A stretch of DNA of 49,773 bases from Acidimicrobiaceae bacterium. GTDB taxonomy: Bacteria; Actinomycetota; Acidimicrobiia; Acidimicrobiales; MedAcidi-G1. The DNA lies in contig PBSS01000001.1 in NCBI GenBank assembly GCA_002726315.1, positions 1-49,773 on the forward strand, read 5' to 3'. This document shows, piece by piece, positions 1-49,773 of the stretch. The notes beneath the pieces were generated by a model. It was not told the DNA's origin, ran no database searches, and saw nothing but the letters and a program-made list of their open reading frames with translations. The translations under genes were made by a program, and so were the position numbers. Position 1 is the stretch's first letter. Each line of letters begins with the position of its first letter.

Positions 1-70
1 TAGCTCAATTGGATAGAGCATCTGATTACGGATCAGAAGGTTGGGGGTTCGAGTCCCTCCAAGCGCGCCA
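1..70 (+). tRNA. tRNA-Arg(ACG), 5' end cut off by the window
   Basis: The window opens at tRNA position 8 ('TAGCTC' start of the D arm), so the 5' acceptor strand is missing. The D arm, an anticodon stem TCTGA/TCAGA around loop TTACGGA (anticodon ACG), the T loop TTCGAGT, a 3' acceptor strand and an encoded CCA at 68-70 are all visible. ACG reads CGN arginine codons after deamination of A34 to inosine. The missing strand should read GCGCTTG to pair with the 3' acceptor. Confidence 0.93.
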
Positions 71-157
71 ACCACTTACCCAGGTCAGAATCACGGCTGT
101 GAGGGTGTCTTCAACCGCGGCGACCACTCTGGGTGGTCGAAACCTGCCGAGCCGATT

Positions 158-985
158 TCAATAACCTGCCGAGACCCCTGGTTGGGCGATGGGTCTGAGC
201 AAGAGGGTCTGAGCGGCCATTCCAACTGGCCCACCTGTGTCAAAGAGGACTGCAGAGGCGAGGCCGACACCGTTGGCCTCCCAACGGCTGGTGACGTCTA
301 GGCCGATCCACTCTCCGACCGGGTCACGGTGAAGGTGAACGGTCAGATCCGGGTTGACGAACGAGACCTCAGATGATTCGGCGTGGCGTCCGAACCAGTT
401 GCAGCAGTCAGCTGCGATGACGGAGCGCTGCCACGGTGTCGTGTACTCGCCTTCTATCAGGTCGGGGATCCGGAGCCAGACGGTGGCCCTTCCGCATCCG
501 GGCTCCCCACCGACCGGGGCGCGGGTCATGATGAAACGACCCACATCGTCGAACCCGTGGCTGTTCAAACTGCCGTCGGTCATCGGCTTCTCATCAAGGC
601 CATCGGGTCCTGGCGGGACGGAGAAGTCCGGTGTTGTCGTCGCACTCACGGGCGCAGGTACCTGATGCAGCGCAGTGGCACGAGCGACCACCCGTCCCGA
701 CTGGTCGACGGCGCTCCCCACCGTGGTCGTGACTGAACGACCGCCTCGGACGACCTCTACCTCCACTTCAAAGCCGGCCATGGGGTAGGGGCGAAGGAGG
801 TCAATCGTGAGCCGGCTGAGGCGTTGATCAGGAAGAAGGTGCTCGAGTGAGCGGGCGAACGTGGCACTTCCTACGCCTCCGTGAAGGGCCTCGACAGCCC
901 AGGGGCCGCGTGACATTGCCGTTGGGAGAAACAGCGATGGCTTGTCGGGGTCAACGGTGAGCAGGGAAACGGGTTGTTCGGTCAT
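158..985 (-). CDS. acyl-CoA thioesterase-like protein (double hotdog, TesB/4HBT_3 type)
   Basis: A 275-residue protein that reads as two tandem hotdog domains. The first (about residues 20-110) carries 'HGGVGSATFARSLE' and a typical sheet ending in 'ATALHQ'. The second (about 150-270) has 'NPDLTVHLHR' and the closing 'AQTLLLRP'. This is the pattern of the TesB-like acyl-CoA thioesterase family common in actinobacteria, which hydrolyse acyl-CoA to free acid and CoA in the cytoplasm. The gene stands alone and is divergent from the HisN-like gene. The ATG start has a purine-rich AGGTAG directly before it, too close to be a good ribosome site. The substrate cannot be told from sequence. Confidence 0.78.
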   Translation of the reverse strand: MTEQPVSLLTVDPDKPSLFLPTAMSRGPWAVEALHGGVGSATFARSLEHLLPDQRLSRLTIDLLRPYPMAGFEVEVEVVRGGRSVTTTVGSAVDQSGRVVARATALHQVPAPVSATTTPDFSVPPGPDGLDEKPMTDGSLNSHGFDDVGRFIMTRAPVGGEPGCGRATVWLRIPDLIEGEYTTPWQRSVIAADCCNWFGRHAESSEVSFVNPDLTVHLHRDPVGEWIGLDVTSRWEANGVGLASAVLFDTGGPVGMAAQTLLLRPIAQPGVSAGY

Positions 986-1313
986 CTACCTGTGCCGTCC
1001 GCCCTAGTCGCGACTGGCCAACGCTCAGGCGTGTCCTTAACTAACCGGATGTCAGAACCACACGCAATGACCGTCATGGCCACTAAAGCCGACACCATCC
1101 AGATTCGCATGTCTCGAAGTTAGAGCACGCACGCGTGGTACACCCAGATGTGGGGACATCGAAGCCTGCTGTCACCCCTCCCTTGGGGAGACCATGGCCA
1201 ATCTGGCAGTCCTTCTGGTCGGGCCGTAGCGTGGTTGTCGTGGAGGTCAACGACTACACGATCGAATCAAGGGCGAACCTTGAAGGGACGAACCTCTCCG
1301 GTAATGCCACCCG
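986..1313. other. divergent intergenic region with a short inverted repeat
   Basis: No convincing gene, tRNA or RNA family is visible in these roughly 330 bases between two divergent genes, so it presumably holds both promoters. The only clear structure is an inverted repeat, ATGCCACC/GGTGGCAT (1304-1320), which overlaps the most upstream possible GTG start of the following gene. The ORFs here lack family resemblance and are treated as chance. Confidence 0.5.
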
Positions 1314-2123
1314 GTGGCATCAGGACGGACCATAGGCTTCTCGTCCGTGACTCCAGCACTGCCACCGGTAAGCCAGGATCTCGTTGACTTCGCCGTCTCG
1401 GTAGCACGCGAAGCAGGTGAACTGACCCTGGAACTCTTCCGCTCTCCAGGCATGGATGTCGAAGGGAAGGACGATGGAAGTCCTGTAACCATCGCGGACC
1501 GACGAGCTGAGAGGCTATTACGAGAACGAATTTCGAGTGCTTACCCCAATGATTCGATAGTTGGCGAAGAGGAAGGTGACCAGATAGGTGACTCTGGGCG
1601 GACCTGGATAGTGGACCCGATCGATGGAACGGTCTCGTTCATCCAGGGGGTTCCCCTATATGGCAACCTTGTCGCCCTTGAAGACGTCCACGGCCCTGCT
1701 GTTGGAGTCATCAACATCCCAGCCCTCGATGAGTGCATCTGGGCCGGTCGAGGACTCGGCTGCTATGCAAACGGAGTTCCCACCCGGGTGAGAGACAGGG
1801 AAGACCTGAATGGTGCTTTCATTGTCACCAGCGGGGTCGACTACTGGGGATCTGCCGCACGCATGGACCCTTTGATAAAGGGTGGGGCACTCATACGGAC
1901 CTGGGGTGATTCGTACGGATACGTTCTCGTCGCCACCGGCAGGGCCGACGCCATGGTCGACCCCATAGTCAATCGGTGGGATGTGGCTCCGATGTTGACG
2001 ATTCTGCCAGAGGCTGGTGGCATCTTCACCGACATGGCTGGCAACATCACCGCCGAGGGCGGCGATGCGATCGCCACAAACCTCGCCCTCCACAATGGGC
2101 TCCTGGCAATGGTGGGCCGTTAG
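1314..2123 (+). CDS. hisN: inositol-monophosphatase-family phosphatase, probable histidinol-phosphatase HisN
   Basis: A Mg2+-dependent phosphatase of the IMPase superfamily. Visible motifs in order: 'SPVTIADRRAE' (about residue 57), 'GEEEG' metal ligands (about 83), the signature 'DPIDGT' (about 102) and 'WDVAPM' near residue 223. The pattern fits the actinobacterial HisN group, which dephosphorylates L-histidinol phosphate, but inositol-1-phosphate or a related sugar phosphate cannot be excluded. No his genes are nearby. The start is uncertain: the GTG at 1314 lies inside an inverted repeat and has no ribosome site; a second GTG at 1347 would remove 11 residues and keep the whole domain. Confidence 0.82.
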   Translation: MASGRTIGFSSVTPALPPVSQDLVDFAVSVAREAGELTLELFRSPGMDVEGKDDGSPVTIADRRAERLLRERISSAYPNDSIVGEEEGDQIGDSGRTWIVDPIDGTVSFIQGVPLYGNLVALEDVHGPAVGVINIPALDECIWAGRGLGCYANGVPTRVRDREDLNGAFIVTSGVDYWGSAARMDPLIKGGALIRTWGDSYGYVLVATGRADAMVDPIVNRWDVAPMLTILPEAGGIFTDMAGNITAEGGDAIATNLALHNGLLAMVGR

Positions 2124-2139
2124 AAACAATCTTGAACTC

Positions 2140-3135
2140 TCAGACGACCACTCCGTCGCCTTCAAATATTTCGACGACTAGGCCCCTCTTAGCCAACTCA
2201 CCCAAGAACCCGACAGGGTCGTCCACTTCGGCTAATCCTGACATGCCGCGACCGGCTACTTTGCCACTGAGAACCCACTCGGTGGCTATTGCCACTACAG
2301 CCGCTGCACCAACGGCCGGCCGCTCTGTAGCACCCAGAACCAGGGTCTCCTGGGTGGTTCCCCGTCGACCCCTCAACTCCACCCTGACCGCACCTGAACC
2401 TCCTTCGGCGTGGGCAGGGGCAAGCATTGGCATGGTCGCTGTCAGCCGATCCCGTCGGGTTGCCGCCATCCTGGAGGTAATCCGATCGATACCGGGAAAG
2501 GCATGGTGGAGCAGTACCGGATCCGCCAAAGCCGCCCGGTAGCAGTCACGGGGGCCGACCGGTTCGGGAAACCAACACAACTCCCTACCAGAGCCACCTG
2601 GCCTCCTAATCCAGTCACCATCGCGCCAGTCATACGAGAAGCGACTGAGAGCCCGATGGTGGACTAAGGCACACGCCGGTCCACCAGCACCCATCTTGTA
2701 GATGTGGATTTCGTCCACCTCGTCGAACCATGACATTCCATGTGCTACGAGCACACAGGTGAGGCCCGGTGCAAAACCAGCACCTACAACCACCGGAATG
2801 CCAGCGTCACGTGCAGCCCGATCTAGCTTGAGTATCGCGATGGTTTCTGCCAATCCATCACACGCGAGAACAGCGGGGCGACCGGTTGATATCGCCTCTT
2901 TGACCGCAGCCAACTGGGTACCACGAGGACTGGTCACCACCACGGCGTCCGCATCAAGTGCCGTCGGAAAGGGGTGATGTTCGATGATGACACGGTCACC
3001 AATTGTCCTCGCCGCCCAAGCCAATCTCTCTGCCGAGGTGTCACGTAGAACCAACTGATCGACACTGTCGGCGACAAGAAGTTGCCGTGCAACCCTGGCA
3101 CCTACTGCGCCAGCACCCAACACTGCCACGCGCAT
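2140..3135 (-). CDS. saccharopine-dehydrogenase-like NAD(P)-binding oxidoreductase
   Basis: I use the ATG giving 'MRVAVLGAGAVG', not the more upstream ATG of the ORF track. The Rossmann glycine motif then starts at residue 7, as usual, and the ATG shares one base with the stop of the 49-codon ORF upstream (TGATG). The 331-residue product has an N-terminal NAD-binding domain ('GAGAVGARVARQLL', then 'DADAVVVTSP') and a C-terminal catalytic-type domain ('GAGFAPGLTCVL', 'YKMGAGGPA'), as in saccharopine dehydrogenase and homospermidine synthase-like proteins. The substrate is unknown. It is convergent with hisN, 16 bases apart. Confidence 0.75.
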   Translation of the reverse strand: MRVAVLGAGAVGARVARQLLVADSVDQLVLRDTSAERLAWAARTIGDRVIIEHHPFPTALDADAVVVTSPRGTQLAAVKEAISTGRPAVLACDGLAETIAILKLDRAARDAGIPVVVGAGFAPGLTCVLVAHGMSWFDEVDEIHIYKMGAGGPACALVHHRALSRFSYDWRDGDWIRRPGGSGRELCWFPEPVGPRDCYRAALADPVLLHHAFPGIDRITSRMAATRRDRLTATMPMLAPAHAEGGSGAVRVELRGRRGTTQETLVLGATERPAVGAAAVVAIATEWVLSGKVAGRGMSGLAEVDDPVGFLGELAKRGLVVEIFEGDGVVV

Positions 3136-3284
3136 CAGCGAAGATCCGGTCCGTTTAGCTTCCGCCATCCGCCTGACTGTCTGGGAACTGTCACCCTTCC
3201 ACGGAGTCGCAGGGCCGTAACCACCGCAGCTGCCACCGACACAGCGGCCGTCGCTTGCCTGATGGCCCTCAAGATGGCCCTCAT
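3135..3284 (-). CDS. small hypothetical protein (49 aa) coupled to the downstream oxidoreductase
   Basis: Too short for the ORF track. It starts at an ATG preceded by GGGAGG about 10 bases upstream and ends in TGA overlapping the oxidoreductase ATG, a typical translational-coupling junction. The product begins 'MRAILRAIRQ', has an Ala/Val-rich stretch of about 17 residues that could be a short membrane or amphipathic helix, then a basic tail ending 'GGWRKLNGPDLR'. The position beside the gyrA/tRNA-Ile block recalls the small DLW-39-type ORFs of actinobacteria, but I do not see that motif. Function unknown. Confidence 0.5.
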   Translation of the reverse strand: MRAILRAIRQATAAVSVAAAVVTALRLRGRVTVPRQSGGWRKLNGPDLR

Positions 3285-3366
3285 ATGCGCCTGACCTCCC
3301 TGGGTAGCCCAGTCAACCTGTCATGACAGCCAAAGTAATCGTCAACAACTTTCGACAGGGTTGACG

Positions 3367-3440
<74 letters not shown>

Positions 3441-3493
3441 GCGGACCGGGAACGGTATCGCCCAGCGCCAATCCCTGACTACCCAATCTGTAG

Positions 3494-4267
3494 TCAGTCG
3501 GGTTGGCCGCTGTCAGAATGGGAACCAGCCGACATCGGTTCGTTGAGTTCCTGGTCTCCGTGTCTGAGGCGACGTTGTCGAACCGCTGTCTCCTCTTCGA
3601 TCATCGTGAAGCGAACCCCTCCCATTAGATCGCTGATCAGGTTAAAGAGCACCACTAAGAGCACTGTCACGCCGGTGCCACCAATGACCAAAACAAGGCC
3701 ACCTAGCGTGAAAACCCGCAATATCTGATCTGAGTCAAACTCAAAGGTCTCGAGGGTGAACAACTCCTCCACAAAGTTTTCAATCTTGGCGATAGTGCCA
3801 GCGTCCTCTGCTGCACTCCAGAGCATTCGGGTAGAAATGGCTACCAAGCCCCATACACAAAAATAGAACACCAGCGTGACCTTAAGTACTGACCATGGCT
3901 CAACATGTCTTAGTAAACGACGCACCCGACGCACCCTGTACCCGCCGCTCCGAGTGCTGCCAACTGGTTGTCGCGTAGCGGTACGTGGAAGCCAATCCTT
4001 GATCGGCACCCGTGCACCGGACATGGTCATTCGTCTTCCATCCGGGTTCCGCCCCACCCTGCGACCTCTCCTGAACACCTGACCACTAGGTCCATCTACT
4101 GATCCGATGTCTCCAATCGACTGAACTACCGGATCTGGAGAACCCGTTCCTTTGGCCGCGGCTACACGGGCCAGCAGGTCTGCTGACGACTGTGGCGGTG
4201 AAGTATCCGCTGACACCCCAGCTGATTCACCCTCCACGGTCGCGTCGTCGGTCTCCTGGTCGGCCAC
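3494..4267 (-). CDS. DUF3566 membrane protein downstream of gyrA
   Basis: A 257-residue protein with a long polar, Ser/Pro/Arg-rich N-terminal half (about 1-125) that looks disordered, followed by the DUF3566 domain. The domain has two predicted membrane helices ('VLKVTLVFYFCVWGLVAIS' and 'GGLVLVIGGTGVTVLLVVLF') and a conserved ending, 'DLMGGVRFTMIEEE'. This family is nearly always encoded just after gyrA in actinobacteria. A membrane role is likely but the molecular function is not established. The start is GTG, 160 bases after gyrA, with a strong hairpin between the two genes. Confidence 0.88.
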   Translation of the reverse strand: MADQETDDATVEGESAGVSADTSPPQSSADLLARVAAAKGTGSPDPVVQSIGDIGSVDGPSGQVFRRGRRVGRNPDGRRMTMSGARVPIKDWLPRTATRQPVGSTRSGGYRVRRVRRLLRHVEPWSVLKVTLVFYFCVWGLVAISTRMLWSAAEDAGTIAKIENFVEELFTLETFEFDSDQILRVFTLGGLVLVIGGTGVTVLLVVLFNLISDLMGGVRFTMIEEETAVRQRRLRHGDQELNEPMSAGSHSDSGQPD

Positions 4268-4293
4268 AGCAGGGAAGTCTACGACTCAGTAAA

Positions 4294-4320
4294 GCAGCCA
4301 CGGGGTTCGCCCCGGTTGCA
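4294..4320 (-). terminator. GC-rich hairpin with TTCG tetraloop between gyrA and the DUF3566 gene
   Basis: CGGGG-TTCG-CCCCG (4301-4314) on the plus strand is extended by GCAGCC/GGTTGC with one bulged base and one G-T pair, giving a long stable stem. On the transcribed minus strand it is followed by TTTACT rather than a real T run. It could end or attenuate gyrBA transcription, or be an mRNA processing structure. The orientation call is inference. Confidence 0.4.
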
Positions 4321-4427
4321 GGCCCGAGTGATCGGGAGCTGGTGAGGACTCGAACACGATGCCGTCAATAGGCGGAGTTGCCTCACTGCCTCTTAGACAT
4401 CTGGTGGAGACGGTTGGGTAAATGACC

Positions 4428-6917
4428 TCAGTCGTGGTCTTCGTCTTGATATGGAACTGGCGAAACAGCTGCCACCTCGTTTCCCTCACCGGGTGACATG
4501 ACGGCTACACCTGTTGCATCACGCCCCTGGACAGAGATCTCCGATACCGGCATCCGGACGATCATCCCACTGGTCGTAACAGCAAACACGTCGTCGGCTT
4601 CATCGACTACAAGCGCTCCGGCTACCTGACCTCGATCCTCAGTGGTCTTGATGCCTCTCACTCCCAGCCCACCACGACCCCTGCGGGTGAACTCCTCGGC
4701 AGCGGTACGTTTGCCATAACCCCGTGTCGTGAGATGAAAAACTGACGCATCAGGATTCACGACGGCACAAGACACCAATTCATCGTCACCACGAAACCCC
4801 ATTCCCTTGACACCGGCTGCATCACGACCCATCGCCCGGACTTCATCTTCGCCGATGCGCAGCGTCTGACCGGTCCTCGACACCAACAAGATGTCGTCAT
4901 CGCCACTTGTGGGCACGACTGCCACCAACTCATCACCGTCGTTCAACTTCACCGCTATGAGACCAGCCTTCAGGGACGAGTCGTAAGCGGTGAATAGGGT
5001 CTTCTTGACGCGTCCCGACCTAGTTGCAAAGAAGAGGTACCTGTGGGTCTCATAGTCACGGGTATCTACGACCGCGTGGATCCGTTCATCGGAATGGAGG
5101 GGTAGGAGGTTCACAATCGAGGTGCCTCTGGCGGTCCGCCCGGCCATGGGAACTTCATGTGCCTTCAAGCGATAAACCCTGCCTCGGGTGGAGAAGAACA
5201 GGAGGTATGCGTGTGCCGTCGTGTGGATTAGATGCGACACGGCGTCCTCATCCTTGAGCCGCGCCCCTGTAACACCTTTGCCGCCACGACCCTGGGTGCG
5301 GAACTCAGTAGCTGACATGGTCTTGACATAGCCCGAAGAACTCATGGCAAACACCATCTCCTCGTCATCGATCAGGTCCTCAATGTCGAGTTCTCCAGGA
5401 TCATGGACGATTTGACTACGCCGCGGTTCTGCATACCTCTCACGAACTTCGGTTAGCTCATCTTTGATCACACCAAGGAGACGACCTTTGTCCGCCAGCA
5501 CCTCTTCCAAGTCGGCAATGATGGCAGCAAGTTCACGGAGGCGGTCTTCTAGGCTTGAACGACCTAGCCGCGTAAGCCGAACTAGTTGCATGTCGAGAAT
5601 GTGGTTGGCTTGGACTTCTGAGAACCCAAAGGTGTCGTCCATAAGGCCTTCGCGGGCAGCAGAACGATCAGCTGATCCCCGGATAAGGACGATGACGTCA
5701 TCAATCTGCTCCAAGGCCTTGATCAAACCTTCGGTGATATGGGCTTCTGCACGAGCCTTGTTGAGTCGGTACTGGGAGCGACGACGGACCACCATGATTT
5801 GATGGTCCACGTAGGCTTGCAACATCTGGCGCAGATTGAGGGTCCGTGGCACGCCGTCTACAAGAGCCACTGAGTTCACCGAAAAAGTTGTCTGCAGTGG
5901 AGTCCGCTTGAACAGGTTATTCAGGGTTACGAGTGGTGCGGCATCCCTTTTTAGCCTAATGACAATCCGTGTCTGACCTTGTGCGGACTCATCGTTGACG
6001 TCGGCAATACCGTCGATCTCACCTGCATCGACGAGGTCTCTGATCTTGGACATGATCTGGTTTGGGCTGGCCTGGTACGGAAGTTCACTGACCACGATTT
6101 GAGTTGACCGGGAACCTTCCTCAATCTCAGTACAGGCGCGGAGGCGAATCGTGCCACGACCAGTCTGATAAGCCTCACGAGCACCAGTACGTCCCAAGAT
6201 CAAGGCACCGGTTGGGAAGTCGGGTGCCGGCAGGAACTCCATCAGATCGTCGGGGGTTGCGTCAGGATTGTCGATCAGACATACCGTTGCATCAATCACT
6301 TCAGCCAGGTTGTGGGACGGAATGTTGGTGGCCATTCCAACGGCAATGCCCTGGCTGCCATTAACCAAGAGGTTCGGGAATCGGGCCGGCATCACGGTTG
6401 GCTCGGTGAACTCCCCCGAGTAGTTCTCGGTGAAGTCGACCGTGTCCTCGTCAATTCCGTCTAGGACTGAGAGGGCGATTGGCTTGAGCCGGCATTCGGT
6501 GTAGCGGGGGGCCGCAGGTGAATCGTCAGGTGAGTACCCGAAGTTGCCCTTCGGATGAACTAGGAGGTGGCGGACGCTGAAGTTCTGACCCATCCGGACA
6601 AGCGCGTCGTAGATGGCCTGGTCACCATGGGGGTGATACTTGCCCATAACTTCGCCAGTCACCCGGGCGCATTTCATCGTGGGACGGTCGGGCCTCGCAC
6701 CCAAGTCATACATACCCCAGAGAATTCGTCGGTGAACGGGCTTGAGGCCATCCCGGGCGTCGGGTAGTGCCCTCGCCACGATCACCGACATGGCGTAGTC
6801 CAGAAAGGACCTTTCCATCTCCTCTTGGATCTCGATGGGTTGGATAGAACCGGTGATGGTGTCGCCGTCAGTTGAGGTGGCTATCGCTTCTACTTCGTCC
6901 GGTGTCGTGTCGTCCAT
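4428..6917 (-). CDS. gyrA: DNA gyrase subunit A
   Basis: The breakage-reunion subunit of gyrase, which with GyrB introduces negative supercoils. The 829-residue protein shows the winged-helix/tower core with 'HPHGDQAIYDAL' (quinolone-determining region), the catalytic tyrosine in 'AAPRYTECRL' and a C-terminal beta-pinwheel with the GyrA box 'GRGGKGV' and several related repeats ('GRDAAGVKGM', 'GRGGLGVRG', 'GRDATGVAVM'). The ATG overlaps the gyrB stop by one base (TGATG), so the two subunits are translationally coupled. At the position of E. coli Ser83 there is Gln; the acidic residue at position 87 is kept. Confidence 0.98.
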   Translation of the reverse strand: MDDTTPDEVEAIATSTDGDTITGSIQPIEIQEEMERSFLDYAMSVIVARALPDARDGLKPVHRRILWGMYDLGARPDRPTMKCARVTGEVMGKYHPHGDQAIYDALVRMGQNFSVRHLLVHPKGNFGYSPDDSPAAPRYTECRLKPIALSVLDGIDEDTVDFTENYSGEFTEPTVMPARFPNLLVNGSQGIAVGMATNIPSHNLAEVIDATVCLIDNPDATPDDLMEFLPAPDFPTGALILGRTGAREAYQTGRGTIRLRACTEIEEGSRSTQIVVSELPYQASPNQIMSKIRDLVDAGEIDGIADVNDESAQGQTRIVIRLKRDAAPLVTLNNLFKRTPLQTTFSVNSVALVDGVPRTLNLRQMLQAYVDHQIMVVRRRSQYRLNKARAEAHITEGLIKALEQIDDVIVLIRGSADRSAAREGLMDDTFGFSEVQANHILDMQLVRLTRLGRSSLEDRLRELAAIIADLEEVLADKGRLLGVIKDELTEVRERYAEPRRSQIVHDPGELDIEDLIDDEEMVFAMSSSGYVKTMSATEFRTQGRGGKGVTGARLKDEDAVSHLIHTTAHAYLLFFSTRGRVYRLKAHEVPMAGRTARGTSIVNLLPLHSDERIHAVVDTRDYETHRYLFFATRSGRVKKTLFTAYDSSLKAGLIAVKLNDGDELVAVVPTSGDDDILLVSRTGQTLRIGEDEVRAMGRDAAGVKGMGFRGDDELVSCAVVNPDASVFHLTTRGYGKRTAAEEFTRRGRGGLGVRGIKTTEDRGQVAGALVVDEADDVFAVTTSGMIVRMPVSEISVQGRDATGVAVMSPGEGNEVAAVSPVPYQDEDHD

Positions 6918-8851
6918 CAGATGTCCAAAAACCGAACGTCGCGGGCATTCATCTGGATGAATTTCTTCCGGCTTTCTACGTCTTCGCCCATCAGGACTGA
7001 AAACGCCTCATCGGCGATTGATCCCATCTCCACTGACACCTGGAGGAGGCTCCGACTGGAGGTTTCCATTGTGGTCTCATGAAGTTCATCGAAGTCCATT
7101 TCACCGAGTCCCTTCAAACGCTGGAACTCGCGTTTGTGATCCGGGTTGTCAAGTAAAAATGCTGTTTTTGCGTGATCGTCCTTTAGGTAGACCTTCTCCC
7201 TGCCAATGACCGTTGAGAACAATGGTGGTTGAGCAATAAAAACGTGCCCTGCATCAACGAGGGGTCTCATCTGTCTGAAGAAGAATGTGAGCAGCAGGGT
7301 CCGAATGTGGCTTCCGTCGACATCGGCATCACAAAGCAGGATTACCTTGTGGTAGCGGATCTTGTCGAGGTCGAAGTCGTCTCCAAAACCGGCTCCTATG
7401 GCCTGAATTAGTGTCTGGATCTCGTTGTTCTTGAGCATCCGATCTGGGCGAGCCCGCTCAACGTTGAGGATCTTGCCCCGAATGGGAAGGATCGCCATGA
7501 TGCGGGGATTACGGGCCTGGACTGCTGAGCCGCCAGCAGAGTCACCCTCCACAATGAATAGTTCCGATTCGCGCGGGTCCCGCGACGAACAATCCTTGAG
7601 CTTGTCCGGCATACCGGCACCGTCGAGAGCCGACTTTCGCCGAGCCGACTGGCGAGCCTCCTGGGCTGCGATTCGGGCGCGCTGAGCACTAACGGCTTTC
7701 TGAGTGATCCGTCTCGCTTCAGAAGGGTTCTCCTCTAACCAGTCACTCAACTTTTCATTCGTTGCCCTTTGGACGAGAGAACGAATATCCACGTTGCCCA
7801 ACTTCGACTTTGTCTGGCCCTCGAACTGTGGATCGGGTAGGCGGACACTGATGATCGCAGTAAGTCCTTCGCGAATGTCCTCACCCTTGAGGTTGTCGTC
7901 CTTCTCTTTTAAGAAGCCACGATTCTTGGCATAACGGTTCAGCACGCCTGTAAGGGCACTTCGGAAGCCTTCTTCGTGCATGCCTCCCTCAATGGTGTTG
8001 ATCCCGTTGGCGAACGAGTGGAGGCCGTCAGTGTTGAACCCGGTATTCCACTGGAAAGCTAGCTCGACTTCATTGCCCTCATCCTGCTGCTCGAAGTACC
8101 CAACCAAAGAAAAGAGTGACTCCTTTGAAGCGTTGAGGTGTTCTACGAAATCCCTGATGCCGCCCTCATAGCAGAAGGTTGTGGCCTCAACTTGATCGCC
8201 TTCATCGGGTCTCTGGTCGTCAAGAGTTATCTTGAGGCCACTATTCAAGAATGCCATCATCTGCAAGCGTTCAAGAAGGGTCTGGACCCTGAAGTTCACT
8301 TCATCGAACACAGCCGGGTCAGGCCAGAAGCGGACAGTGGTACCAGTGTGATCATCTGGTGAAGGACCAGTCTCTGTCAGGCTCGTTGCTAGACACCCAC
8401 CGTTGGCAAAATCCATGTAATGGCGACGCCCGCTACGGTCAATCTCCACCTCTAGGCGACTGGACAGAGCGTTCACGACAGAGATGCCCACGCCATGGAG
8501 GCCACCCGAGACCTTGTACCCCTCACCTCCAAACTTGCCTCCAGCATGAAGAATCGTAAGGACGACTTCGGCAGCTGTCAGGTCGGGATATTGGTGGTGC
8601 TGATCAACGGGGATTCCACGACCGTCATCAGCTACTTGACATCCGCCATCGGGAAGGAGGGTCACAACTATCCGTGAACAATGGCCCGCCATAGCCTCAT
8701 CCACAGCGTTGTCAACAACCTCCCAGACGAGGTGGTGCAGACCCGTTGGTCCCGTAGAACCTATGTACATGCCGGGGCGTTTACGGACAGCCTCAAGGCC
8801 TTCGAGAACGGTAATGTCAGCAGCGCTGTAGGTAGCCTCTGCACTTGTCAT
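6917..8851 (-). CDS. gyrB: DNA gyrase subunit B
   Basis: The ATPase subunit of gyrase. The GHKL domain is clear: 'LEGLEAVRKRPGMYIG', 'EVVDNAVDEAMAGH', 'DDGRGIPVD' and the loop 'GLHGVGISVVNAL'. It is followed by the transducer, the TOPRIM domain ('EGDSAGGSA', 'LCDADVDGSHIRTL') and a C-terminal GyrA-binding tail ending 'NARDVRFLDI'. I chose the ATG giving 'MTSAEATYSAAD' (644 aa) because GGAGGG lies 6 bases before it; the ORF-track start 18 codons upstream is not needed for the fold. About 170 bases upstream presumably hold the gyrBA promoter, where gyrase genes are often supercoiling-controlled. Confidence 0.97.
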   Translation of the reverse strand: MTSAEATYSAADITVLEGLEAVRKRPGMYIGSTGPTGLHHLVWEVVDNAVDEAMAGHCSRIVVTLLPDGGCQVADDGRGIPVDQHHQYPDLTAAEVVLTILHAGGKFGGEGYKVSGGLHGVGISVVNALSSRLEVEIDRSGRRHYMDFANGGCLATSLTETGPSPDDHTGTTVRFWPDPAVFDEVNFRVQTLLERLQMMAFLNSGLKITLDDQRPDEGDQVEATTFCYEGGIRDFVEHLNASKESLFSLVGYFEQQDEGNEVELAFQWNTGFNTDGLHSFANGINTIEGGMHEEGFRSALTGVLNRYAKNRGFLKEKDDNLKGEDIREGLTAIISVRLPDPQFEGQTKSKLGNVDIRSLVQRATNEKLSDWLEENPSEARRITQKAVSAQRARIAAQEARQSARRKSALDGAGMPDKLKDCSSRDPRESELFIVEGDSAGGSAVQARNPRIMAILPIRGKILNVERARPDRMLKNNEIQTLIQAIGAGFGDDFDLDKIRYHKVILLCDADVDGSHIRTLLLTFFFRQMRPLVDAGHVFIAQPPLFSTVIGREKVYLKDDHAKTAFLLDNPDHKREFQRLKGLGEMDFDELHETTMETSSRSLLQVSVEMGSIADEAFSVLMGEDVESRKKFIQMNARDVRFLDI

Positions 8852-9023
8852 TTGGCACCCTCCGAGTACGGTTCTTTGGGGGAGGGAAGTGACACCTGAC
8901 CACACCCACTGGAAACATAAAATCGCAGGTCAGATGGCCTTATCACGACCTGAATAGCCTATCACCCTTGGGACCGTGACCGGTGCGAACACATTGGTGT
9001 GACCGGTTGTTTTTGAACGCTAT

Positions 9024-9338
9024 TCAAAGCCCAGGTCTTCGTGCCATCCTGGCTCTTACAGATGTGACCTTTCCAGGGCCAACAAGGTCATTAATCCGAT
9101 CCAACAACTGAGCCTCCAACCATGCAATCTGACTGGCCCACGCCGGGTCATCAACCCTCACGAGTAACTCTTGACCGCGCACGGCTACTGCTACAACCCC
9201 TTCAGCCAACTCGGGACCGACAATCTCCGGCCACTGTTCAACAATAGTGACAGTGGCATCAATTTCGGGAACTCCCAGGCTTGTCATCAGTTGATCAAGG
9301 CTCCTTCGGATCGGAGTCGGGCCCGACTCGGAGTTCAT
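9024..9338 (-). CDS. dciA: DUF721 / DciA-type protein
   Basis: A 104-residue protein with the DUF721 pattern: 'WPEIVGPELAEGV' in the first half and 'LLVRVDDPAWASQIAWLEAQLL' in the second. The family includes DciA, the ancestral loader or operator of the replicative helicase DnaB in bacteria lacking DnaC/DnaI. That fits a position between recF and gyrB, as in mycobacteria. The ATG overlaps the recF stop by four bases. Family assignment is firm; helicase loading in this organism is inferred. Confidence 0.88.
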   Translation of the reverse strand: MNSESGPTPIRRSLDQLMTSLGVPEIDATVTIVEQWPEIVGPELAEGVVAVAVRGQELLVRVDDPAWASQIAWLEAQLLDRINDLVGPGKVTSVRARMARRPGL

Positions 9339-10414
9339 CTCGACACCACAGCCCCGTCCTCAACCTGAATCCGTCTGTCTACAACCACACCCTCAGGCAA
9401 ATCACCTGCAGTCGTCACAACGGTCTGGGCTTTTGGAAGTAGTGAGATCAGGGCTGAAGCCCTAATTGGATCAAGCTCTGAAAACACATCATCCAGCAGA
9501 ATTATCGGATTGCTACCGGTGTTGGATGTGACAACCTTGTGTCCAGCCAACCTGAGTGCAACTGCCAACGAGCGTTGTTCGCCTTGGGAGGCGTGGCTGC
9601 GTGCCGGAAGGCCATCGACCATGAGCCTCACCTCATCTCGATGTGGACCCACGGTGGTGGTTCCTCGTCGAATATCGTCGGTGCGAACCCGTGTGAGGGA
9701 CTGCTCCAGGCCTTCTTCGGCCCATGCGCGTTCGTAGAACATCTGTAGTTCAGAACTTCCATCACTCAGAAACTTCACTAACTCACCAGTTACCGGCTTA
9801 AGACCTTCGAGTAGGTCTACCCGCCTTGCAACCAACTCTTCACCAACTTGGCAGAGCTTTGAATCCCACACGTCGAGAGACGCTGACACCTCAGGTGAAT
9901 TCCTTCCGCTCGCTTGTCGCAAAAGGTTGTTTCTCTGACGAAGGATCCTGTCGAAATCTGACCTGAGACCATGATTTGAGGGTGCGATATCGACCAATAG
10001 GTCATCAAGAAAACTCCGTCGCTCTGCTGGGCCTCCCTTAACTAGAACCAGATCATCTGGCCCAAAGATCGTCGCACGCACGTTTCCGATGAAGTCACCC
10101 TGGCGTTGAACCCTGTTGTGGTTTACCTGCAGGCGGTTACGTCCACCCACCACCAACTCTGCTTCCAAAAGGGTCGTTCTCTTACCGTCAACCACCTCAG
10201 CTCGGATCACCGCCCGGTCAAAGGTTGATCTGACCATGGAATCAGTTGTGGCCCCACGAAACGAAGACCCTCTAGCCAACCAGGCAACTGCCTCGACAAG
10301 GTTGGTTTTTCCCTGACCATTTGAACCGATGACTGCCGTGATGCCACCAGTCAGGTACAACTCGACGGACGCGTAGTTACGGAAGTCCTTCAGCCAGAGC
10401 CTTTGAACCAGCAT
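9335..10414 (-). CDS. recF: DNA replication and repair protein RecF
   Basis: An SMC-like ABC ATPase that helps load RecA at single-strand gaps. Motifs: N-terminal 'LWLKDFRNYASVEL', Walker A 'GSNGQGKTN', ABC signature 'SQGEQRSLAVAL' and Walker B 'PIILLDDVFSELD'. I prefer the ATG start ('MLVQRLWLKDF', 359 aa) over the TTG three codons upstream. It follows dnaN after about 24 bases and overlaps dciA, in the usual dnaA-dnaN-recF-dciA-gyrB order. Confidence 0.96.
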   Translation of the reverse strand: MLVQRLWLKDFRNYASVELYLTGGITAVIGSNGQGKTNLVEAVAWLARGSSFRGATTDSMVRSTFDRAVIRAEVVDGKRTTLLEAELVVGGRNRLQVNHNRVQRQGDFIGNVRATIFGPDDLVLVKGGPAERRSFLDDLLVDIAPSNHGLRSDFDRILRQRNNLLRQASGRNSPEVSASLDVWDSKLCQVGEELVARRVDLLEGLKPVTGELVKFLSDGSSELQMFYERAWAEEGLEQSLTRVRTDDIRRGTTTVGPHRDEVRLMVDGLPARSHASQGEQRSLAVALRLAGHKVVTSNTGSNPIILLDDVFSELDPIRASALISLLPKAQTVVTTAGDLPEGVVVDRRIQVEDGAVVSR

Positions 10415-10438
10415 CGGTCCCAACCAGCCCGGTAGAGG

Positions 10439-11533
10439 TCAGGAGACGCGGACCGGCATAAGGAGGTAAAGGAATCCTTCTTCATCAACACTCCGTATCA
10501 CTGCTGGTTTGAGGGCATCGATCGTCTCGAGCCTTACCTCTTCGCCTGGACTTACCTCTAGCCCATCGAGCAGGTATCCGGGATTAAACGCCACGGTCAA
10601 GTCGTTACCCTCGTAGGAAGAGTCGAGCGTTTCGTGTGCCTGGCCGACATCTTGTGTAATGGCAATCAACTCGAGCCCATCTCCGCTCATCGCAAGACGC
10701 ACAGGACTTGAATCTTGTGCAAGGAGACCGACGCGGCGCACCGCTTCTATTAGTGCCACTCTTTCCACAACCAGCACATTCGGATGGTCAGATGGTATTA
10801 GCCCTCTGTAGTTGGGAAATTCCCCTTCTATTAGTCGGGTAACAATGGTTACGTCATCAACTATGAAAGATGCTTCACGTTCAGCAAGCCTGATGGTGAG
10901 TTCGTCGGCATCACCTAACAATCGCCCGGTCACCTCAAGTGCCCTTGATGGAACCAGCACCGTTTGGTCGCGACCAAGTATTGAGGTTCCTGGAAGATCA
11001 CGAACCGCCAAACGGTAGGAATCCGTTGCCACGAACCTAAGACCATCGTTCTCAGCAGCCAATAGGACCCCAGTGAGAATTGGACGGGAATCGTCACCGC
11101 TGGCGGCCTTAACGACTTGGTCAAGTGCAGCAGCGACACTATCGCTACCAAGCGTCACGGCATCTCCAGCAGGTTCTTCAAATTTGGGGAACTCATCAGC
11201 CGACATGACACGAAGGTTGAAGTCTGACCTTCCTGCCACCACCCGCGCACCATCATCGTCAACGGTCAAAGTGATTTGGCCGCTATCGAGAGAACGAACT
11301 ATGTCAGCTCCAAGTTTTGCTGGAAGGACTGCTGTGCCATCTTCATCGCCCCCAACCTTTGAATCGACCCTGATAGTCAGATCCAGATCACTTCCAACCA
11401 CAGCCAGGTTGTCACCGACAAGATGCATGTGGAGACCGGACATAACTGGTGGGGTACCCCCCCGATTACTTATGGCACGACCAGCAATCGAGAAGGCACG
11501 ATCCAGGACATCTCGTTCACAACGGAACTTCAC
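10439..11533 (-). CDS. dnaN: DNA polymerase III sliding clamp beta subunit
   Basis: A 364-residue ring-clamp protein, the normal family length. It begins 'MKFRCERDVLDRAFSIAGRAI', contains 'SRPILTGVLL' and 'VATDSYRLAVRDL' in the second domain, and ends 'LYLLMPVRVS', the standard C-terminal Met-Pro-Val/Met-Arg pattern near the protein-binding pocket. It tethers polymerase and other repair factors to DNA. The start is GTG with AAGG about 10 bases upstream. The region before it carries a DnaA-box cluster. Confidence 0.97.
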   Translation of the reverse strand: MKFRCERDVLDRAFSIAGRAISNRGGTPPVMSGLHMHLVGDNLAVVGSDLDLTIRVDSKVGGDEDGTAVLPAKLGADIVRSLDSGQITLTVDDDGARVVAGRSDFNLRVMSADEFPKFEEPAGDAVTLGSDSVAAALDQVVKAASGDDSRPILTGVLLAAENDGLRFVATDSYRLAVRDLPGTSILGRDQTVLVPSRALEVTGRLLGDADELTIRLAEREASFIVDDVTIVTRLIEGEFPNYRGLIPSDHPNVLVVERVALIEAVRRVGLLAQDSSPVRLAMSGDGLELIAITQDVGQAHETLDSSYEGNDLTVAFNPGYLLDGLEVSPGEEVRLETIDALKPAVIRSVDEEGFLYLLMPVRVS

Positions 11534-11754
11534 AGGTTTGCTACCTTCGACTTGGTGATGATCTGATCAGATAATTGGGGTAATAGTGACTGTGGATTGT
11601 GGATTACTACCCATTTTGGCTGGTGAGAATAACAATTGTGATCCACGGTTAATCCACCATGATCCCCAACCTGGGATATCTCTTGTTCATTGTTGTGGTT
11701 AATTTGTTGTTGATCCACAAGTTGTCCGCAAACCGACTCAACCATGACAACATG
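11534..11754. other. dnaN-dnaA intergenic DnaA-box cluster (candidate oriC)
   Basis: This AT-rich gap holds at least seven 9-mers resembling the DnaA box TTATCCACA. On the plus strand: TGTGGATTG (11591), TGTGGATTA (11598), TGATCCACG (11639), TAATCCACC (11650), TGTGGTTAA (11694), TGATCCACA (11711) and TTGTCCGCA (11722). Both orientations are present and the first two overlap. The dnaA-dnaN gap is the known origin in mycobacteria and streptomycetes. None is a perfect TTATCCACA; the best has one mismatch. Confidence 0.72.
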
Positions 11755-13179
11755 TCAGTCGCCCGTCTTGATAGCCGATACAAGAGCAGTGACTTGGTCG
11801 TAGATCTCACGGCGTTCTGACATAAGTTTGCTTATCTTGTCAACGGCGTGGATAACGGTGGTGTGGTCCCTTCCACCGAATTCTCGGGCGATTGCCGGAT
11901 AACTAAGGTCGGTGAGCTCCCTAAATGTGTACATGGCCACTTGTCGAGCAGTTACGAGCGGGCGTCGTCGACTTCCACCAATAAGTTCTTCGTGACTAAA
12001 GCCGTACATGGTTGAGGTCTTGGAAAGGATCAGGTCGGGAGTTATCGGCAGGGGGATCCTGTTAGTAATTAGGTCACCGAGAACCGTCAGCGCCATATCG
12101 CGTGTACATGGAACTTCGTTGAGACTGGAGAAGGCAGCAACACGTGTCAAGGCTCCTTCGAGTTCACGAATGTTTGTCGTGATGTTCTCAGCTATGAAGA
12201 GGAGAACTTCATCTGGAACCTGGACGTTGTTGGTTGTAACGGTGGCCTTCTTGTGGAGGATTGCAAGCCTTGTCTCAATATCTGGGGGCTGGATATGGGT
12301 CACCAGTCCCATTTTGAATCGACTTCGAAGTCGCTCCTCCAGAGTTGGAATGGAATCAGGCGACCGGTCGCTGGTGAGAACAATCTGTCCACCTGCCTGC
12401 TGAATTGAATTGAATGTGTGGAAGAACTCTTCTTGGAGGCCTTCCTTTCCCTCCATGAACTGGATGTCATCGACTAAGAGGACTTCGATATTTCTGTAGT
12501 GCTGTTTGAACTCTGGAAGGGTCTTGTTGCGGATTGCCTCAACAAAACGGTTCATGAACGTCTCACTGGAGACGTATCTGACTTGGTGGTTTGGATAATG
12601 GTCATCGACGTAGGTGGCTACAGCTTGAAGAAGGTGTGTCTTTCCGAGCCCAGCCCCACCATAGATAAAGAGAGGGTTGTAGGAGCGACCAGGCGTTTCT
12701 GCAACTGCTTGGGCGGCAGCATGTGCAAACCGGTTTGAAGATCCAATAACGAAATCCTCAAAGGTGTGTCGATTCTGGTACGGAGGTGCCATCGTCTGTG
12801 TTGACGAGTCGAGGGACGAACGGGTGAGTTCATCAAGTGGAATGTTGACCGGATCGAGGGCTTCGGCGATGTCTTCAGGTCGACTTGAAACAAGGGTTTC
12901 GTCTATGGAATCAAGGAATGTTTCGGGCTCGCTGTCAGCAATTTGGATCAGGAGTTTCAACTGATTGTCACTGACTTCGGCCACAGCGTCATGGATGAGA
13001 CGGTCGTAGCGTCCCTCGATTCGGTGCTTCACGACAGTGCTCGGTACCGTCAGAATGAGAGTGTCGTCTTCGAGAGAAATCGGCTTGGCCGAACTGAAGG
13101 TCATTTGCCAGACAACATCTGATACCTGGGCTCGGATGGCTGTCGCGCAGGATTCCCACAACTGTGCCGCATTTGCCAA
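11755..13179 (-). CDS. dnaA: chromosomal replication initiator protein DnaA
   Basis: The AAA+ initiator that binds DnaA boxes and melts oriC. Domain I (about 1-85) interacts with helicase factors; a short linker follows. Domain III has Walker A 'GGAGLGKTHLL' and Walker B 'LLVDDIQFMEGKE'. Domain IV has the DNA-binding signature 'GGRDHTTVIHAVDKI'. The ORF track starts at a GTG (13203) that has no ribosome site and lies in a DnaA-box-like TTTTCCACA. I prefer the TTG at 13179, which has AGGAG six bases before it and gives 'MANAAQLWES' and 474 aa. DnaA-box-like sites directly upstream suggest autoregulation. Confidence 0.97.
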   Translation of the reverse strand: MANAAQLWESCATAIRAQVSDVVWQMTFSSAKPISLEDDTLILTVPSTVVKHRIEGRYDRLIHDAVAEVSDNQLKLLIQIADSEPETFLDSIDETLVSSRPEDIAEALDPVNIPLDELTRSSLDSSTQTMAPPYQNRHTFEDFVIGSSNRFAHAAAQAVAETPGRSYNPLFIYGGAGLGKTHLLQAVATYVDDHYPNHQVRYVSSETFMNRFVEAIRNKTLPEFKQHYRNIEVLLVDDIQFMEGKEGLQEEFFHTFNSIQQAGGQIVLTSDRSPDSIPTLEERLRSRFKMGLVTHIQPPDIETRLAILHKKATVTTNNVQVPDEVLLFIAENITTNIRELEGALTRVAAFSSLNEVPCTRDMALTVLGDLITNRIPLPITPDLILSKTSTMYGFSHEELIGGSRRRPLVTARQVAMYTFRELTDLSYPAIAREFGGRDHTTVIHAVDKISKLMSERREIYDQVTALVSAIKTGD

Positions 13180-13203
13180 GGCAAACTCCTGTCTGTTTTC
13201 CAC

Positions 13204-13711
13204 AGGTGTGGATTCTTCTGTGGATTTCGGTTTTTTCGGGCGGGGTGGTTCTTGGTAGATCCAGATCCCTCTTTCAGTGGGCGGGGCAACGTAGCACCCG
13301 CGGGGGCCTCTCGCACAAGTGTCAATCTTGATAGTTGAATTACCTGTTCAGAGCCTATTTCTTAGGTGTTGATAATTTGAGTTAAGCAGTGCCCATTACG
13401 GGGTGATGACGTAGTTTTTCCACTTGGCACCCCTGTGGAAAATGTGGATAACTCGCTTGTGGCCATTTCATGGGGTTAGGTAACGCGATTGATGGTTGGC
13501 ATGCGCCCGGAGTGCCCCGTAGCCTCACAGGGACGGCATTGCAACCGATCCTTACCTGACCGGTCAACTTGCCGCAACCGACGGTACTTGTCGGTCCATA
13601 CGAGATCTGTTTACGCACTCGACTTTTGAGGGTGCGATCAGGCACCAAATCGACAGCAGCCGGGCGCTCCCCTTCCTGATGACGCTCGCTGTGTAATGCA
13701 GGAGTTAAATC
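13204..13711. other. dnaA-rpmH intergenic region with DnaA boxes and AT-rich stretch (candidate second origin segment)
   Basis: About 500 bases without a gene, where coding direction switches from leftward to rightward. It contains a perfect TTATCCACA box (as TGTGGATAA at 13443-13451) directly beside TTTTCCACA (as TGTGGAAAA at 13434-13442). Near dnaA lie three more box-like sites: TTTTCCACA (13196), TGTGGATTC (13207) and TGTGGATTT (13219). An AT-rich stretch lies at about 13322-13386 between the two groups. The remainder should hold the rpmH and dnaA promoters; I could not fix -10/-35 elements. Confidence 0.6.
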
Positions 13712-13846
13712 ATGAAGCGCACATATCAGCCAAATGTCCGCAAGCGAGCTCGGAAACACGGTTTTCGTAAACGTATGCGAACCAGGGCAGGCCGGGCGAT
13801 CGTGAAGTCCCGGCGCCAGAGGGGCCGAGCCCGACTGTCGGCTTGA
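13712..13846 (+). CDS. rpmH: 50S ribosomal protein bL34
   Basis: A 44-residue, very basic protein beginning '[22 protein letters not shown]' in pattern and ending 'RGRARLSA', the full family length and signature. It is missed by the ORF track only because it is short. GGAG lies eight bases before the ATG. Its stop overlaps the TTG start of rnpA (TTGA), the usual tight rpmH-rnpA arrangement. Confidence 0.97.
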
Positions 13847-14205
13847 TCCGTAGACTCCATTACCGAGACGACTTTTTGGCCCTTCGTCGTGATGGCCGAA
13901 CCGTTCGTCGTGGACCCCTCGAGGTCAGGTTCAGGGCATTTGATTCTGCCCAGTCTGGCCTTGCTACTGGCGGGCCCAGGGTGGCGTATGCAATCAGCCG
14001 TGCTGTTGGCGGTGCCGTTGTGCGCAATCGGATCCGACGTCGTCTCCGTGCCATCATGATCGAAGTCGAGAATCAGTTGGAGGGAATTCCTAAAGGCGAC
14101 TTCCTCATCCGCGTTTTTCCGGGAGTGGCATACTGTGACTATTCAGCGCTCCGACAACACCTCACCGCGGCAATCGGTGAGTTCTCATCAGAAATCCTTC
14201 GATGA
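13843..14205 (+). CDS. rnpA: ribonuclease P protein component
   Basis: The protein cofactor of RNase P, which matures tRNA 5' ends. The 120-residue product has the N-terminal '[15 protein letters not shown]', the central conserved helix with '[17 protein letters not shown]' (RNR motif region) and a C-terminal strand. The start is TTG overlapping the rpmH stop, and the end overlaps yidD by four bases (ATGA). Confidence 0.95.
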
Positions 14206-14489
14206 TCGCAGTGATTCAAAGTAAAACCACTGCTAGTGGTGCTATTTCTGGAGTTCTCCGCGGTTTTGTTCGGGTCTACCAACGTTTGACGGATGGGCGT
14301 CCAACACCATGCCGGTACCTACCGACATGCTCAAATTATGCCCTTGACGCCATTGAACAGCGAGGTGCCATAAGAGGTCTGTGGCTTACTCTCAGGCGAC
14401 TTTCCCGTTGTCATCCATGGGGGGGAAATGGTTGGGATCCAGTTCCAGCCAGCGGCAGCGTGGGCCCGAAAGAACGGAGGGTCCTGTAG
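14202..14489 (+). CDS. yidD: membrane protein insertion efficiency factor YidD
   Basis: A 95-residue protein with the family core 'CRYLPTCSNYALDAIEQRG' followed by 'RLSRCHPWGGNGWDPVP'. These conserved cysteines and the HPWGG motif define YidD, a small membrane-associated factor that assists YidC-dependent insertion. It sits between rnpA (4-base overlap) and yidC (start directly after the stop), as in most bacteria. Confidence 0.94.
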   Translation: MIAVIQSKTTASGAISGVLRGFVRVYQRLTDGRPTPCRYLPTCSNYALDAIEQRGAIRGLWLTLRRLSRCHPWGGNGWDPVPASGSVGPKERRVL

Positions 14490-15686
14490 ATGTTTGATCT
14501 GATCGCAACCATGTTGGCTTGGTTCTACGACCTAGTGCCATCACTGGGTCTCTCCATCGTGCTCCTGACACTTGTGGTCATGGTCGTTGTGACCCCCCTG
14601 ACCCTCAAGGGCACACGGTCAATGATCAAGATGCAGCACCTCCAGCCCGAGATGAAGAAGATCCAGACCCGGAACAAGGGCGACCGGGACAAGATGAACA
14701 AGGAGTTGATGGCCTTCTACACGGCCAATGGCATTAACCCAATGGGTGGCTGCTTGCCGCTGTTTGTCCAGGCACCGGTGTTCATCGTTCTCTACAACGT
14801 ATTGCGCGGCCTTACCCGGCGACTTTCCGACATTGGTGAGAATGCTGGATGGGTGGCCGGCCAACTGGCTGTTGATCACCCACTTTCTGGAGCTCCCGTC
14901 AACCCTCAGGTCTTCTATCCAGACTATGTGGCGGCTGATACGCAACTATTTGTGGATCTGAGCCAACAGACAGAGATGGTGTCGTGGGGCATCGATCTAT
15001 CGAGATCGGCCAGTGGTGCGCTTTCAGCAGGGGTCGTCCAATCTCTCCCCTACTTTCTCTTAATCCTCATGGTTTTTGCCAGTTCGTGGATTCAACAAAA
15101 GCAAATACGGGGCAGAAACAAGGACTCTCCTGTAAACCCGCAACAACAGATGATCATGAAGGTGATGCCATTCTTTTTGCCAGTCATCTCCTACACCCTG
15201 GACGCAGCACTGGTCCTCTACTTCGTCATTTCAAACCTCTACCGGATCGGTCAACAGTCCTACATCACCCGCAGCCTCTATGGGTCAAATAATCAGGAAC
15301 CGGTCGTGGTGTTGCCCGAGGCCAAGGATGTACCTGAAAAGCCAAAGACGCTTGAAAAGGGTGGGAAAAAGCCTTCTGGGGGAACCCCGAAGCCCGCAAC
15401 AACTTCTTCGGGACGCCCCCAGAAATCTGGCCGTTCGTCCTCTTCGATTGCCAAACGTGGGCGTACGACAGCAGGTGAAAATAGGAACAGTTCTCAAACA
15501 GAGTCAACCGGTAATACCGCAGGCGGTGTCGGTGGGCTTTTCAAGAAGAAGGCAAGAAATGAACCTGCTGGCGCAGGCAATTCCAAAGAGACCAAGAGGC
15601 CGCAGACCGGCCGTTCAGGGGGTGGACGAACCACTCCGCCTGGAACGACAGGTCCTCGCAAGGCCAAGAAAAAGCGGAGGAAATAG
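14490..15686 (+). CDS. yidC: membrane protein insertase YidC (Oxa1/Alb3 family)
   Basis: Inserts and folds inner-membrane proteins with or without Sec. It is the short Gram-positive type without a large extracytoplasmic P1 domain, and no lipobox is seen. The first helix (about 18-38) is followed by the cytoplasmic hairpin 'MQHLQPEMKKIQTRNKGDRDK' region, 'GGCLPLFVQAPVFIVLYNVLRG' and further helices near residues 185-200 and 225-250. The last roughly 130 residues are a Lys/Arg/Gly/Ser-rich tail ending 'GPRKAKKKRRK', likely a ribosome- or RNA-contacting extension. Confidence 0.96.
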   Translation: MFDLIATMLAWFYDLVPSLGLSIVLLTLVVMVVVTPLTLKGTRSMIKMQHLQPEMKKIQTRNKGDRDKMNKELMAFYTANGINPMGGCLPLFVQAPVFIVLYNVLRGLTRRLSDIGENAGWVAGQLAVDHPLSGAPVNPQVFYPDYVAADTQLFVDLSQQTEMVSWGIDLSRSASGALSAGVVQSLPYFLLILMVFASSWIQQKQIRGRNKDSPVNPQQQMIMKVMPFFLPVISYTLDAALVLYFVISNLYRIGQQSYITRSLYGSNNQEPVVVLPEAKDVPEKPKTLEKGGKKPSGGTPKPATTSSGRPQKSGRSSSSIAKRGRTTAGENRNSSQTESTGNTAGGVGGLFKKKARNEPAGAGNSKETKRPQTGRSGGGRTTPPGTTGPRKAKKKRRK

Positions 15687-15690
15687 ACAA

Positions 15691-16677
15691 GTGGAATGGA
15701 TCGAGACAACCGGTACCACGACGGATGAGGCGAAGGAAAGAGCTTTAGATCGTCTTGGAGTCGCGGAGGATGAACTTGAATACGAGGTGCTTGCAGAGGC
15801 AACCAGCCGGATGTTGGGCCTCAAGCGAACTGAAGCCCGGATGCGTGCCAGAGTCCGGCCGGTTAGCCCGCGTTCTAAGACCGAGCGACGGGACCGTAAG
15901 AGGAGAGGGGAAGGATCACGCGGTAGGGACAACCGGCCAGGAAATGAAAAGGGCAGGTCAGAGCGTAAAAAGAGCTCTAGAAACAATAGTTCGCACAACG
16001 ACGGCAACAAGTCTGGTGGATCTGATGGAGATTCTGAAAAGGGTGGATCAGCCAAGCGGCGCAGTCGTAGGTCAGACGATCGTTCGGTAGAAAAGAACAC
16101 GCCAGGTGGATCAAATAGGGGCAAGGGTGGCAAGATCCCGTCTACAGAGAAGACCAAGACCGGAAATGGTCGTGGAAACCGTGAGGAGAAGGAAGAAGTG
16201 GAAAAGATGGACCTGCAGACTCAGGCTGAAATCACAGAGGGCTTTCTTCAGGGACTTCTCGACAAGATGGGTCTTGAGGCTCGAGTTGCAAGCACAATCG
16301 ACGAAGACAGGCTGACAGTGGAGGCCCATGGGCTTAACCTGGGACTTGCCATAGGCCAGGGTGGTGAAACTGTCCGTGCAGTCACCGAACTTTCACGAAC
16401 AATCATCCAGCGGATGTCGCAAGGGTCTGCCGCCGGATCCCTGGTTGTTGATATCGGGGGATACCGGGAGCGGCGACGGTCCTTCCTAGAGGATTTTGCA
16501 AGGACACAGGTAGAGGCTGTGCTGGCAGACGGTCAGGCGCGTGCCTTAGAGCCGATGGCAGCAGCTGACCGCAAGCTCGTTCACGACGTTGTAGGTGAAA
16601 TCGACGGTGTTACCACGGCTTCGGAGGGTAGCGACACTTCTCGTAGAGTGGTGATCCTGGTCGACGAGGCCGATTGA
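15691..16677 (+). CDS. jag: Jag/KhpB RNA-binding protein (Jag-N, KH, R3H)
   Basis: The GTG at 15691, ten bases after GGAGG, starts the conserved Jag-N domain ('VEWIETTGTTTDEAKERALD'). The 465-aa ORF-track start lies inside yidC in another frame and is wrong. After Jag-N (1-55) comes an unusually long basic, Ser/Gly/Lys-rich linker (about 60-170), then the KH domain ('LAIGQGGETVRAV') and the R3H domain ('ALEPMAAADRKLVHDVV', 'TTASEGSDTSRRVVI'). KhpB proteins bind RNA and affect cell size and envelope synthesis in Firmicutes. The gene lies four bases after yidC. Confidence 0.94.
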   Translation: MEWIETTGTTTDEAKERALDRLGVAEDELEYEVLAEATSRMLGLKRTEARMRARVRPVSPRSKTERRDRKRRGEGSRGRDNRPGNEKGRSERKKSSRNNSSHNDGNKSGGSDGDSEKGGSAKRRSRRSDDRSVEKNTPGGSNRGKGGKIPSTEKTKTGNGRGNREEKEEVEKMDLQTQAEITEGFLQGLLDKMGLEARVASTIDEDRLTVEAHGLNLGLAIGQGGETVRAVTELSRTIIQRMSQGSAAGSLVVDIGGYRERRRSFLEDFARTQVEAVLADGQARALEPMAAADRKLVHDVVGEIDGVTTASEGSDTSRRVVILVDEAD

Positions 16678-16681
16678 TGCC

Positions 16682-17305
16682 TTGACTGGGAATGTCCACG
16701 ACGTTCTTGAGGCAGCATCAGCCGAAGGGTTTGTGACCCCGAGGGCTGCTGTCAGCGGGGTGGAACACAGCACTGGCTTTCTACGTCGAGGGGTTGACCA
16801 ACAGCCGATCAGGCTCGACGATGGCGAGGTAGGAATAGATATTGGGTCAGGAGGTGGCCTCCCCGGCCTAGTGCTTGCGGGAGCTACTAGCGGCAACTGG
16901 GCGCTTGTCGAGCGCGCGGCCAGACGTTGCACCTTTCTGCGCTGGGCAGTCGGGGAACTAGGTCTTTCTGACCGAGTAGAGGTCGTATGTGGAGACGTTG
17001 TGGACGTTGCTAGGGGGCCTTTGCGAGGTGTGGCAACCCTTGTAACAGCGCGTGGTTTCGGATCTCCGGCAGCAACCCTGGAGTGCGGTGCACCTCTTCT
17101 GTCAGAGGGTGGGAGGCTGGTGGTGAGTGAGCCACCAGGAGATGAGTCAAGATGGCCCCTTGAGCTTCTTGATGAGTTAAACCTGGCAGATGAGGGTTCT
17201 TGGCACACAAAGTCAGCGGGTTATAGAGCATTCATGTCGGGTGGCTCTTGTCCGGAGCGTTATCCGAGGAGAAACAACCGGCAAGCTACGAAACCCCTGT
17301 TTTGA
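16682..17305 (+). CDS. rsmG: 16S rRNA (guanine527-N7)-methyltransferase RsmG
   Basis: A SAM-dependent methyltransferase acting on the 530 loop of 16S rRNA. The SAM motif 'DIGSGGGLPGLVLA' is at about residue 49, followed by 'LVERAARRCTFLRW' and 'VTARGFGSPA'. The C-terminus 'RYPRRNNRQATKPLF' matches the usual end of the family, so the 207-residue gene is complete. The start is TTG, five bases after jag. Loss of this enzyme is a known cause of low-level streptomycin resistance in other bacteria. Confidence 0.92.
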   Translation: MTGNVHDVLEAASAEGFVTPRAAVSGVEHSTGFLRRGVDQQPIRLDDGEVGIDIGSGGGLPGLVLAGATSGNWALVERAARRCTFLRWAVGELGLSDRVEVVCGDVVDVARGPLRGVATLVTARGFGSPAATLECGAPLLSEGGRLVVSEPPGDESRWPLELLDELNLADEGSWHTKSAGYRAFMSGGSCPERYPRRNNRQATKPLF

Positions 17306-17332
17306 GCCGTTTGTCTGTCATCTAGGCGCAGT

Positions 17333-17348
17333 TGTTTCACGTGGAACA
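17333..17348. promoter_or_regulatory. parS: parS centromere site
   Basis: TGTTTCACGTGGAACA differs by one base from the consensus ParB/Spo0J site TGTTTCACGTGAAACA and is a near-perfect palindrome. It lies in the rsmG-parA gap, 100 bases upstream of parA and about 4 kb from dnaA, where chromosomal parS sites are expected. It could also let ParB influence its own operon. Confidence 0.92.
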
Positions 17349-17448
17349 GTTAACTCAATGGTCCGGAATGACCACTGGATGAAGATGGTGAACGTAAGAT
17401 TCGGAAGGGTCCTTGCAATCACCGGGGCATGAGAGCAGTATCCGGCCA

Positions 17449-18222
17449 ATGGAATCTGAGAATCACCCGGCGCGGGTTGTGGCGGTTGCAAACCAAAAAG
17501 GGGGAGTGGGCAAGACCACAACTACCATCAACTTGGGTGCTGCCCTTTCAGAACAGGGTTCCAGGGTTCTTCTCATTGACCTAGACCCCCAGTCAAACGC
17601 AACGACGGGACTGGGCGTTTCAAGCCGCGACGTCGAGACCTCGGTCTATGACGTCCTTTTGGGTCAGGTTCCACTGGCCTCCGTTGTGCAGAAACTGGAT
17701 GTGACCGGTCTCTCCCTCGTTCCCTCCAGCCTCGCTCTGGCAGGCGCCGAGATCGAACTGGTGACGGCTTTCAGTCGTGAAAACCGATTACAGAAAGCGC
17801 TTGAACCGATCGTTTTCGACTACGACTGGATACTGGTGGACTGCCCTCCTGCTTTGGGACTCCTAACGGTGAATGCTCTTGTGGCAGCCGATGAGGTGCT
17901 TGTTCCTATCCAGTGCGAGTACTTCGCGCTTGAGGGGCTTGGGCAGTTGGTTGGAAACGTAGATCTGGTGAGAGCGAACCTGAACCCCGACTTGAAAGTC
18001 TCCACGATTGTCCTGGTGATGTTTGACGCCCGCACAAATCTTTCTGAGCAGGTTGCAGAGGAGGTCAGGTCCTACTTCGGTGACCGAGTTTGCCGGCAGG
18101 TGATTCCTAGGTCCATCCGCCTCTCAGAGGCACCGTCCTTCGGTCAGCCGATCACCGTCTTTGACCCAACATCAAAGGGAGCACTGGCATATAGACAGCT
18201 TGCAATGGAGGTAGCCACATGA
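17449..18222 (+). CDS. parA: chromosome partitioning ATPase ParA/Soj
   Basis: A Walker-type ATPase that moves ParB-parS complexes. The deviant Walker A 'KGGVGKTTTTINLGAAL' is near residue 16, with 'DLDPQSNATTGLG' and 'VDCPPALGLLTVNAL' following. I chose the ATG giving 'MESENHPARVVAV' (257 aa) instead of the TTG 12 codons upstream, since it gives the normal spacing to the P-loop. parB overlaps its stop by four bases. It shares the rightward operon after rsmG. Confidence 0.96.
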   Translation: MESENHPARVVAVANQKGGVGKTTTTINLGAALSEQGSRVLLIDLDPQSNATTGLGVSSRDVETSVYDVLLGQVPLASVVQKLDVTGLSLVPSSLALAGAEIELVTAFSRENRLQKALEPIVFDYDWILVDCPPALGLLTVNALVAADEVLVPIQCEYFALEGLGQLVGNVDLVRANLNPDLKVSTIVLVMFDARTNLSEQVAEEVRSYFGDRVCRQVIPRSIRLSEAPSFGQPITVFDPTSKGALAYRQLAMEVAT

Positions 18223-19115
18223 GCCGTCCAACAGGACTTGGTAGGGGGCTGGACGACCTGATACCGGAATCCAGTGCGGTTCCAATCGAACTGGTAGGGG
18301 AGAATACTTTAAAAAATAATGAGACTTATTCTCGTTATATTGACATTCCAGTCGAAAGCCTCTCTCCGAACAGACTCCAGCCCAGAACCGACTTTGATGA
18401 TGAGCGCTTGGATGAGCTGATTCGGTCAGTAGAGGCGGTAGGTGTTCTGCAGCCAGTCCTGGTCCGCCAGAGCCGAGATGGCTACGAAATTGTGGCAGGA
18501 GAGCGTCGCTGGCGTGCTGCACGTCAAGTCGGTCTCGCCACGATCCCAGCGATAGTCCGTACCACCGATGACAGAACCGCACTTGAACATGCTGTGATCG
18601 AGAACCTCCATCGCGATGACCTCAACCCGCTCGAGGAGGCTCAGGCGTACCACCGGCTGACAGACGAGTTCGAGATGACCCAGCAGGAGGTGGCTGAGAG
18701 GGTAGGAAGGAGTAGGCCTGCGGTCGCTAATTCCCTTCGACTGCTGGGGCTTCCAGACAGCATCCAAGGCATGCTGCGTGACGACATACTTTCGGCAGGA
18801 CATGGCCGGGCTCTGGCAGGTCTCAACGATCGACAGGTTCAAGAGACAGTTGCCGATCGAATAAGGGACGAGGGTCTCTCGGTGAGGCAGACCGAGGACC
18901 TAGTCAGGGATCTTGACCAACCGGTTAACACTCCTGTGATCACAGCAATGCCAGAATTGAATCGCGACGCCGGCCTGCTCGAGGTTGAACGCCTACTCTC
19001 CACCCGACTGGATACAACAGTTAGGGTTACAACCCGTGGACGTCGCGGGAAAATCATGGTTGCGTTCGCGGACAGAGACGATCTGGATCGGATATTTAAC
19101 CTCCTCAACGCCTGA
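18219..19115 (+). CDS. parB: chromosome partitioning protein ParB/Spo0J
   Basis: A CTP-dependent DNA clamp that loads at parS. The N-terminal 'GLGRGLDDLIP' is the ParA-stimulating segment. The ParB/sulfiredoxin-like domain follows with 'LSPNRLQPRTDF' and the CTP-binding box 'VAGERRWRAARQVGL', then the helix-turn-helix ('MTQQEVAERVGRSRPAVANSLRLL') and a C-terminal dimerisation domain ending 'FNLLNA'. The 298 residues are the usual length. Its site is at 17333-17348. Confidence 0.97.
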   Translation: MSRPTGLGRGLDDLIPESSAVPIELVGENTLKNNETYSRYIDIPVESLSPNRLQPRTDFDDERLDELIRSVEAVGVLQPVLVRQSRDGYEIVAGERRWRAARQVGLATIPAIVRTTDDRTALEHAVIENLHRDDLNPLEEAQAYHRLTDEFEMTQQEVAERVGRSRPAVANSLRLLGLPDSIQGMLRDDILSAGHGRALAGLNDRQVQETVADRIRDEGLSVRQTEDLVRDLDQPVNTPVITAMPELNRDAGLLEVERLLSTRLDTTVRVTTRGRRGKIMVAFADRDDLDRIFNLLNA

Positions 19116-19170
19116 CTCTGGCGATCGCTCTAGCGCTGCTATCAGTGGGCAGAGCAAAGTGATCAGATAA

Positions 19171-20163
19171 TCAAGTCGGATCAGCAACCGGATCAGCGAC
19201 CCACGAGCCGACGGCGTCAGAGAGCATTTGCGCCAATTCTGCTGTGGCTTGGACAACCGCACTAGGTGGTGCCAGTGAGCACAGAATTGCTGGCATTCGG
19301 GTACCCCTAAGGATCGGAAGACGCATTCCCTGCACGGGGTCCACACCCAGTCCGGCAGTAGTAAGTGCCGTGGCACACCGATGTGCAAGCCGCAAGCCCC
19401 CCTCGCTGCGGAATCCAGAAGTTTCAAAATAGGCGACTCTGCACCTGGGATTGTTCTCGATTGTTAGACCTAGGTACATCTCGGCATTGAACTGGTTGGC
19501 CGTATCCGCTTGGGTTAGGTCGTCGGGGTGGTCAAGGGCTACAACATCTGCCCCTCGGGCCCGCAGTGATCGAGCGAGAGCCGCTGTCAGGACGGCCGAA
19601 CTACCGAACTGTCCGATCACTAGGCGGCGGTCAGCCAACTCGGGTCCACTACTTCTAAGTTTCTCCAACTCACGCACCTGTGCAACCGGTGCTAATCCGG
19701 TCGAACGAATACCCAAGTTCCTCAGCTCCCTGATCGTTGACGGTCCACAGATTCCATCTGGAACCAAGCCCGTGTTGCGTTGGAAGTCGAGAAGTGCTCT
19801 TGTCGTATCAGGTCCGAAGATTCCGTCAATTCTGCCCGCATCGAATCCAAGACTCCCCAGCCTCAGTTGGAGGTCAGCTATGTCGTCACCATGCAACATG
19901 GGTGTGTGGAGGTATAGGTGTCGATCGCCAAGGTGGTAGCCGGCCTCAACCAGAGCGGCTGACGTGGTCTTGTCTAGAAGACCGTTTTCGTTTAGACCCC
20001 GCTCGGCCTGGAAGCGTTTGAGGCTGGCCGTGGTGCACTCTCCGAAGATTCCCTCAGATACCTCTGGGCCAGTGACCGGAAATGACACAGCGTCGAGTCG
20101 TCTGTGCAGGTCGCGAACTATATCGCCACTCCAGCCAGGGCCTGGTGGTGTTGGCTCAGCCAT
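19171..20163 (-). CDS. cwlM: CwlM-like protein: two peptidoglycan-binding repeats plus degenerate amidase_3 domain
   Basis: I start at the ATG giving 'MAEPTPPGPGW' (330 aa), because the ORF-track start lies in trxA. Two peptidoglycan-binding-1 repeats (about 10-75 and 85-150; 'GIFGECTTASLKRFQ', 'GIFGPDTTRALLDFQ') precede an amidase_3-like fold introduced by 'LRSSGPELADRRLVI', which strongly resembles mycobacterial CwlM. The zinc and catalytic residues are gone: 'VIGQFGSS' replaces DPGHGG, 'LGLTIENN' replaces the SxHxN strand, and 'MPAILCSLA' lacks the late Glu. CwlM in mycobacteria is a regulator of MurA, not a hydrolase; a regulatory role is inferred here. No signal peptide is visible. Confidence 0.85.
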   Translation of the reverse strand: MAEPTPPGPGWSGDIVRDLHRRLDAVSFPVTGPEVSEGIFGECTTASLKRFQAERGLNENGLLDKTTSAALVEAGYHLGDRHLYLHTPMLHGDDIADLQLRLGSLGFDAGRIDGIFGPDTTRALLDFQRNTGLVPDGICGPSTIRELRNLGIRSTGLAPVAQVRELEKLRSSGPELADRRLVIGQFGSSAVLTAALARSLRARGADVVALDHPDDLTQADTANQFNAEMYLGLTIENNPRCRVAYFETSGFRSEGGLRLAHRCATALTTAGLGVDPVQGMRLPILRGTRMPAILCSLAPPSAVVQATAELAQMLSDAVGSWVADPVADPT

Positions 20164-20203
20164 CAGAATCCAGATAGAGGATGGTGTCGGAAGAAATGCT
20201 GGC

Positions 20204-20530
20204 CTAGATGTACTCAGCCAACTCTTTGAGCAACTGGGGTTTGCCCTTTGCACCGACCAAGCGTTTGGCAGGCTCACCTCCGTCGAAGAGAATCAGGGTT
20301 GGAATACTCATTACACCAAAGCGCTGGGCTAAGCCTGGAGCGTCGTCGACGTTTACTTTGGCCACACTGAGAGAGTCCGCTTGTTCGTCGGCGATCTCTT
20401 CGAGGACCGGTGCGATCGTCTTGCATGGACCGCACCATTCGGCCCAGAAGTCGACCAGCACCGGACCATTGGCCGAGCCGATCTGTTCGTCGAACGTGCT
20501 GTCTGTCAAGTTCGTGATTGAGCCTGCCAT
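20204..20530 (-). CDS. trxA: thioredoxin
   Basis: A 108-residue thioredoxin with the active site 'WAEWCGPCKTIAPVLEEIA' and the cis-proline strand 'GVMSIPTLILFDGG'. It passes electrons from thioredoxin reductase to protein disulfides in the cytoplasm. It lies between trxB and cwlM on the same strand, the order also seen in mycobacteria (trxB2-trxC-cwlM). Confidence 0.97.
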   Translation of the reverse strand: MAGSITNLTDSTFDEQIGSANGPVLVDFWAEWCGPCKTIAPVLEEIADEQADSLSVAKVNVDDAPGLAQRFGVMSIPTLILFDGGEPAKRLVGAKGKPQLLKELAEYI

Positions 20531-20654
20531 TGTGGTGTCTCGTCTCTCCCAGTTTCTCTTATTGACTGTGTTCTATCTGATCAGAAGCCAGATCGGCTTG
20601 CAGTTTGGCATCCAACTTTGTACCGAGGTCGGCACCTTGTCGGTGGTGCTGCTA

Positions 20655-21638
20655 CTAGTGCAAGCTCTCCAGCCAACGTTCGGCATCGATGGCTGCCATA
20701 CAACCCGATGCGGCGGCTGTAATTGCTTGCCTGTATCTGTGGTCCTGGATGTCGCCACAGGCAAAGACACCGTCGATACTTGTTGTGGATCGGTCGGCTT
20801 CTGTAATCAGGTAGCCGTTCTCGTCCACGTCTAGTTGGCCTGAGAAAAGTCCTGAGTTCGGCTTATGGCCAATGGCCACGAAGATGCCAGTAACCGGCAA
20901 CTCACGGATCTCATTGGTAATGGTGTCCCGAAGCCGCAGCCCGGTCACCACGGACTCACCCAGGATGTTGTCGACAACCGTGTTCCATGCGAACTCGATC
21001 TTCGGATTGTCAAATGCCCGCTGTTGCATAATCTTAGAAGCGCGCAGTTCATCGCGGCGGTGGATGACGGTCACCTTGTTGGCAAACTTGGTAAGGAAAG
21101 ACGCCTCCTCGATTGCCGAGTCACCACCGCCGACGACAGCTATCTCCTGGTCCCTGAAGAAGAATCCGTCACACGTTGCGCAGGTGGAAAGACCGTGCCC
21201 AATGAGCCGTTGTTCGGCCTCAAGACCAAGCATCACCGACTGTGCTCCAGTGGAGATAATCAGAGAGTCCGCCATGTGGGTAGGTGTAGGTGATTCTGGA
21301 TCGTCGATCCACACCCCGAAAGGCCTACTGGAAAGGTCAACTCGGCTGGCCTTCTGGCTCACGACATCGGCACCGAACCGGATCGCTTGGGCACGCATGT
21401 CAGCCATGAGTTGGGGACCGCTGACACCATCGGGAAAGCCAGGGAAGTTCTCTACCTCGGTGGTGAGCATCAACTGGCCGCCCGGCTGGTCGCTCGTTGA
21501 TGAAGGTTCCCCCTCGATCACCAGTGGTTCTAGGTCAGCCCTAGCGGCATAGATGGCAGCAGTCAGACCGGCGGGCCCGGAGCCAATAATGACAATTCGA
21601 TGGGAGGGAACGGACATGGAATCTCTAGTTGGGTTCAT
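20655..21638 (-). CDS. trxB: thioredoxin reductase
   Basis: An FAD/NADPH flavoprotein that reduces TrxA. It has the FAD motif '[18 protein letters not shown]', the redox-active 'CATCDG', the NADPH motif '[12 protein letters not shown]' and the late FAD motif '[20 protein letters not shown]'. Length about 320 is normal. Two ATGs seven codons apart are possible (21638 or 21617) and neither has a strong ribosome site. It begins 15 bases after the small membrane protein gene. Confidence 0.97.
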
Positions 21639-21653
21639 GATCAGTTGACTGAT

Positions 21654-21992
21654 TCAGCCACTTTGAGGGCCAGTGTTTCGCCGCGACCACAACAGGCAGC
21701 CAACAAGGCACATAGCGGATCCGAATACCAGATGGGCTGACCAACTTTCACCAGGGATGACCACGTCCAGCAGGCGAAATATCCCGAGCAGGAGGAAAAC
21801 TAGGACCGCTACGAGACAGATACTGGCAAGCAATCCGTAGATGATTCCACGGGTGGCGGTGAGTACTGGTTGCGTGGTCGCGGACCTGATTCGGGCAACG
21901 ACCTCCATGGCCCTATCCGTAGCAGTGGTCGCCCAGTCGCGGTCTTCTTCTGACGGCCCAGATTCCTGTCCGGCATCGGTCGGTTTGGGCAT
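21654..21992 (-). CDS. small two-helix membrane protein, function unknown
   Basis: A 112-residue protein with a polar, acidic N-terminal 45 residues and two membrane helices ('IIYGLLASICLVAVLVFLLLGIF' and 'AHLVFGSAMCLVGCLLW'), ending in a short polar tail. I do not recognise a family. It sits between a membrane-anchored pseudokinase and trxB in one operon, the place occupied by sigM and its anti-sigma factor in mycobacteria, but it has no anti-sigma motif I can see. Confidence 0.7.
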   Translation of the reverse strand: MPKPTDAGQESGPSEEDRDWATTATDRAMEVVARIRSATTQPVLTATRGIIYGLLASICLVAVLVFLLLGIFRLLDVVIPGESWSAHLVFGSAMCLVGCLLWSRRNTGPQSG

Positions 21993-22055
21993 AGGTCGAG
22001 CCTACAGCGGGTCCGGTGTAGGCGATCCATGACAAGATTCCCCAGGCCCCGTAGC

Positions 22056-22853
22056 TCAGCCTCTAGTTTCCGTTACTGCTGATCCCTCTGGCGTCGACTC
22101 ACCCCCGTAGAGGATTCTCGAAGCTGCCGAAGCGACAGCGATGGTGGCAATCAGGGCAGCGAGTGCAATGAGCCAACGACTTGTGTGGCAGTCAGTGCCT
22201 GTCGCTCCTATGGGTTTGAGAGAAAGCCTGAATTCTAGGAGGCTGGGGAGTCCCGAGAAATCCGTTGACAATTGAAGACTCGTGAACTGGGTCAAATGGG
22301 GAGGAATCAAGTCGCGTCGGCAGCGGGAAAGAAGTTCGGCAAGGACGACCCCAAGCCCAGCGATATCAGGTGTCGCATCCAGTGATCCAGATCCATCGGC
22401 TCGTCCCCGAAAGTCGGTGAGGTGGACCGCTCCGTTGTCTGTGAGAAGGATGTTGGATGACTTCACTGAACCATGGGGAACACCAAGTTCGTGTGCATCG
22501 GAAAGAATCTTGGCTACGCCATCAACAATGTCGATGACGTGATCGACTCGCAGGGTGATTCCTTGTTCCAGTATCCGGTCAAGTGGCCAGGCATCTACCC
22601 ACTCCGACACAACCACGGCGAGACCCTCGTAGGTGAGTGTGTCGTATACAGCTACCGCACCCGTTATCGCCAGGCGACCTGCTCCCGTGGGAACGTCGCC
22701 GGAGCGGATCAATTTAATTGCTACCGAACGTTGAAGGACCTTGTCGTAGCCGCGCCAGACCTCGGCACAGGAGGTGTCAGAAACCTGGTTCCCGAGTCGG
22801 TACCGGCGACCGATGATGGTGCCGGGGGGAATCAACTTTCGAGTGTGAAACAC
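22056..22853 (-). CDS. membrane-anchored protein kinase-like pseudokinase
   Basis: A Ser/Thr-kinase fold of about 215 residues followed by a C-terminal membrane helix ('WLIALAALIATIAVASAAS') and a short tail. The ATP-lysine strand 'SVAIKLI' is kept, but there is no glycine-rich loop ('GNQVSDTSCAEV'), the catalytic loop reads 'HGSVKSSNILL' (HRD Asp replaced) and DFG is 'DFRG'. It is therefore probably inactive. In mycobacteria the pseudokinase of MurJ/MviN lies near trxB and cwlM, so this may be a stand-alone equivalent. The GTG start overlaps degV by 22 bases; a TTG at 22835 would give a 4-base overlap. Confidence 0.78.
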   Translation of the reverse strand: MFHTRKLIPPGTIIGRRYRLGNQVSDTSCAEVWRGYDKVLQRSVAIKLIRSGDVPTGAGRLAITGAVAVYDTLTYEGLAVVVSEWVDAWPLDRILEQGITLRVDHVIDIVDGVAKILSDAHELGVPHGSVKSSNILLTDNGAVHLTDFRGRADGSGSLDATPDIAGLGVVLAELLSRCRRDLIPPHLTQFTSLQLSTDFSGLPSLLEFRLSLKPIGATGTDCHTSRWLIALAALIATIAVASAASRILYGGESTPEGSAVTETRG

Positions 22854-23668
22854 ATTCCCACGACTCCGGGGCCACCGTGGCTTGCAACCACGGGACCAAT
22901 AACACCAACCCTCGTGCTTGCTGGATCGACCACTGTGGCCAGCATCTCTAGAAGGACATCGATGTCGGCAGCCTGTGCGTGCAGGACCGAAAGATTCGAG
23001 ATGGCGTCACCGTGTTCTGCGGCCTTGTCTCTGAGCCAGGCCAGAGATTTCCTGCGGGTTCGCTGCCTTCCAGCCTCCTCGACAACCCCGGAACTGATGT
23101 CTAGGAGGGGCTTGATTGAAAGAACACTTCCCATGAGCGCCTGTGCATTGCCGATTCGACCACCTTTCTTGAGGTTGTCCAGCGTGTCGATGGCCCCGTA
23201 GACGCGTGTGCGGTTCCTGAGGTCTTCAACTAGGGCCACTACCTCGTCTGCCGAGGCTCCGTCGATGGCCGCTTGAGCTGCCTTGAGCACCATTGTGCCA
23301 AGGCCACCCGTGACGGATCTACTGTCCACGAGACGGATGTCAGCGCCCAGGTCTCGTGCTCCGGTTTCGGCAGACTGCAAGGTCGCTGAGAGGCCCGCCG
23401 ACAGGTTTATGCACACGATGGAGTCAGCACCCTCCTCAAGTCGTCTCCTGAACATGGTTTCGAACGCGCCTGGTGCGGGCGCTGCGGTCTGCGGCAGATC
23501 GTCACTGGCTGCCATCCGGGTATAGAAGTCCTCGACACTCAACTCGTCTCGATCAAGGAACTGTTGTTCACCGAAGCGGATACTTAGGGGAACAACGTCG
23601 ATTCCGAGCGACGAGATCTCTTCGTTGCTGAGGTCACAGGCACTGTCGGTAATAATTCTGACGGTCAT
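22832..23668 (-). CDS. DegV family (FakB-like) fatty-acid-binding protein
   Basis: A 278-residue DegV protein with 'IITDSACDLS' at the N-terminus, 'INLSAGLSATLQSAE' and 'DSRSVTGGLGTMVL' around the acyl pocket, and 'LDNLKKGGRIGNAQALMGSVLSIKPLL', the most conserved family segment. Members bind free fatty acids and, with FakA, feed them into phospholipid synthesis. No fakA is in the window. It overlaps the GNAT gene before it by four bases (ATGA) and the pseudokinase after it, so it is part of one operon. Confidence 0.9.
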   Translation of the reverse strand: MTVRIITDSACDLSNEEISSLGIDVVPLSIRFGEQQFLDRDELSVEDFYTRMAASDDLPQTAAPAPGAFETMFRRRLEEGADSIVCINLSAGLSATLQSAETGARDLGADIRLVDSRSVTGGLGTMVLKAAQAAIDGASADEVVALVEDLRNRTRVYGAIDTLDNLKKGGRIGNAQALMGSVLSIKPLLDISSGVVEEAGRQRTRRKSLAWLRDKAAEHGDAISNLSVLHAQAADIDVLLEMLATVVDPASTRVGVIGPVVASHGGPGVVGMCFTLES

Positions 23669-24423
23669 GATGTCTCCTCGTTAGGGTCGCAGCGTAGTCG
23701 CGGGGGTGAACCCTCTAGACGGAGCACTGCAAGTCCGCCAGGGTGCTCAACGAACCCAAACTGTTCGTACAGGGATAGGGCTGCTTCGTTGTCTGGCTGG
23801 GTGTTGACGAGGGCACTCCTAGCGCCCTTGGAATACAGCCAACTGAGCCCGTCTGCAATGAGCGAGCTACCGACACCGATTCTCCTGGCATCGGGATCTA
23901 CTGCGAGTCGCTGGATGAAACCCGTTTGGTCAGAGCGACCTGTCACCGCGTAGCCGAGAACCGCTTTACCGGATCGAACCACCCGTCTGCGGCTGGTCGG
24001 GGTGGCCGAGAAAGCTTCTCCGAGAGAAGCAGCGTCGAATTGCCAGAAGCTTGTGAATGAAGCAACGTCGATTGCGAGACTAAGAGCAACGTCTTGTTGT
24101 CTCATCCTTCTGGTGCGGTGGCTCGATTGGCTAACTATCTCAGGTCTCAGGTCCAACTCGAGGAGGTGAAGGGGCTCATGTGTTCGGTATCCGGCCTCCA
24201 AGAAAGGCGTCTGTTCACTAGGCCCGAGTGCCGCCGTCAGGATTTCGTGAAAACCTAGGTTCAGCAATAGGTCTGATATCTCCCCAACAGCGCCATGGTC
24301 GACAATGCCCCCACCGATGGAAATGACTTGGGCTATCGAAGTTGATCCGCGCCACGGGCCATATCGGAAACGTGCGCCACTGTGTGTGGTGGACACGGTT
24401 CGAATCGGTATAGCGGACGACAT
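23665..24423 (-). CDS. GNAT family N-acetyltransferase
   Basis: The C-terminal half holds a clear GNAT domain: 'IQRLAVDPDARRIGVGSSLIADGLSWL' is the acetyl-CoA-binding motif A, followed by 'VNTQPDNEAALSLYEQFGF'. The N-terminal half (about 1-110) is less conserved and may be a degenerate second GNAT fold. The ATG at 24423 is chosen; an in-frame TTG eight codons upstream is the alternative. First gene of the operon leading to degV, pseudokinase, trxB, trxA and cwlM. Substrate unknown. Confidence 0.82.
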   Translation of the reverse strand: MSSAIPIRTVSTTHSGARFRYGPWRGSTSIAQVISIGGGIVDHGAVGEISDLLLNLGFHEILTAALGPSEQTPFLEAGYRTHEPLHLLELDLRPEIVSQSSHRTRRMRQQDVALSLAIDVASFTSFWQFDAASLGEAFSATPTSRRRVVRSGKAVLGYAVTGRSDQTGFIQRLAVDPDARRIGVGSSLIADGLSWLYSKGARSALVNTQPDNEAALSLYEQFGFVEHPGGLAVLRLEGSPPRLRCDPNEETS

Positions 24424-24554
24424 TTCTGGTGTGTTGTCGATAATCAACCCACCCTACGGCTCCCTAACCCATGCAGCCTTCCCGTCTACCTACTGTTGAT
24501 GCCGAATGGGAGGCCCCACTCCTCTGACCCGGACTGGACGGTTACGCTCGGCGC

Positions 24555-25562
24555 GTGACCGTGCTGATGGTGACAGACGAACGGTTCCTGGATCATCGAA
24601 GGGAGCGGAGCCACCCCGAGTGTCCCGCACGGCTTCAGGCCGTCTGGTCGGGAATGGAGGCAGCTGGCGTGGCCGATGCGATCATCGGGCGTGAGCCAAC
24701 TCCCTCTACCGATGCCGACCTGTTGCGCTGTCATTCACCAGCACAACTGGAGAAGTTAGAGAAGCTTCACGCCGTTGGTGGCGGACAGGTGGATATCGAC
24801 ACCTACATGGGTGCGGGATCATGGGAGGCTGCACGCCTGGCATCGGGAGCAGGCCTAGTGGCGGCAACTGCTCTCAGAGAAGCCGAGGCCGACGTCGCCT
24901 TCTGTGCTGTACGGCCACCTGGCCACCACGCCACATCAGCTACCTCGATGGGATTCTGCCTCGTAAACAACTTGGCGGTGACGGCGGCTGCCTTGGTTGC
25001 AACTGGTGAGCGGGTGGCGGTGGTGGACATCGACGCCCACCATGGCAACGGAACACAGGACATCTTTTATGACGACAATCGAGTCATGTTCGTTTCGATC
25101 CACCAGTGGCCCCTATACCCGGGAACTGGCAGAATCGACGAGATCGGCGAAGGGGAGGGGAAGGGCACCACACTCAATTTGCCGCTACCGGTCGGTTCCG
25201 CCGGTGATACCTATCGTTACGCCCTTGATGCCACTGTCATTCCAGTGATTGAGAGGTTTGATCCGGACTGGTTGTTGGTTTCTGCCGGTTTCGACGGGCA
25301 CAGATTGGATCCTCTTTCAAATCTGGGTCTGACGTCCGGCGACTTTGCTGACATGAGCGCGCGAATCGTGAGGCTTGTACCACCCAGACGCTGCATCCTG
25401 TTTCTCGAGGGGGGCTATGACCTAGGTGCCCTTTCCGATTCGGTCGGTGCAGCCTTGGCTGCAGTCGTTGGGGTTGACCACAGGCCCGAACCATCCAGCG
25501 GAGCGGGCCCTGGCAGCGACGTGGTCGATGAGGCGGCACGGATCCACGGGGTCAACAGATGA
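24555..25562 (+). CDS. histone deacetylase family protein (AcuC/HDAC-like amidohydrolase)
   Basis: A zinc-dependent deacetylase fold of 335 residues. It has the N-terminal 'HPECPARLQAV', the 'RPPGHHAT' histidine pair, the metal motif 'DIDAHHGNGTQDIFY' and 'SAGFDGHRLDPLSNLGL' with the second metal aspartate region. Bacterial members deacetylate proteins (AcuC on acetyl-CoA synthetase), polyamines or small molecules; the target here is unknown. The start is GTG and the end overlaps the CCA enzyme by four bases. Confidence 0.92.
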   Translation: MTVLMVTDERFLDHRRERSHPECPARLQAVWSGMEAAGVADAIIGREPTPSTDADLLRCHSPAQLEKLEKLHAVGGGQVDIDTYMGAGSWEAARLASGAGLVAATALREAEADVAFCAVRPPGHHATSATSMGFCLVNNLAVTAAALVATGERVAVVDIDAHHGNGTQDIFYDDNRVMFVSIHQWPLYPGTGRIDEIGEGEGKGTTLNLPLPVGSAGDTYRYALDATVIPVIERFDPDWLLVSAGFDGHRLDPLSNLGLTSGDFADMSARIVRLVPPRRCILFLEGGYDLGALSDSVGAALAAVVGVDHRPEPSSGAGPGSDVVDEAARIHGVNR

Positions 25563-26806
25563 GCGACTCATTTGACGGTCAACGTAGGGTGGTCGCCCCG
25601 CTTGCTGACCGGTTCGACAGAGCAGGCCACCGTCTCTACCTGGTTGGTGGTGTGGTTCGAGATGGGCTGATGGGTCGACAAGTCGACACTCCTGATCTGG
25701 ACCTGACCACCGATGCCACACCTGCACAAACGAGGGTGCTGGTGGACGGAATCGTAGATGCTGTGTGGCTACAGGGTGAGCGGTTCGGGACCATCGGAGT
25801 CAGATTGGCCGGACACACAATCGAGATAACGACCCACCGTGCTGAGGTCTACACATCAGACTCCCGAAAGCCAGGCGTTTCCTATTCGACTGATCTGGTC
25901 GAGGATCTGAGCAGGCGTGACTTCACAGTTAACGCCATGGCCGTGGATGTCGTTGACGGAGTTCTCCATGATCCTCACGGTGGTCGCTTGGATCTAGATG
26001 CCGGGTTGTTGAGGACGCCGCTGGATCCAGAAATTTCGTTCACCGACGATCCACTCCGGATGATGCGGGCCGCACGCTTTATAGCCGGTTATGGCTTTAC
26101 CCCTGCTCCCGGTCTATTGGATGCAGTAACGAGTCTTGCTGACCGGATGGAAATCGTGTCAGCTGAGCGGAAGTGCGTTGAACTGTTCCGGCTGCTATCC
26201 CTTCCAGATCCCGGACCCGGATTGGTGGTGTTGGTCGAAGCTGGTCTTGTCAGGTACGTGTTTCCCAAGGTGGCGGGCCTCGGCCGCCGCGTTCTCTCCG
26301 GAGTCTTCGATCAGATGGTTAGAGCCCCGGCTGAGCCCCTGTTGCGCCTAGTGGTATTTAGTCCTGTTGTAGGTGTTGCAGGCCTGCAAGAGATGGCCGT
26401 GGGGCTGCGGATGTCTGGGCGCGATATAGCTGACTTGATGAGTTTGGCACAAACAATCAACGACGTTGTAAGTGCTGACGACACAAGGTGGTCCGATGAG
26501 AAGGTGCGCCGTCTGGCATCGCGAGCAGGCAACATGCTGGATTCGGCGATGCGCCTGGTCACCTCCCTTGGCCTAGATGACGGAGCTCTTACCGTCGCCG
26601 TGGATCGACTCAGCGATGCTGGAGAACTCGACGATTTGGGTCCTGCACTGGACGGTGCCGCAGTTATGGACTTGCTGTGCCTGTCGCCAGGAATCGAAGT
26701 CGGCGAGGCTCTGGCATGGCTAGGAGAGCTCCGGCTCAGTGAGGGCCGTCTAGGTCCGGATGAGTCAGCGAAACGGCTGTCAGCCTGGTGGAATGAGCGC
26801 TTCTGA
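25559..26806 (+). CDS. cca: CCA tRNA nucleotidyltransferase (poly(A) polymerase family)
   Basis: A class II nucleotidyltransferase that adds or repairs tRNA 3' CCA. It has 'YLVGGVVRDGLMG', the metal-binding 'DLDLTTDA', 'GERFGTIGV', 'RRDFTVNAMAVD' and 'DDPLRMMRAARFIAGYGF'. The actinobacterial enzymes usually carry an HD phosphohydrolase domain; I cannot find its histidine motif in the C-terminal 200 residues, and at 415 residues the protein is somewhat short. Two of the three tRNAs in the window encode CCA and tRNA-Ile does not, so this enzyme is needed for synthesis as well as repair. Confidence 0.93.
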   Translation: MSDSFDGQRRVVAPLADRFDRAGHRLYLVGGVVRDGLMGRQVDTPDLDLTTDATPAQTRVLVDGIVDAVWLQGERFGTIGVRLAGHTIEITTHRAEVYTSDSRKPGVSYSTDLVEDLSRRDFTVNAMAVDVVDGVLHDPHGGRLDLDAGLLRTPLDPEISFTDDPLRMMRAARFIAGYGFTPAPGLLDAVTSLADRMEIVSAERKCVELFRLLSLPDPGPGLVVLVEAGLVRYVFPKVAGLGRRVLSGVFDQMVRAPAEPLLRLVVFSPVVGVAGLQEMAVGLRMSGRDIADLMSLAQTINDVVSADDTRWSDEKVRRLASRAGNMLDSAMRLVTSLGLDDGALTVAVDRLSDAGELDDLGPALDGAAVMDLLCLSPGIEVGEALAWLGELRLSEGRLGPDESAKRLSAWWNERF

Positions 26807-26873
26807 CCTGGCCCTATTACCCGGATCGGCCACTCTTCATGACCACAGTCCAGACCTGTCCTACAGTGGGACG

Positions 26874-27293
26874 ATGACAGCCGGACAGACAGGCCAATCG
26901 GGTCAAATGCGACAGGGACTGCTCCCTGTCCGTAGGCCGGCCGATATCGACTACCGGTTGGCTCGACAGACGACAGTTAACGCATGGCGATCCGGGAACC
27001 TTGGGACCGAGTTGGTTTGTGATGCGCAGCCGATGCTGCGCCGCAACGCTGTCGAGTGCGGTACACCGGTCATGGAGGCCTGTCCTATTTGCGAGGAATA
27101 CAGGATGGCCCATGTCACCTACGTGTTTGGGCCGAGGTTGCCATCCCATGGGCGCTGTATTTCCACACCTGGAGAACTGGCGAGATTAGATGAGCGTCGT
27201 GGTGACCTCTCCGCCTACGTCGTTGAGGTGTGCACAGGTTGTGGGTGGAATCACTTGGTGAGGATCACATCGATGGGCCGGGGTCTTTCTTAG
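26874..27293 (+). CDS. DUF5318 family protein
   Basis: Matches the actinobacterial DUF5318 pattern: 'VCDAQPMLRRNAVECGTP', 'CPICEEYRMAHVTYVFGPRLP', then 'VVEVCTGCGWNHLVR'. Two CxxC pairs suggest a small zinc ribbon. In mycobacteria this family is encoded a few genes from rpsF, as here. The track's start 38 codons upstream lies in the cca coding sequence; I use the ATG at 26874, and an ATG 11 codons later is also possible. Function unknown. Confidence 0.8.
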   Translation: MTAGQTGQSGQMRQGLLPVRRPADIDYRLARQTTVNAWRSGNLGTELVCDAQPMLRRNAVECGTPVMEACPICEEYRMAHVTYVFGPRLPSHGRCISTPGELARLDERRGDLSAYVVEVCTGCGWNHLVRITSMGRGLS

Positions 27294-27362
27294 GCGCTAA
27301 CCACTGTTAGCCTGCCCGTACCGCCGGTAGCCGAATGGCACCGGACGGGAAGGAGACCGATC

Positions 27363-28214
27363 ATGGTGCAGAAGTTGACGGTTCCGAGCATTCGTGCGTG
27401 CAAGGTTGCTGATGGCGCTGACCCGCTCGTGATGGTCACCGCATATGACGCACCCGGTGCTCACATGGTTGATGAAGCGGGTGCCGATCTGATCCTGGTT
27501 GGTGATTCGGTGGCAATGGTCGTTTTGGGATTCGAGGACACCCTTCAGGTGACGGTAGACGATATCGCTCACCACACGGCGGCGGTATCGCGTGCTAGGC
27601 CCTCAGCCCTGGTCGTCGCGGACATGCCTTGGATGAGCTTCCATGTCTCTGTCGAAGACACTCTTCACAATGCGGCAACCCTCATCCGTGCTGGCGCCGG
27701 AGCAGTGAAGTTAGAGGGCGGTCGTCGTCGACTTCCGATGGTCGAGGCCCTAGTTGCTGCTGAGATTCCCGTGATGGGTCATATAGGCCTTACTCCCCAG
27801 TCAGTAAATTTGATGGGAGGCTTTCGAGTCCAGGGCAGGTCTGCACCGGCGGCACTCGATCTGGTGGCAGCGGCAAAGGCACTTGCCCATGCTGGCTGCT
27901 TTGCGATGGTTCTTGAAGGGGTACCGGACCAGGTTGCGGCGATGGTCACTGGGTCGGTAGATGTTCCCACGATCGGGATTGGTGCCGGGCCTGACTGTGA
28001 TGGCCAAGTTCTGGTATTCCACGATGTGCTCGGCATTGAGCAAAACATCAGACCCAAGTTCGTTCGCCGCTATGCGGATTTGCACTCTGAAGGGGTTGAA
28101 GCGCTCACCCGGTTTGCCGCTGACGTGCGGTCCGGTTCATTCCCCTCAGTTGGGGAGAGTTATCGGCTTAGCGACGAGGACTTCGAGGCACTAGGTCTGT
28201 ACAGCAGCACTTGA
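27363..28214 (+). CDS. panB: 3-methyl-2-oxobutanoate hydroxymethyltransferase
   Basis: The first committed enzyme of pantothenate synthesis, which transfers a hydroxymethyl group from methylene-tetrahydrofolate to ketoisovalerate. The 283-residue TIM barrel shows 'MVTAYDAPGAHMVDEAG', 'LILVGDSVAMVVLGFEDT' with the metal aspartate, 'VKLEGG', 'GHIGLTPQSVN' and 'GIGAGPDCDGQVLVFHDVLG'. GGAAGGAG precedes the ATG. It stands alone between DUF5318 and the rpsF operon and is followed by a perfect inverted repeat. Confidence 0.95.
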   Translation: MVQKLTVPSIRACKVADGADPLVMVTAYDAPGAHMVDEAGADLILVGDSVAMVVLGFEDTLQVTVDDIAHHTAAVSRARPSALVVADMPWMSFHVSVEDTLHNAATLIRAGAGAVKLEGGRRRLPMVEALVAAEIPVMGHIGLTPQSVNLMGGFRVQGRSAPAALDLVAAAKALAHAGCFAMVLEGVPDQVAAMVTGSVDVPTIGIGAGPDCDGQVLVFHDVLGIEQNIRPKFVRRYADLHSEGVEALTRFAADVRSGSFPSVGESYRLSDEDFEALGLYSST

Positions 28215-28237
28215 GTAGTGAGGTCGTATCAGATCCC

Positions 28238-28264
28238 GTGTCCCGATTCATCCAATCGGGACAC
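28238..28264 (+). terminator. perfect 11-bp inverted repeat after panB
   Basis: GTGTCCCGATT-CATCC-AATCGGGACAC is a perfect 11-base-pair stem with a 5-base loop, starting 24 bases after the panB stop. There is no T run behind it, which is common for terminators in high-GC actinobacteria. It could alternatively be an operator, since it lies between panB and the rpsF promoter. Confidence 0.55.
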
Positions 28265-28343
28265 TGTCACACCCCCTTGAGAGCATGACGGCGTGGATCC
28301 AACGCCTCGACCGGTAGCCTTTGACCGCTTCTCTCTAAGAAGC

Positions 28344-28371
28344 TTGACAACCAGTACCCCTGCCCTTTACA
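28344..28371 (+). promoter_or_regulatory. candidate promoter of the rpsF operon
   Basis: A perfect -35 TTGACA (28344-28349) is followed after 16 bases by TTTACA (28366-28371) as a weak -10. The predicted leader of about 45 bases contains short GC-rich inverted repeats (GGGCC/GGCCC) before the ribosome site AGGAGG, room for autoregulation by S6/S18, but I cannot show the specific S6:S18 motif. Confidence 0.4.
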
Positions 28372-28420
28372 GGGCCCCGGGCCGATCGAGGCCCCTGTCC
28401 ATAGGAGGTGAGCACCTGCA

Positions 28421-28777
28421 ATGCGGGTTTACGAACTGATGATTATCTACAACGGTGACCTTGACGAGGAAGCTGTTTCGGCTTGGCAGTCCCGGGTCAC
28501 CAAGAACATTGAGGCCGAGAATGGCCGCGTCGCAACCGTGCTCGATACCGAGCCGTGGGGTCGCCGCCGCTTCGCCTACCAGATCGATCACAAGTGGGAG
28601 GGTTTCTACGTCGTTCTCGAGGTTGTGACCGAGGCAAACGACCTAGCTTCCACCGATCGAATTCTCCGACTTGCGGACCGCAATGAGGTGGTTCGTCACA
28701 AGATCATGCGCCTCCCCGATAGTGAGGCCACCAAGCGTGGTCTCATCGGCGAGGTTGAGTCGGCAAACGCCGACTGA
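28421..28777 (+). CDS. rpsF: 30S ribosomal protein bS6
   Basis: A 118-residue protein beginning 'MRVYELMIIYNGDLDEE' with 'WGRRRFAYQIDHKWEGFYVV' and 'RLADRNEVVRHKIMRL', the whole S6 ferredoxin-like fold plus a short C-terminal tail. AGGAGGTG lies upstream of the ATG. First gene of rpsF-ssb-rpsR-rplI. Confidence 0.97.
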   Translation: MRVYELMIIYNGDLDEEAVSAWQSRVTKNIEAENGRVATVLDTEPWGRRRFAYQIDHKWEGFYVVLEVVTEANDLASTDRILRLADRNEVVRHKIMRLPDSEATKRGLIGEVESANAD

Positions 28778-28792
28778 GAAAGGAATAGACAC

Positions 28793-29242
28793 ATGGCATT
28801 TGACAACACAGTCACCTTGGTCGGAAACATAACGCGCGATCCTGAGCTGCGGTTCACCCCGGCCGGAACCGCCGTCGCCAACTTCGGTCTTGCATGGAAT
28901 CGGAAAAACCGTGATGGTGAGGAGTCGGTCTCTTTCTTCGACGTCACCTGCTGGCGCGACTTGGCCGAAAATGTGGCCGAGTCGCTCGGTAAGGGAAACC
29001 GCGTAGTGGTCTACGGCCGCTTGGATCAGCAATCCTGGGAGAATGACAGCGGTGAGCGCCGCTCAAAGGTTGAAGTAATTGCCGACGAGGTGGCTCCCAG
29101 CCTCCGCTGGGCAACTGCAGACGTGACCCGAACTGAGTTCAAGGGTGAGGGTGGCGGACCAACTCCTTCTAGTGGAAGCCAGGGGTCTGGTCGAGGTGCC
29201 AATCCGGTCCCCAACTTTCCGACCGATGAGGAGCCCTTCTGA
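28793..29242 (+). CDS. ssb: single-stranded DNA-binding protein
   Basis: A 149-residue SSB. The OB fold (about 1-108) begins 'AFDNTVTLVGNITRDPELR', with 'VSFFDVTCWRDLAENVAESLGKGNRVVVYGRL'. A Gly/Ser-rich linker follows, and the acidic tail 'PTDEEPF' is the protein-interaction tip (usually DDDxPF). Located between rpsF and rpsR, as in most bacteria; its TGA shares a base with the rpsR ATG. Confidence 0.97.
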   Translation: MAFDNTVTLVGNITRDPELRFTPAGTAVANFGLAWNRKNRDGEESVSFFDVTCWRDLAENVAESLGKGNRVVVYGRLDQQSWENDSGERRSKVEVIADEVAPSLRWATADVTRTEFKGEGGGPTPSSGSQGSGRGANPVPNFPTDEEPF

Positions 29243-29724
29243 TGGGGCGTAAATCGAACTCACGTCGGACCAGTCCTAAGAAGGTCACGCGTCGCGGTAA
29301 GAAGAAGATCAGCGCACTGACGATCGCCAAGGTTGACTACGTCGACTACAAGGACACCGAACTACTGCGCAAGTTTGTATCCGAGCGGGCAAAGATTAAG
29401 GCTCGACGAATCAGTGGCAATGATGCCGGTCAGCAGCGGCATGTTGCACGGGCCGTCAAGAACGCTCGTGAAATGGCGCTTATTCCCTATACAAACCGGG
29501 TAACGACCCAGCGCCGTGAACGCAGGAGCGATGACCGTGCCCCTAGGGCCGATGGCCCACCACCGCGTCCTACGGCACCACCACCCGGACCCTCAGGCGA
29601 TGGTTCCGAGATTGATGCCTCAGACCAGGGAGCAGTCGAAGAAGTTGCTGAGTTCGTCATGCCTGTTGACGACGACGGCTCATTCGAAACACCGGAACCA
29701 ATTCCTACGGGGGGTGACCAGTGA
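29242..29724 (+). CDS. rpsR: 30S ribosomal protein bS18 with long C-terminal extension, zinc-cysteine-free form
   Basis: Residues 1-88 are bS18: 'VDYVDYKDTELLRKFVSERAKIKARRISGN' and 'VKNAREMALIPYTNRV'. The cysteines of zinc-type S18 are missing ('ISALTIAKVDY' where CxxC is usual; 'GNDAGQQRH' where GNC is usual), so this is a C-minus form. A further 72 residues, first basic then Pro-rich then acidic, extend far beyond the normal 75-85 length. The frame runs on without a break to overlap the rplI start by four bases, so the extension looks genuine. Confidence 0.93.
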   Translation: MGRKSNSRRTSPKKVTRRGKKKISALTIAKVDYVDYKDTELLRKFVSERAKIKARRISGNDAGQQRHVARAVKNAREMALIPYTNRVTTQRRERRSDDRAPRADGPPPRPTAPPPGPSGDGSEIDASDQGAVEEVAEFVMPVDDDGSFETPEPIPTGGDQ

Positions 29725-30167
29725 AGGTCCTTTTGCGTAGTGACGTTGACGGTCTCGGTCGCACCGGAGACATAGTCGAAGTTGCCCGAGGGTATGCCCG
29801 GAACTACCTCGTACCCCATGGTCTGGCCGTTGAGGCAATCGCCGGGATCACGGCACAAGCTGACGCGATGCAACGCAAGCGTGAGATGCAGTCCGTTGCA
29901 GAACGAGCCGATGCCGAGATCGTGGCTGGTCGCATTGCCGACCTGGTTCTACACATTACGGCCAAGGCATCCGACGAGGGTCGACTATTCGGCTCTGTTG
30001 GAGCTGCTGAGGTGGCAGGTGCCCTAGCCATACAGGCCGGGCTCGAGATTGATCGAAGCCATGTGCTGGGTGAGACGGTGAAAGACGTTGGCCTCCACCA
30101 GTTCACCATCCAAGTCCACCCCGAAGTGGCGGTGTCAGTGGGTGTCGAGGTAGAGCCTGCCGATTGA
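29721..30167 (+). CDS. rplI: 50S ribosomal protein bL9
   Basis: A 148-residue protein with the N-terminal domain signature 'MKVLLRSDVDGLGRTGDIVEVARGYARNYLVP' in pattern, a connecting helix and the C-terminal domain ('EGRLFGSVGAAEVAGAL', 'VHPEVAVSVGVEV'). The start is GTG overlapping the rpsR stop. Last ribosomal gene of the operon before dnaB. Confidence 0.97.
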   Translation: MKVLLRSDVDGLGRTGDIVEVARGYARNYLVPHGLAVEAIAGITAQADAMQRKREMQSVAERADAEIVAGRIADLVLHITAKASDEGRLFGSVGAAEVAGALAIQAGLEIDRSHVLGETVKDVGLHQFTIQVHPEVAVSVGVEVEPAD

Positions 30168-30236
30168 GCCCGTGAGCTACGGCAGTTGTCCCCAGATGGT
30201 TGCTGTGTTCCACAGGATGATCCCCCGAGAGACGTT

Positions 30237-30268
30237 CGGTTTTCCCCCGTTTTCAACCGGTTTTCCCC
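30237..30268 (+). repeat. helically phased GTTTTC repeats upstream of dnaB
   Basis: Two identical 11-mers, CGGTTTTCCCC, start at 30237 and 30258, 21 bases (two helical turns) apart. A third GTTTTC lies between them (30249), so GTTTTC recurs at 30239, 30249 and 30260. The array lies in the 150-base rplI-dnaB gap and could be a protein-binding site or a bent segment. Confidence 0.5.
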
Positions 30269-30317
30269 TAGCGACTCACAGGAACTGCCGGGCACACTGG
30301 ATCACGATGGGTGCTTC

Positions 30318-31862
30318 ATGGAAGGGGACGCCGGGGTGAACGCGTCCGACAGTACGACGGATGGTGTCAATGGTCCAGAAGGTCCTCTTCACGGGGATTC
30401 CCACCTTCGCGATACCGATTCCCCACCTCTTGTCGACGAACCACCCGACGACCTGGACACATCTGATGGCTCGGTGCCCAGTGCTGGATCATCCAACTCA
30501 TCAAGGCGGCGCCCCGATTCGACAGGCAGCAGTCGGTCGTCGGTTCGCGTTCCACCCCAGAATATCGAGGCCGAGGCATCCCTTCTTGGAGCAATGCTCC
30601 TATCCCGTGACGCCATCGCCGATGCACTTGAAGTCGTTTCGGCGGAGCATTTCTACAAGCCTTCACATGCCCATGTATTCGATGCTATCTGTGGGCTCTA
30701 TTCGGCTGGTGAGCCTGTTGATCCGATAACCGTGGCAGAGGCCCTTAGCCGGGCCGACCTGTTGGCGAGCCTTGGTGGCACCGGGCTCTTGTTGGAACTC
30801 CAAGCTTCCACGCCGGCAACATCGAGTGCATCCAAGTACGCCAGGATTATCCACGAGCATGCAACCCTCAGAGGTCTGATTGGAGCAGCCAACGAGATCG
30901 CTGAGATTGGCTATGGCCGACCCGACGATGTCGTTAAGGCAGTGGATGAGGCTGAGAGCTTGGTGTTTCAGGTTGGCCAGGGACGGGTTACCGATTCGAT
31001 GTCGGTCATCCGTGAACTGCTCGACGCCAACTTGGACCGTCTTGAGATCCTCTTCGAGAAGGGTGCCACTATCACGGGAACCGAAACCGGTTACCAGGAT
31101 TTTGATGAACTTCTCGCCGGCCTCCAGGACAACTCGCTTGTCATCGTGGGCGGGCGTCCGGCAATGGGAAAGACGTCATTCGCCCTCGGTCTGGCAGCAC
31201 ACATCGGAGTTGAGTCCGACCTGCCAGTTCTGCTTTTCTCATTAGAGATGAGCCAACTTGAGTTGAGCCAACGAATTCTTTGTGCTGAGGCCCGAGTTGA
31301 CTCCAAACACATTCGAAACGGCCAACTCACCGAAGATGACTGGTCGCGAATCAATCACGGCCTCGGAAAGTTGGCTGAAGCTCCGATTTGGATCGATGAC
31401 AACCCGAATATTTCCGTCATGGAGATCAGGGCCAAGGCTCGACGCCTTAAGAGCCGTGTCGGAAAGTTGGGAGTCATAGTCGTTGACTACCTACAGCTCA
31501 TGACCGGTAGGTCGACAGCCGAGAGCCGCCAAATCGAGGTATCCGAGATCAGTCGTGGCCTCAAGATCCTGGCCAGGGAGCTTGAAACCCCCGTCGTGGG
31601 CCTTTCTCAGCTATCACGTGGGCTGGAGTCGAGGCAGGACAAGCGTCCCATGCTTGCCGACCTTAGGGAGTCCGGTTCCATCGAGCAGGACGCCGACGTG
31701 GTGGTCTTCATCTACCGCGATGAGGTCTATAACCCGGAGAGCCCTGACATGGGCACAGCTGAGATAATTGTGGCCAAGCATCGTAATGGCCCGACCGGCA
31801 CCGTGCGCCTAGCCTTCCTGCCTCATTACACCCGGTTTGCGAACATGGCCCGACTGGGCTGA
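30318..31862 (+). CDS. dnaB: replicative DNA helicase DnaB
   Basis: The hexameric fork helicase. After a Ser/Pro/Asp-rich, probably disordered stretch of about 75 residues comes the N-terminal domain ('VPPQNIEAEASLLGAMLLS'), then the RecA-like motor with Walker A 'GGRPAMGKTSFALG', 'LFSLEMSQLELSQR', Walker B 'VIVVDYLQLMTG' and 'DLRESGSIEQDADVVVFIYR'. No intein interrupts it. The start is uncertain: ATG 30318 or GTG 30336, the latter with AAGGGG eight bases before it. The track's start is further upstream over the phased repeats. DciA in this window is its likely loader. Confidence 0.96.
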   Translation: MEGDAGVNASDSTTDGVNGPEGPLHGDSHLRDTDSPPLVDEPPDDLDTSDGSVPSAGSSNSSRRRPDSTGSSRSSVRVPPQNIEAEASLLGAMLLSRDAIADALEVVSAEHFYKPSHAHVFDAICGLYSAGEPVDPITVAEALSRADLLASLGGTGLLLELQASTPATSSASKYARIIHEHATLRGLIGAANEIAEIGYGRPDDVVKAVDEAESLVFQVGQGRVTDSMSVIRELLDANLDRLEILFEKGATITGTETGYQDFDELLAGLQDNSLVIVGGRPAMGKTSFALGLAAHIGVESDLPVLLFSLEMSQLELSQRILCAEARVDSKHIRNGQLTEDDWSRINHGLGKLAEAPIWIDDNPNISVMEIRAKARRLKSRVGKLGVIVVDYLQLMTGRSTAESRQIEVSEISRGLKILARELETPVVGLSQLSRGLESRQDKRPMLADLRESGSIEQDADVVVFIYRDEVYNPESPDMGTAEIIVAKHRNGPTGTVRLAFLPHYTRFANMARLG

Positions 31863-31870
31863 GTGAACCG

Positions 31871-32089
31871 GTGTTCCTGGGTGAGGATCTTCTGGCTTGG
31901 TTGTTGCTGGCTTTGGGTGGGGCTATGGCTGTGGGCAACTTGGCTGCGCTCATCAAGCCACCCGTTGAGCGTTCTCCGAGCTGTCAAGCCACCGCTGACC
32001 TAGAGAGGCCGCCACTCTGGCGGAGCCTCATCTACATAGTCCTTGGTTCGGCTGTATCTGTTTGGGCTCTAGTGACCTTGGTGGCCTGA
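31871..32089 (+). CDS. small membrane protein (72 aa)
   Basis: A GTG-started ORF just after dnaB with two membrane helices ('LLAWLLLALGGAMAVGNLAALI' and 'LIYIVLGSAVSVWALVTLVA') separated by a short polar loop containing Cys and Pro. The hydrophobic ends and the tight spacing to dnaB favour a real gene. I do not recognise a family. The ribosome site is weak. Confidence 0.55.
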   Translation: MFLGEDLLAWLLLALGGAMAVGNLAALIKPPVERSPSCQATADLERPPLWRSLIYIVLGSAVSVWALVTLVA

Positions 32090-32184
32090 AGACGTTTCCG
32101 GGGGGTTTCCTACTGCTTCGCGTGATGCAGGTATGAGCTGATGGCCGGTTGGTGGGCTACCGTCCCGGGCTGGAGGTGACGGTA

Positions 32185-33291
32185 ATGGCAACTGAACTAT
32201 TGGCCCAGGCTGCTTCGCCGGGCCTGACGGACGCCTGTGGGGACAGCCCCGGGTTTATCTGTGAGACAGTCTGGGACATCACGGGCAACGGAGCGGTGTC
32301 CGAGATCACGGGATGGCTCGTGGAGCGTCCGCTCAAGATTGCCATCATCCTGGTCGGTGCAGTTTTCATGAACCGTTTGGTCAAGCGGACGATCGACCGT
32401 TTAGTCGAACGCCTGGTCGCCTCTCGCACTGAAGAAGAGGACGAGGCAGAGTCTGACGCCATGGTGACCCGCCTGGGCAGGCGGGCCCGAGGCAAGCTGC
32501 GGAGGATCCATGAACAGGCCGAACGGTCACGACAGAGGGCACTCACCTTGGGAGCCGTGCTTCGAAGCATTACCGGAGCCGTCGTCTACCTCATGGCAAT
32601 AATGCTGGCACTTGGGGAGATTGGCTTCGACCTGGCACCCCTCATCGCAGGTGCCGGCATCGTAGGTCTAGCAATTGGTTTCGGAGCACAGTCATTGGTG
32701 GCCGACTTTATTGCCGGCATCTTCATCGTTGTTGAGGACCAGTATGGGGTTGGTGACTACGTGGACGTGGGGGCGGCATCAGGCACTGTTGAGCGCGTGA
32801 GTTTGAGGACGACGATTTTGCGTGATGTTGAGGGCGTGGTTTGGGTGATCCCGAATGGCGAGATCCGGCGAGTTGGAAACTCTTCACAACTCTGGGCACG
32901 AACTGTCCTGGACGTGGACGTGGCCTACGACACCGATATAGACCTGGCAGCCAGTGTCATCAAGAACGTAGCTGACGAGATCTGGCATGAGAAACAGGAG
33001 TCAGCCACAATTCTGGAAGAGCCCGAGATCTGGGGCGTGCAGGGCTTCGGAGCCGACGCCATCTCCATCCGCCTGGCCGTCAAGACCGAGCCAGGCGAGC
33101 AGTGGGCCACAGGGCGTCTGTTGCGTGCCCGCCTCAAGAGGGCTTTCGACGAATACGGGATTGAGATTCCGTTCCCGCAGCGGACAGTGTGGCTCAGAGA
33201 GGACCGAGATGATGGCACTACCAGTGGCTCGACAGTTGACATTCGCTCAGACCTACTTGGCGGTCGCCCGGGTAGCGATGGTGGTGAATAA
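32185..33291 (+). CDS. mechanosensitive channel of the MscS family
   Basis: I choose the ATG behind GGAGGTGACGGTA (368 aa); the track's GTG 12 codons upstream is unnecessary. An N-terminal helix (about 40-60) is followed by a charged cytoplasmic-looking stretch. The MscS core then has membrane helices at about 145-200, the pore-lining 'AIGFGAQSLVADFIAGIFIVVEDQYGVGDYV' and the beta domain with 'VWVIPNGEIRRVGNSS'. It acts as an osmotic safety valve. It stands alone and is convergent with paaK. Confidence 0.92.
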   Translation: MATELLAQAASPGLTDACGDSPGFICETVWDITGNGAVSEITGWLVERPLKIAIILVGAVFMNRLVKRTIDRLVERLVASRTEEEDEAESDAMVTRLGRRARGKLRRIHEQAERSRQRALTLGAVLRSITGAVVYLMAIMLALGEIGFDLAPLIAGAGIVGLAIGFGAQSLVADFIAGIFIVVEDQYGVGDYVDVGAASGTVERVSLRTTILRDVEGVVWVIPNGEIRRVGNSSQLWARTVLDVDVAYDTDIDLAASVIKNVADEIWHEKQESATILEEPEIWGVQGFGADAISIRLAVKTEPGEQWATGRLLRARLKRAFDEYGIEIPFPQRTVWLREDRDDGTTSGSTVDIRSDLLGGRPGSDGGE

Positions 33292-33321
33292 CAGCACACG
33301 ACCTTGTGCTCTGTCCTGCAG

Positions 33322-34665
33322 TTAGCCAAGTGGATCCACATCGTCAAATTGTTCGAAGACGCGCTTCACCTTTCCCGCCTCGGTTCTAGCCATTGATCCG
33401 GGAGCAACCATTTCGACTGTCGTTCTAATCCTGAGGCGGTCCAATAGAACCTTCTGGAGTCTGCTGGTTGCATCGTCACCACTACCGGCTGTCCGGTCAC
33501 CAAGTTCCGCTCGAACCCGCAACTCGGCCATCGGACCGCGGCGGTCGACAACGATTGCGTAGTTTGCTCCAACGTCAGGATCGTCCATCAGAGCCGTTTC
33601 GATCTCGCCTGGATAGACGTTGATACCACGGATAACGAGCATGTCATCGGAGCGGCCCATGATTCGTGCGATGCGCGTCCAGTGGCGCTCCGACGGACCG
33701 GTTTCTGGGAGGATCCGTGTGATGTCGCCGGTCCGATATCGGAGCAAGGGTATGGCCTGCTTGGTAAGTGTTGTCAGGACCAACTCGCCCCATTCACCGT
33801 CAGGCAGTACCCCACCAGATTCAGGGTCTACCACCTCGGGAAGGAAATGATCGTCGAAGACGTTCAACGCTCCTAGGTCATCGGGGGCCTCCATCGCAAC
33901 TCCGGGTCCGATCACCTCTGAGAGACCGTAGATGTCAAGGGCCCTGAAATCCCCTCCCCATGCATTCTGGATGCGTGCACGCATGCCCTCCGACCATGGC
34001 TCGGCTCCCAGGATTCCGATTTCCACCTTGAGGTCCTTGAGTATTCCGTAGTCGCGTGCACATTCTGCAAGGAGGAGGCAAAACGACGGTGTTGCGGACA
34101 TGACCCGGCTGTGAAGGTCTGCGAGGAGCTGCAATTGGAGAGTCGTATTTCCCCCCGAGACAGGAACCACCGTGCAACCCAGTCGCTCTCCTCCATAGTG
34201 GAGACCGAGACCACCCGTGAACAGTCCATATCCGTATCCATTGTGGAGTATGTCGTCAGGGCGTACTCCGGCCAGGGCCAGCGAGCGGGCATTTACCTCT
34301 GCCCAGATGACAAGGTCTCCTGGTGTGTAAACGACGATTGTCGGTTTGCCGCTGGTTCCCGAACTGGCGTGGAGCCTTGTTGTTTGGGCTAGAGGAGTGG
34401 TGACCATGCCCAAGGGGTAGGTGTCGCGCAGGTCCGCCTTGACCGTAAAAGGCAGTGATGAAATGTCCCGGACCGAGGTGACCGAGTCCAGTTCGATTCC
34501 CGACAGGCGATCCGACCAGAATGCATTGTTGCAAGTAGACAGACGCCGGACGAGGGCACTGAGACGCTCACCCTGTAAGGCAGTCTTTGTCTCCGTTGGA
34601 TAGCCCACCGTGTCGAGCATCTGACCTAGGACCATGCCGCTCGACGATAGGCGGCGGAGAACCAT
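33322..34665 (-). CDS. paaK: phenylacetate-CoA ligase (PaaK-like AMP-forming ligase)
   Basis: An ANL-superfamily ligase that activates phenylacetate to phenylacetyl-CoA. It shows the short PaaK-type layout: 'ASSGTSGKPTIVVYT' (ATP loop), 'ILGAEPWSEGMR', 'YGLSEVIGPGVAME', 'LLRYRTGDITRI', 'GRSDDMLVIRGINVYP' and the C-terminal domain ending 'RTEAGKVKRVFEQF'. The 447 residues are slightly longer than usual because of a short N-terminal stretch; internal ATGs at 34635 or 34620 could be real. Last gene of the paa operon. Confidence 0.92.
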   Translation of the reverse strand: MVLRRLSSSGMVLGQMLDTVGYPTETKTALQGERLSALVRRLSTCNNAFWSDRLSGIELDSVTSVRDISSLPFTVKADLRDTYPLGMVTTPLAQTTRLHASSGTSGKPTIVVYTPGDLVIWAEVNARSLALAGVRPDDILHNGYGYGLFTGGLGLHYGGERLGCTVVPVSGGNTTLQLQLLADLHSRVMSATPSFCLLLAECARDYGILKDLKVEIGILGAEPWSEGMRARIQNAWGGDFRALDIYGLSEVIGPGVAMEAPDDLGALNVFDDHFLPEVVDPESGGVLPDGEWGELVLTTLTKQAIPLLRYRTGDITRILPETGPSERHWTRIARIMGRSDDMLVIRGINVYPGEIETALMDDPDVGANYAIVVDRRGPMAELRVRAELGDRTAGSGDDATSRLQKVLLDRLRIRTTVEMVAPGSMARTEAGKVKRVFEQFDDVDPLG

Positions 34666-34677
34666 CCGATCAGTGCA

Positions 34678-35670
34678 TCAGCGCAATTGGAAGCCGAGGC
34701 CGATTTGGTCATCAGGGTCAAGGGTGAAACTGCTCCTAGCGAAAAGGTGTGCCGACCCCTCGATCGTGGTGATCACACCGGCCTCCGAGGTTTCTGTGAT
34801 ACGGCCCTCAAAGACTCCGCCGGCGATTCCCTCGTTCAAGAAAGGGTCGCCCATCTCTACGATGCCGGCTTGGTGCAGGAGGGCAAGGCGTGCCGACGTA
34901 CCCGAACCACATGGGGATCTGTCTACCTGTCCGTCAGCAAAGATCGTGACATTCCTCTGGTGGAGCGGGGTGTCACCGATGGTCTCATGGAAGATCGTGC
35001 CGTACAGGCCCGAGAGACGGTTATCTGGAGCATGCATTACGACTGGTGAGTCGTCCAAGGATTTCCGGACTTGTCGACCCAGTGAAATGAGTTCATCGAG
35101 GCACCCAATGTCGGCTGACAGGTTCATTCCGTCGAGGGCCACGGAAGCGTAGAAGGCACCTCCGAAGGACACGGCAACGGACAGTCGGCCGAAAGAGGTA
35201 GGGACCTCCTTAGCGATAGTGCTGACATACGCAGGGACGTTTTGGAATCGGACGTTGACCACCCGGTTTTCATGCAACTTGGCAGTCGTCGGCAGGCGGC
35301 CGGAGGGAACGTCCACAACCACGTGCACGGCTTCACCATCTGTGGCGATCAAACCCGTGTCAATAGCCCAGGTGACAACGGCGATTGTGCCATGGCCACA
35401 TGCTGTGCTGAAGCCATCCTTGTGGAAGAAAATGACCCCTAGGTCACCACCGGGGTCGTCTGGCGGCACGACGAAGCCGCCATACATGTCGGCGTGTCCT
35501 CTTGGTTCGTTGACGAGAAAGCGGCGGAGGTCATCCAGGTTCTTTATCGCCCATTCACGGCGGTCACCAGCAGTTCGGCCCTCCATGGGGCCGACATCCA
35601 GGATCCGAAATGGCTCACCGGCACAGTGATAGTCCGTTGTCGTCAGAGACTCACCAGGCCTGGGGATCAT
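34678..35670 (-). CDS. proline racemase / hydroxyproline epimerase family protein
   Basis: Family signatures are plain: 'DYHCAGEPFRIL', 'FFHKDGFSTACGHGTIAVVTWAID' with the first catalytic cysteine, and 'DRSPCGSGTSARLALLHQ' with the second. Both cysteines being present argues for a racemase/epimerase rather than a trans-3-hydroxyproline dehydratase, which lacks the first. I use the ATG at 35670; the track's longer start would overlap paaC. Its position between paaC and paaK, all on one strand, is odd for a proline enzyme. Substrate unknown. Confidence 0.85.
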   Translation of the reverse strand: MIPRPGESLTTTDYHCAGEPFRILDVGPMEGRTAGDRREWAIKNLDDLRRFLVNEPRGHADMYGGFVVPPDDPGGDLGVIFFHKDGFSTACGHGTIAVVTWAIDTGLIATDGEAVHVVVDVPSGRLPTTAKLHENRVVNVRFQNVPAYVSTIAKEVPTSFGRLSVAVSFGGAFYASVALDGMNLSADIGCLDELISLGRQVRKSLDDSPVVMHAPDNRLSGLYGTIFHETIGDTPLHQRNVTIFADGQVDRSPCGSGTSARLALLHQAGIVEMGDPFLNEGIAGGVFEGRITETSEAGVITTIEGSAHLFARSSFTLDPDDQIGLGFQLR

Positions 35671-35701
35671 GGTGGCACTGTAGTGACACTGTCGACGACG
35701 T

Positions 35702-36466
35702 CTACCAGACGGCGGTCGGGTCGATGCCCCTGACACTGTTTATTCTGGTGATCAGCACAGCGAAGTCGTCGTGCCTGTACATCCGACCCGTGAAGGCAGG
35801 TGCCGAGATGCTTCCAATGTCGATGTCAGGGAATCGAGTCTGCACCCTGTCGGCCCATTCAGGTAACAGCGTGTCGAACGGTGCCGATGCGACACCTGCT
35901 TCGATGGCCTCGGCTTCTCCTGAGGCTGGGTCAAAAAGGCCTGTTGCAAGGGGCAGGAGTTCACCCACGGCATCAGCCAGCCTTTTGGCGCTGTCTGGTG
36001 TCCGAAGCAGGACGTCGATCAGGCCGTCGGCGTGGCGAATGTGGAACCTTTCTTCGCGGGCAGCATGGGCGGCAGCATCTCTTAGTGATTCGAGCTCTGA
36101 TTGTTTTACGAGTGACCACCGGAGGTCCTCGGCTGTGTCATAGAGCCAGTGACGAACTAGGGCATGTGCCCATTCGGTACAGGCAACTTCCACAATCTGG
36201 GCGGACCGGTACTCGGCGGCACTTCGGTCAAATGCCAGGCGGTTAATCACTTGGTCGTCGGGCTCCCCTCCCTCTCCGCTATCAGCAACTATTGAGTAGA
36301 GGAGGGCGGCGTGGCTTAACTCGTCTTGAGCGATGCTGGCGAACGCCATGTCTTCTTCGAGGAACGGTGCGATTCCGATCCACTCGGTGTGTTGTTGTCC
36401 CATTAGGTGTTCGTCGTCGGCGAAGGCGAGCAGAAACTCGATTGTGCCAGGGGTCATTGATGTCAC
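35702..36466 (-). CDS. paaC: 1,2-phenylacetyl-CoA epoxidase subunit PaaC
   Basis: The structural, non-catalytic ferritin-like subunit that pairs with PaaA. It has 'ADDEHLMGQQHTEWIG' near the N-terminus, 'DMAFASIAQDELSHAALLY', 'AREERFHIRHADGLIDVLL' and the family C-terminus 'INSVRGIDPTAVW'. 254 residues is normal. The GTG start overlaps the paaB stop by four bases (GTGA). Confidence 0.94.
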   Translation of the reverse strand: MTSMTPGTIEFLLAFADDEHLMGQQHTEWIGIAPFLEEDMAFASIAQDELSHAALLYSIVADSGEGGEPDDQVINRLAFDRSAAEYRSAQIVEVACTEWAHALVRHWLYDTAEDLRWSLVKQSELESLRDAAAHAAREERFHIRHADGLIDVLLRTPDSAKRLADAVGELLPLATGLFDPASGEAEAIEAGVASAPFDTLLPEWADRVQTRFPDIDIGSISAPAFTGRMYRHDDFAVLITRINSVRGIDPTAVW

Positions 36467-36735
36467 TTTCTCTGCCTCTGACTCCTGCGGTGGGCTGCCA
36501 CGAGGAGTCCATCGTTATCTCTGTGCGGTTTGTCTGAGTTGGGCGCCACAAAGTCGTGGTCGCCAATGAGCAGGTGCGCGCGATCAACCATCCAAAGCAA
36601 ATCACCCTCACCTCGACGCAGGTAGTTTTCGCGGGCCAATAGCAATGCCAGTTCATCGTCGGGGGCGTCGATGCTCCCGGCGTGGCGGTATTCCTCCTGC
36701 CCGTCTTTTTTGAGGAATATTTCGTAAGTACGGAT
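36463..36735 (-). CDS. paaB: 1,2-phenylacetyl-CoA epoxidase subunit PaaB, apparent ATC start
   Basis: The ORF track shows only the last 60 codons. The frame continues upstream with full PaaB similarity ('RTYEIFLKKDGQEEYRHAGSID' in pattern, then 'LARENYLRRGEGDLLWMVD') to a TGA eight codons before the proposed start. No ATG, GTG, TTG or CTG exists between that TGA and the conserved N-terminus. An ATC directly before 'RTYEIF' is preceded by a perfect AAGGAGG with a 4-base gap, so translation probably starts there, giving 90 aa, the normal PaaB length. PaaB bridges epoxidase A/C units. It lies tightly between paaD and paaC. Confidence 0.8.
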   Translation of the reverse strand: MRTYEIFLKKDGQEEYRHAGSIDAPDDELALLLARENYLRRGEGDLLWMVDRAHLLIGDHDFVAPNSDKPHRDNDGLLVAAHRRSQRQRK

Positions 36736-36745
36736 GCTTCCTCCT

Positions 36746-37225
36746 TCAGCGGTCCCGCATCACTTCGATGACCTCGAAGCAGGATCCACAACGGTGTATG
36801 GCCCGACAACGGCTGGGGCCAAACTCTGACTTCTCCACAGTCGGCGAGCCGCAACGCGGGCAAAGTGTTGGGCCGCTATCGACCTTGATGGCCAGAGTCA
36901 GATCGGTGGCCATCGTCCTACGGGCTTTGGCTGTTACGCGCTCGATCGTCCAGATGGGTGACTTCAGCCACTCGACGGTTACTTTTTCAACTTCCGGTAG
37001 TACCTCCAGGGCGGCTTTCACATCGGCACCGATTGTTGCTAGTGCCGGACAGCCCGAGAAAGTAGGGATCAGACCGATGGTGAGTCGGCCATCTTCTGTG
37101 GCGGTGATTGTTTCGAGGAGTCCCAGGTCGACTATTGACACGCCCGGTATCTCAGGATCGTCGACAGTCGTCACAGCAGCGAGGGCTCGTCTCAGCAGTG
37201 TGTTGTCAACGGTCGTGGTATTCAT
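36746..37225 (-). CDS. paaD: phenylacetyl-CoA epoxidase assembly/accessory protein PaaD
   Basis: An N-terminal MIP18/DUF59-type domain ('VDDPEIPGVSIVDLGLLETI', 'TFSGCPALATIGADV') is followed by the PaaD-specific zinc-binding tail 'CPRCGSPTVEKSEFGPSRC...CGSC'. It is thought to help iron delivery or maturation of the epoxidase. I use the ATG overlapping the paaA stop by four bases (159 aa), not the longer track start. It sits between paaA and paaB, whereas the usual order is A-B-C-D. Confidence 0.92.
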   Translation of the reverse strand: MNTTTVDNTLLRRALAAVTTVDDPEIPGVSIVDLGLLETITATEDGRLTIGLIPTFSGCPALATIGADVKAALEVLPEVEKVTVEWLKSPIWTIERVTAKARRTMATDLTLAIKVDSGPTLCPRCGSPTVEKSEFGPSRCRAIHRCGSCFEVIEVMRDR

Positions 37226-38148
37226 GCGATGACCCCGGCTGGAGCAGCATCGAGGGCGTTGCGCACCCACTGGGTGGTTTCCCACGCGGTAGATGCCTCA
37301 GCGATCCGTCGTGCTGTGTCAGGCCCGTCCATCGCCATGGTCCTCTTGAGGGGCTCCCAGTCGATTGGCCCACATGTCCAGGTATCGGTCTCCGGGTCAT
37401 GGGTCAGGCCGGGATCGGGGATTGTGAAGCCGTAACTATGCAGCATCGGAACAAACTTCTGGACCCAGCCAGCTCGCATCACCTCGTTCTTTTCAGACTT
37501 GAGGCGCCAGCGGGCCAACTTGTCATCGGGCTTTGAGTCGGGGCCAAAGAGACGCAGGGCCGGCCACCACCAGTCGTTGATTGATTGTTGAAACATGGCA
37601 CGTTGGGCATCAGTCCCCTGAGAGATCCTGAGGACACGCTCCTCGCCCAATCGGAGATGGAAGCCCTCCTCGGCGATGATCCGCTTTAGGATCCGTTTGT
37701 AGGGGCCATAGGAACAATCCTTGTAGACGGCCTTTTGGCTAGGTACCGCCGCACCGTCGACCAGCAGGCAGATCGCAACTTGGTCTCCCCATGTCCGGAC
37801 CGGGTAGTGGAACACGTTGTGGAACCGAGAGCGTCCAGCGAACAGGTCCTCAATCATCTCCCGACGGGTTTTGATGCCGAGGTCTGCCGCGACCATGTAG
37901 AGCAGGTGGCCGTGGCCGATCTCGTCTTGGGTCTTAGCCAACACGGTCATTTTGTGGCGGAGGCCGGGCGTCATTGGTATCCAGTCGCGTTCTGTCAGGC
38001 CTCCCATCAATTCACTGTTCGCGTGCAACTCTATGAAACGGAACACAGTTGCCCTGTACTCATCGGGCATGTCATCGTCGACCTCGACCATGCCGCCTTC
38101 GTTGAGGAATGCCTCGAACTCGTTCATAGAGGACCATGTGCGTCCCAT
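37222..38148 (-). CDS. paaA: 1,2-phenylacetyl-CoA epoxidase catalytic subunit PaaA
   Basis: The di-iron catalytic subunit that epoxidises the ring of phenylacetyl-CoA. Carboxylate ligands are visible in 'KTQDEIGHGHLLYM' and 'IIAEEGFHLRLGEERVL', with 'ERDWIPMTPGLRHKM' before them and 'DWWWPALRLFGPDSK' after. 308 residues, close to the family length. It follows paaZ by 11 bases. Confidence 0.96.
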   Translation of the reverse strand: MGRTWSSMNEFEAFLNEGGMVEVDDDMPDEYRATVFRFIELHANSELMGGLTERDWIPMTPGLRHKMTVLAKTQDEIGHGHLLYMVAADLGIKTRREMIEDLFAGRSRFHNVFHYPVRTWGDQVAICLLVDGAAVPSQKAVYKDCSYGPYKRILKRIIAEEGFHLRLGEERVLRISQGTDAQRAMFQQSINDWWWPALRLFGPDSKPDDKLARWRLKSEKNEVMRAGWVQKFVPMLHSYGFTIPDPGLTHDPETDTWTCGPIDWEPLKRTMAMDGPDTARRIAEASTAWETTQWVRNALDAAPAGVIA

Positions 38149-38159
38149 CAGCTTTCTCC

Positions 38160-40217
38160 TCAGTTTTCGGCTTGGTTGAGAGGTACTCCGTTCACACCAG
38201 GATGATTGGCAACCAGTGTGAGAACGTCATAGGCGGCGACCACATCGTCGTTTTGATTGAGGACCTGGGCGTCCCAGGCAACCTCGCCATATCCGGCTCC
38301 AGAGCGAAGTGTCTTGCGTTTACAGGTCAGGAAGACGGTAAGGGTGTCACCTGGGTAGGTCGGCTTGGCGAAGCGGCAGCGGTCGATTCCGTAGTTGGCT
38401 AGGACAGGTCCGGGGTCAGGCCAGACGAAAAGTCCCGCTGCAAGTGACAGGACCAGATAGCCATGGGCGACTCGTTCTCCGAAGATAGGACTTGCCGCCG
38501 CCGCCGCCTCATCCATATGTGCATAGAAGTGGTCTCCCGTGCTTTCAGCGAAGTCTTCGATGTCATTGAGGGTGACAGTGCGGGAATCGGTACGAATTGC
38601 CGTTCCAATGTTGAGGTCATCGAAGGTCAACTTGAATGGATGACCGCGGTCCAGGTGCCTTGCGGAGCCAGGCATCCACTCTCCGGTGATGGCGGTGAGC
38701 ATGTCGGGTGAGCCTTGTACAGCAGTTGTTTGGAGGTGGTGGCGAATACCACGGAGGCCCCCCATCTCCTCCCCACCTCCAGCCCTACCTGGTCCACCAT
38801 GGACGAGGTTGGGTAGGGGTGAGCCGTGGCCGGTGCTGGTGTCAGATATCGAAGCGTCCACGACGAGGACGCGTCCGTGGTGGGCGGAGATGCCTGTAGT
38901 CAGAGCACGTGCCTCGTTGGGATCAGCGGTATAGACCGAGGCAACGAGGCTCCCTCCACCCAGTGACGTCAGGTGTATGGCATCTGCCTGATCTGTGTAT
39001 CCCATGATCGTGCTGACCGGTCCGAATGCCTCGGTGGTGTGCACGCTTGGGTCGGTCGGGTTATCTGAACGCAGCAGGGTGGGCGCTAGGAATGCCCCTT
39101 TGTCGGGATCTACGCCGTGGAATTCACAGGAATCAGTAATCACGGTGGTTGATCTGGTGAGGGTTGAAATGGCGTTAAGCACCTCTGTCCTCTGCGCCTT
39201 GCTGACAAGGGCGCCCATGCGTGTGTCTGGATCAGCCGGATCACCGACTCGGACCGCGTCGAGCGAGGCCGCGACAGCTGCAGTTGCCGCTTCCAGGTGC
39301 CGATGGGGTACTAGCGCCCGGCGTATGGCCGTGCATTTTTGGCCAGCTTTGACGGTCATTTCGGTTACGACCTCGGCTACGAAGAGTTCAAATTCGGGTG
39401 AGCCAGGACCCGATTCATGGCCAAGGATGGCAGTGTTGAGGGAGTCGGCTTCGGCGTTGAAGCGTGTCGAGCGTTCCACCACGGATGGGTGGGCTCTTAG
39501 GAGTGCAGCTGTAGAGGCGGAACCGGTAAAGCCGATGAGGTCTTGCCCACCCAGGTGGCCTAAGAGGTCTCCTATGTCACCGCAGATTAGTTGTAGTGCC
39601 CCGTCGGGGAGGATCTCGGACTCAACTATCAGACGGACCATGGCTTCGGTTAGGAACGCTGTTTGGGTGGCTGGCTTGATGATTGTGGGCACACCGGCTA
39701 GTAGGGCAGGAGCGAACTTTTCGAGTGCGCCCCAACATGGGAAGTTAAATGCATTGATCTGGACGGCCACACCATTCAAGGGAGTGGCTATGTGAGTGGC
39801 AATGAACGATCCGTCACGGGCCAAGATCTCAGGGTCACCGTCTAAGAGAACCGTTGAGTTGGGTAACTCTCTACGCCCCTTAGAGGCGTAGCCGAGGAGT
39901 ACTCCGGCGCCTCCCTCGATGTCGATCCAGGAGTCAGTCCGCGTGGCTCCCGTTGCGGTGGACAGGTTATAGAGGCCTTCCTTTTCGGCGAGCAGGTATT
40001 GGCCGAGGGCCTTGAGAAGGGCTGCCCGCTCATGGAAGGTCAGGGAGCCGAGAGCACCACCACCAACCTCTTTGGCATATGCAACAGTTCCCGCAAAGTC
40101 GATTCCGTTACTAGAGACGGATGAGACAGGTTCTCCGGTAACGGCGTGGTGTGTCACGGTTCCTGTGGGGGCTGGGGCGTGCCAAACCCCCTGGACATAA
40201 CTCTCGAGTGTTCGCAC
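38160..40217 (-). CDS. paaZ: bifunctional oxepin-CoA hydrolase / 3-oxo-5,6-dehydrosuberyl-CoA semialdehyde dehydrogenase PaaZ
   Basis: Opens the oxepin-CoA ring and oxidises the resulting aldehyde. The first 510 residues are an aldehyde dehydrogenase ('INAFNFPCWGALEKFAPALLAG', catalytic Cys in 'KAGQKCTAIRRALVP', 'GGPGRAGGGEEMGG'). The last 150 are a MaoC-type hydratase ('ESTGDHFYAHMDE', 'ERVAHGYLVLSLAAGLF'). I choose the GTG behind GGGAG (685 aa, 'MRTLESYVQGVWHAP'), matching the normal N-terminus; the track's TTG 21 codons upstream lacks support. First gene of the operon. Confidence 0.94.
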   Translation of the reverse strand: MRTLESYVQGVWHAPAPTGTVTHHAVTGEPVSSVSSNGIDFAGTVAYAKEVGGGALGSLTFHERAALLKALGQYLLAEKEGLYNLSTATGATRTDSWIDIEGGAGVLLGYASKGRRELPNSTVLLDGDPEILARDGSFIATHIATPLNGVAVQINAFNFPCWGALEKFAPALLAGVPTIIKPATQTAFLTEAMVRLIVESEILPDGALQLICGDIGDLLGHLGGQDLIGFTGSASTAALLRAHPSVVERSTRFNAEADSLNTAILGHESGPGSPEFELFVAEVVTEMTVKAGQKCTAIRRALVPHRHLEAATAAVAASLDAVRVGDPADPDTRMGALVSKAQRTEVLNAISTLTRSTTVITDSCEFHGVDPDKGAFLAPTLLRSDNPTDPSVHTTEAFGPVSTIMGYTDQADAIHLTSLGGGSLVASVYTADPNEARALTTGISAHHGRVLVVDASISDTSTGHGSPLPNLVHGGPGRAGGGEEMGGLRGIRHHLQTTAVQGSPDMLTAITGEWMPGSARHLDRGHPFKLTFDDLNIGTAIRTDSRTVTLNDIEDFAESTGDHFYAHMDEAAAAASPIFGERVAHGYLVLSLAAGLFVWPDPGPVLANYGIDRCRFAKPTYPGDTLTVFLTCKRKTLRSGAGYGEVAWDAQVLNQNDDVVAAYDVLTLVANHPGVNGVPLNQAEN

Positions 40218-40329
40218 GCTTCTCCCGGTCCCCCCGCTTGTGCTCAGGGACGATTGTATAACCTTTGATCGAATTGTCAAAGCGTGGAGATGCGCTGGTT
40301 GGGTCCAGATAATTGGGCACAGGACTGGT

Positions 40330-40403
40330 TGGAGCGGGTGAGGAGAATCGAACTCCCGTCATCAGCTTGGGAAGCTGGGGTTCTACCATTGAACTACACC
40401 CGC
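40330..40403 (-). tRNA. tRNA-Gly(CCC)
   Basis: On the minus strand: acceptor GCGGGTG/CACCCGC, D arm with GTTCAATGGTAGAAC, anticodon loop TTCCCAA (anticodon CCC), T loop TTCGATT, discriminator T and an encoded CCA. All arms pair. It lies about 110 bases before the paaZ start, on the same strand. Confidence 0.95.
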
Positions 40404-40612
40404 GAATCCCCGAATCAGTGGGGAGTCGTGCCGTGCCACTATCGGGAATCTATCCGTGAAGATGGATTGTCCGGACCTGTGGAGGGTTGGCAAAGCCGTA
40501 CACGATGATGATCAATGTGGTTGTGCGGCCGTGCTGCTTTGATCAGATTTGGAGTGGCACAGTTTTCACTTAGAAGGAGGGTGAAGGGTTCTGGTGAGAA
40601 GGTGTGCTGACG
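40404..40612. other. intergenic region, nothing recognised
   Basis: No RNA family, repeat or conserved ORF stands out between tRNA-Gly and the amidohydrolase cluster. It should contain the tRNA-Gly promoter. A GGAGG at 40576-40580 precedes a GTG that opens only a nine-codon ORF. Confidence 0.4.
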
Positions 40613-40783
40613 GTGTATGGCACAATCTTCATCGAACCGGTGGAAGCTCTTGGCTTGGACGTCACAGTCAGCCGCGAGGAGAAACGGGGTTGCACCAGTC
40701 CGTTCGCCAAGATGAACTACGGCCGAAGGTACTTTGACCTCCAGGTTCCGGTGGTTGTCGGGTTTGCATCAGCCCCGAGCTAG
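40613..40783 (+). CDS. possible small ORF or gene remnant (56 aa), unrecognised
   Basis: A GTG-started frame below the track's length limit. It reads 'VYGTIFIEPVEALGL', then 'FAKMNYGRRYFDLQVPVVVGF', and ends in TAG 15 bases inside the convergent amidohydrolase. Third positions are GC-rich as in real genes here, and the mix of hydrophobic and charged residues looks protein-like. There is no good ribosome site, so it may be a decayed gene end. Confidence 0.25.
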   Translation: MYGTIFIEPVEALGLDVTVSREEKRGCTSPFAKMNYGRRYFDLQVPVVVGFASAPS

Positions 40784-42073
40784 TCGAAGAGCCCGTTTGC
40801 CAACCTCTGCTATAACTCGTTCCATATCAACAGTCAGCATCTCACCGTCGGAAACCACCTTCTCGCCGGCTACCCAGACGTCTGTTACCCGGCGGGTTGA
40901 TCCCGACCATGCCACGTGGGCCAACAGTTCGTCTGGTTCGGTTACCGGTACGAAACTAGTGTGGCCTAGGTCCATCCTGATCATGTCGAGAGTTGTGCCG
41001 GGCGCCAGGTAGCCCGTGTCCTTGAGGCCAACTGCCGCAGCAGAGTCACGGGTTGCCATGGTTAGTGTTTCCACTGTCGAAACAACCGTCGAGTCCAGTG
41101 CATGGACTCTGGCTAGCAGCGCTGCCATCTTCACCTCCTCCCATAGGTCGAGAGAACCGTTGGAGGCGGGTCCATCGGTTCCGTAGCCGACGATCACGCC
41201 CGCTTTCTTCATGGCAGTCAGCGGGGCTATTCCGCATCCGAGCCTCATGTTGCTAATCGGACAGTGAGCAACAGCAACATTGTCGGCTGCCAGCAGAGCG
41301 ATGTCAGCGTTATCCACCCAAACACAGTGGGCCGCGAGCACACGACTGTCGAACACCCCGTTGTCATGAAGAATGGCGGTTATCGAGCGACCGTAGGTGG
41401 CTTCGAGTTCGACATTCTCCTCACGGGTCTCAGCAAGATGCAGGTGGAGTATGGCGTCAAGTGACTGGGCCAACTCCGCCATTTCGACCACTTTGGCGAT
41501 TCCGAGGTCATAGGCAGAATGGGGACCTATTCCGACCGTGATCCTCCCAGTTGGGTCATGGTATTTCGAGAAGAAATTGGAGACTTCCTCGGTGCGGTCA
41601 CTACCGCTGGAGTGGAGGCCTGACACGACACCAGGGGTCATGACAAGTCGGGCGCCCGATTCCATGACGGCGTCTACCATCGCTTCTTCGAACAGGTACA
41701 TCTCACAGCTCGTGGTCACTCCTGCAAGAAGCATCTCGGCTGATCCAAGGGTCATTCCCCACCAAGCATCTTCCGGAGTCATACGGCCCTCGCGTGGCCA
41801 CATGGCCTCGGTCAGCCAGCGGTGGAGGGGCAGGCCATCGCCTGAGCCACGCATGAGTGTCATCGGTGTGTGGCAGTGGGCGTTCACCAGGCCCGGCATG
41901 AGGAGGCCACCGACGTCTGCTACAGATACGGCGTCGTCGACAGGAGGGGCATCTTGGGATGCGCCCACCCAGGTGATCTTGCCATCAGCTGTATCGACCA
42001 CACCGGGGGCGAACACGGAGTTGTCCATGTCACAGGTGACTACGACGTCAGCGGTGAAACGTTGCAATTCCAT
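40769..42073 (-). CDS. amidohydrolase, MTA/SAH deaminase (MtaD/DadD)-like
   Basis: A 434-residue metal-dependent nucleobase/nucleoside deaminase of the ATZ/TRZ-MtaD group: 'PGLVNAHCHTPMTLMRG' (HxH metal site), 'LHLHLAETREE', 'AAHCVWVDNADI' and 'GYGTDGPASNGSLDLWEE' (metal Asp). Close families deaminate 5'-methylthioadenosine, S-adenosylhomocysteine or 5'-deoxyadenosine to the inosine forms; related members act on guanine, 8-oxoguanine or triazines. I prefer the nucleoside role because mtnA and a nucleoside-type transporter are adjacent. The ATG lies six bases after the aldolase stop, so it is the last gene of a four-gene operon. Confidence 0.82.
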   Translation of the reverse strand: MELQRFTADVVVTCDMDNSVFAPGVVDTADGKITWVGASQDAPPVDDAVSVADVGGLLMPGLVNAHCHTPMTLMRGSGDGLPLHRWLTEAMWPREGRMTPEDAWWGMTLGSAEMLLAGVTTSCEMYLFEEAMVDAVMESGARLVMTPGVVSGLHSSGSDRTEEVSNFFSKYHDPTGRITVGIGPHSAYDLGIAKVVEMAELAQSLDAILHLHLAETREENVELEATYGRSITAILHDNGVFDSRVLAAHCVWVDNADIALLAADNVAVAHCPISNMRLGCGIAPLTAMKKAGVIVGYGTDGPASNGSLDLWEEVKMAALLARVHALDSTVVSTVETLTMATRDSAAAVGLKDTGYLAPGTTLDMIRMDLGHTSFVPVTEPDELLAHVAWSGSTRRVTDVWVAGEKVVSDGEMLTVDMERVIAEVGKRALRLARG

Positions 42074-42079
42074 TGGCAA

Positions 42080-44050
42080 CTATACGACTCGGTCGTTTCC
42101 ACCGTCGATTGGGATCTGAGCTCCTGTTGTGCTGGCGAACGTGTCGGTGCACAACTCAACTGCGATCTTCGCCACAGCTGTGGAGGTGACCTCCGTCCCT
42201 AGAAGGTTTCGAGTCTTGTAATCCTCGACAGTCAGACCATAATTGTCGGCTCGTTCCCTGAGCAGGTCGTCATTCCAGAGGCCTGTGTCAAACACAGCAT
42301 CAGGGTGGACAGTATTGACTCGGATGCCGTCGTCGGCCCATTCCAGAGCAGCGACACGGGCTACCTGGTTTAGGGCAGCTTTCGAGGTCGAGTAGGAGAG
42401 AGCCCCTTTACCCGGTGCGGCCACGTTCTTGGAGCCGATTACCAAGACCCGCCCTCCAACTGGGGACCTTGCAAGGAACGGATAGGTGGCCTGGAGGAGG
42501 CTGACGACAGAGTCAACGTTCACGACCTGCACATTTCGATAGTCGGCTGCATCGAGATCGCCGATCGGTGCATTGGTACCGAAGATTCCAGCCGCGATTA
42601 GGACGATGTCTAGGCCACCGAACCGCTCGACAACGGTGTCAATCGCCGATGCCTGTGCCTCATGATCGGTAACGTCCACGGTCAGCCCCAACCAGGCTGG
42701 GTGGTCAAAAGTGGTCCTTATTGAGGGGTCGATATCCAATCCGCCCACGGCACATCCCCGTGTGAGTAGCTCCGAGGCACATGCTCGACCGATTCCAGAA
42801 CCGGCTCCAGTGACTATGGCGACCATACCGGCCAACTGAGCAGGTGGACCGGCCAAGCGCAGCTTGGCCTGCTCCAGGTCCCAGTACTCGATGTCGAAGA
42901 TGTGGCCTGCATCGAGGGCCTCGTAGCGGTCAAGGTGGTCTTCGACCCGTTCTAACACCGGCATTGTGTGTTCGTAGATGTCAAACGCGACATTTGCGGC
43001 GGAAATGGTCCTTCCGGCGGTGAGAACCCCTAGTACTGGGTCGAGGACGACGCGGGGTGCAGGATCCAGCATTCTCAAGTCGGTTCGTCCCCGGTGTTTG
43101 TGTTGCTTGAAGTAGTTCTCGTAGGCAGCCGAATAGGCGGTCACATCCCGGCCCACCATCGGAACACGCTTTGTACGGATCACATGGTCGGGTGTCAGTG
43201 GCCCTCTCTCTGCCAGGCTCTCCAAATCCACCCGCTGGACGAAGCGAGTCGAGATCTGGTCACAGTGGCGGCACAGCAGCATCGGCTGTCCTGCAGCATC
43301 GGAGATATCCCGACGGAGTCCGGCCAGGGCCATGGTGTCGACGTCGGGAAGTGTGGCGGATGGCAGGCCTGGGAGGGGAGCATTTTCGTCCAGCCACCTT
43401 TCGGCCATCGTGATCAATTCCCGGTGTCGAACATAGGCCTCATGTGTTGACTCACCGAATGTGAAGAGGCCGTGGTTGAGCAGCACCATCCCGATGGTGT
43501 TCCTGTTGACCTGGTCGGCCCAGAAGGCAGCAACGGCTCTGGCAAGTTCGAATCCCGGCATGACATAGGGGATGACCACCACGGAATCACCAAAGATCTC
43601 ATGGACGTACCCACTGGCATCGTTGACGTTAGTTAGCGAGACAATCGCATCTGCGTGGCTGTGCAGGATCGCTGGAAGCGGGATGAAGGCATGTAGCAGG
43701 CTCTCGACGGACGGTGCAGGTGCTCCGGGGTCGAAACTGGAAGACATGAGTTCGCGCATCATGTCGGGATCGGAAAGAGACTCAAGCGCTAGCAGGTCCT
43801 GCAAGCGTGAAAGGGCCAGCGGGGTGAATCCTTGAGGTTCAATCGTTGCCAGGTCCCACCCCGAACCCTTTACGAAAAGAGCATCGAAAGTGGAACCGGT
43901 GATGTCGGTGAACGGAGTCTTTATCGACGTGTTCCCCCCACCGTGGAGAACGAGGGCCGGATCGGAACCGATTAGGCGTGACCCGTACACGCACTCATCG
44001 AGGGGGGTCTCAAGGGTCTTGGCTACGACAAGATCCCAGCGGTCTTCCAT
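42080..44050 (-). CDS. fused class II aldolase / short-chain dehydrogenase
   Basis: A 656-residue fusion of the RhaD-ADH (YuxG) type. The N-terminal aldolase/adducin domain has 'HGGGNTSIK', zinc histidines in 'ILHSHADAI' and 'LLNHGLFTFGE'. The C-terminal SDR (from about residue 400) has 'VTGAGSGIGRA', a catalytic 'YSTSK' and 'IPIDGG' near the end. Such fusions cleave a ketose-1-phosphate to DHAP plus an aldehyde and then oxidise or reduce the aldehyde. Rhamnulose-1-phosphate is the textbook substrate, but no rhamnose gene is near; mtnA and a MTA-deaminase-like gene instead point to methylthioribulose- or 5-deoxyribulose-1-phosphate. AGGAAG precedes the ATG. Confidence 0.85.
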   Translation of the reverse strand: MEDRWDLVVAKTLETPLDECVYGSRLIGSDPALVLHGGGNTSIKTPFTDITGSTFDALFVKGSGWDLATIEPQGFTPLALSRLQDLLALESLSDPDMMRELMSSSFDPGAPAPSVESLLHAFIPLPAILHSHADAIVSLTNVNDASGYVHEIFGDSVVVIPYVMPGFELARAVAAFWADQVNRNTIGMVLLNHGLFTFGESTHEAYVRHRELITMAERWLDENAPLPGLPSATLPDVDTMALAGLRRDISDAAGQPMLLCRHCDQISTRFVQRVDLESLAERGPLTPDHVIRTKRVPMVGRDVTAYSAAYENYFKQHKHRGRTDLRMLDPAPRVVLDPVLGVLTAGRTISAANVAFDIYEHTMPVLERVEDHLDRYEALDAGHIFDIEYWDLEQAKLRLAGPPAQLAGMVAIVTGAGSGIGRACASELLTRGCAVGGLDIDPSIRTTFDHPAWLGLTVDVTDHEAQASAIDTVVERFGGLDIVLIAAGIFGTNAPIGDLDAADYRNVQVVNVDSVVSLLQATYPFLARSPVGGRVLVIGSKNVAAPGKGALSYSTSKAALNQVARVAALEWADDGIRVNTVHPDAVFDTGLWNDDLLRERADNYGLTVEDYKTRNLLGTEVTSTAVAKIAVELCTDTFASTTGAQIPIDGGNDRVV

Positions 44051-44076
44051 GTTCTACTTCCTAGTCGTTTGGGTGG

Positions 44077-44850
44077 CTACCAGGTTGGCCGGGCCAGCAT
44101 TCCGCCGTCTACCACAAGGTCAGTTCCCGTAATCCAGCGGGAGAGATCTGAGCAGAGGAAAACACAAGCATCGCCCACGTCTTCGGGCGTTCCGAGTCTT
44201 GTCAACGGGGCCGCCTTATGCCATCGGGCAACCCCGTCTGGCCAGTCCTCTTCCAGGCCCAGGCGGTCGATGAGGCCCGGCGAGATTGAATTGACCCGAA
44301 TTCCGTAACTGCCATAGGTAAGTGCGGCAGCCCTGGCATGCATTACGAGTGCAGCCTTTGACGTCGCATAGTGGCCGTGCACCTCGGCCGGTTGGTGGGC
44401 TTCGATCGAGGCGATGTGGATGATCGAACCACGTGATTTCCTTGAGCGCATGTCCGCGGCAGCTAGTTGGGTGAGGCGATGTGCGGCTGTCACGTTTACG
44501 TCGATGGTCTCAGACCAGGCCATGTCGGTTAGTTCATCGAAGGGTGCAAGTGACTGCGTAGCCGCGTTGTTGACCAAGCCATCGACTCGACCGTGCATTT
44601 CTAGGGTTGATTCGATGATGCCGGCAGGTCCGTTTGTAGAGGTCAGGTCAGCCCGGATGTTTGACACGAGGCTTCCATCGAGATTGAGTAAGTGGTCTGT
44701 TGATGATGTCCGCGTGTGGGCGACGACAGTGGCCCCGGTTTCCACGAGTCGACGGACGATTCCTGAGCCCACCCCACCACCAGCACCAGTCACGATGACG
44801 ACGCGACCCGAAAGGTCGAGTAGATCCCGCGGTGAAGCGGCCTTGGTCAT
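44077..44850 (-). CDS. short-chain dehydrogenase/reductase (SDR)
   Basis: A classical SDR of 257 residues: 'VTGAGGGVGSGIVRRL' (nucleotide binding), 'NNAAT', catalytic Ser in 'IIHIASIEA' and 'YATSK', ending 'GTDLVVDGGMLARPTW'. GGGGAG lies before the ATG, which overlaps the cupin stop by four bases. It precedes the aldolase-SDR fusion, so the operon encodes two distinct SDR activities. Substrate unknown; an aldehyde or sugar alcohol from the same pathway is plausible. Confidence 0.9.
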   Translation of the reverse strand: MTKAASPRDLLDLSGRVVIVTGAGGGVGSGIVRRLVETGATVVAHTRTSSTDHLLNLDGSLVSNIRADLTSTNGPAGIIESTLEMHGRVDGLVNNAATQSLAPFDELTDMAWSETIDVNVTAAHRLTQLAAADMRSRKSRGSIIHIASIEAHQPAEVHGHYATSKAALVMHARAAALTYGSYGIRVNSISPGLIDRLGLEEDWPDGVARWHKAAPLTRLGTPEDVGDACVFLCSDLSRWITGTDLVVDGGMLARPTW

Positions 44851-45302
44851 GACTGCTCCCCTCTCACGAGGGTGGAGATGCGGGAGGCTGCCTCGGGGAA
44901 TTCAGTGATCAGTCGCTCAACCGATCCAAGTTCGAACCCATCGGGGTTGTAGGGGGGCGCCAGCGTGGTTCCCACTAGAGACCAGTCCCCTGTCGTGGAG
45001 GCCCCCATCCAGGTACCTGCTGTAACTGCAAGGAACGGCCTTTCACCAGTTGGAAGGTTAGGTCCAAGTACAGGTGTTCTGATCGAACCGTCGATTTCAA
45101 GGAGTAGGAATTCAACAGGATCACCGCCGTAGTGGTGCCACAACTCGGTTCTGTCGAGGCGGTGCATCGCGGAAAAGTCATCTGATTGCATGAGGTAGTA
45201 GATGGCCGACCCATGTTGATCGCACCAGGTCTCAGTCCACATACCTCCTTCAAGCGGTAGGGGCTCGAGCCCGAGAATGATTGAGATTTCTTCGGCAGTC
45301 AT
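44847..45302 (-). CDS. DUF985 (cupin_5) family protein
   Basis: A compact beta-barrel protein with the DUF985 pattern: 'LGLEPLPLEGGMWTETW', 'IYYLMQSDDFSAMHRLDRTELWHHYGGDPVEFLLLE', 'GTWMGASTTGDWSLVGTTLAPPY'. The His/Glu set of a cupin metal site is visible. The track's start 22 codons upstream is unlikely; the ATG at 45302 gives 'MTAEEISIILGLE' and 151 aa. First gene of the leftward operon, divergent from mtnA. DUF985 function is not firmly known; a sugar- or nucleoside-derived ligand is a guess. Confidence 0.85.
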   Translation of the reverse strand: MTAEEISIILGLEPLPLEGGMWTETWCDQHGSAIYYLMQSDDFSAMHRLDRTELWHHYGGDPVEFLLLEIDGSIRTPVLGPNLPTGERPFLAVTAGTWMGASTTGDWSLVGTTLAPPYNPDGFELGSVERLITEFPEAASRISTLVRGEQS

Positions 45303-45382
45303 GTGGTCGTCGGCATTCCCCGTGTTGCCCAAGAGCCGGTGGCACGATACTAGTTGTCCGATGACCATTCGAAGGCTGGACC
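45303..45382. promoter_or_regulatory. divergent promoter region of the aldolase operon and mtnA
   Basis: Only 80 bases separate the cupin ATG from the mtnA ATG, so the two transcription units must share control space. A weak rightward pair, TTGCCC then GATACT about 15 bases apart, is visible; I see no convincing operator palindrome beyond ACTAGT. Confidence 0.45.
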
Positions 45383-46408
45383 ATGAGTGAACTCGGTGTA
45401 AGGACCCTGGACTGGGTTGATGGTGCCATTTTGATGGTTGACCAAACGCAGTTACCGGCGTCCGTAGAGATGTTGAGGATCACGACGGTGCCTGACCTGG
45501 TTAGTGCGATTCAGCGACTGTCGGTTCGTGGAGCGCCGGCAATTGGTGTCGCCGGTGCGTTCGGAGTTGTTCTGGCAGCTCAGACAGAGGGTGTTGGAAC
45601 GGAAGCATTTGACGCGGCGGTGGAATCGATTCGGTTAACTCGCCCTACGGCGGTGAATCTGGCGAAGATGGTCGAACGGGTGGTCGCTGTCTCCGCAGGC
45701 GGAACTGACGCCATATTGGCAGAGGCGTTTGCCGTGAGAAACGAGGAACTTGTTGCGTCGGTGAAGATGGGTGATGCTGGTGCCGACCTGGTTGCTGAAA
45801 TCACGGGCAAGCCAGACTCACTTCGTGCTCTCACTATTTGTAATACGGGTGGTCTTGCCAGCGTTGAGCGAGGGACAGCGTTAGCGGTCATCCAAACGCT
45901 CCACGAGCGCGGGTGCCTTGAGGAAGCCATTGCCCTTGAGACCCGGCCACTGTTGCAGGGGGCTCGCTTGACTGCGTGGGAACTCAAGCGGATGGGTGCT
46001 CCGTTCCGACTGATCGTCGACTCAGCGGGGCCACACCTGATCTCCCAGGGCCTTGCTGACGTAATCTTGACTGGTGCTGACAGGATCGCTGTCAACGGTG
46101 ACACAGCTAACAAGATAGGGACCTATTCACTAGCGCTGGCTGCCAGGCATTCTGGAGTCCCGTTCGTGGTAGTTGCTCCCGAGTCTACGATCGACATGGG
46201 CACCGCTGTTGGGGGAGACATTGAGATCGAGAACCGAGGTAACGATGAGGTCGTCTGTTTCGGGGGCACAACAACTGCACCTGAGGGAACGCGAACCATC
46301 AATCCGGCTTTCGACGTCACTCCGTCTGAGCTCATTACTGCGATAGTCACTGACACACGGGTTGTTCGACTTGATCGAGGTGAAATGCTGGACACGGTGC
46401 GGAGGTGA
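45383..46408 (+). CDS. mtnA: S-methyl-5-thioribose-1-phosphate isomerase
   Basis: Converts methylthioribose-1-phosphate to methylthioribulose-1-phosphate in MTA salvage; relatives also act on 5-deoxyribose-1-phosphate. The eIF2B-like fold shows 'SVRGAPAIGVAGAFG', catalytic Cys in 'ICNTGGLASVERGTAL', 'ETRPLLQGARLTAWEL', catalytic Asp in 'GADRIAVNGDTANKIGTY' and 'NPAFDVTP'. The full active-site set separates it from eIF2B and ribose-1,5-bisphosphate isomerases. 341 residues, normal length. GAAGG lies before the ATG. None of the usual mtnB/C/D genes is visible. Confidence 0.95.
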   Translation: MSELGVRTLDWVDGAILMVDQTQLPASVEMLRITTVPDLVSAIQRLSVRGAPAIGVAGAFGVVLAAQTEGVGTEAFDAAVESIRLTRPTAVNLAKMVERVVAVSAGGTDAILAEAFAVRNEELVASVKMGDAGADLVAEITGKPDSLRALTICNTGGLASVERGTALAVIQTLHERGCLEEAIALETRPLLQGARLTAWELKRMGAPFRLIVDSAGPHLISQGLADVILTGADRIAVNGDTANKIGTYSLALAARHSGVPFVVVAPESTIDMGTAVGGDIEIENRGNDEVVCFGGTTTAPEGTRTINPAFDVTPSELITAIVTDTRVVRLDRGEMLDTVRR

Positions 46409-46510
46409 ACAAGGCACAGGTTCTAGGGGCGAAGTCACCGGTACAACCCCCTACCCCACCTAGTCTGCAGCGGTGAGAACAAGCCCCTGCGCCATCTGGC
46501 GAGTAGCAAC

Positions 46511-47560
46511 TTGAGGTGGCTTAGACCCGTAGCGGTTCCCCTCGTTGCAGTCGCCCTAGCCTTGGGAATAGGAGCCATCATCCTGGCTGTCTCGGGCGCC
46601 AACCCCATTGAGGCATACGGAGCGCTGATTGACGGTTCACTATCCAGCCAGAAGACTATTGGCCGGACCTTAGAGAAGGCCACCCCGCTCATCATGGGTG
46701 GGCTCGCTGTGGCCTTTGCCTTCCGTGCTGGACTCTTCAACATTGGCGGCCAGGGTCAGCTAGTCGTTGGTGGCATCATTGCCGCCGCCGTGGGTTTCGG
46801 ATTCGAGGGACTGCCCTGGATCGTCCATACACCCCTAGCGCTCGGTACTGGCGCTGTGGCCGGTGCCGCCTGGGGTTCGATCGCCGGGGTCCTCAAGGCC
46901 ACCCGGGGTGCTCACGAAGTGATCACAACAATCATGCTGAATTTCGTAGCCCTCAACCTCACGGACTGGTTGGCCTCGAACCCGTGGAAGGACGAGGGAA
47001 TATTGTCACGTACTCCGGCTGTAGAGGAAAGTGCACTCATCCCACTGTGGGGGTCGTTTCCAACGGGTTTTCTGGTGGCTGTCGCTGCCAGCATTGGATG
47101 TTGGTATCTGTTGGAGCGGACCACTCTCGGCTTTGAGATCCGCTCAGTAGGCCTGAATGGAGATGCTGCCAGATATGCCGGAATTTCGGTACGACAGATT
47201 GTCATTACCACTATGGCGATAAGTGGACTTCTTGCTGGTGCTGGTGGTGCCATCGAGACTCAGGGCGTGATCGGTAGGTACGAGCCCGGCTTTAATGCCG
47301 GGCTGGGTTTCAACGGCATCACTATCGCCCTGCTGGCCCGGAACCATCCAATCGGTGTCATCCCGGCAGCTCTACTGATCGGCGCAATGGAGGCCGGGGG
47401 TTCCATGATGCAGTTCAACGCGGATGTAGCACCAGAGATAACCGACATCATCGAGGCATTGATGCTGTTGTTTGTGGCCACACCGATCGTGGTCCGGTGG
47501 TTCTTCTCGCGACACGATGTTGATGAGGTTTCGGTTACCGCCGGGTGGGGTTCATCGTGA
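46511..47560 (+). CDS. nucleoside-type ABC transporter permease (first)
   Basis: A 349-residue multi-helix permease of the BPD_transp_2 family: 'TLEKATPLIMGGLAVAFAFRAGLFNIGGQGQL' and 'GLNGDAARYAGISV' are typical of the BmpA/PnrA-linked nucleoside importers (YufP-like) rather than ribose RbsC. About eight to ten hydrophobic helices. The start is TTG with a poor ribosome site. It follows mtnA by about 100 bases and overlaps the second permease by four bases. Confidence 0.88.
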   Translation: MRWLRPVAVPLVAVALALGIGAIILAVSGANPIEAYGALIDGSLSSQKTIGRTLEKATPLIMGGLAVAFAFRAGLFNIGGQGQLVVGGIIAAAVGFGFEGLPWIVHTPLALGTGAVAGAAWGSIAGVLKATRGAHEVITTIMLNFVALNLTDWLASNPWKDEGILSRTPAVEESALIPLWGSFPTGFLVAVAASIGCWYLLERTTLGFEIRSVGLNGDAARYAGISVRQIVITTMAISGLLAGAGGAIETQGVIGRYEPGFNAGLGFNGITIALLARNHPIGVIPAALLIGAMEAGGSMMQFNADVAPEITDIIEALMLLFVATPIVVRWFFSRHDVDEVSVTAGWGSS

Positions 47561-48549
47561 CCAATCTGTTCAGCCGCTCCCGCTGGATAATCCTGACGGC
47601 TCTGGTCTTCGTTGTCATCACCTTGTTCACTGCTGAGTTCCAAGAGGACCAGACAACAGCGGTTCTGGCCAGTGCGCTGCGCCAGTCCACGCCCTTAGTC
47701 CTTGGTGCACTATGCGGTGTTCTCTGTGAGCGGTCCGGTGTGGTGAACATTGGCATTGAGGGTCAGATGCTGTTGTCAGCATTTGTGGGATTCATGGTTG
47801 CTTCTTCAACTGGGAGCCTCGTAGCGGGGATCCTTGCCGGCATGGTCACGGGCGCCATGATGGGAGCCGGTCTGGCGGGGCTGTCGGTAACCCTGCACGG
47901 TGACCAGATAATTGCTGGAACCGTCCTCAATATTGCCGCAGTCGGTATCAGTAGTTATTTCTTTCAGCAGGGGCTCACCCTGCCATCTGGCAAGACTCCC
48001 CAGGTGTCGCTCGGCCCACTTGCAGATCTACCTGTGGTCGGGAGGGTGTTCTTCATCAACCGTCCCCTCACCTATTGCTCCCTTATTCTCATCTGGGTCG
48101 TTTGGTTCGTGTTGTTCCGGACCAGGTGGGGTCTCTGGACCAGGTCGGTCGGCGAGGTACCAAGCGCGGCGGAGACTGTTGGCATCTCGGTTACGCGGGT
48201 CCGCTACACGAACCTCATAGCGGGTGGATGCCTTGCCGGTCTGGGCGGTGCCTACCTAAGCCTCGAAGCGGTCGGATCCTTTGAGCGCATGATGACCAAC
48301 GGGAGGGGCTTCGTGGCCTTGGCGGTGATGATATTCGGACGCTGGAACCCGATCGGAATCTGGGGTGCTGCTCTTTTGTTCGGGTACGCCAGCGCCGTCC
48401 AGACCCAACTCCAGTTCCGCGGCTGGCTTGCCGATGACCCGCAGTTCATAGGAATGATTCCGTACGTCGTCTGCATCGTAGTCTTGGCCGGATTCGTAGG
48501 TCGTGCCCGACCACCTGCTGCCATTGGGCAGCCCTATAGCCGTGAGTGA
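47557..48549 (+). CDS. nucleoside-type ABC transporter permease (second)
   Basis: The partner permease, 330 residues from a GTG overlapping the previous stop (GTGA). It has the same family hallmarks: 'STPLVLGALCGVLCERSGVVNIGIEGQML', 'GDQIIAGTVLNIAAVGISSYFFQQGL' and 'GEVPSAAETVGISVTRVRYTN'. Paired unequal permeases of this kind are typical of YufP/YufQ nucleoside importers. It overlaps the ATPase gene by eight bases. Confidence 0.9.
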   Translation: MTNLFSRSRWIILTALVFVVITLFTAEFQEDQTTAVLASALRQSTPLVLGALCGVLCERSGVVNIGIEGQMLLSAFVGFMVASSTGSLVAGILAGMVTGAMMGAGLAGLSVTLHGDQIIAGTVLNIAAVGISSYFFQQGLTLPSGKTPQVSLGPLADLPVVGRVFFINRPLTYCSLILIWVVWFVLFRTRWGLWTRSVGEVPSAAETVGISVTRVRYTNLIAGGCLAGLGGAYLSLEAVGSFERMMTNGRGFVALAVMIFGRWNPIGIWGAALLFGYASAVQTQLQFRGWLADDPQFIGMIPYVVCIVVLAGFVGRARPPAAIGQPYSRE

Positions 48550-49773
48550 TCAGGTGGGTGTGGTTACACCTCCAGCACTTGAAGTTCTTGGTGTCACAAA
48601 GCGCTTTGGTGATGTGCTGGCCAACGAGGATGTTGACTTCCGAGTCGAACGTGGCCGTGTCCATGCCCTTCTCGGTGAGAACGGCGCCGGGAAGAGTACC
48701 CTTGTCAACATCATCTTCGGTCTGTATCAGGCCGATTTAGGTGAGGTTCGACGCGCTGGTGAGGTGATGAACCTGACCGGTCCACGAGATGCCATTGCCA
48801 GACAAATCGGGATGGTCCACCAACATTTCCAGTTGGTCCCGGTGCTCTCGGTAGCTGAAAACGTTGTTCTGGGAGATGAGCCGACGAGACACGGTGTTGT
48901 CGATCTCGATGAGGCCGCCGCAGTGGTCGATAGGTTGTCGGAGCGCTTTGGACTAGAAATCGACCCTTTGGCCTTTGTCGAGGACCTCCCTGTCGGCATC
49001 CAGCAGAGGGTCGAAATACTGCGTGCCCTCTACCGTGAGGTAGACATCCTGATCCTGGATGAACCGACGGCTGTACTCACGCCTCAGGAGACCAGCCATC
49101 TTCTCGAGGTCTTGCGCGGTCTCGCAGAAACCGGAGTGGCTGTGGTGTTCATTACACACAAACTCCGCGAGGTGATGGCCGTGGCCGATGAGATTACTGT
49201 GATGCGCCGTGGTCGAGTGGTGGGCCATACGGTGCCGGCCGACACGGACGAGTCGGATCTCGCATCGATGATGGTCGGTCGCCCCGTGGACTTACGGTTG
49301 AAGAAGACCCCCGCGTCGCCCGGTGACCAGGTGCTCACTGTTGTTGACTTGGTCGTTGACGATGATCGGCAGTCACCGGCACTGAATGGACTTAACCTTG
49401 ACGTCCGTGCTGGCGAAATTGTAGGAGTCGCCGGGGTTGAGGGGAACGGCCAACGTGAGCTGGTTGAGGCAATTACGGGTCTTCGTGGAGTTATTTCCGG
49501 TTCGATCATTCTCGACGGCACCGATATTTCGGGTAGGCCCCCACGCCAGATCAGCATTATGGGGGTGGCACACATACCAGAGGACAGGGAGAAGTTCGGC
49601 CTCGTAGGTGCGCATACGGTTGCCGACAATTTGGTCCTGAACCGCTACTACCACCGCCCCTACTCCAGACGCGGCATCAGGCGTCCCGGAGAGGTTGATG
49701 CTGAGGCAACAAGGCTGGTTGAAGAGTTCGATGTGCGCCCACCAAACATCGCAGCGATGGTTGCCACGCTGTC
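48542..49773 (+). CDS. nucleoside/sugar-type ABC transporter ATPase, 3' end beyond the window
   Basis: Not in the ORF track because it has no stop inside the window. From a GTG it reads through at least 410 codons. The first ATPase domain has Walker A 'GENGAGKST', 'MVHQHFQLVPVLSVAENVVLG', 'LPVGIQQRVEILRAL' and Walker B 'ILILDEPTAVLTPQE'. A second domain begins near residue 275 with the altered P-loop 'GVEGNGQREL' and 'HIPEDREKFGLV'. Tandem ATPases with this wording belong to the BmpA/PnrA nucleoside uptake group. The substrate-binding lipoprotein is not in the window and may follow. Confidence 0.92.
   Translation, partial: MSDQVGVVTPPALEVLGVTKRFGDVLANEDVDFRVERGRVHALLGENGAGKSTLVNIIFGLYQADLGEVRRAGEVMNLTGPRDAIARQIGMVHQHFQLVPVLSVAENVVLGDEPTRHGVVDLDEAAAVVDRLSERFGLEIDPLAFVEDLPVGIQQRVEILRALYREVDILILDEPTAVLTPQETSHLLEVLRGLAETGVAVVFITHKLREVMAVADEITVMRRGRVVGHTVPADTDESDLASMMVGRPVDLRLKKTPASPGDQVLTVVDLVVDDDRQSPALNGLNLDVRAGEIVGVAGVEGNGQRELVEAITGLRGVISGSIILDGTDISGRPPRQISIMGVAHIPEDREKFGLVGAHTVADNLVLNRYYHRPYSRRGIRRPGEVDAEATRLVEEFDVRPPNIAAMVATL

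Follow-up and report, generated by a model that had tools for sequence, protein, structure and literature searches.

The open reading frame at positions 22056 to 22853 of the window (the whole stretch of DNA analyzed, 49,773 nucleotides from an Acidimicrobiaceae bacterium) was confirmed as a genuine gene, whose kinase-fold product is catalytically dead as judged by its motifs. The best overall explanation, which we consider moderately probable, is that it descends from a membrane receptor kinase of the murJ locus and has become a dead adaptor.

The gene, its product, and its neighborhood

The gene, the parts of its product, and the surrounding locus are arranged as follows.

22056 to 22853, minus strand: tail-anchored pseudokinase gene, 265 aa, GTG start
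22218 to 22826, minus strand: kinase-fold domain, residues 10 to 212, from an AlphaFold2 model and HHalign to the locus kinases
22803 to 22805, minus strand: R17, dimer-face companion of L40
22734 to 22736, minus strand: L40, the equivalent of PknB L33 and MviN L750 on the dimer face, kept in three dead lineages
22713 to 22715, minus strand: K47, the VAIK lysine, kept and invariant in orthologs
22641 to 22643, minus strand: D71, dimer-face companion of L40
22467 to 22475, minus strand: degenerate HRD motif, His-Gly-Ser (residues 127 to 129), from the ortholog alignment
22407 to 22415, minus strand: degenerate DFG motif, Asp-Phe-Arg (residues 147 to 149), with the Asp kept, from the ortholog alignment
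22107 to 22184, minus strand: C-terminal transmembrane helix, residues 224 to 249, from the structure model and hydropathy
22832 to 23668, minus strand: degV (DegV family; Pfam DegV, 257 bits), directly upstream and overlapping, a conserved neighbor
21654 to 21992, minus strand: holin-X-like small membrane protein, directly downstream and conserved (Pfam PF07332, 18 bits, below the cut-off)
20655 to 21638, minus strand: trxB
20204 to 20530, minus strand: trxA
19171 to 20130, minus strand: CwlM-like protein carrying two PG_binding_1 domains; its start is uncertain (open frame to 20277)
23665 to 24447, minus strand: GNAT acetyltransferase
25559 to 26806, plus strand: pcnB, at the edge of the conserved locus

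An earlier note on this DNA had claimed that the kinase fold lost its Gly-rich loop, the HRD aspartate, and the DFG glycine and was tethered by one C-terminal helix, and these losses were borne out: SDTSCAEVW stands where the Gly-rich loop is expected, HRD reads HGS, DFG reads DFR, and the helix spans residues 224 to 249. The αC helix and the activation segment with its APE motif are missing as well, and the position of the HRD aspartate is Ser or Ala in all pseudokinase orthologs. K47, the catalytic-loop asparagine N134, and the DFG aspartate D147 are invariant in every aligned ortholog. Because these three are kept, the window pseudokinase has lost fewer ATP-site residues than MviN, the mycobacterial MurJ with a fused pseudokinase; at the VAIK lysine position, mycobacterial pseudokinases have Thr and streptomycete pseudokinases have His. 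The kept Lys, Asn, and Asp could support putative nucleotide binding. The Pfam Pkinase model matched with 34.6 bits (cut-off, 31.7) and spanned residues 67 to 148 only. With neither PASTA repeats nor intact catalytic motifs, the protein is unlike the PASTA kinases PknA and PknB.

An AlphaFold2 model built from 13 orthologs, of moderate confidence (pLDDT 73, pTM 0.64), has five N-lobe strands without αC, a shortened C-lobe without an activation segment, and a terminal helix at residues 224 to 249. Hydropathy placed the transmembrane segment at residues 227 to 245, and a tail of about 20 residues lies beyond the helix. By the same measure, every ortholog has a single C-terminal transmembrane segment, with 1 to 38 residues after it. 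Foldseek matches of the model were PknA, PknB, and other kinases. In a profile search of the PDB, PknA, PknB, and StkP came out on top, and MviN (3OTV, 3UQC, and 3OUN) was recovered with an E value of 1.4e-9 over profile positions 10 to 176, a longer alignment than those to PknA and PknB. These two kinases rank first in both the Foldseek and the PDB sequence searches because they are intact.

The first 22 nt of the pseudokinase gene lie within the 3′ end of degV, so translation of the two genes is likely to be coupled. On the other side, trxB, trxA, and the CwlM-like gene are neighbors as had been stated, with the holin-X-like gene intervening before trxB. This small gene precedes trxB and follows the kinase and sigM genes in the window's family and in much of the class. 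In relatives, DUF6049 (plus murJ in other families) is placed between the GNAT gene and degV. Two other genera of the family, g4 and g5, have the DUF6049 gene (40.4 bits) at this place and an ECF sigma factor gene (Sigma70_r2, 73.6 bits) directly behind the pseudokinase, accompanied by a membrane anti-sigma-like gene. The membrane protein behind the sigma factor (L091, 8079 to 8906; L088, about 7790 to 8880; and similar) has no convincing Pfam match, and the position of its gene suggests an anti-sigma factor. Farther along, between rsmG and cwlM, parA and parB were not found in five g5 genomes (L086 to L090). At this gap, L087 and L089 carry two different genes, one encoding a MerR/excisionase-like protein (EYVSLKEASRRFGYEVSTIRRWLK) and the other a coiled-coil protein (DELYLDEILALT). 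The chromosome partition pair may have been replaced, or parA and parB may have relocated.

Ancestry and repeated loss of catalysis

To place the gene, we compared gene orders across the phylum. Other Acidimicrobiia have, whole or in large part, the order DUF6049-murJ-degV-kinase-sigM-holX-trxB-trxA-cwlM-parB (L188 and L190 to L193). Mycobacteria-like genomes (f34) have murJ with the kinase fused, followed by sigM-trxB-trxA-cwlM, and Streptomyces-like genomes (g45) have murJ, a separate kinase, sigM, trxB, and trxA. From these orders, the window pseudokinase stands where MviN has its C-terminal half. The window locus no longer holds murJ, sigM and its partner, or DUF6049. The departure of murJ is common to the window's family, the loss of sigM and the anti-sigma-like partner from the locus extends to the window's genus, and DUF6049 is gone from the locus in all but one genome of that genus. 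Elsewhere in the genome, murJ was found in 46 of 48 family genomes and was undetected in the window's own assembly, which is 88% complete.

Most other Acidimicrobiia examined have kinases of 375 to 680 aa at this slot, with GxGGM, VAVK, HRD, DFG, and APE intact. Nearly all of them end in a domain of roughly 150 aa that also forms the C terminus of MviN and the Streptomyces-type protein; a model of this ectodomain built from Acidimicrobiia alone matches MviN (E about 1e-20) and the Streptomyces-type protein (E 7e-14 to 2e-26). In MviN, the domain has been called carbohydrate-binding (PMC12599244). It was found in 118 of 247 genomes of the phylum and in none of the 48 family genomes, where it was not found as a separate gene either. 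The mycobacterial slot invoked for the window gene recurs in Acidimicrobiia, with kinases that share an ectodomain with MviN. The separateness of the gene, to which the note had pointed, turned out to be ordinary: stand-alone kinase-transmembrane-ectodomain genes are found across the phylum, and by a hand comparison of tables, at least 30 genomes have the ectodomain gene directly after an unfused murJ in the same orientation, against 6 with a fusion. On the sequences compared, a separate gene is the common state of the locus kinase and the mycobacterial fusion is the exception; the unusual part is the dead, ectodomain-less, tail-anchored form.

Profile comparison pointed to the same lineage. 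HHalign of the pseudokinases scored best against the locus kinases (268, E 6.6e-40, 207 columns) and second best against the PASTA PknB paralogs (215). The streptomycete and mycobacterial MviN pseudokinases scored 89 and 86.5, respectively, both with narrow alignments. Orthologous position and closest profile both fit the lineage of the murJ-locus receptor kinase. What stands of the idea of an MviN module in a separate gene is the locus and the gene lineage; the ectodomain is missing, and Lys, Asn, and Asp residues that MviN lost are kept.

In the kinase tree, a clade of the pseudokinases and the Acidimicrobiia locus kinases had support of 58/70, with a pseudokinase branch of about 2 changes per site, and all locus kinases as one clade were allowed (p-AU 0.55). 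Joining the pseudokinases to their genomes' PknB-like (p-AU 0.023) or PknA-like (p-AU 0.022) kinases was rejected, and an origin from the genome's own PASTA kinases is rejected at a p-AU of about 0.02.

We envisage an ancestral gene in the ancestors of Actinomycetota that would have encoded a kinase, a transmembrane segment, and a sugar-binding-like ectodomain, beside murJ and ahead of sigM-trxB-trxA-cwlM. In mycobacteria, it would have been fused to murJ and lost catalysis; in streptomycetes, it would have been kept separate and also died; and in many Acidimicrobiia and other families, it would have stayed separate and complete. In the window's family, the kinase would have lost its activity, part of its length, and its ectodomain, and murJ would have moved out of the locus.

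Catalysis was apparently lost more than once. In a tree of the ectodomain only, intact and dead kinases alternate, giving 7 changes with all rows and 5 without three doubtful rows, counts that are soft because many branches are poorly supported and the strongly supported ones force only 3 changes. Without the three rows, a single clade of dead forms was rejected (p-AU 0.042). L256, one of those removed, has an open reading frame that looks abnormal or cut at the N terminus, with HRD and DFG intact. The window's family, which has no ectodomain, represents one further death beyond these changes. By sequence comparison, the window pseudokinase most likely died independently of MviN. Because the kinase tree allows all pseudokinases as a single clade (p-AU 0.30), the argument for independence comes mainly from distribution: in families f2 and f4, which belong to the same order, the slot is occupied by intact kinases, and the dead forms have not all lost the same residues. 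Separately, the murJ-adjacent locus kinases of family f24 (L176, L178, and L258) have HRN or HGS together with DFS, are complete in other respects (Gly loop, Lys, and APE-like motif), and are apparent intermediates between active kinase and pseudokinase.

Distribution and selection

A search of 48 genomes of one Acidimicrobiales family recovered 15 full-length orthologs, the window's included. They occur in six of seven genomes of the window's genus (g1), five of six g5 genomes, and four of eight g4 genomes, and none was found in g3 or g6. The other 14 orthologs all sit at the same syntenic position. A contig scan with the ortholog alignment returned 13 loci, all in actinobacterial MAGs, and the same kind of scan with a single pseudokinase protein as the query returned zero matches. 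The relatives' MAGs are labeled Acidimicrobiales, Acidimicrobiaceae, and Candidatus Microthrix, and several are probably marine, judging from isolate names.

Could the gene be a remnant in slow decay, left without a purpose once murJ, sigM, and the ectodomain had gone, with the rest now eroding? Its absence from g3, g6, and part of g4 fits this reading, as does an overall pN/pS of 0.34, among the higher values of the neighboring genes. One genome of the window's genus (G029) carries a frameshifted, internally deleted copy (L095, 8760 to 9280), with DUF6049 still there; this copy is either a natural loss under way or an assembly error. Lost in g3 and g6 and decayed in G029, the gene is dispensable. 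Nevertheless, we consider decay unlikely. Among three close members of the window's genus, dN/dS is 0.18 to 0.23 (about 0.2 for close pairs), which resembles gnat, pcnB, and rsmG and exceeds degV, trxB, and cwlM. About 40 alignment columns are invariant across three genera, and the reading frame and transmembrane segment are intact in 15 of 15 full-length orthologs. By these substitution patterns, the pseudokinase is under purifying selection in the window's genus.

Regulation of the adjacent ECF sigma factor SigM, by membrane docking or anti-sigma control, is quite improbable. In g4 and g5, the sigma gene lies directly downstream, and the two genes occur together in nine genomes and singly in none; however, joint loss of neighbors may be one deletion, and sigM is already paired with a membrane anti-sigma-like gene of its own. 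The window's genus retains the pseudokinase without SigM, and a tie to SigM as the sole function is ruled out by the absence of the sigma factor there.

Dimer face, mechanism, and known systems

Intact locus kinases have 82 invariant positions (15 or 16 of 16). The family's pseudokinases retain 22 of these, and 11 of them are shared by all of the three dead lineages. R17, L40, and D71 are all among these 11 survivors (hypergeometric 0.0019, with positions treated as independent), being kept in 14/14, 14/14, and 13/14 family members, respectively, in 5/5 mycobacterial pseudokinases, and in 6/6 streptomycete ones. They stand at the positions of PknB R10, L33, and D76, residues of the back-to-back dimer. 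Structures of the PknB L33D mutant were among the Foldseek matches. In MviN, L750 and D793 make dimer contacts like those in other kinases (PMC12599244), and their spacing fits the positions of L40 and D71. Kinases in general conserve the residues of this face, and folding may be the reason that they persist here.

On the favored reading, the pseudokinase would be a non-catalytic, tail-anchored, kinase-fold membrane adaptor whose conserved N-lobe back face pairs with itself or with one of the two PASTA kinases of the window's genome (L212 and L213). A PASTA kinase is the most likely partner. The adaptor would keep the kinase, or the substrates of the kinase, at the membrane site of wall-precursor synthesis and would tune kinase activity, so that control would run from adaptor to kinase. 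A broader proposal, which we offer tentatively and with less confidence than the favored explanation, is that catalysis was lost independently several times in a widespread stand-alone receptor kinase encoded beside murJ, the MviN pseudokinase being one such case. Dead forms would have persisted because their N-lobe dimer face still lets them pair with active PASTA kinases where the wall is synthesized, and the window protein would be the most stripped-down example.

The earlier note had instead read the protein as a stand-alone MviN pseudokinase that, after phosphorylation by PknB, would bring in FhaA, thereby control MurJ, and act together with its CwlM-like neighbor; of the alternatives, this is the least probable. 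For MviN itself, the model is that phosphorylation of the tail by PknB leads to FhaA binding and to a fall in wall synthesis (PMC12599244, PMC10166564). The shared locus lineage is in keeping with the note's reading, as are the PASTA kinases described above, together with two small FHA proteins other than FhaA in the window's genome and FhaA itself in three of four g4 genomes carrying the pseudokinase. However, FhaA (FhaA_N) was not found in 7/7 genomes of the window's genus or in 6/6 genomes of g5, a genus in which the pseudokinase is frequent, so FhaA recruitment cannot be the mechanism in that genus. Nor was a conserved juxtamembrane Thr with an FHA-type phosphorylation motif seen in the ortholog alignment or the tails. 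MurJ is unfused and encoded away from the pseudokinase locus: neither a kinase nor the ectodomain was found in open reading frames of 20 family murJ loci, and long murJ frames such as that of G023 extend N-terminally with no kinase fusion. A fused pseudokinase on another MurJ, the case that the note had named as contrary to its reading, is ruled out in these 20 loci. Proximity to cwlM argues only weakly for contact, as CwlM of M. tuberculosis binds MurJ at its linker (E541 to F680), outside the pseudokinase domain (PMC6180346); the CwlM-like protein is a possible partner that our analysis does not support. Judged on genome content and alignments, the PknB-FhaA-MurJ mechanism does not carry over unchanged to the window protein.

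The extended MviN pseudokinase domain has been described only in organisms with an arabinogalactan layer (PMC10166564). Our comparisons agree for the fusion and not for the module, since the kinase-transmembrane-ectodomain protein is widely encoded by a gene of its own, often with the kinase intact. In the literature searched, which covered few subscription journals, we found no statement of the module's origin from a separate murJ-side receptor kinase. The evidence indicates that the MviN module derives from such a kinase, catalytically complete and beside murJ, which has died several times. Kinases that control the wall appear to lose catalysis repeatedly and yet keep a partner-binding face. 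The live relatives offer an assay of the ancestral substrate and signal, and the reduced natural form raises the question of what is worth retaining once a kinase is dead.

Among known systems, M. tuberculosis MviN/MurJ (Rv3910; PDB 3OTV, 3OUK, 3OUN, and 3UQC) occupies the same slot, at the end of murJ and ahead of sigM-trxB-trxA-cwlM. Like MviN, the window protein has lost the HRD Asp, the Gly loop, and the activation segment, has kept the dimer face, and has a transmembrane segment after the kinase domain. Unlike MviN, it is an unfused 265-aa protein without ectodomain or αC, it has the VAIK Lys, the catalytic-loop Asn, and the DFG Asp, and its genus is without FhaA. The ActPs3 family of bacterial pseudokinases is likewise actinobacterial, with an activation-loop deletion, smaller deletions, and, in many members, a C-terminal transmembrane segment (PMC12599244). 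That family is characterized by canonical motifs that are completely degraded (PMC12599244), whereas the window family keeps K47, N134, and D147 invariant. The Streptomyces-type pseudokinase between murJ and sigM (L161 and L166 to L171) is also separate, dead, and membrane-anchored, but at 572 to 755 aa it has the ectodomain and an N-terminal extension, has lost Lys, Asn, and Asp, and still adjoins murJ. Finally, the stand-alone kinase-transmembrane-ectodomain genes beside murJ or trxB in other Actinomycetota (for example, L183, L193, and L265) occupy the orthologous slot and give the best profile match; their products are catalytically complete by motif and bear the ectodomain, and the window protein is neither complete nor ectodomain-bearing.
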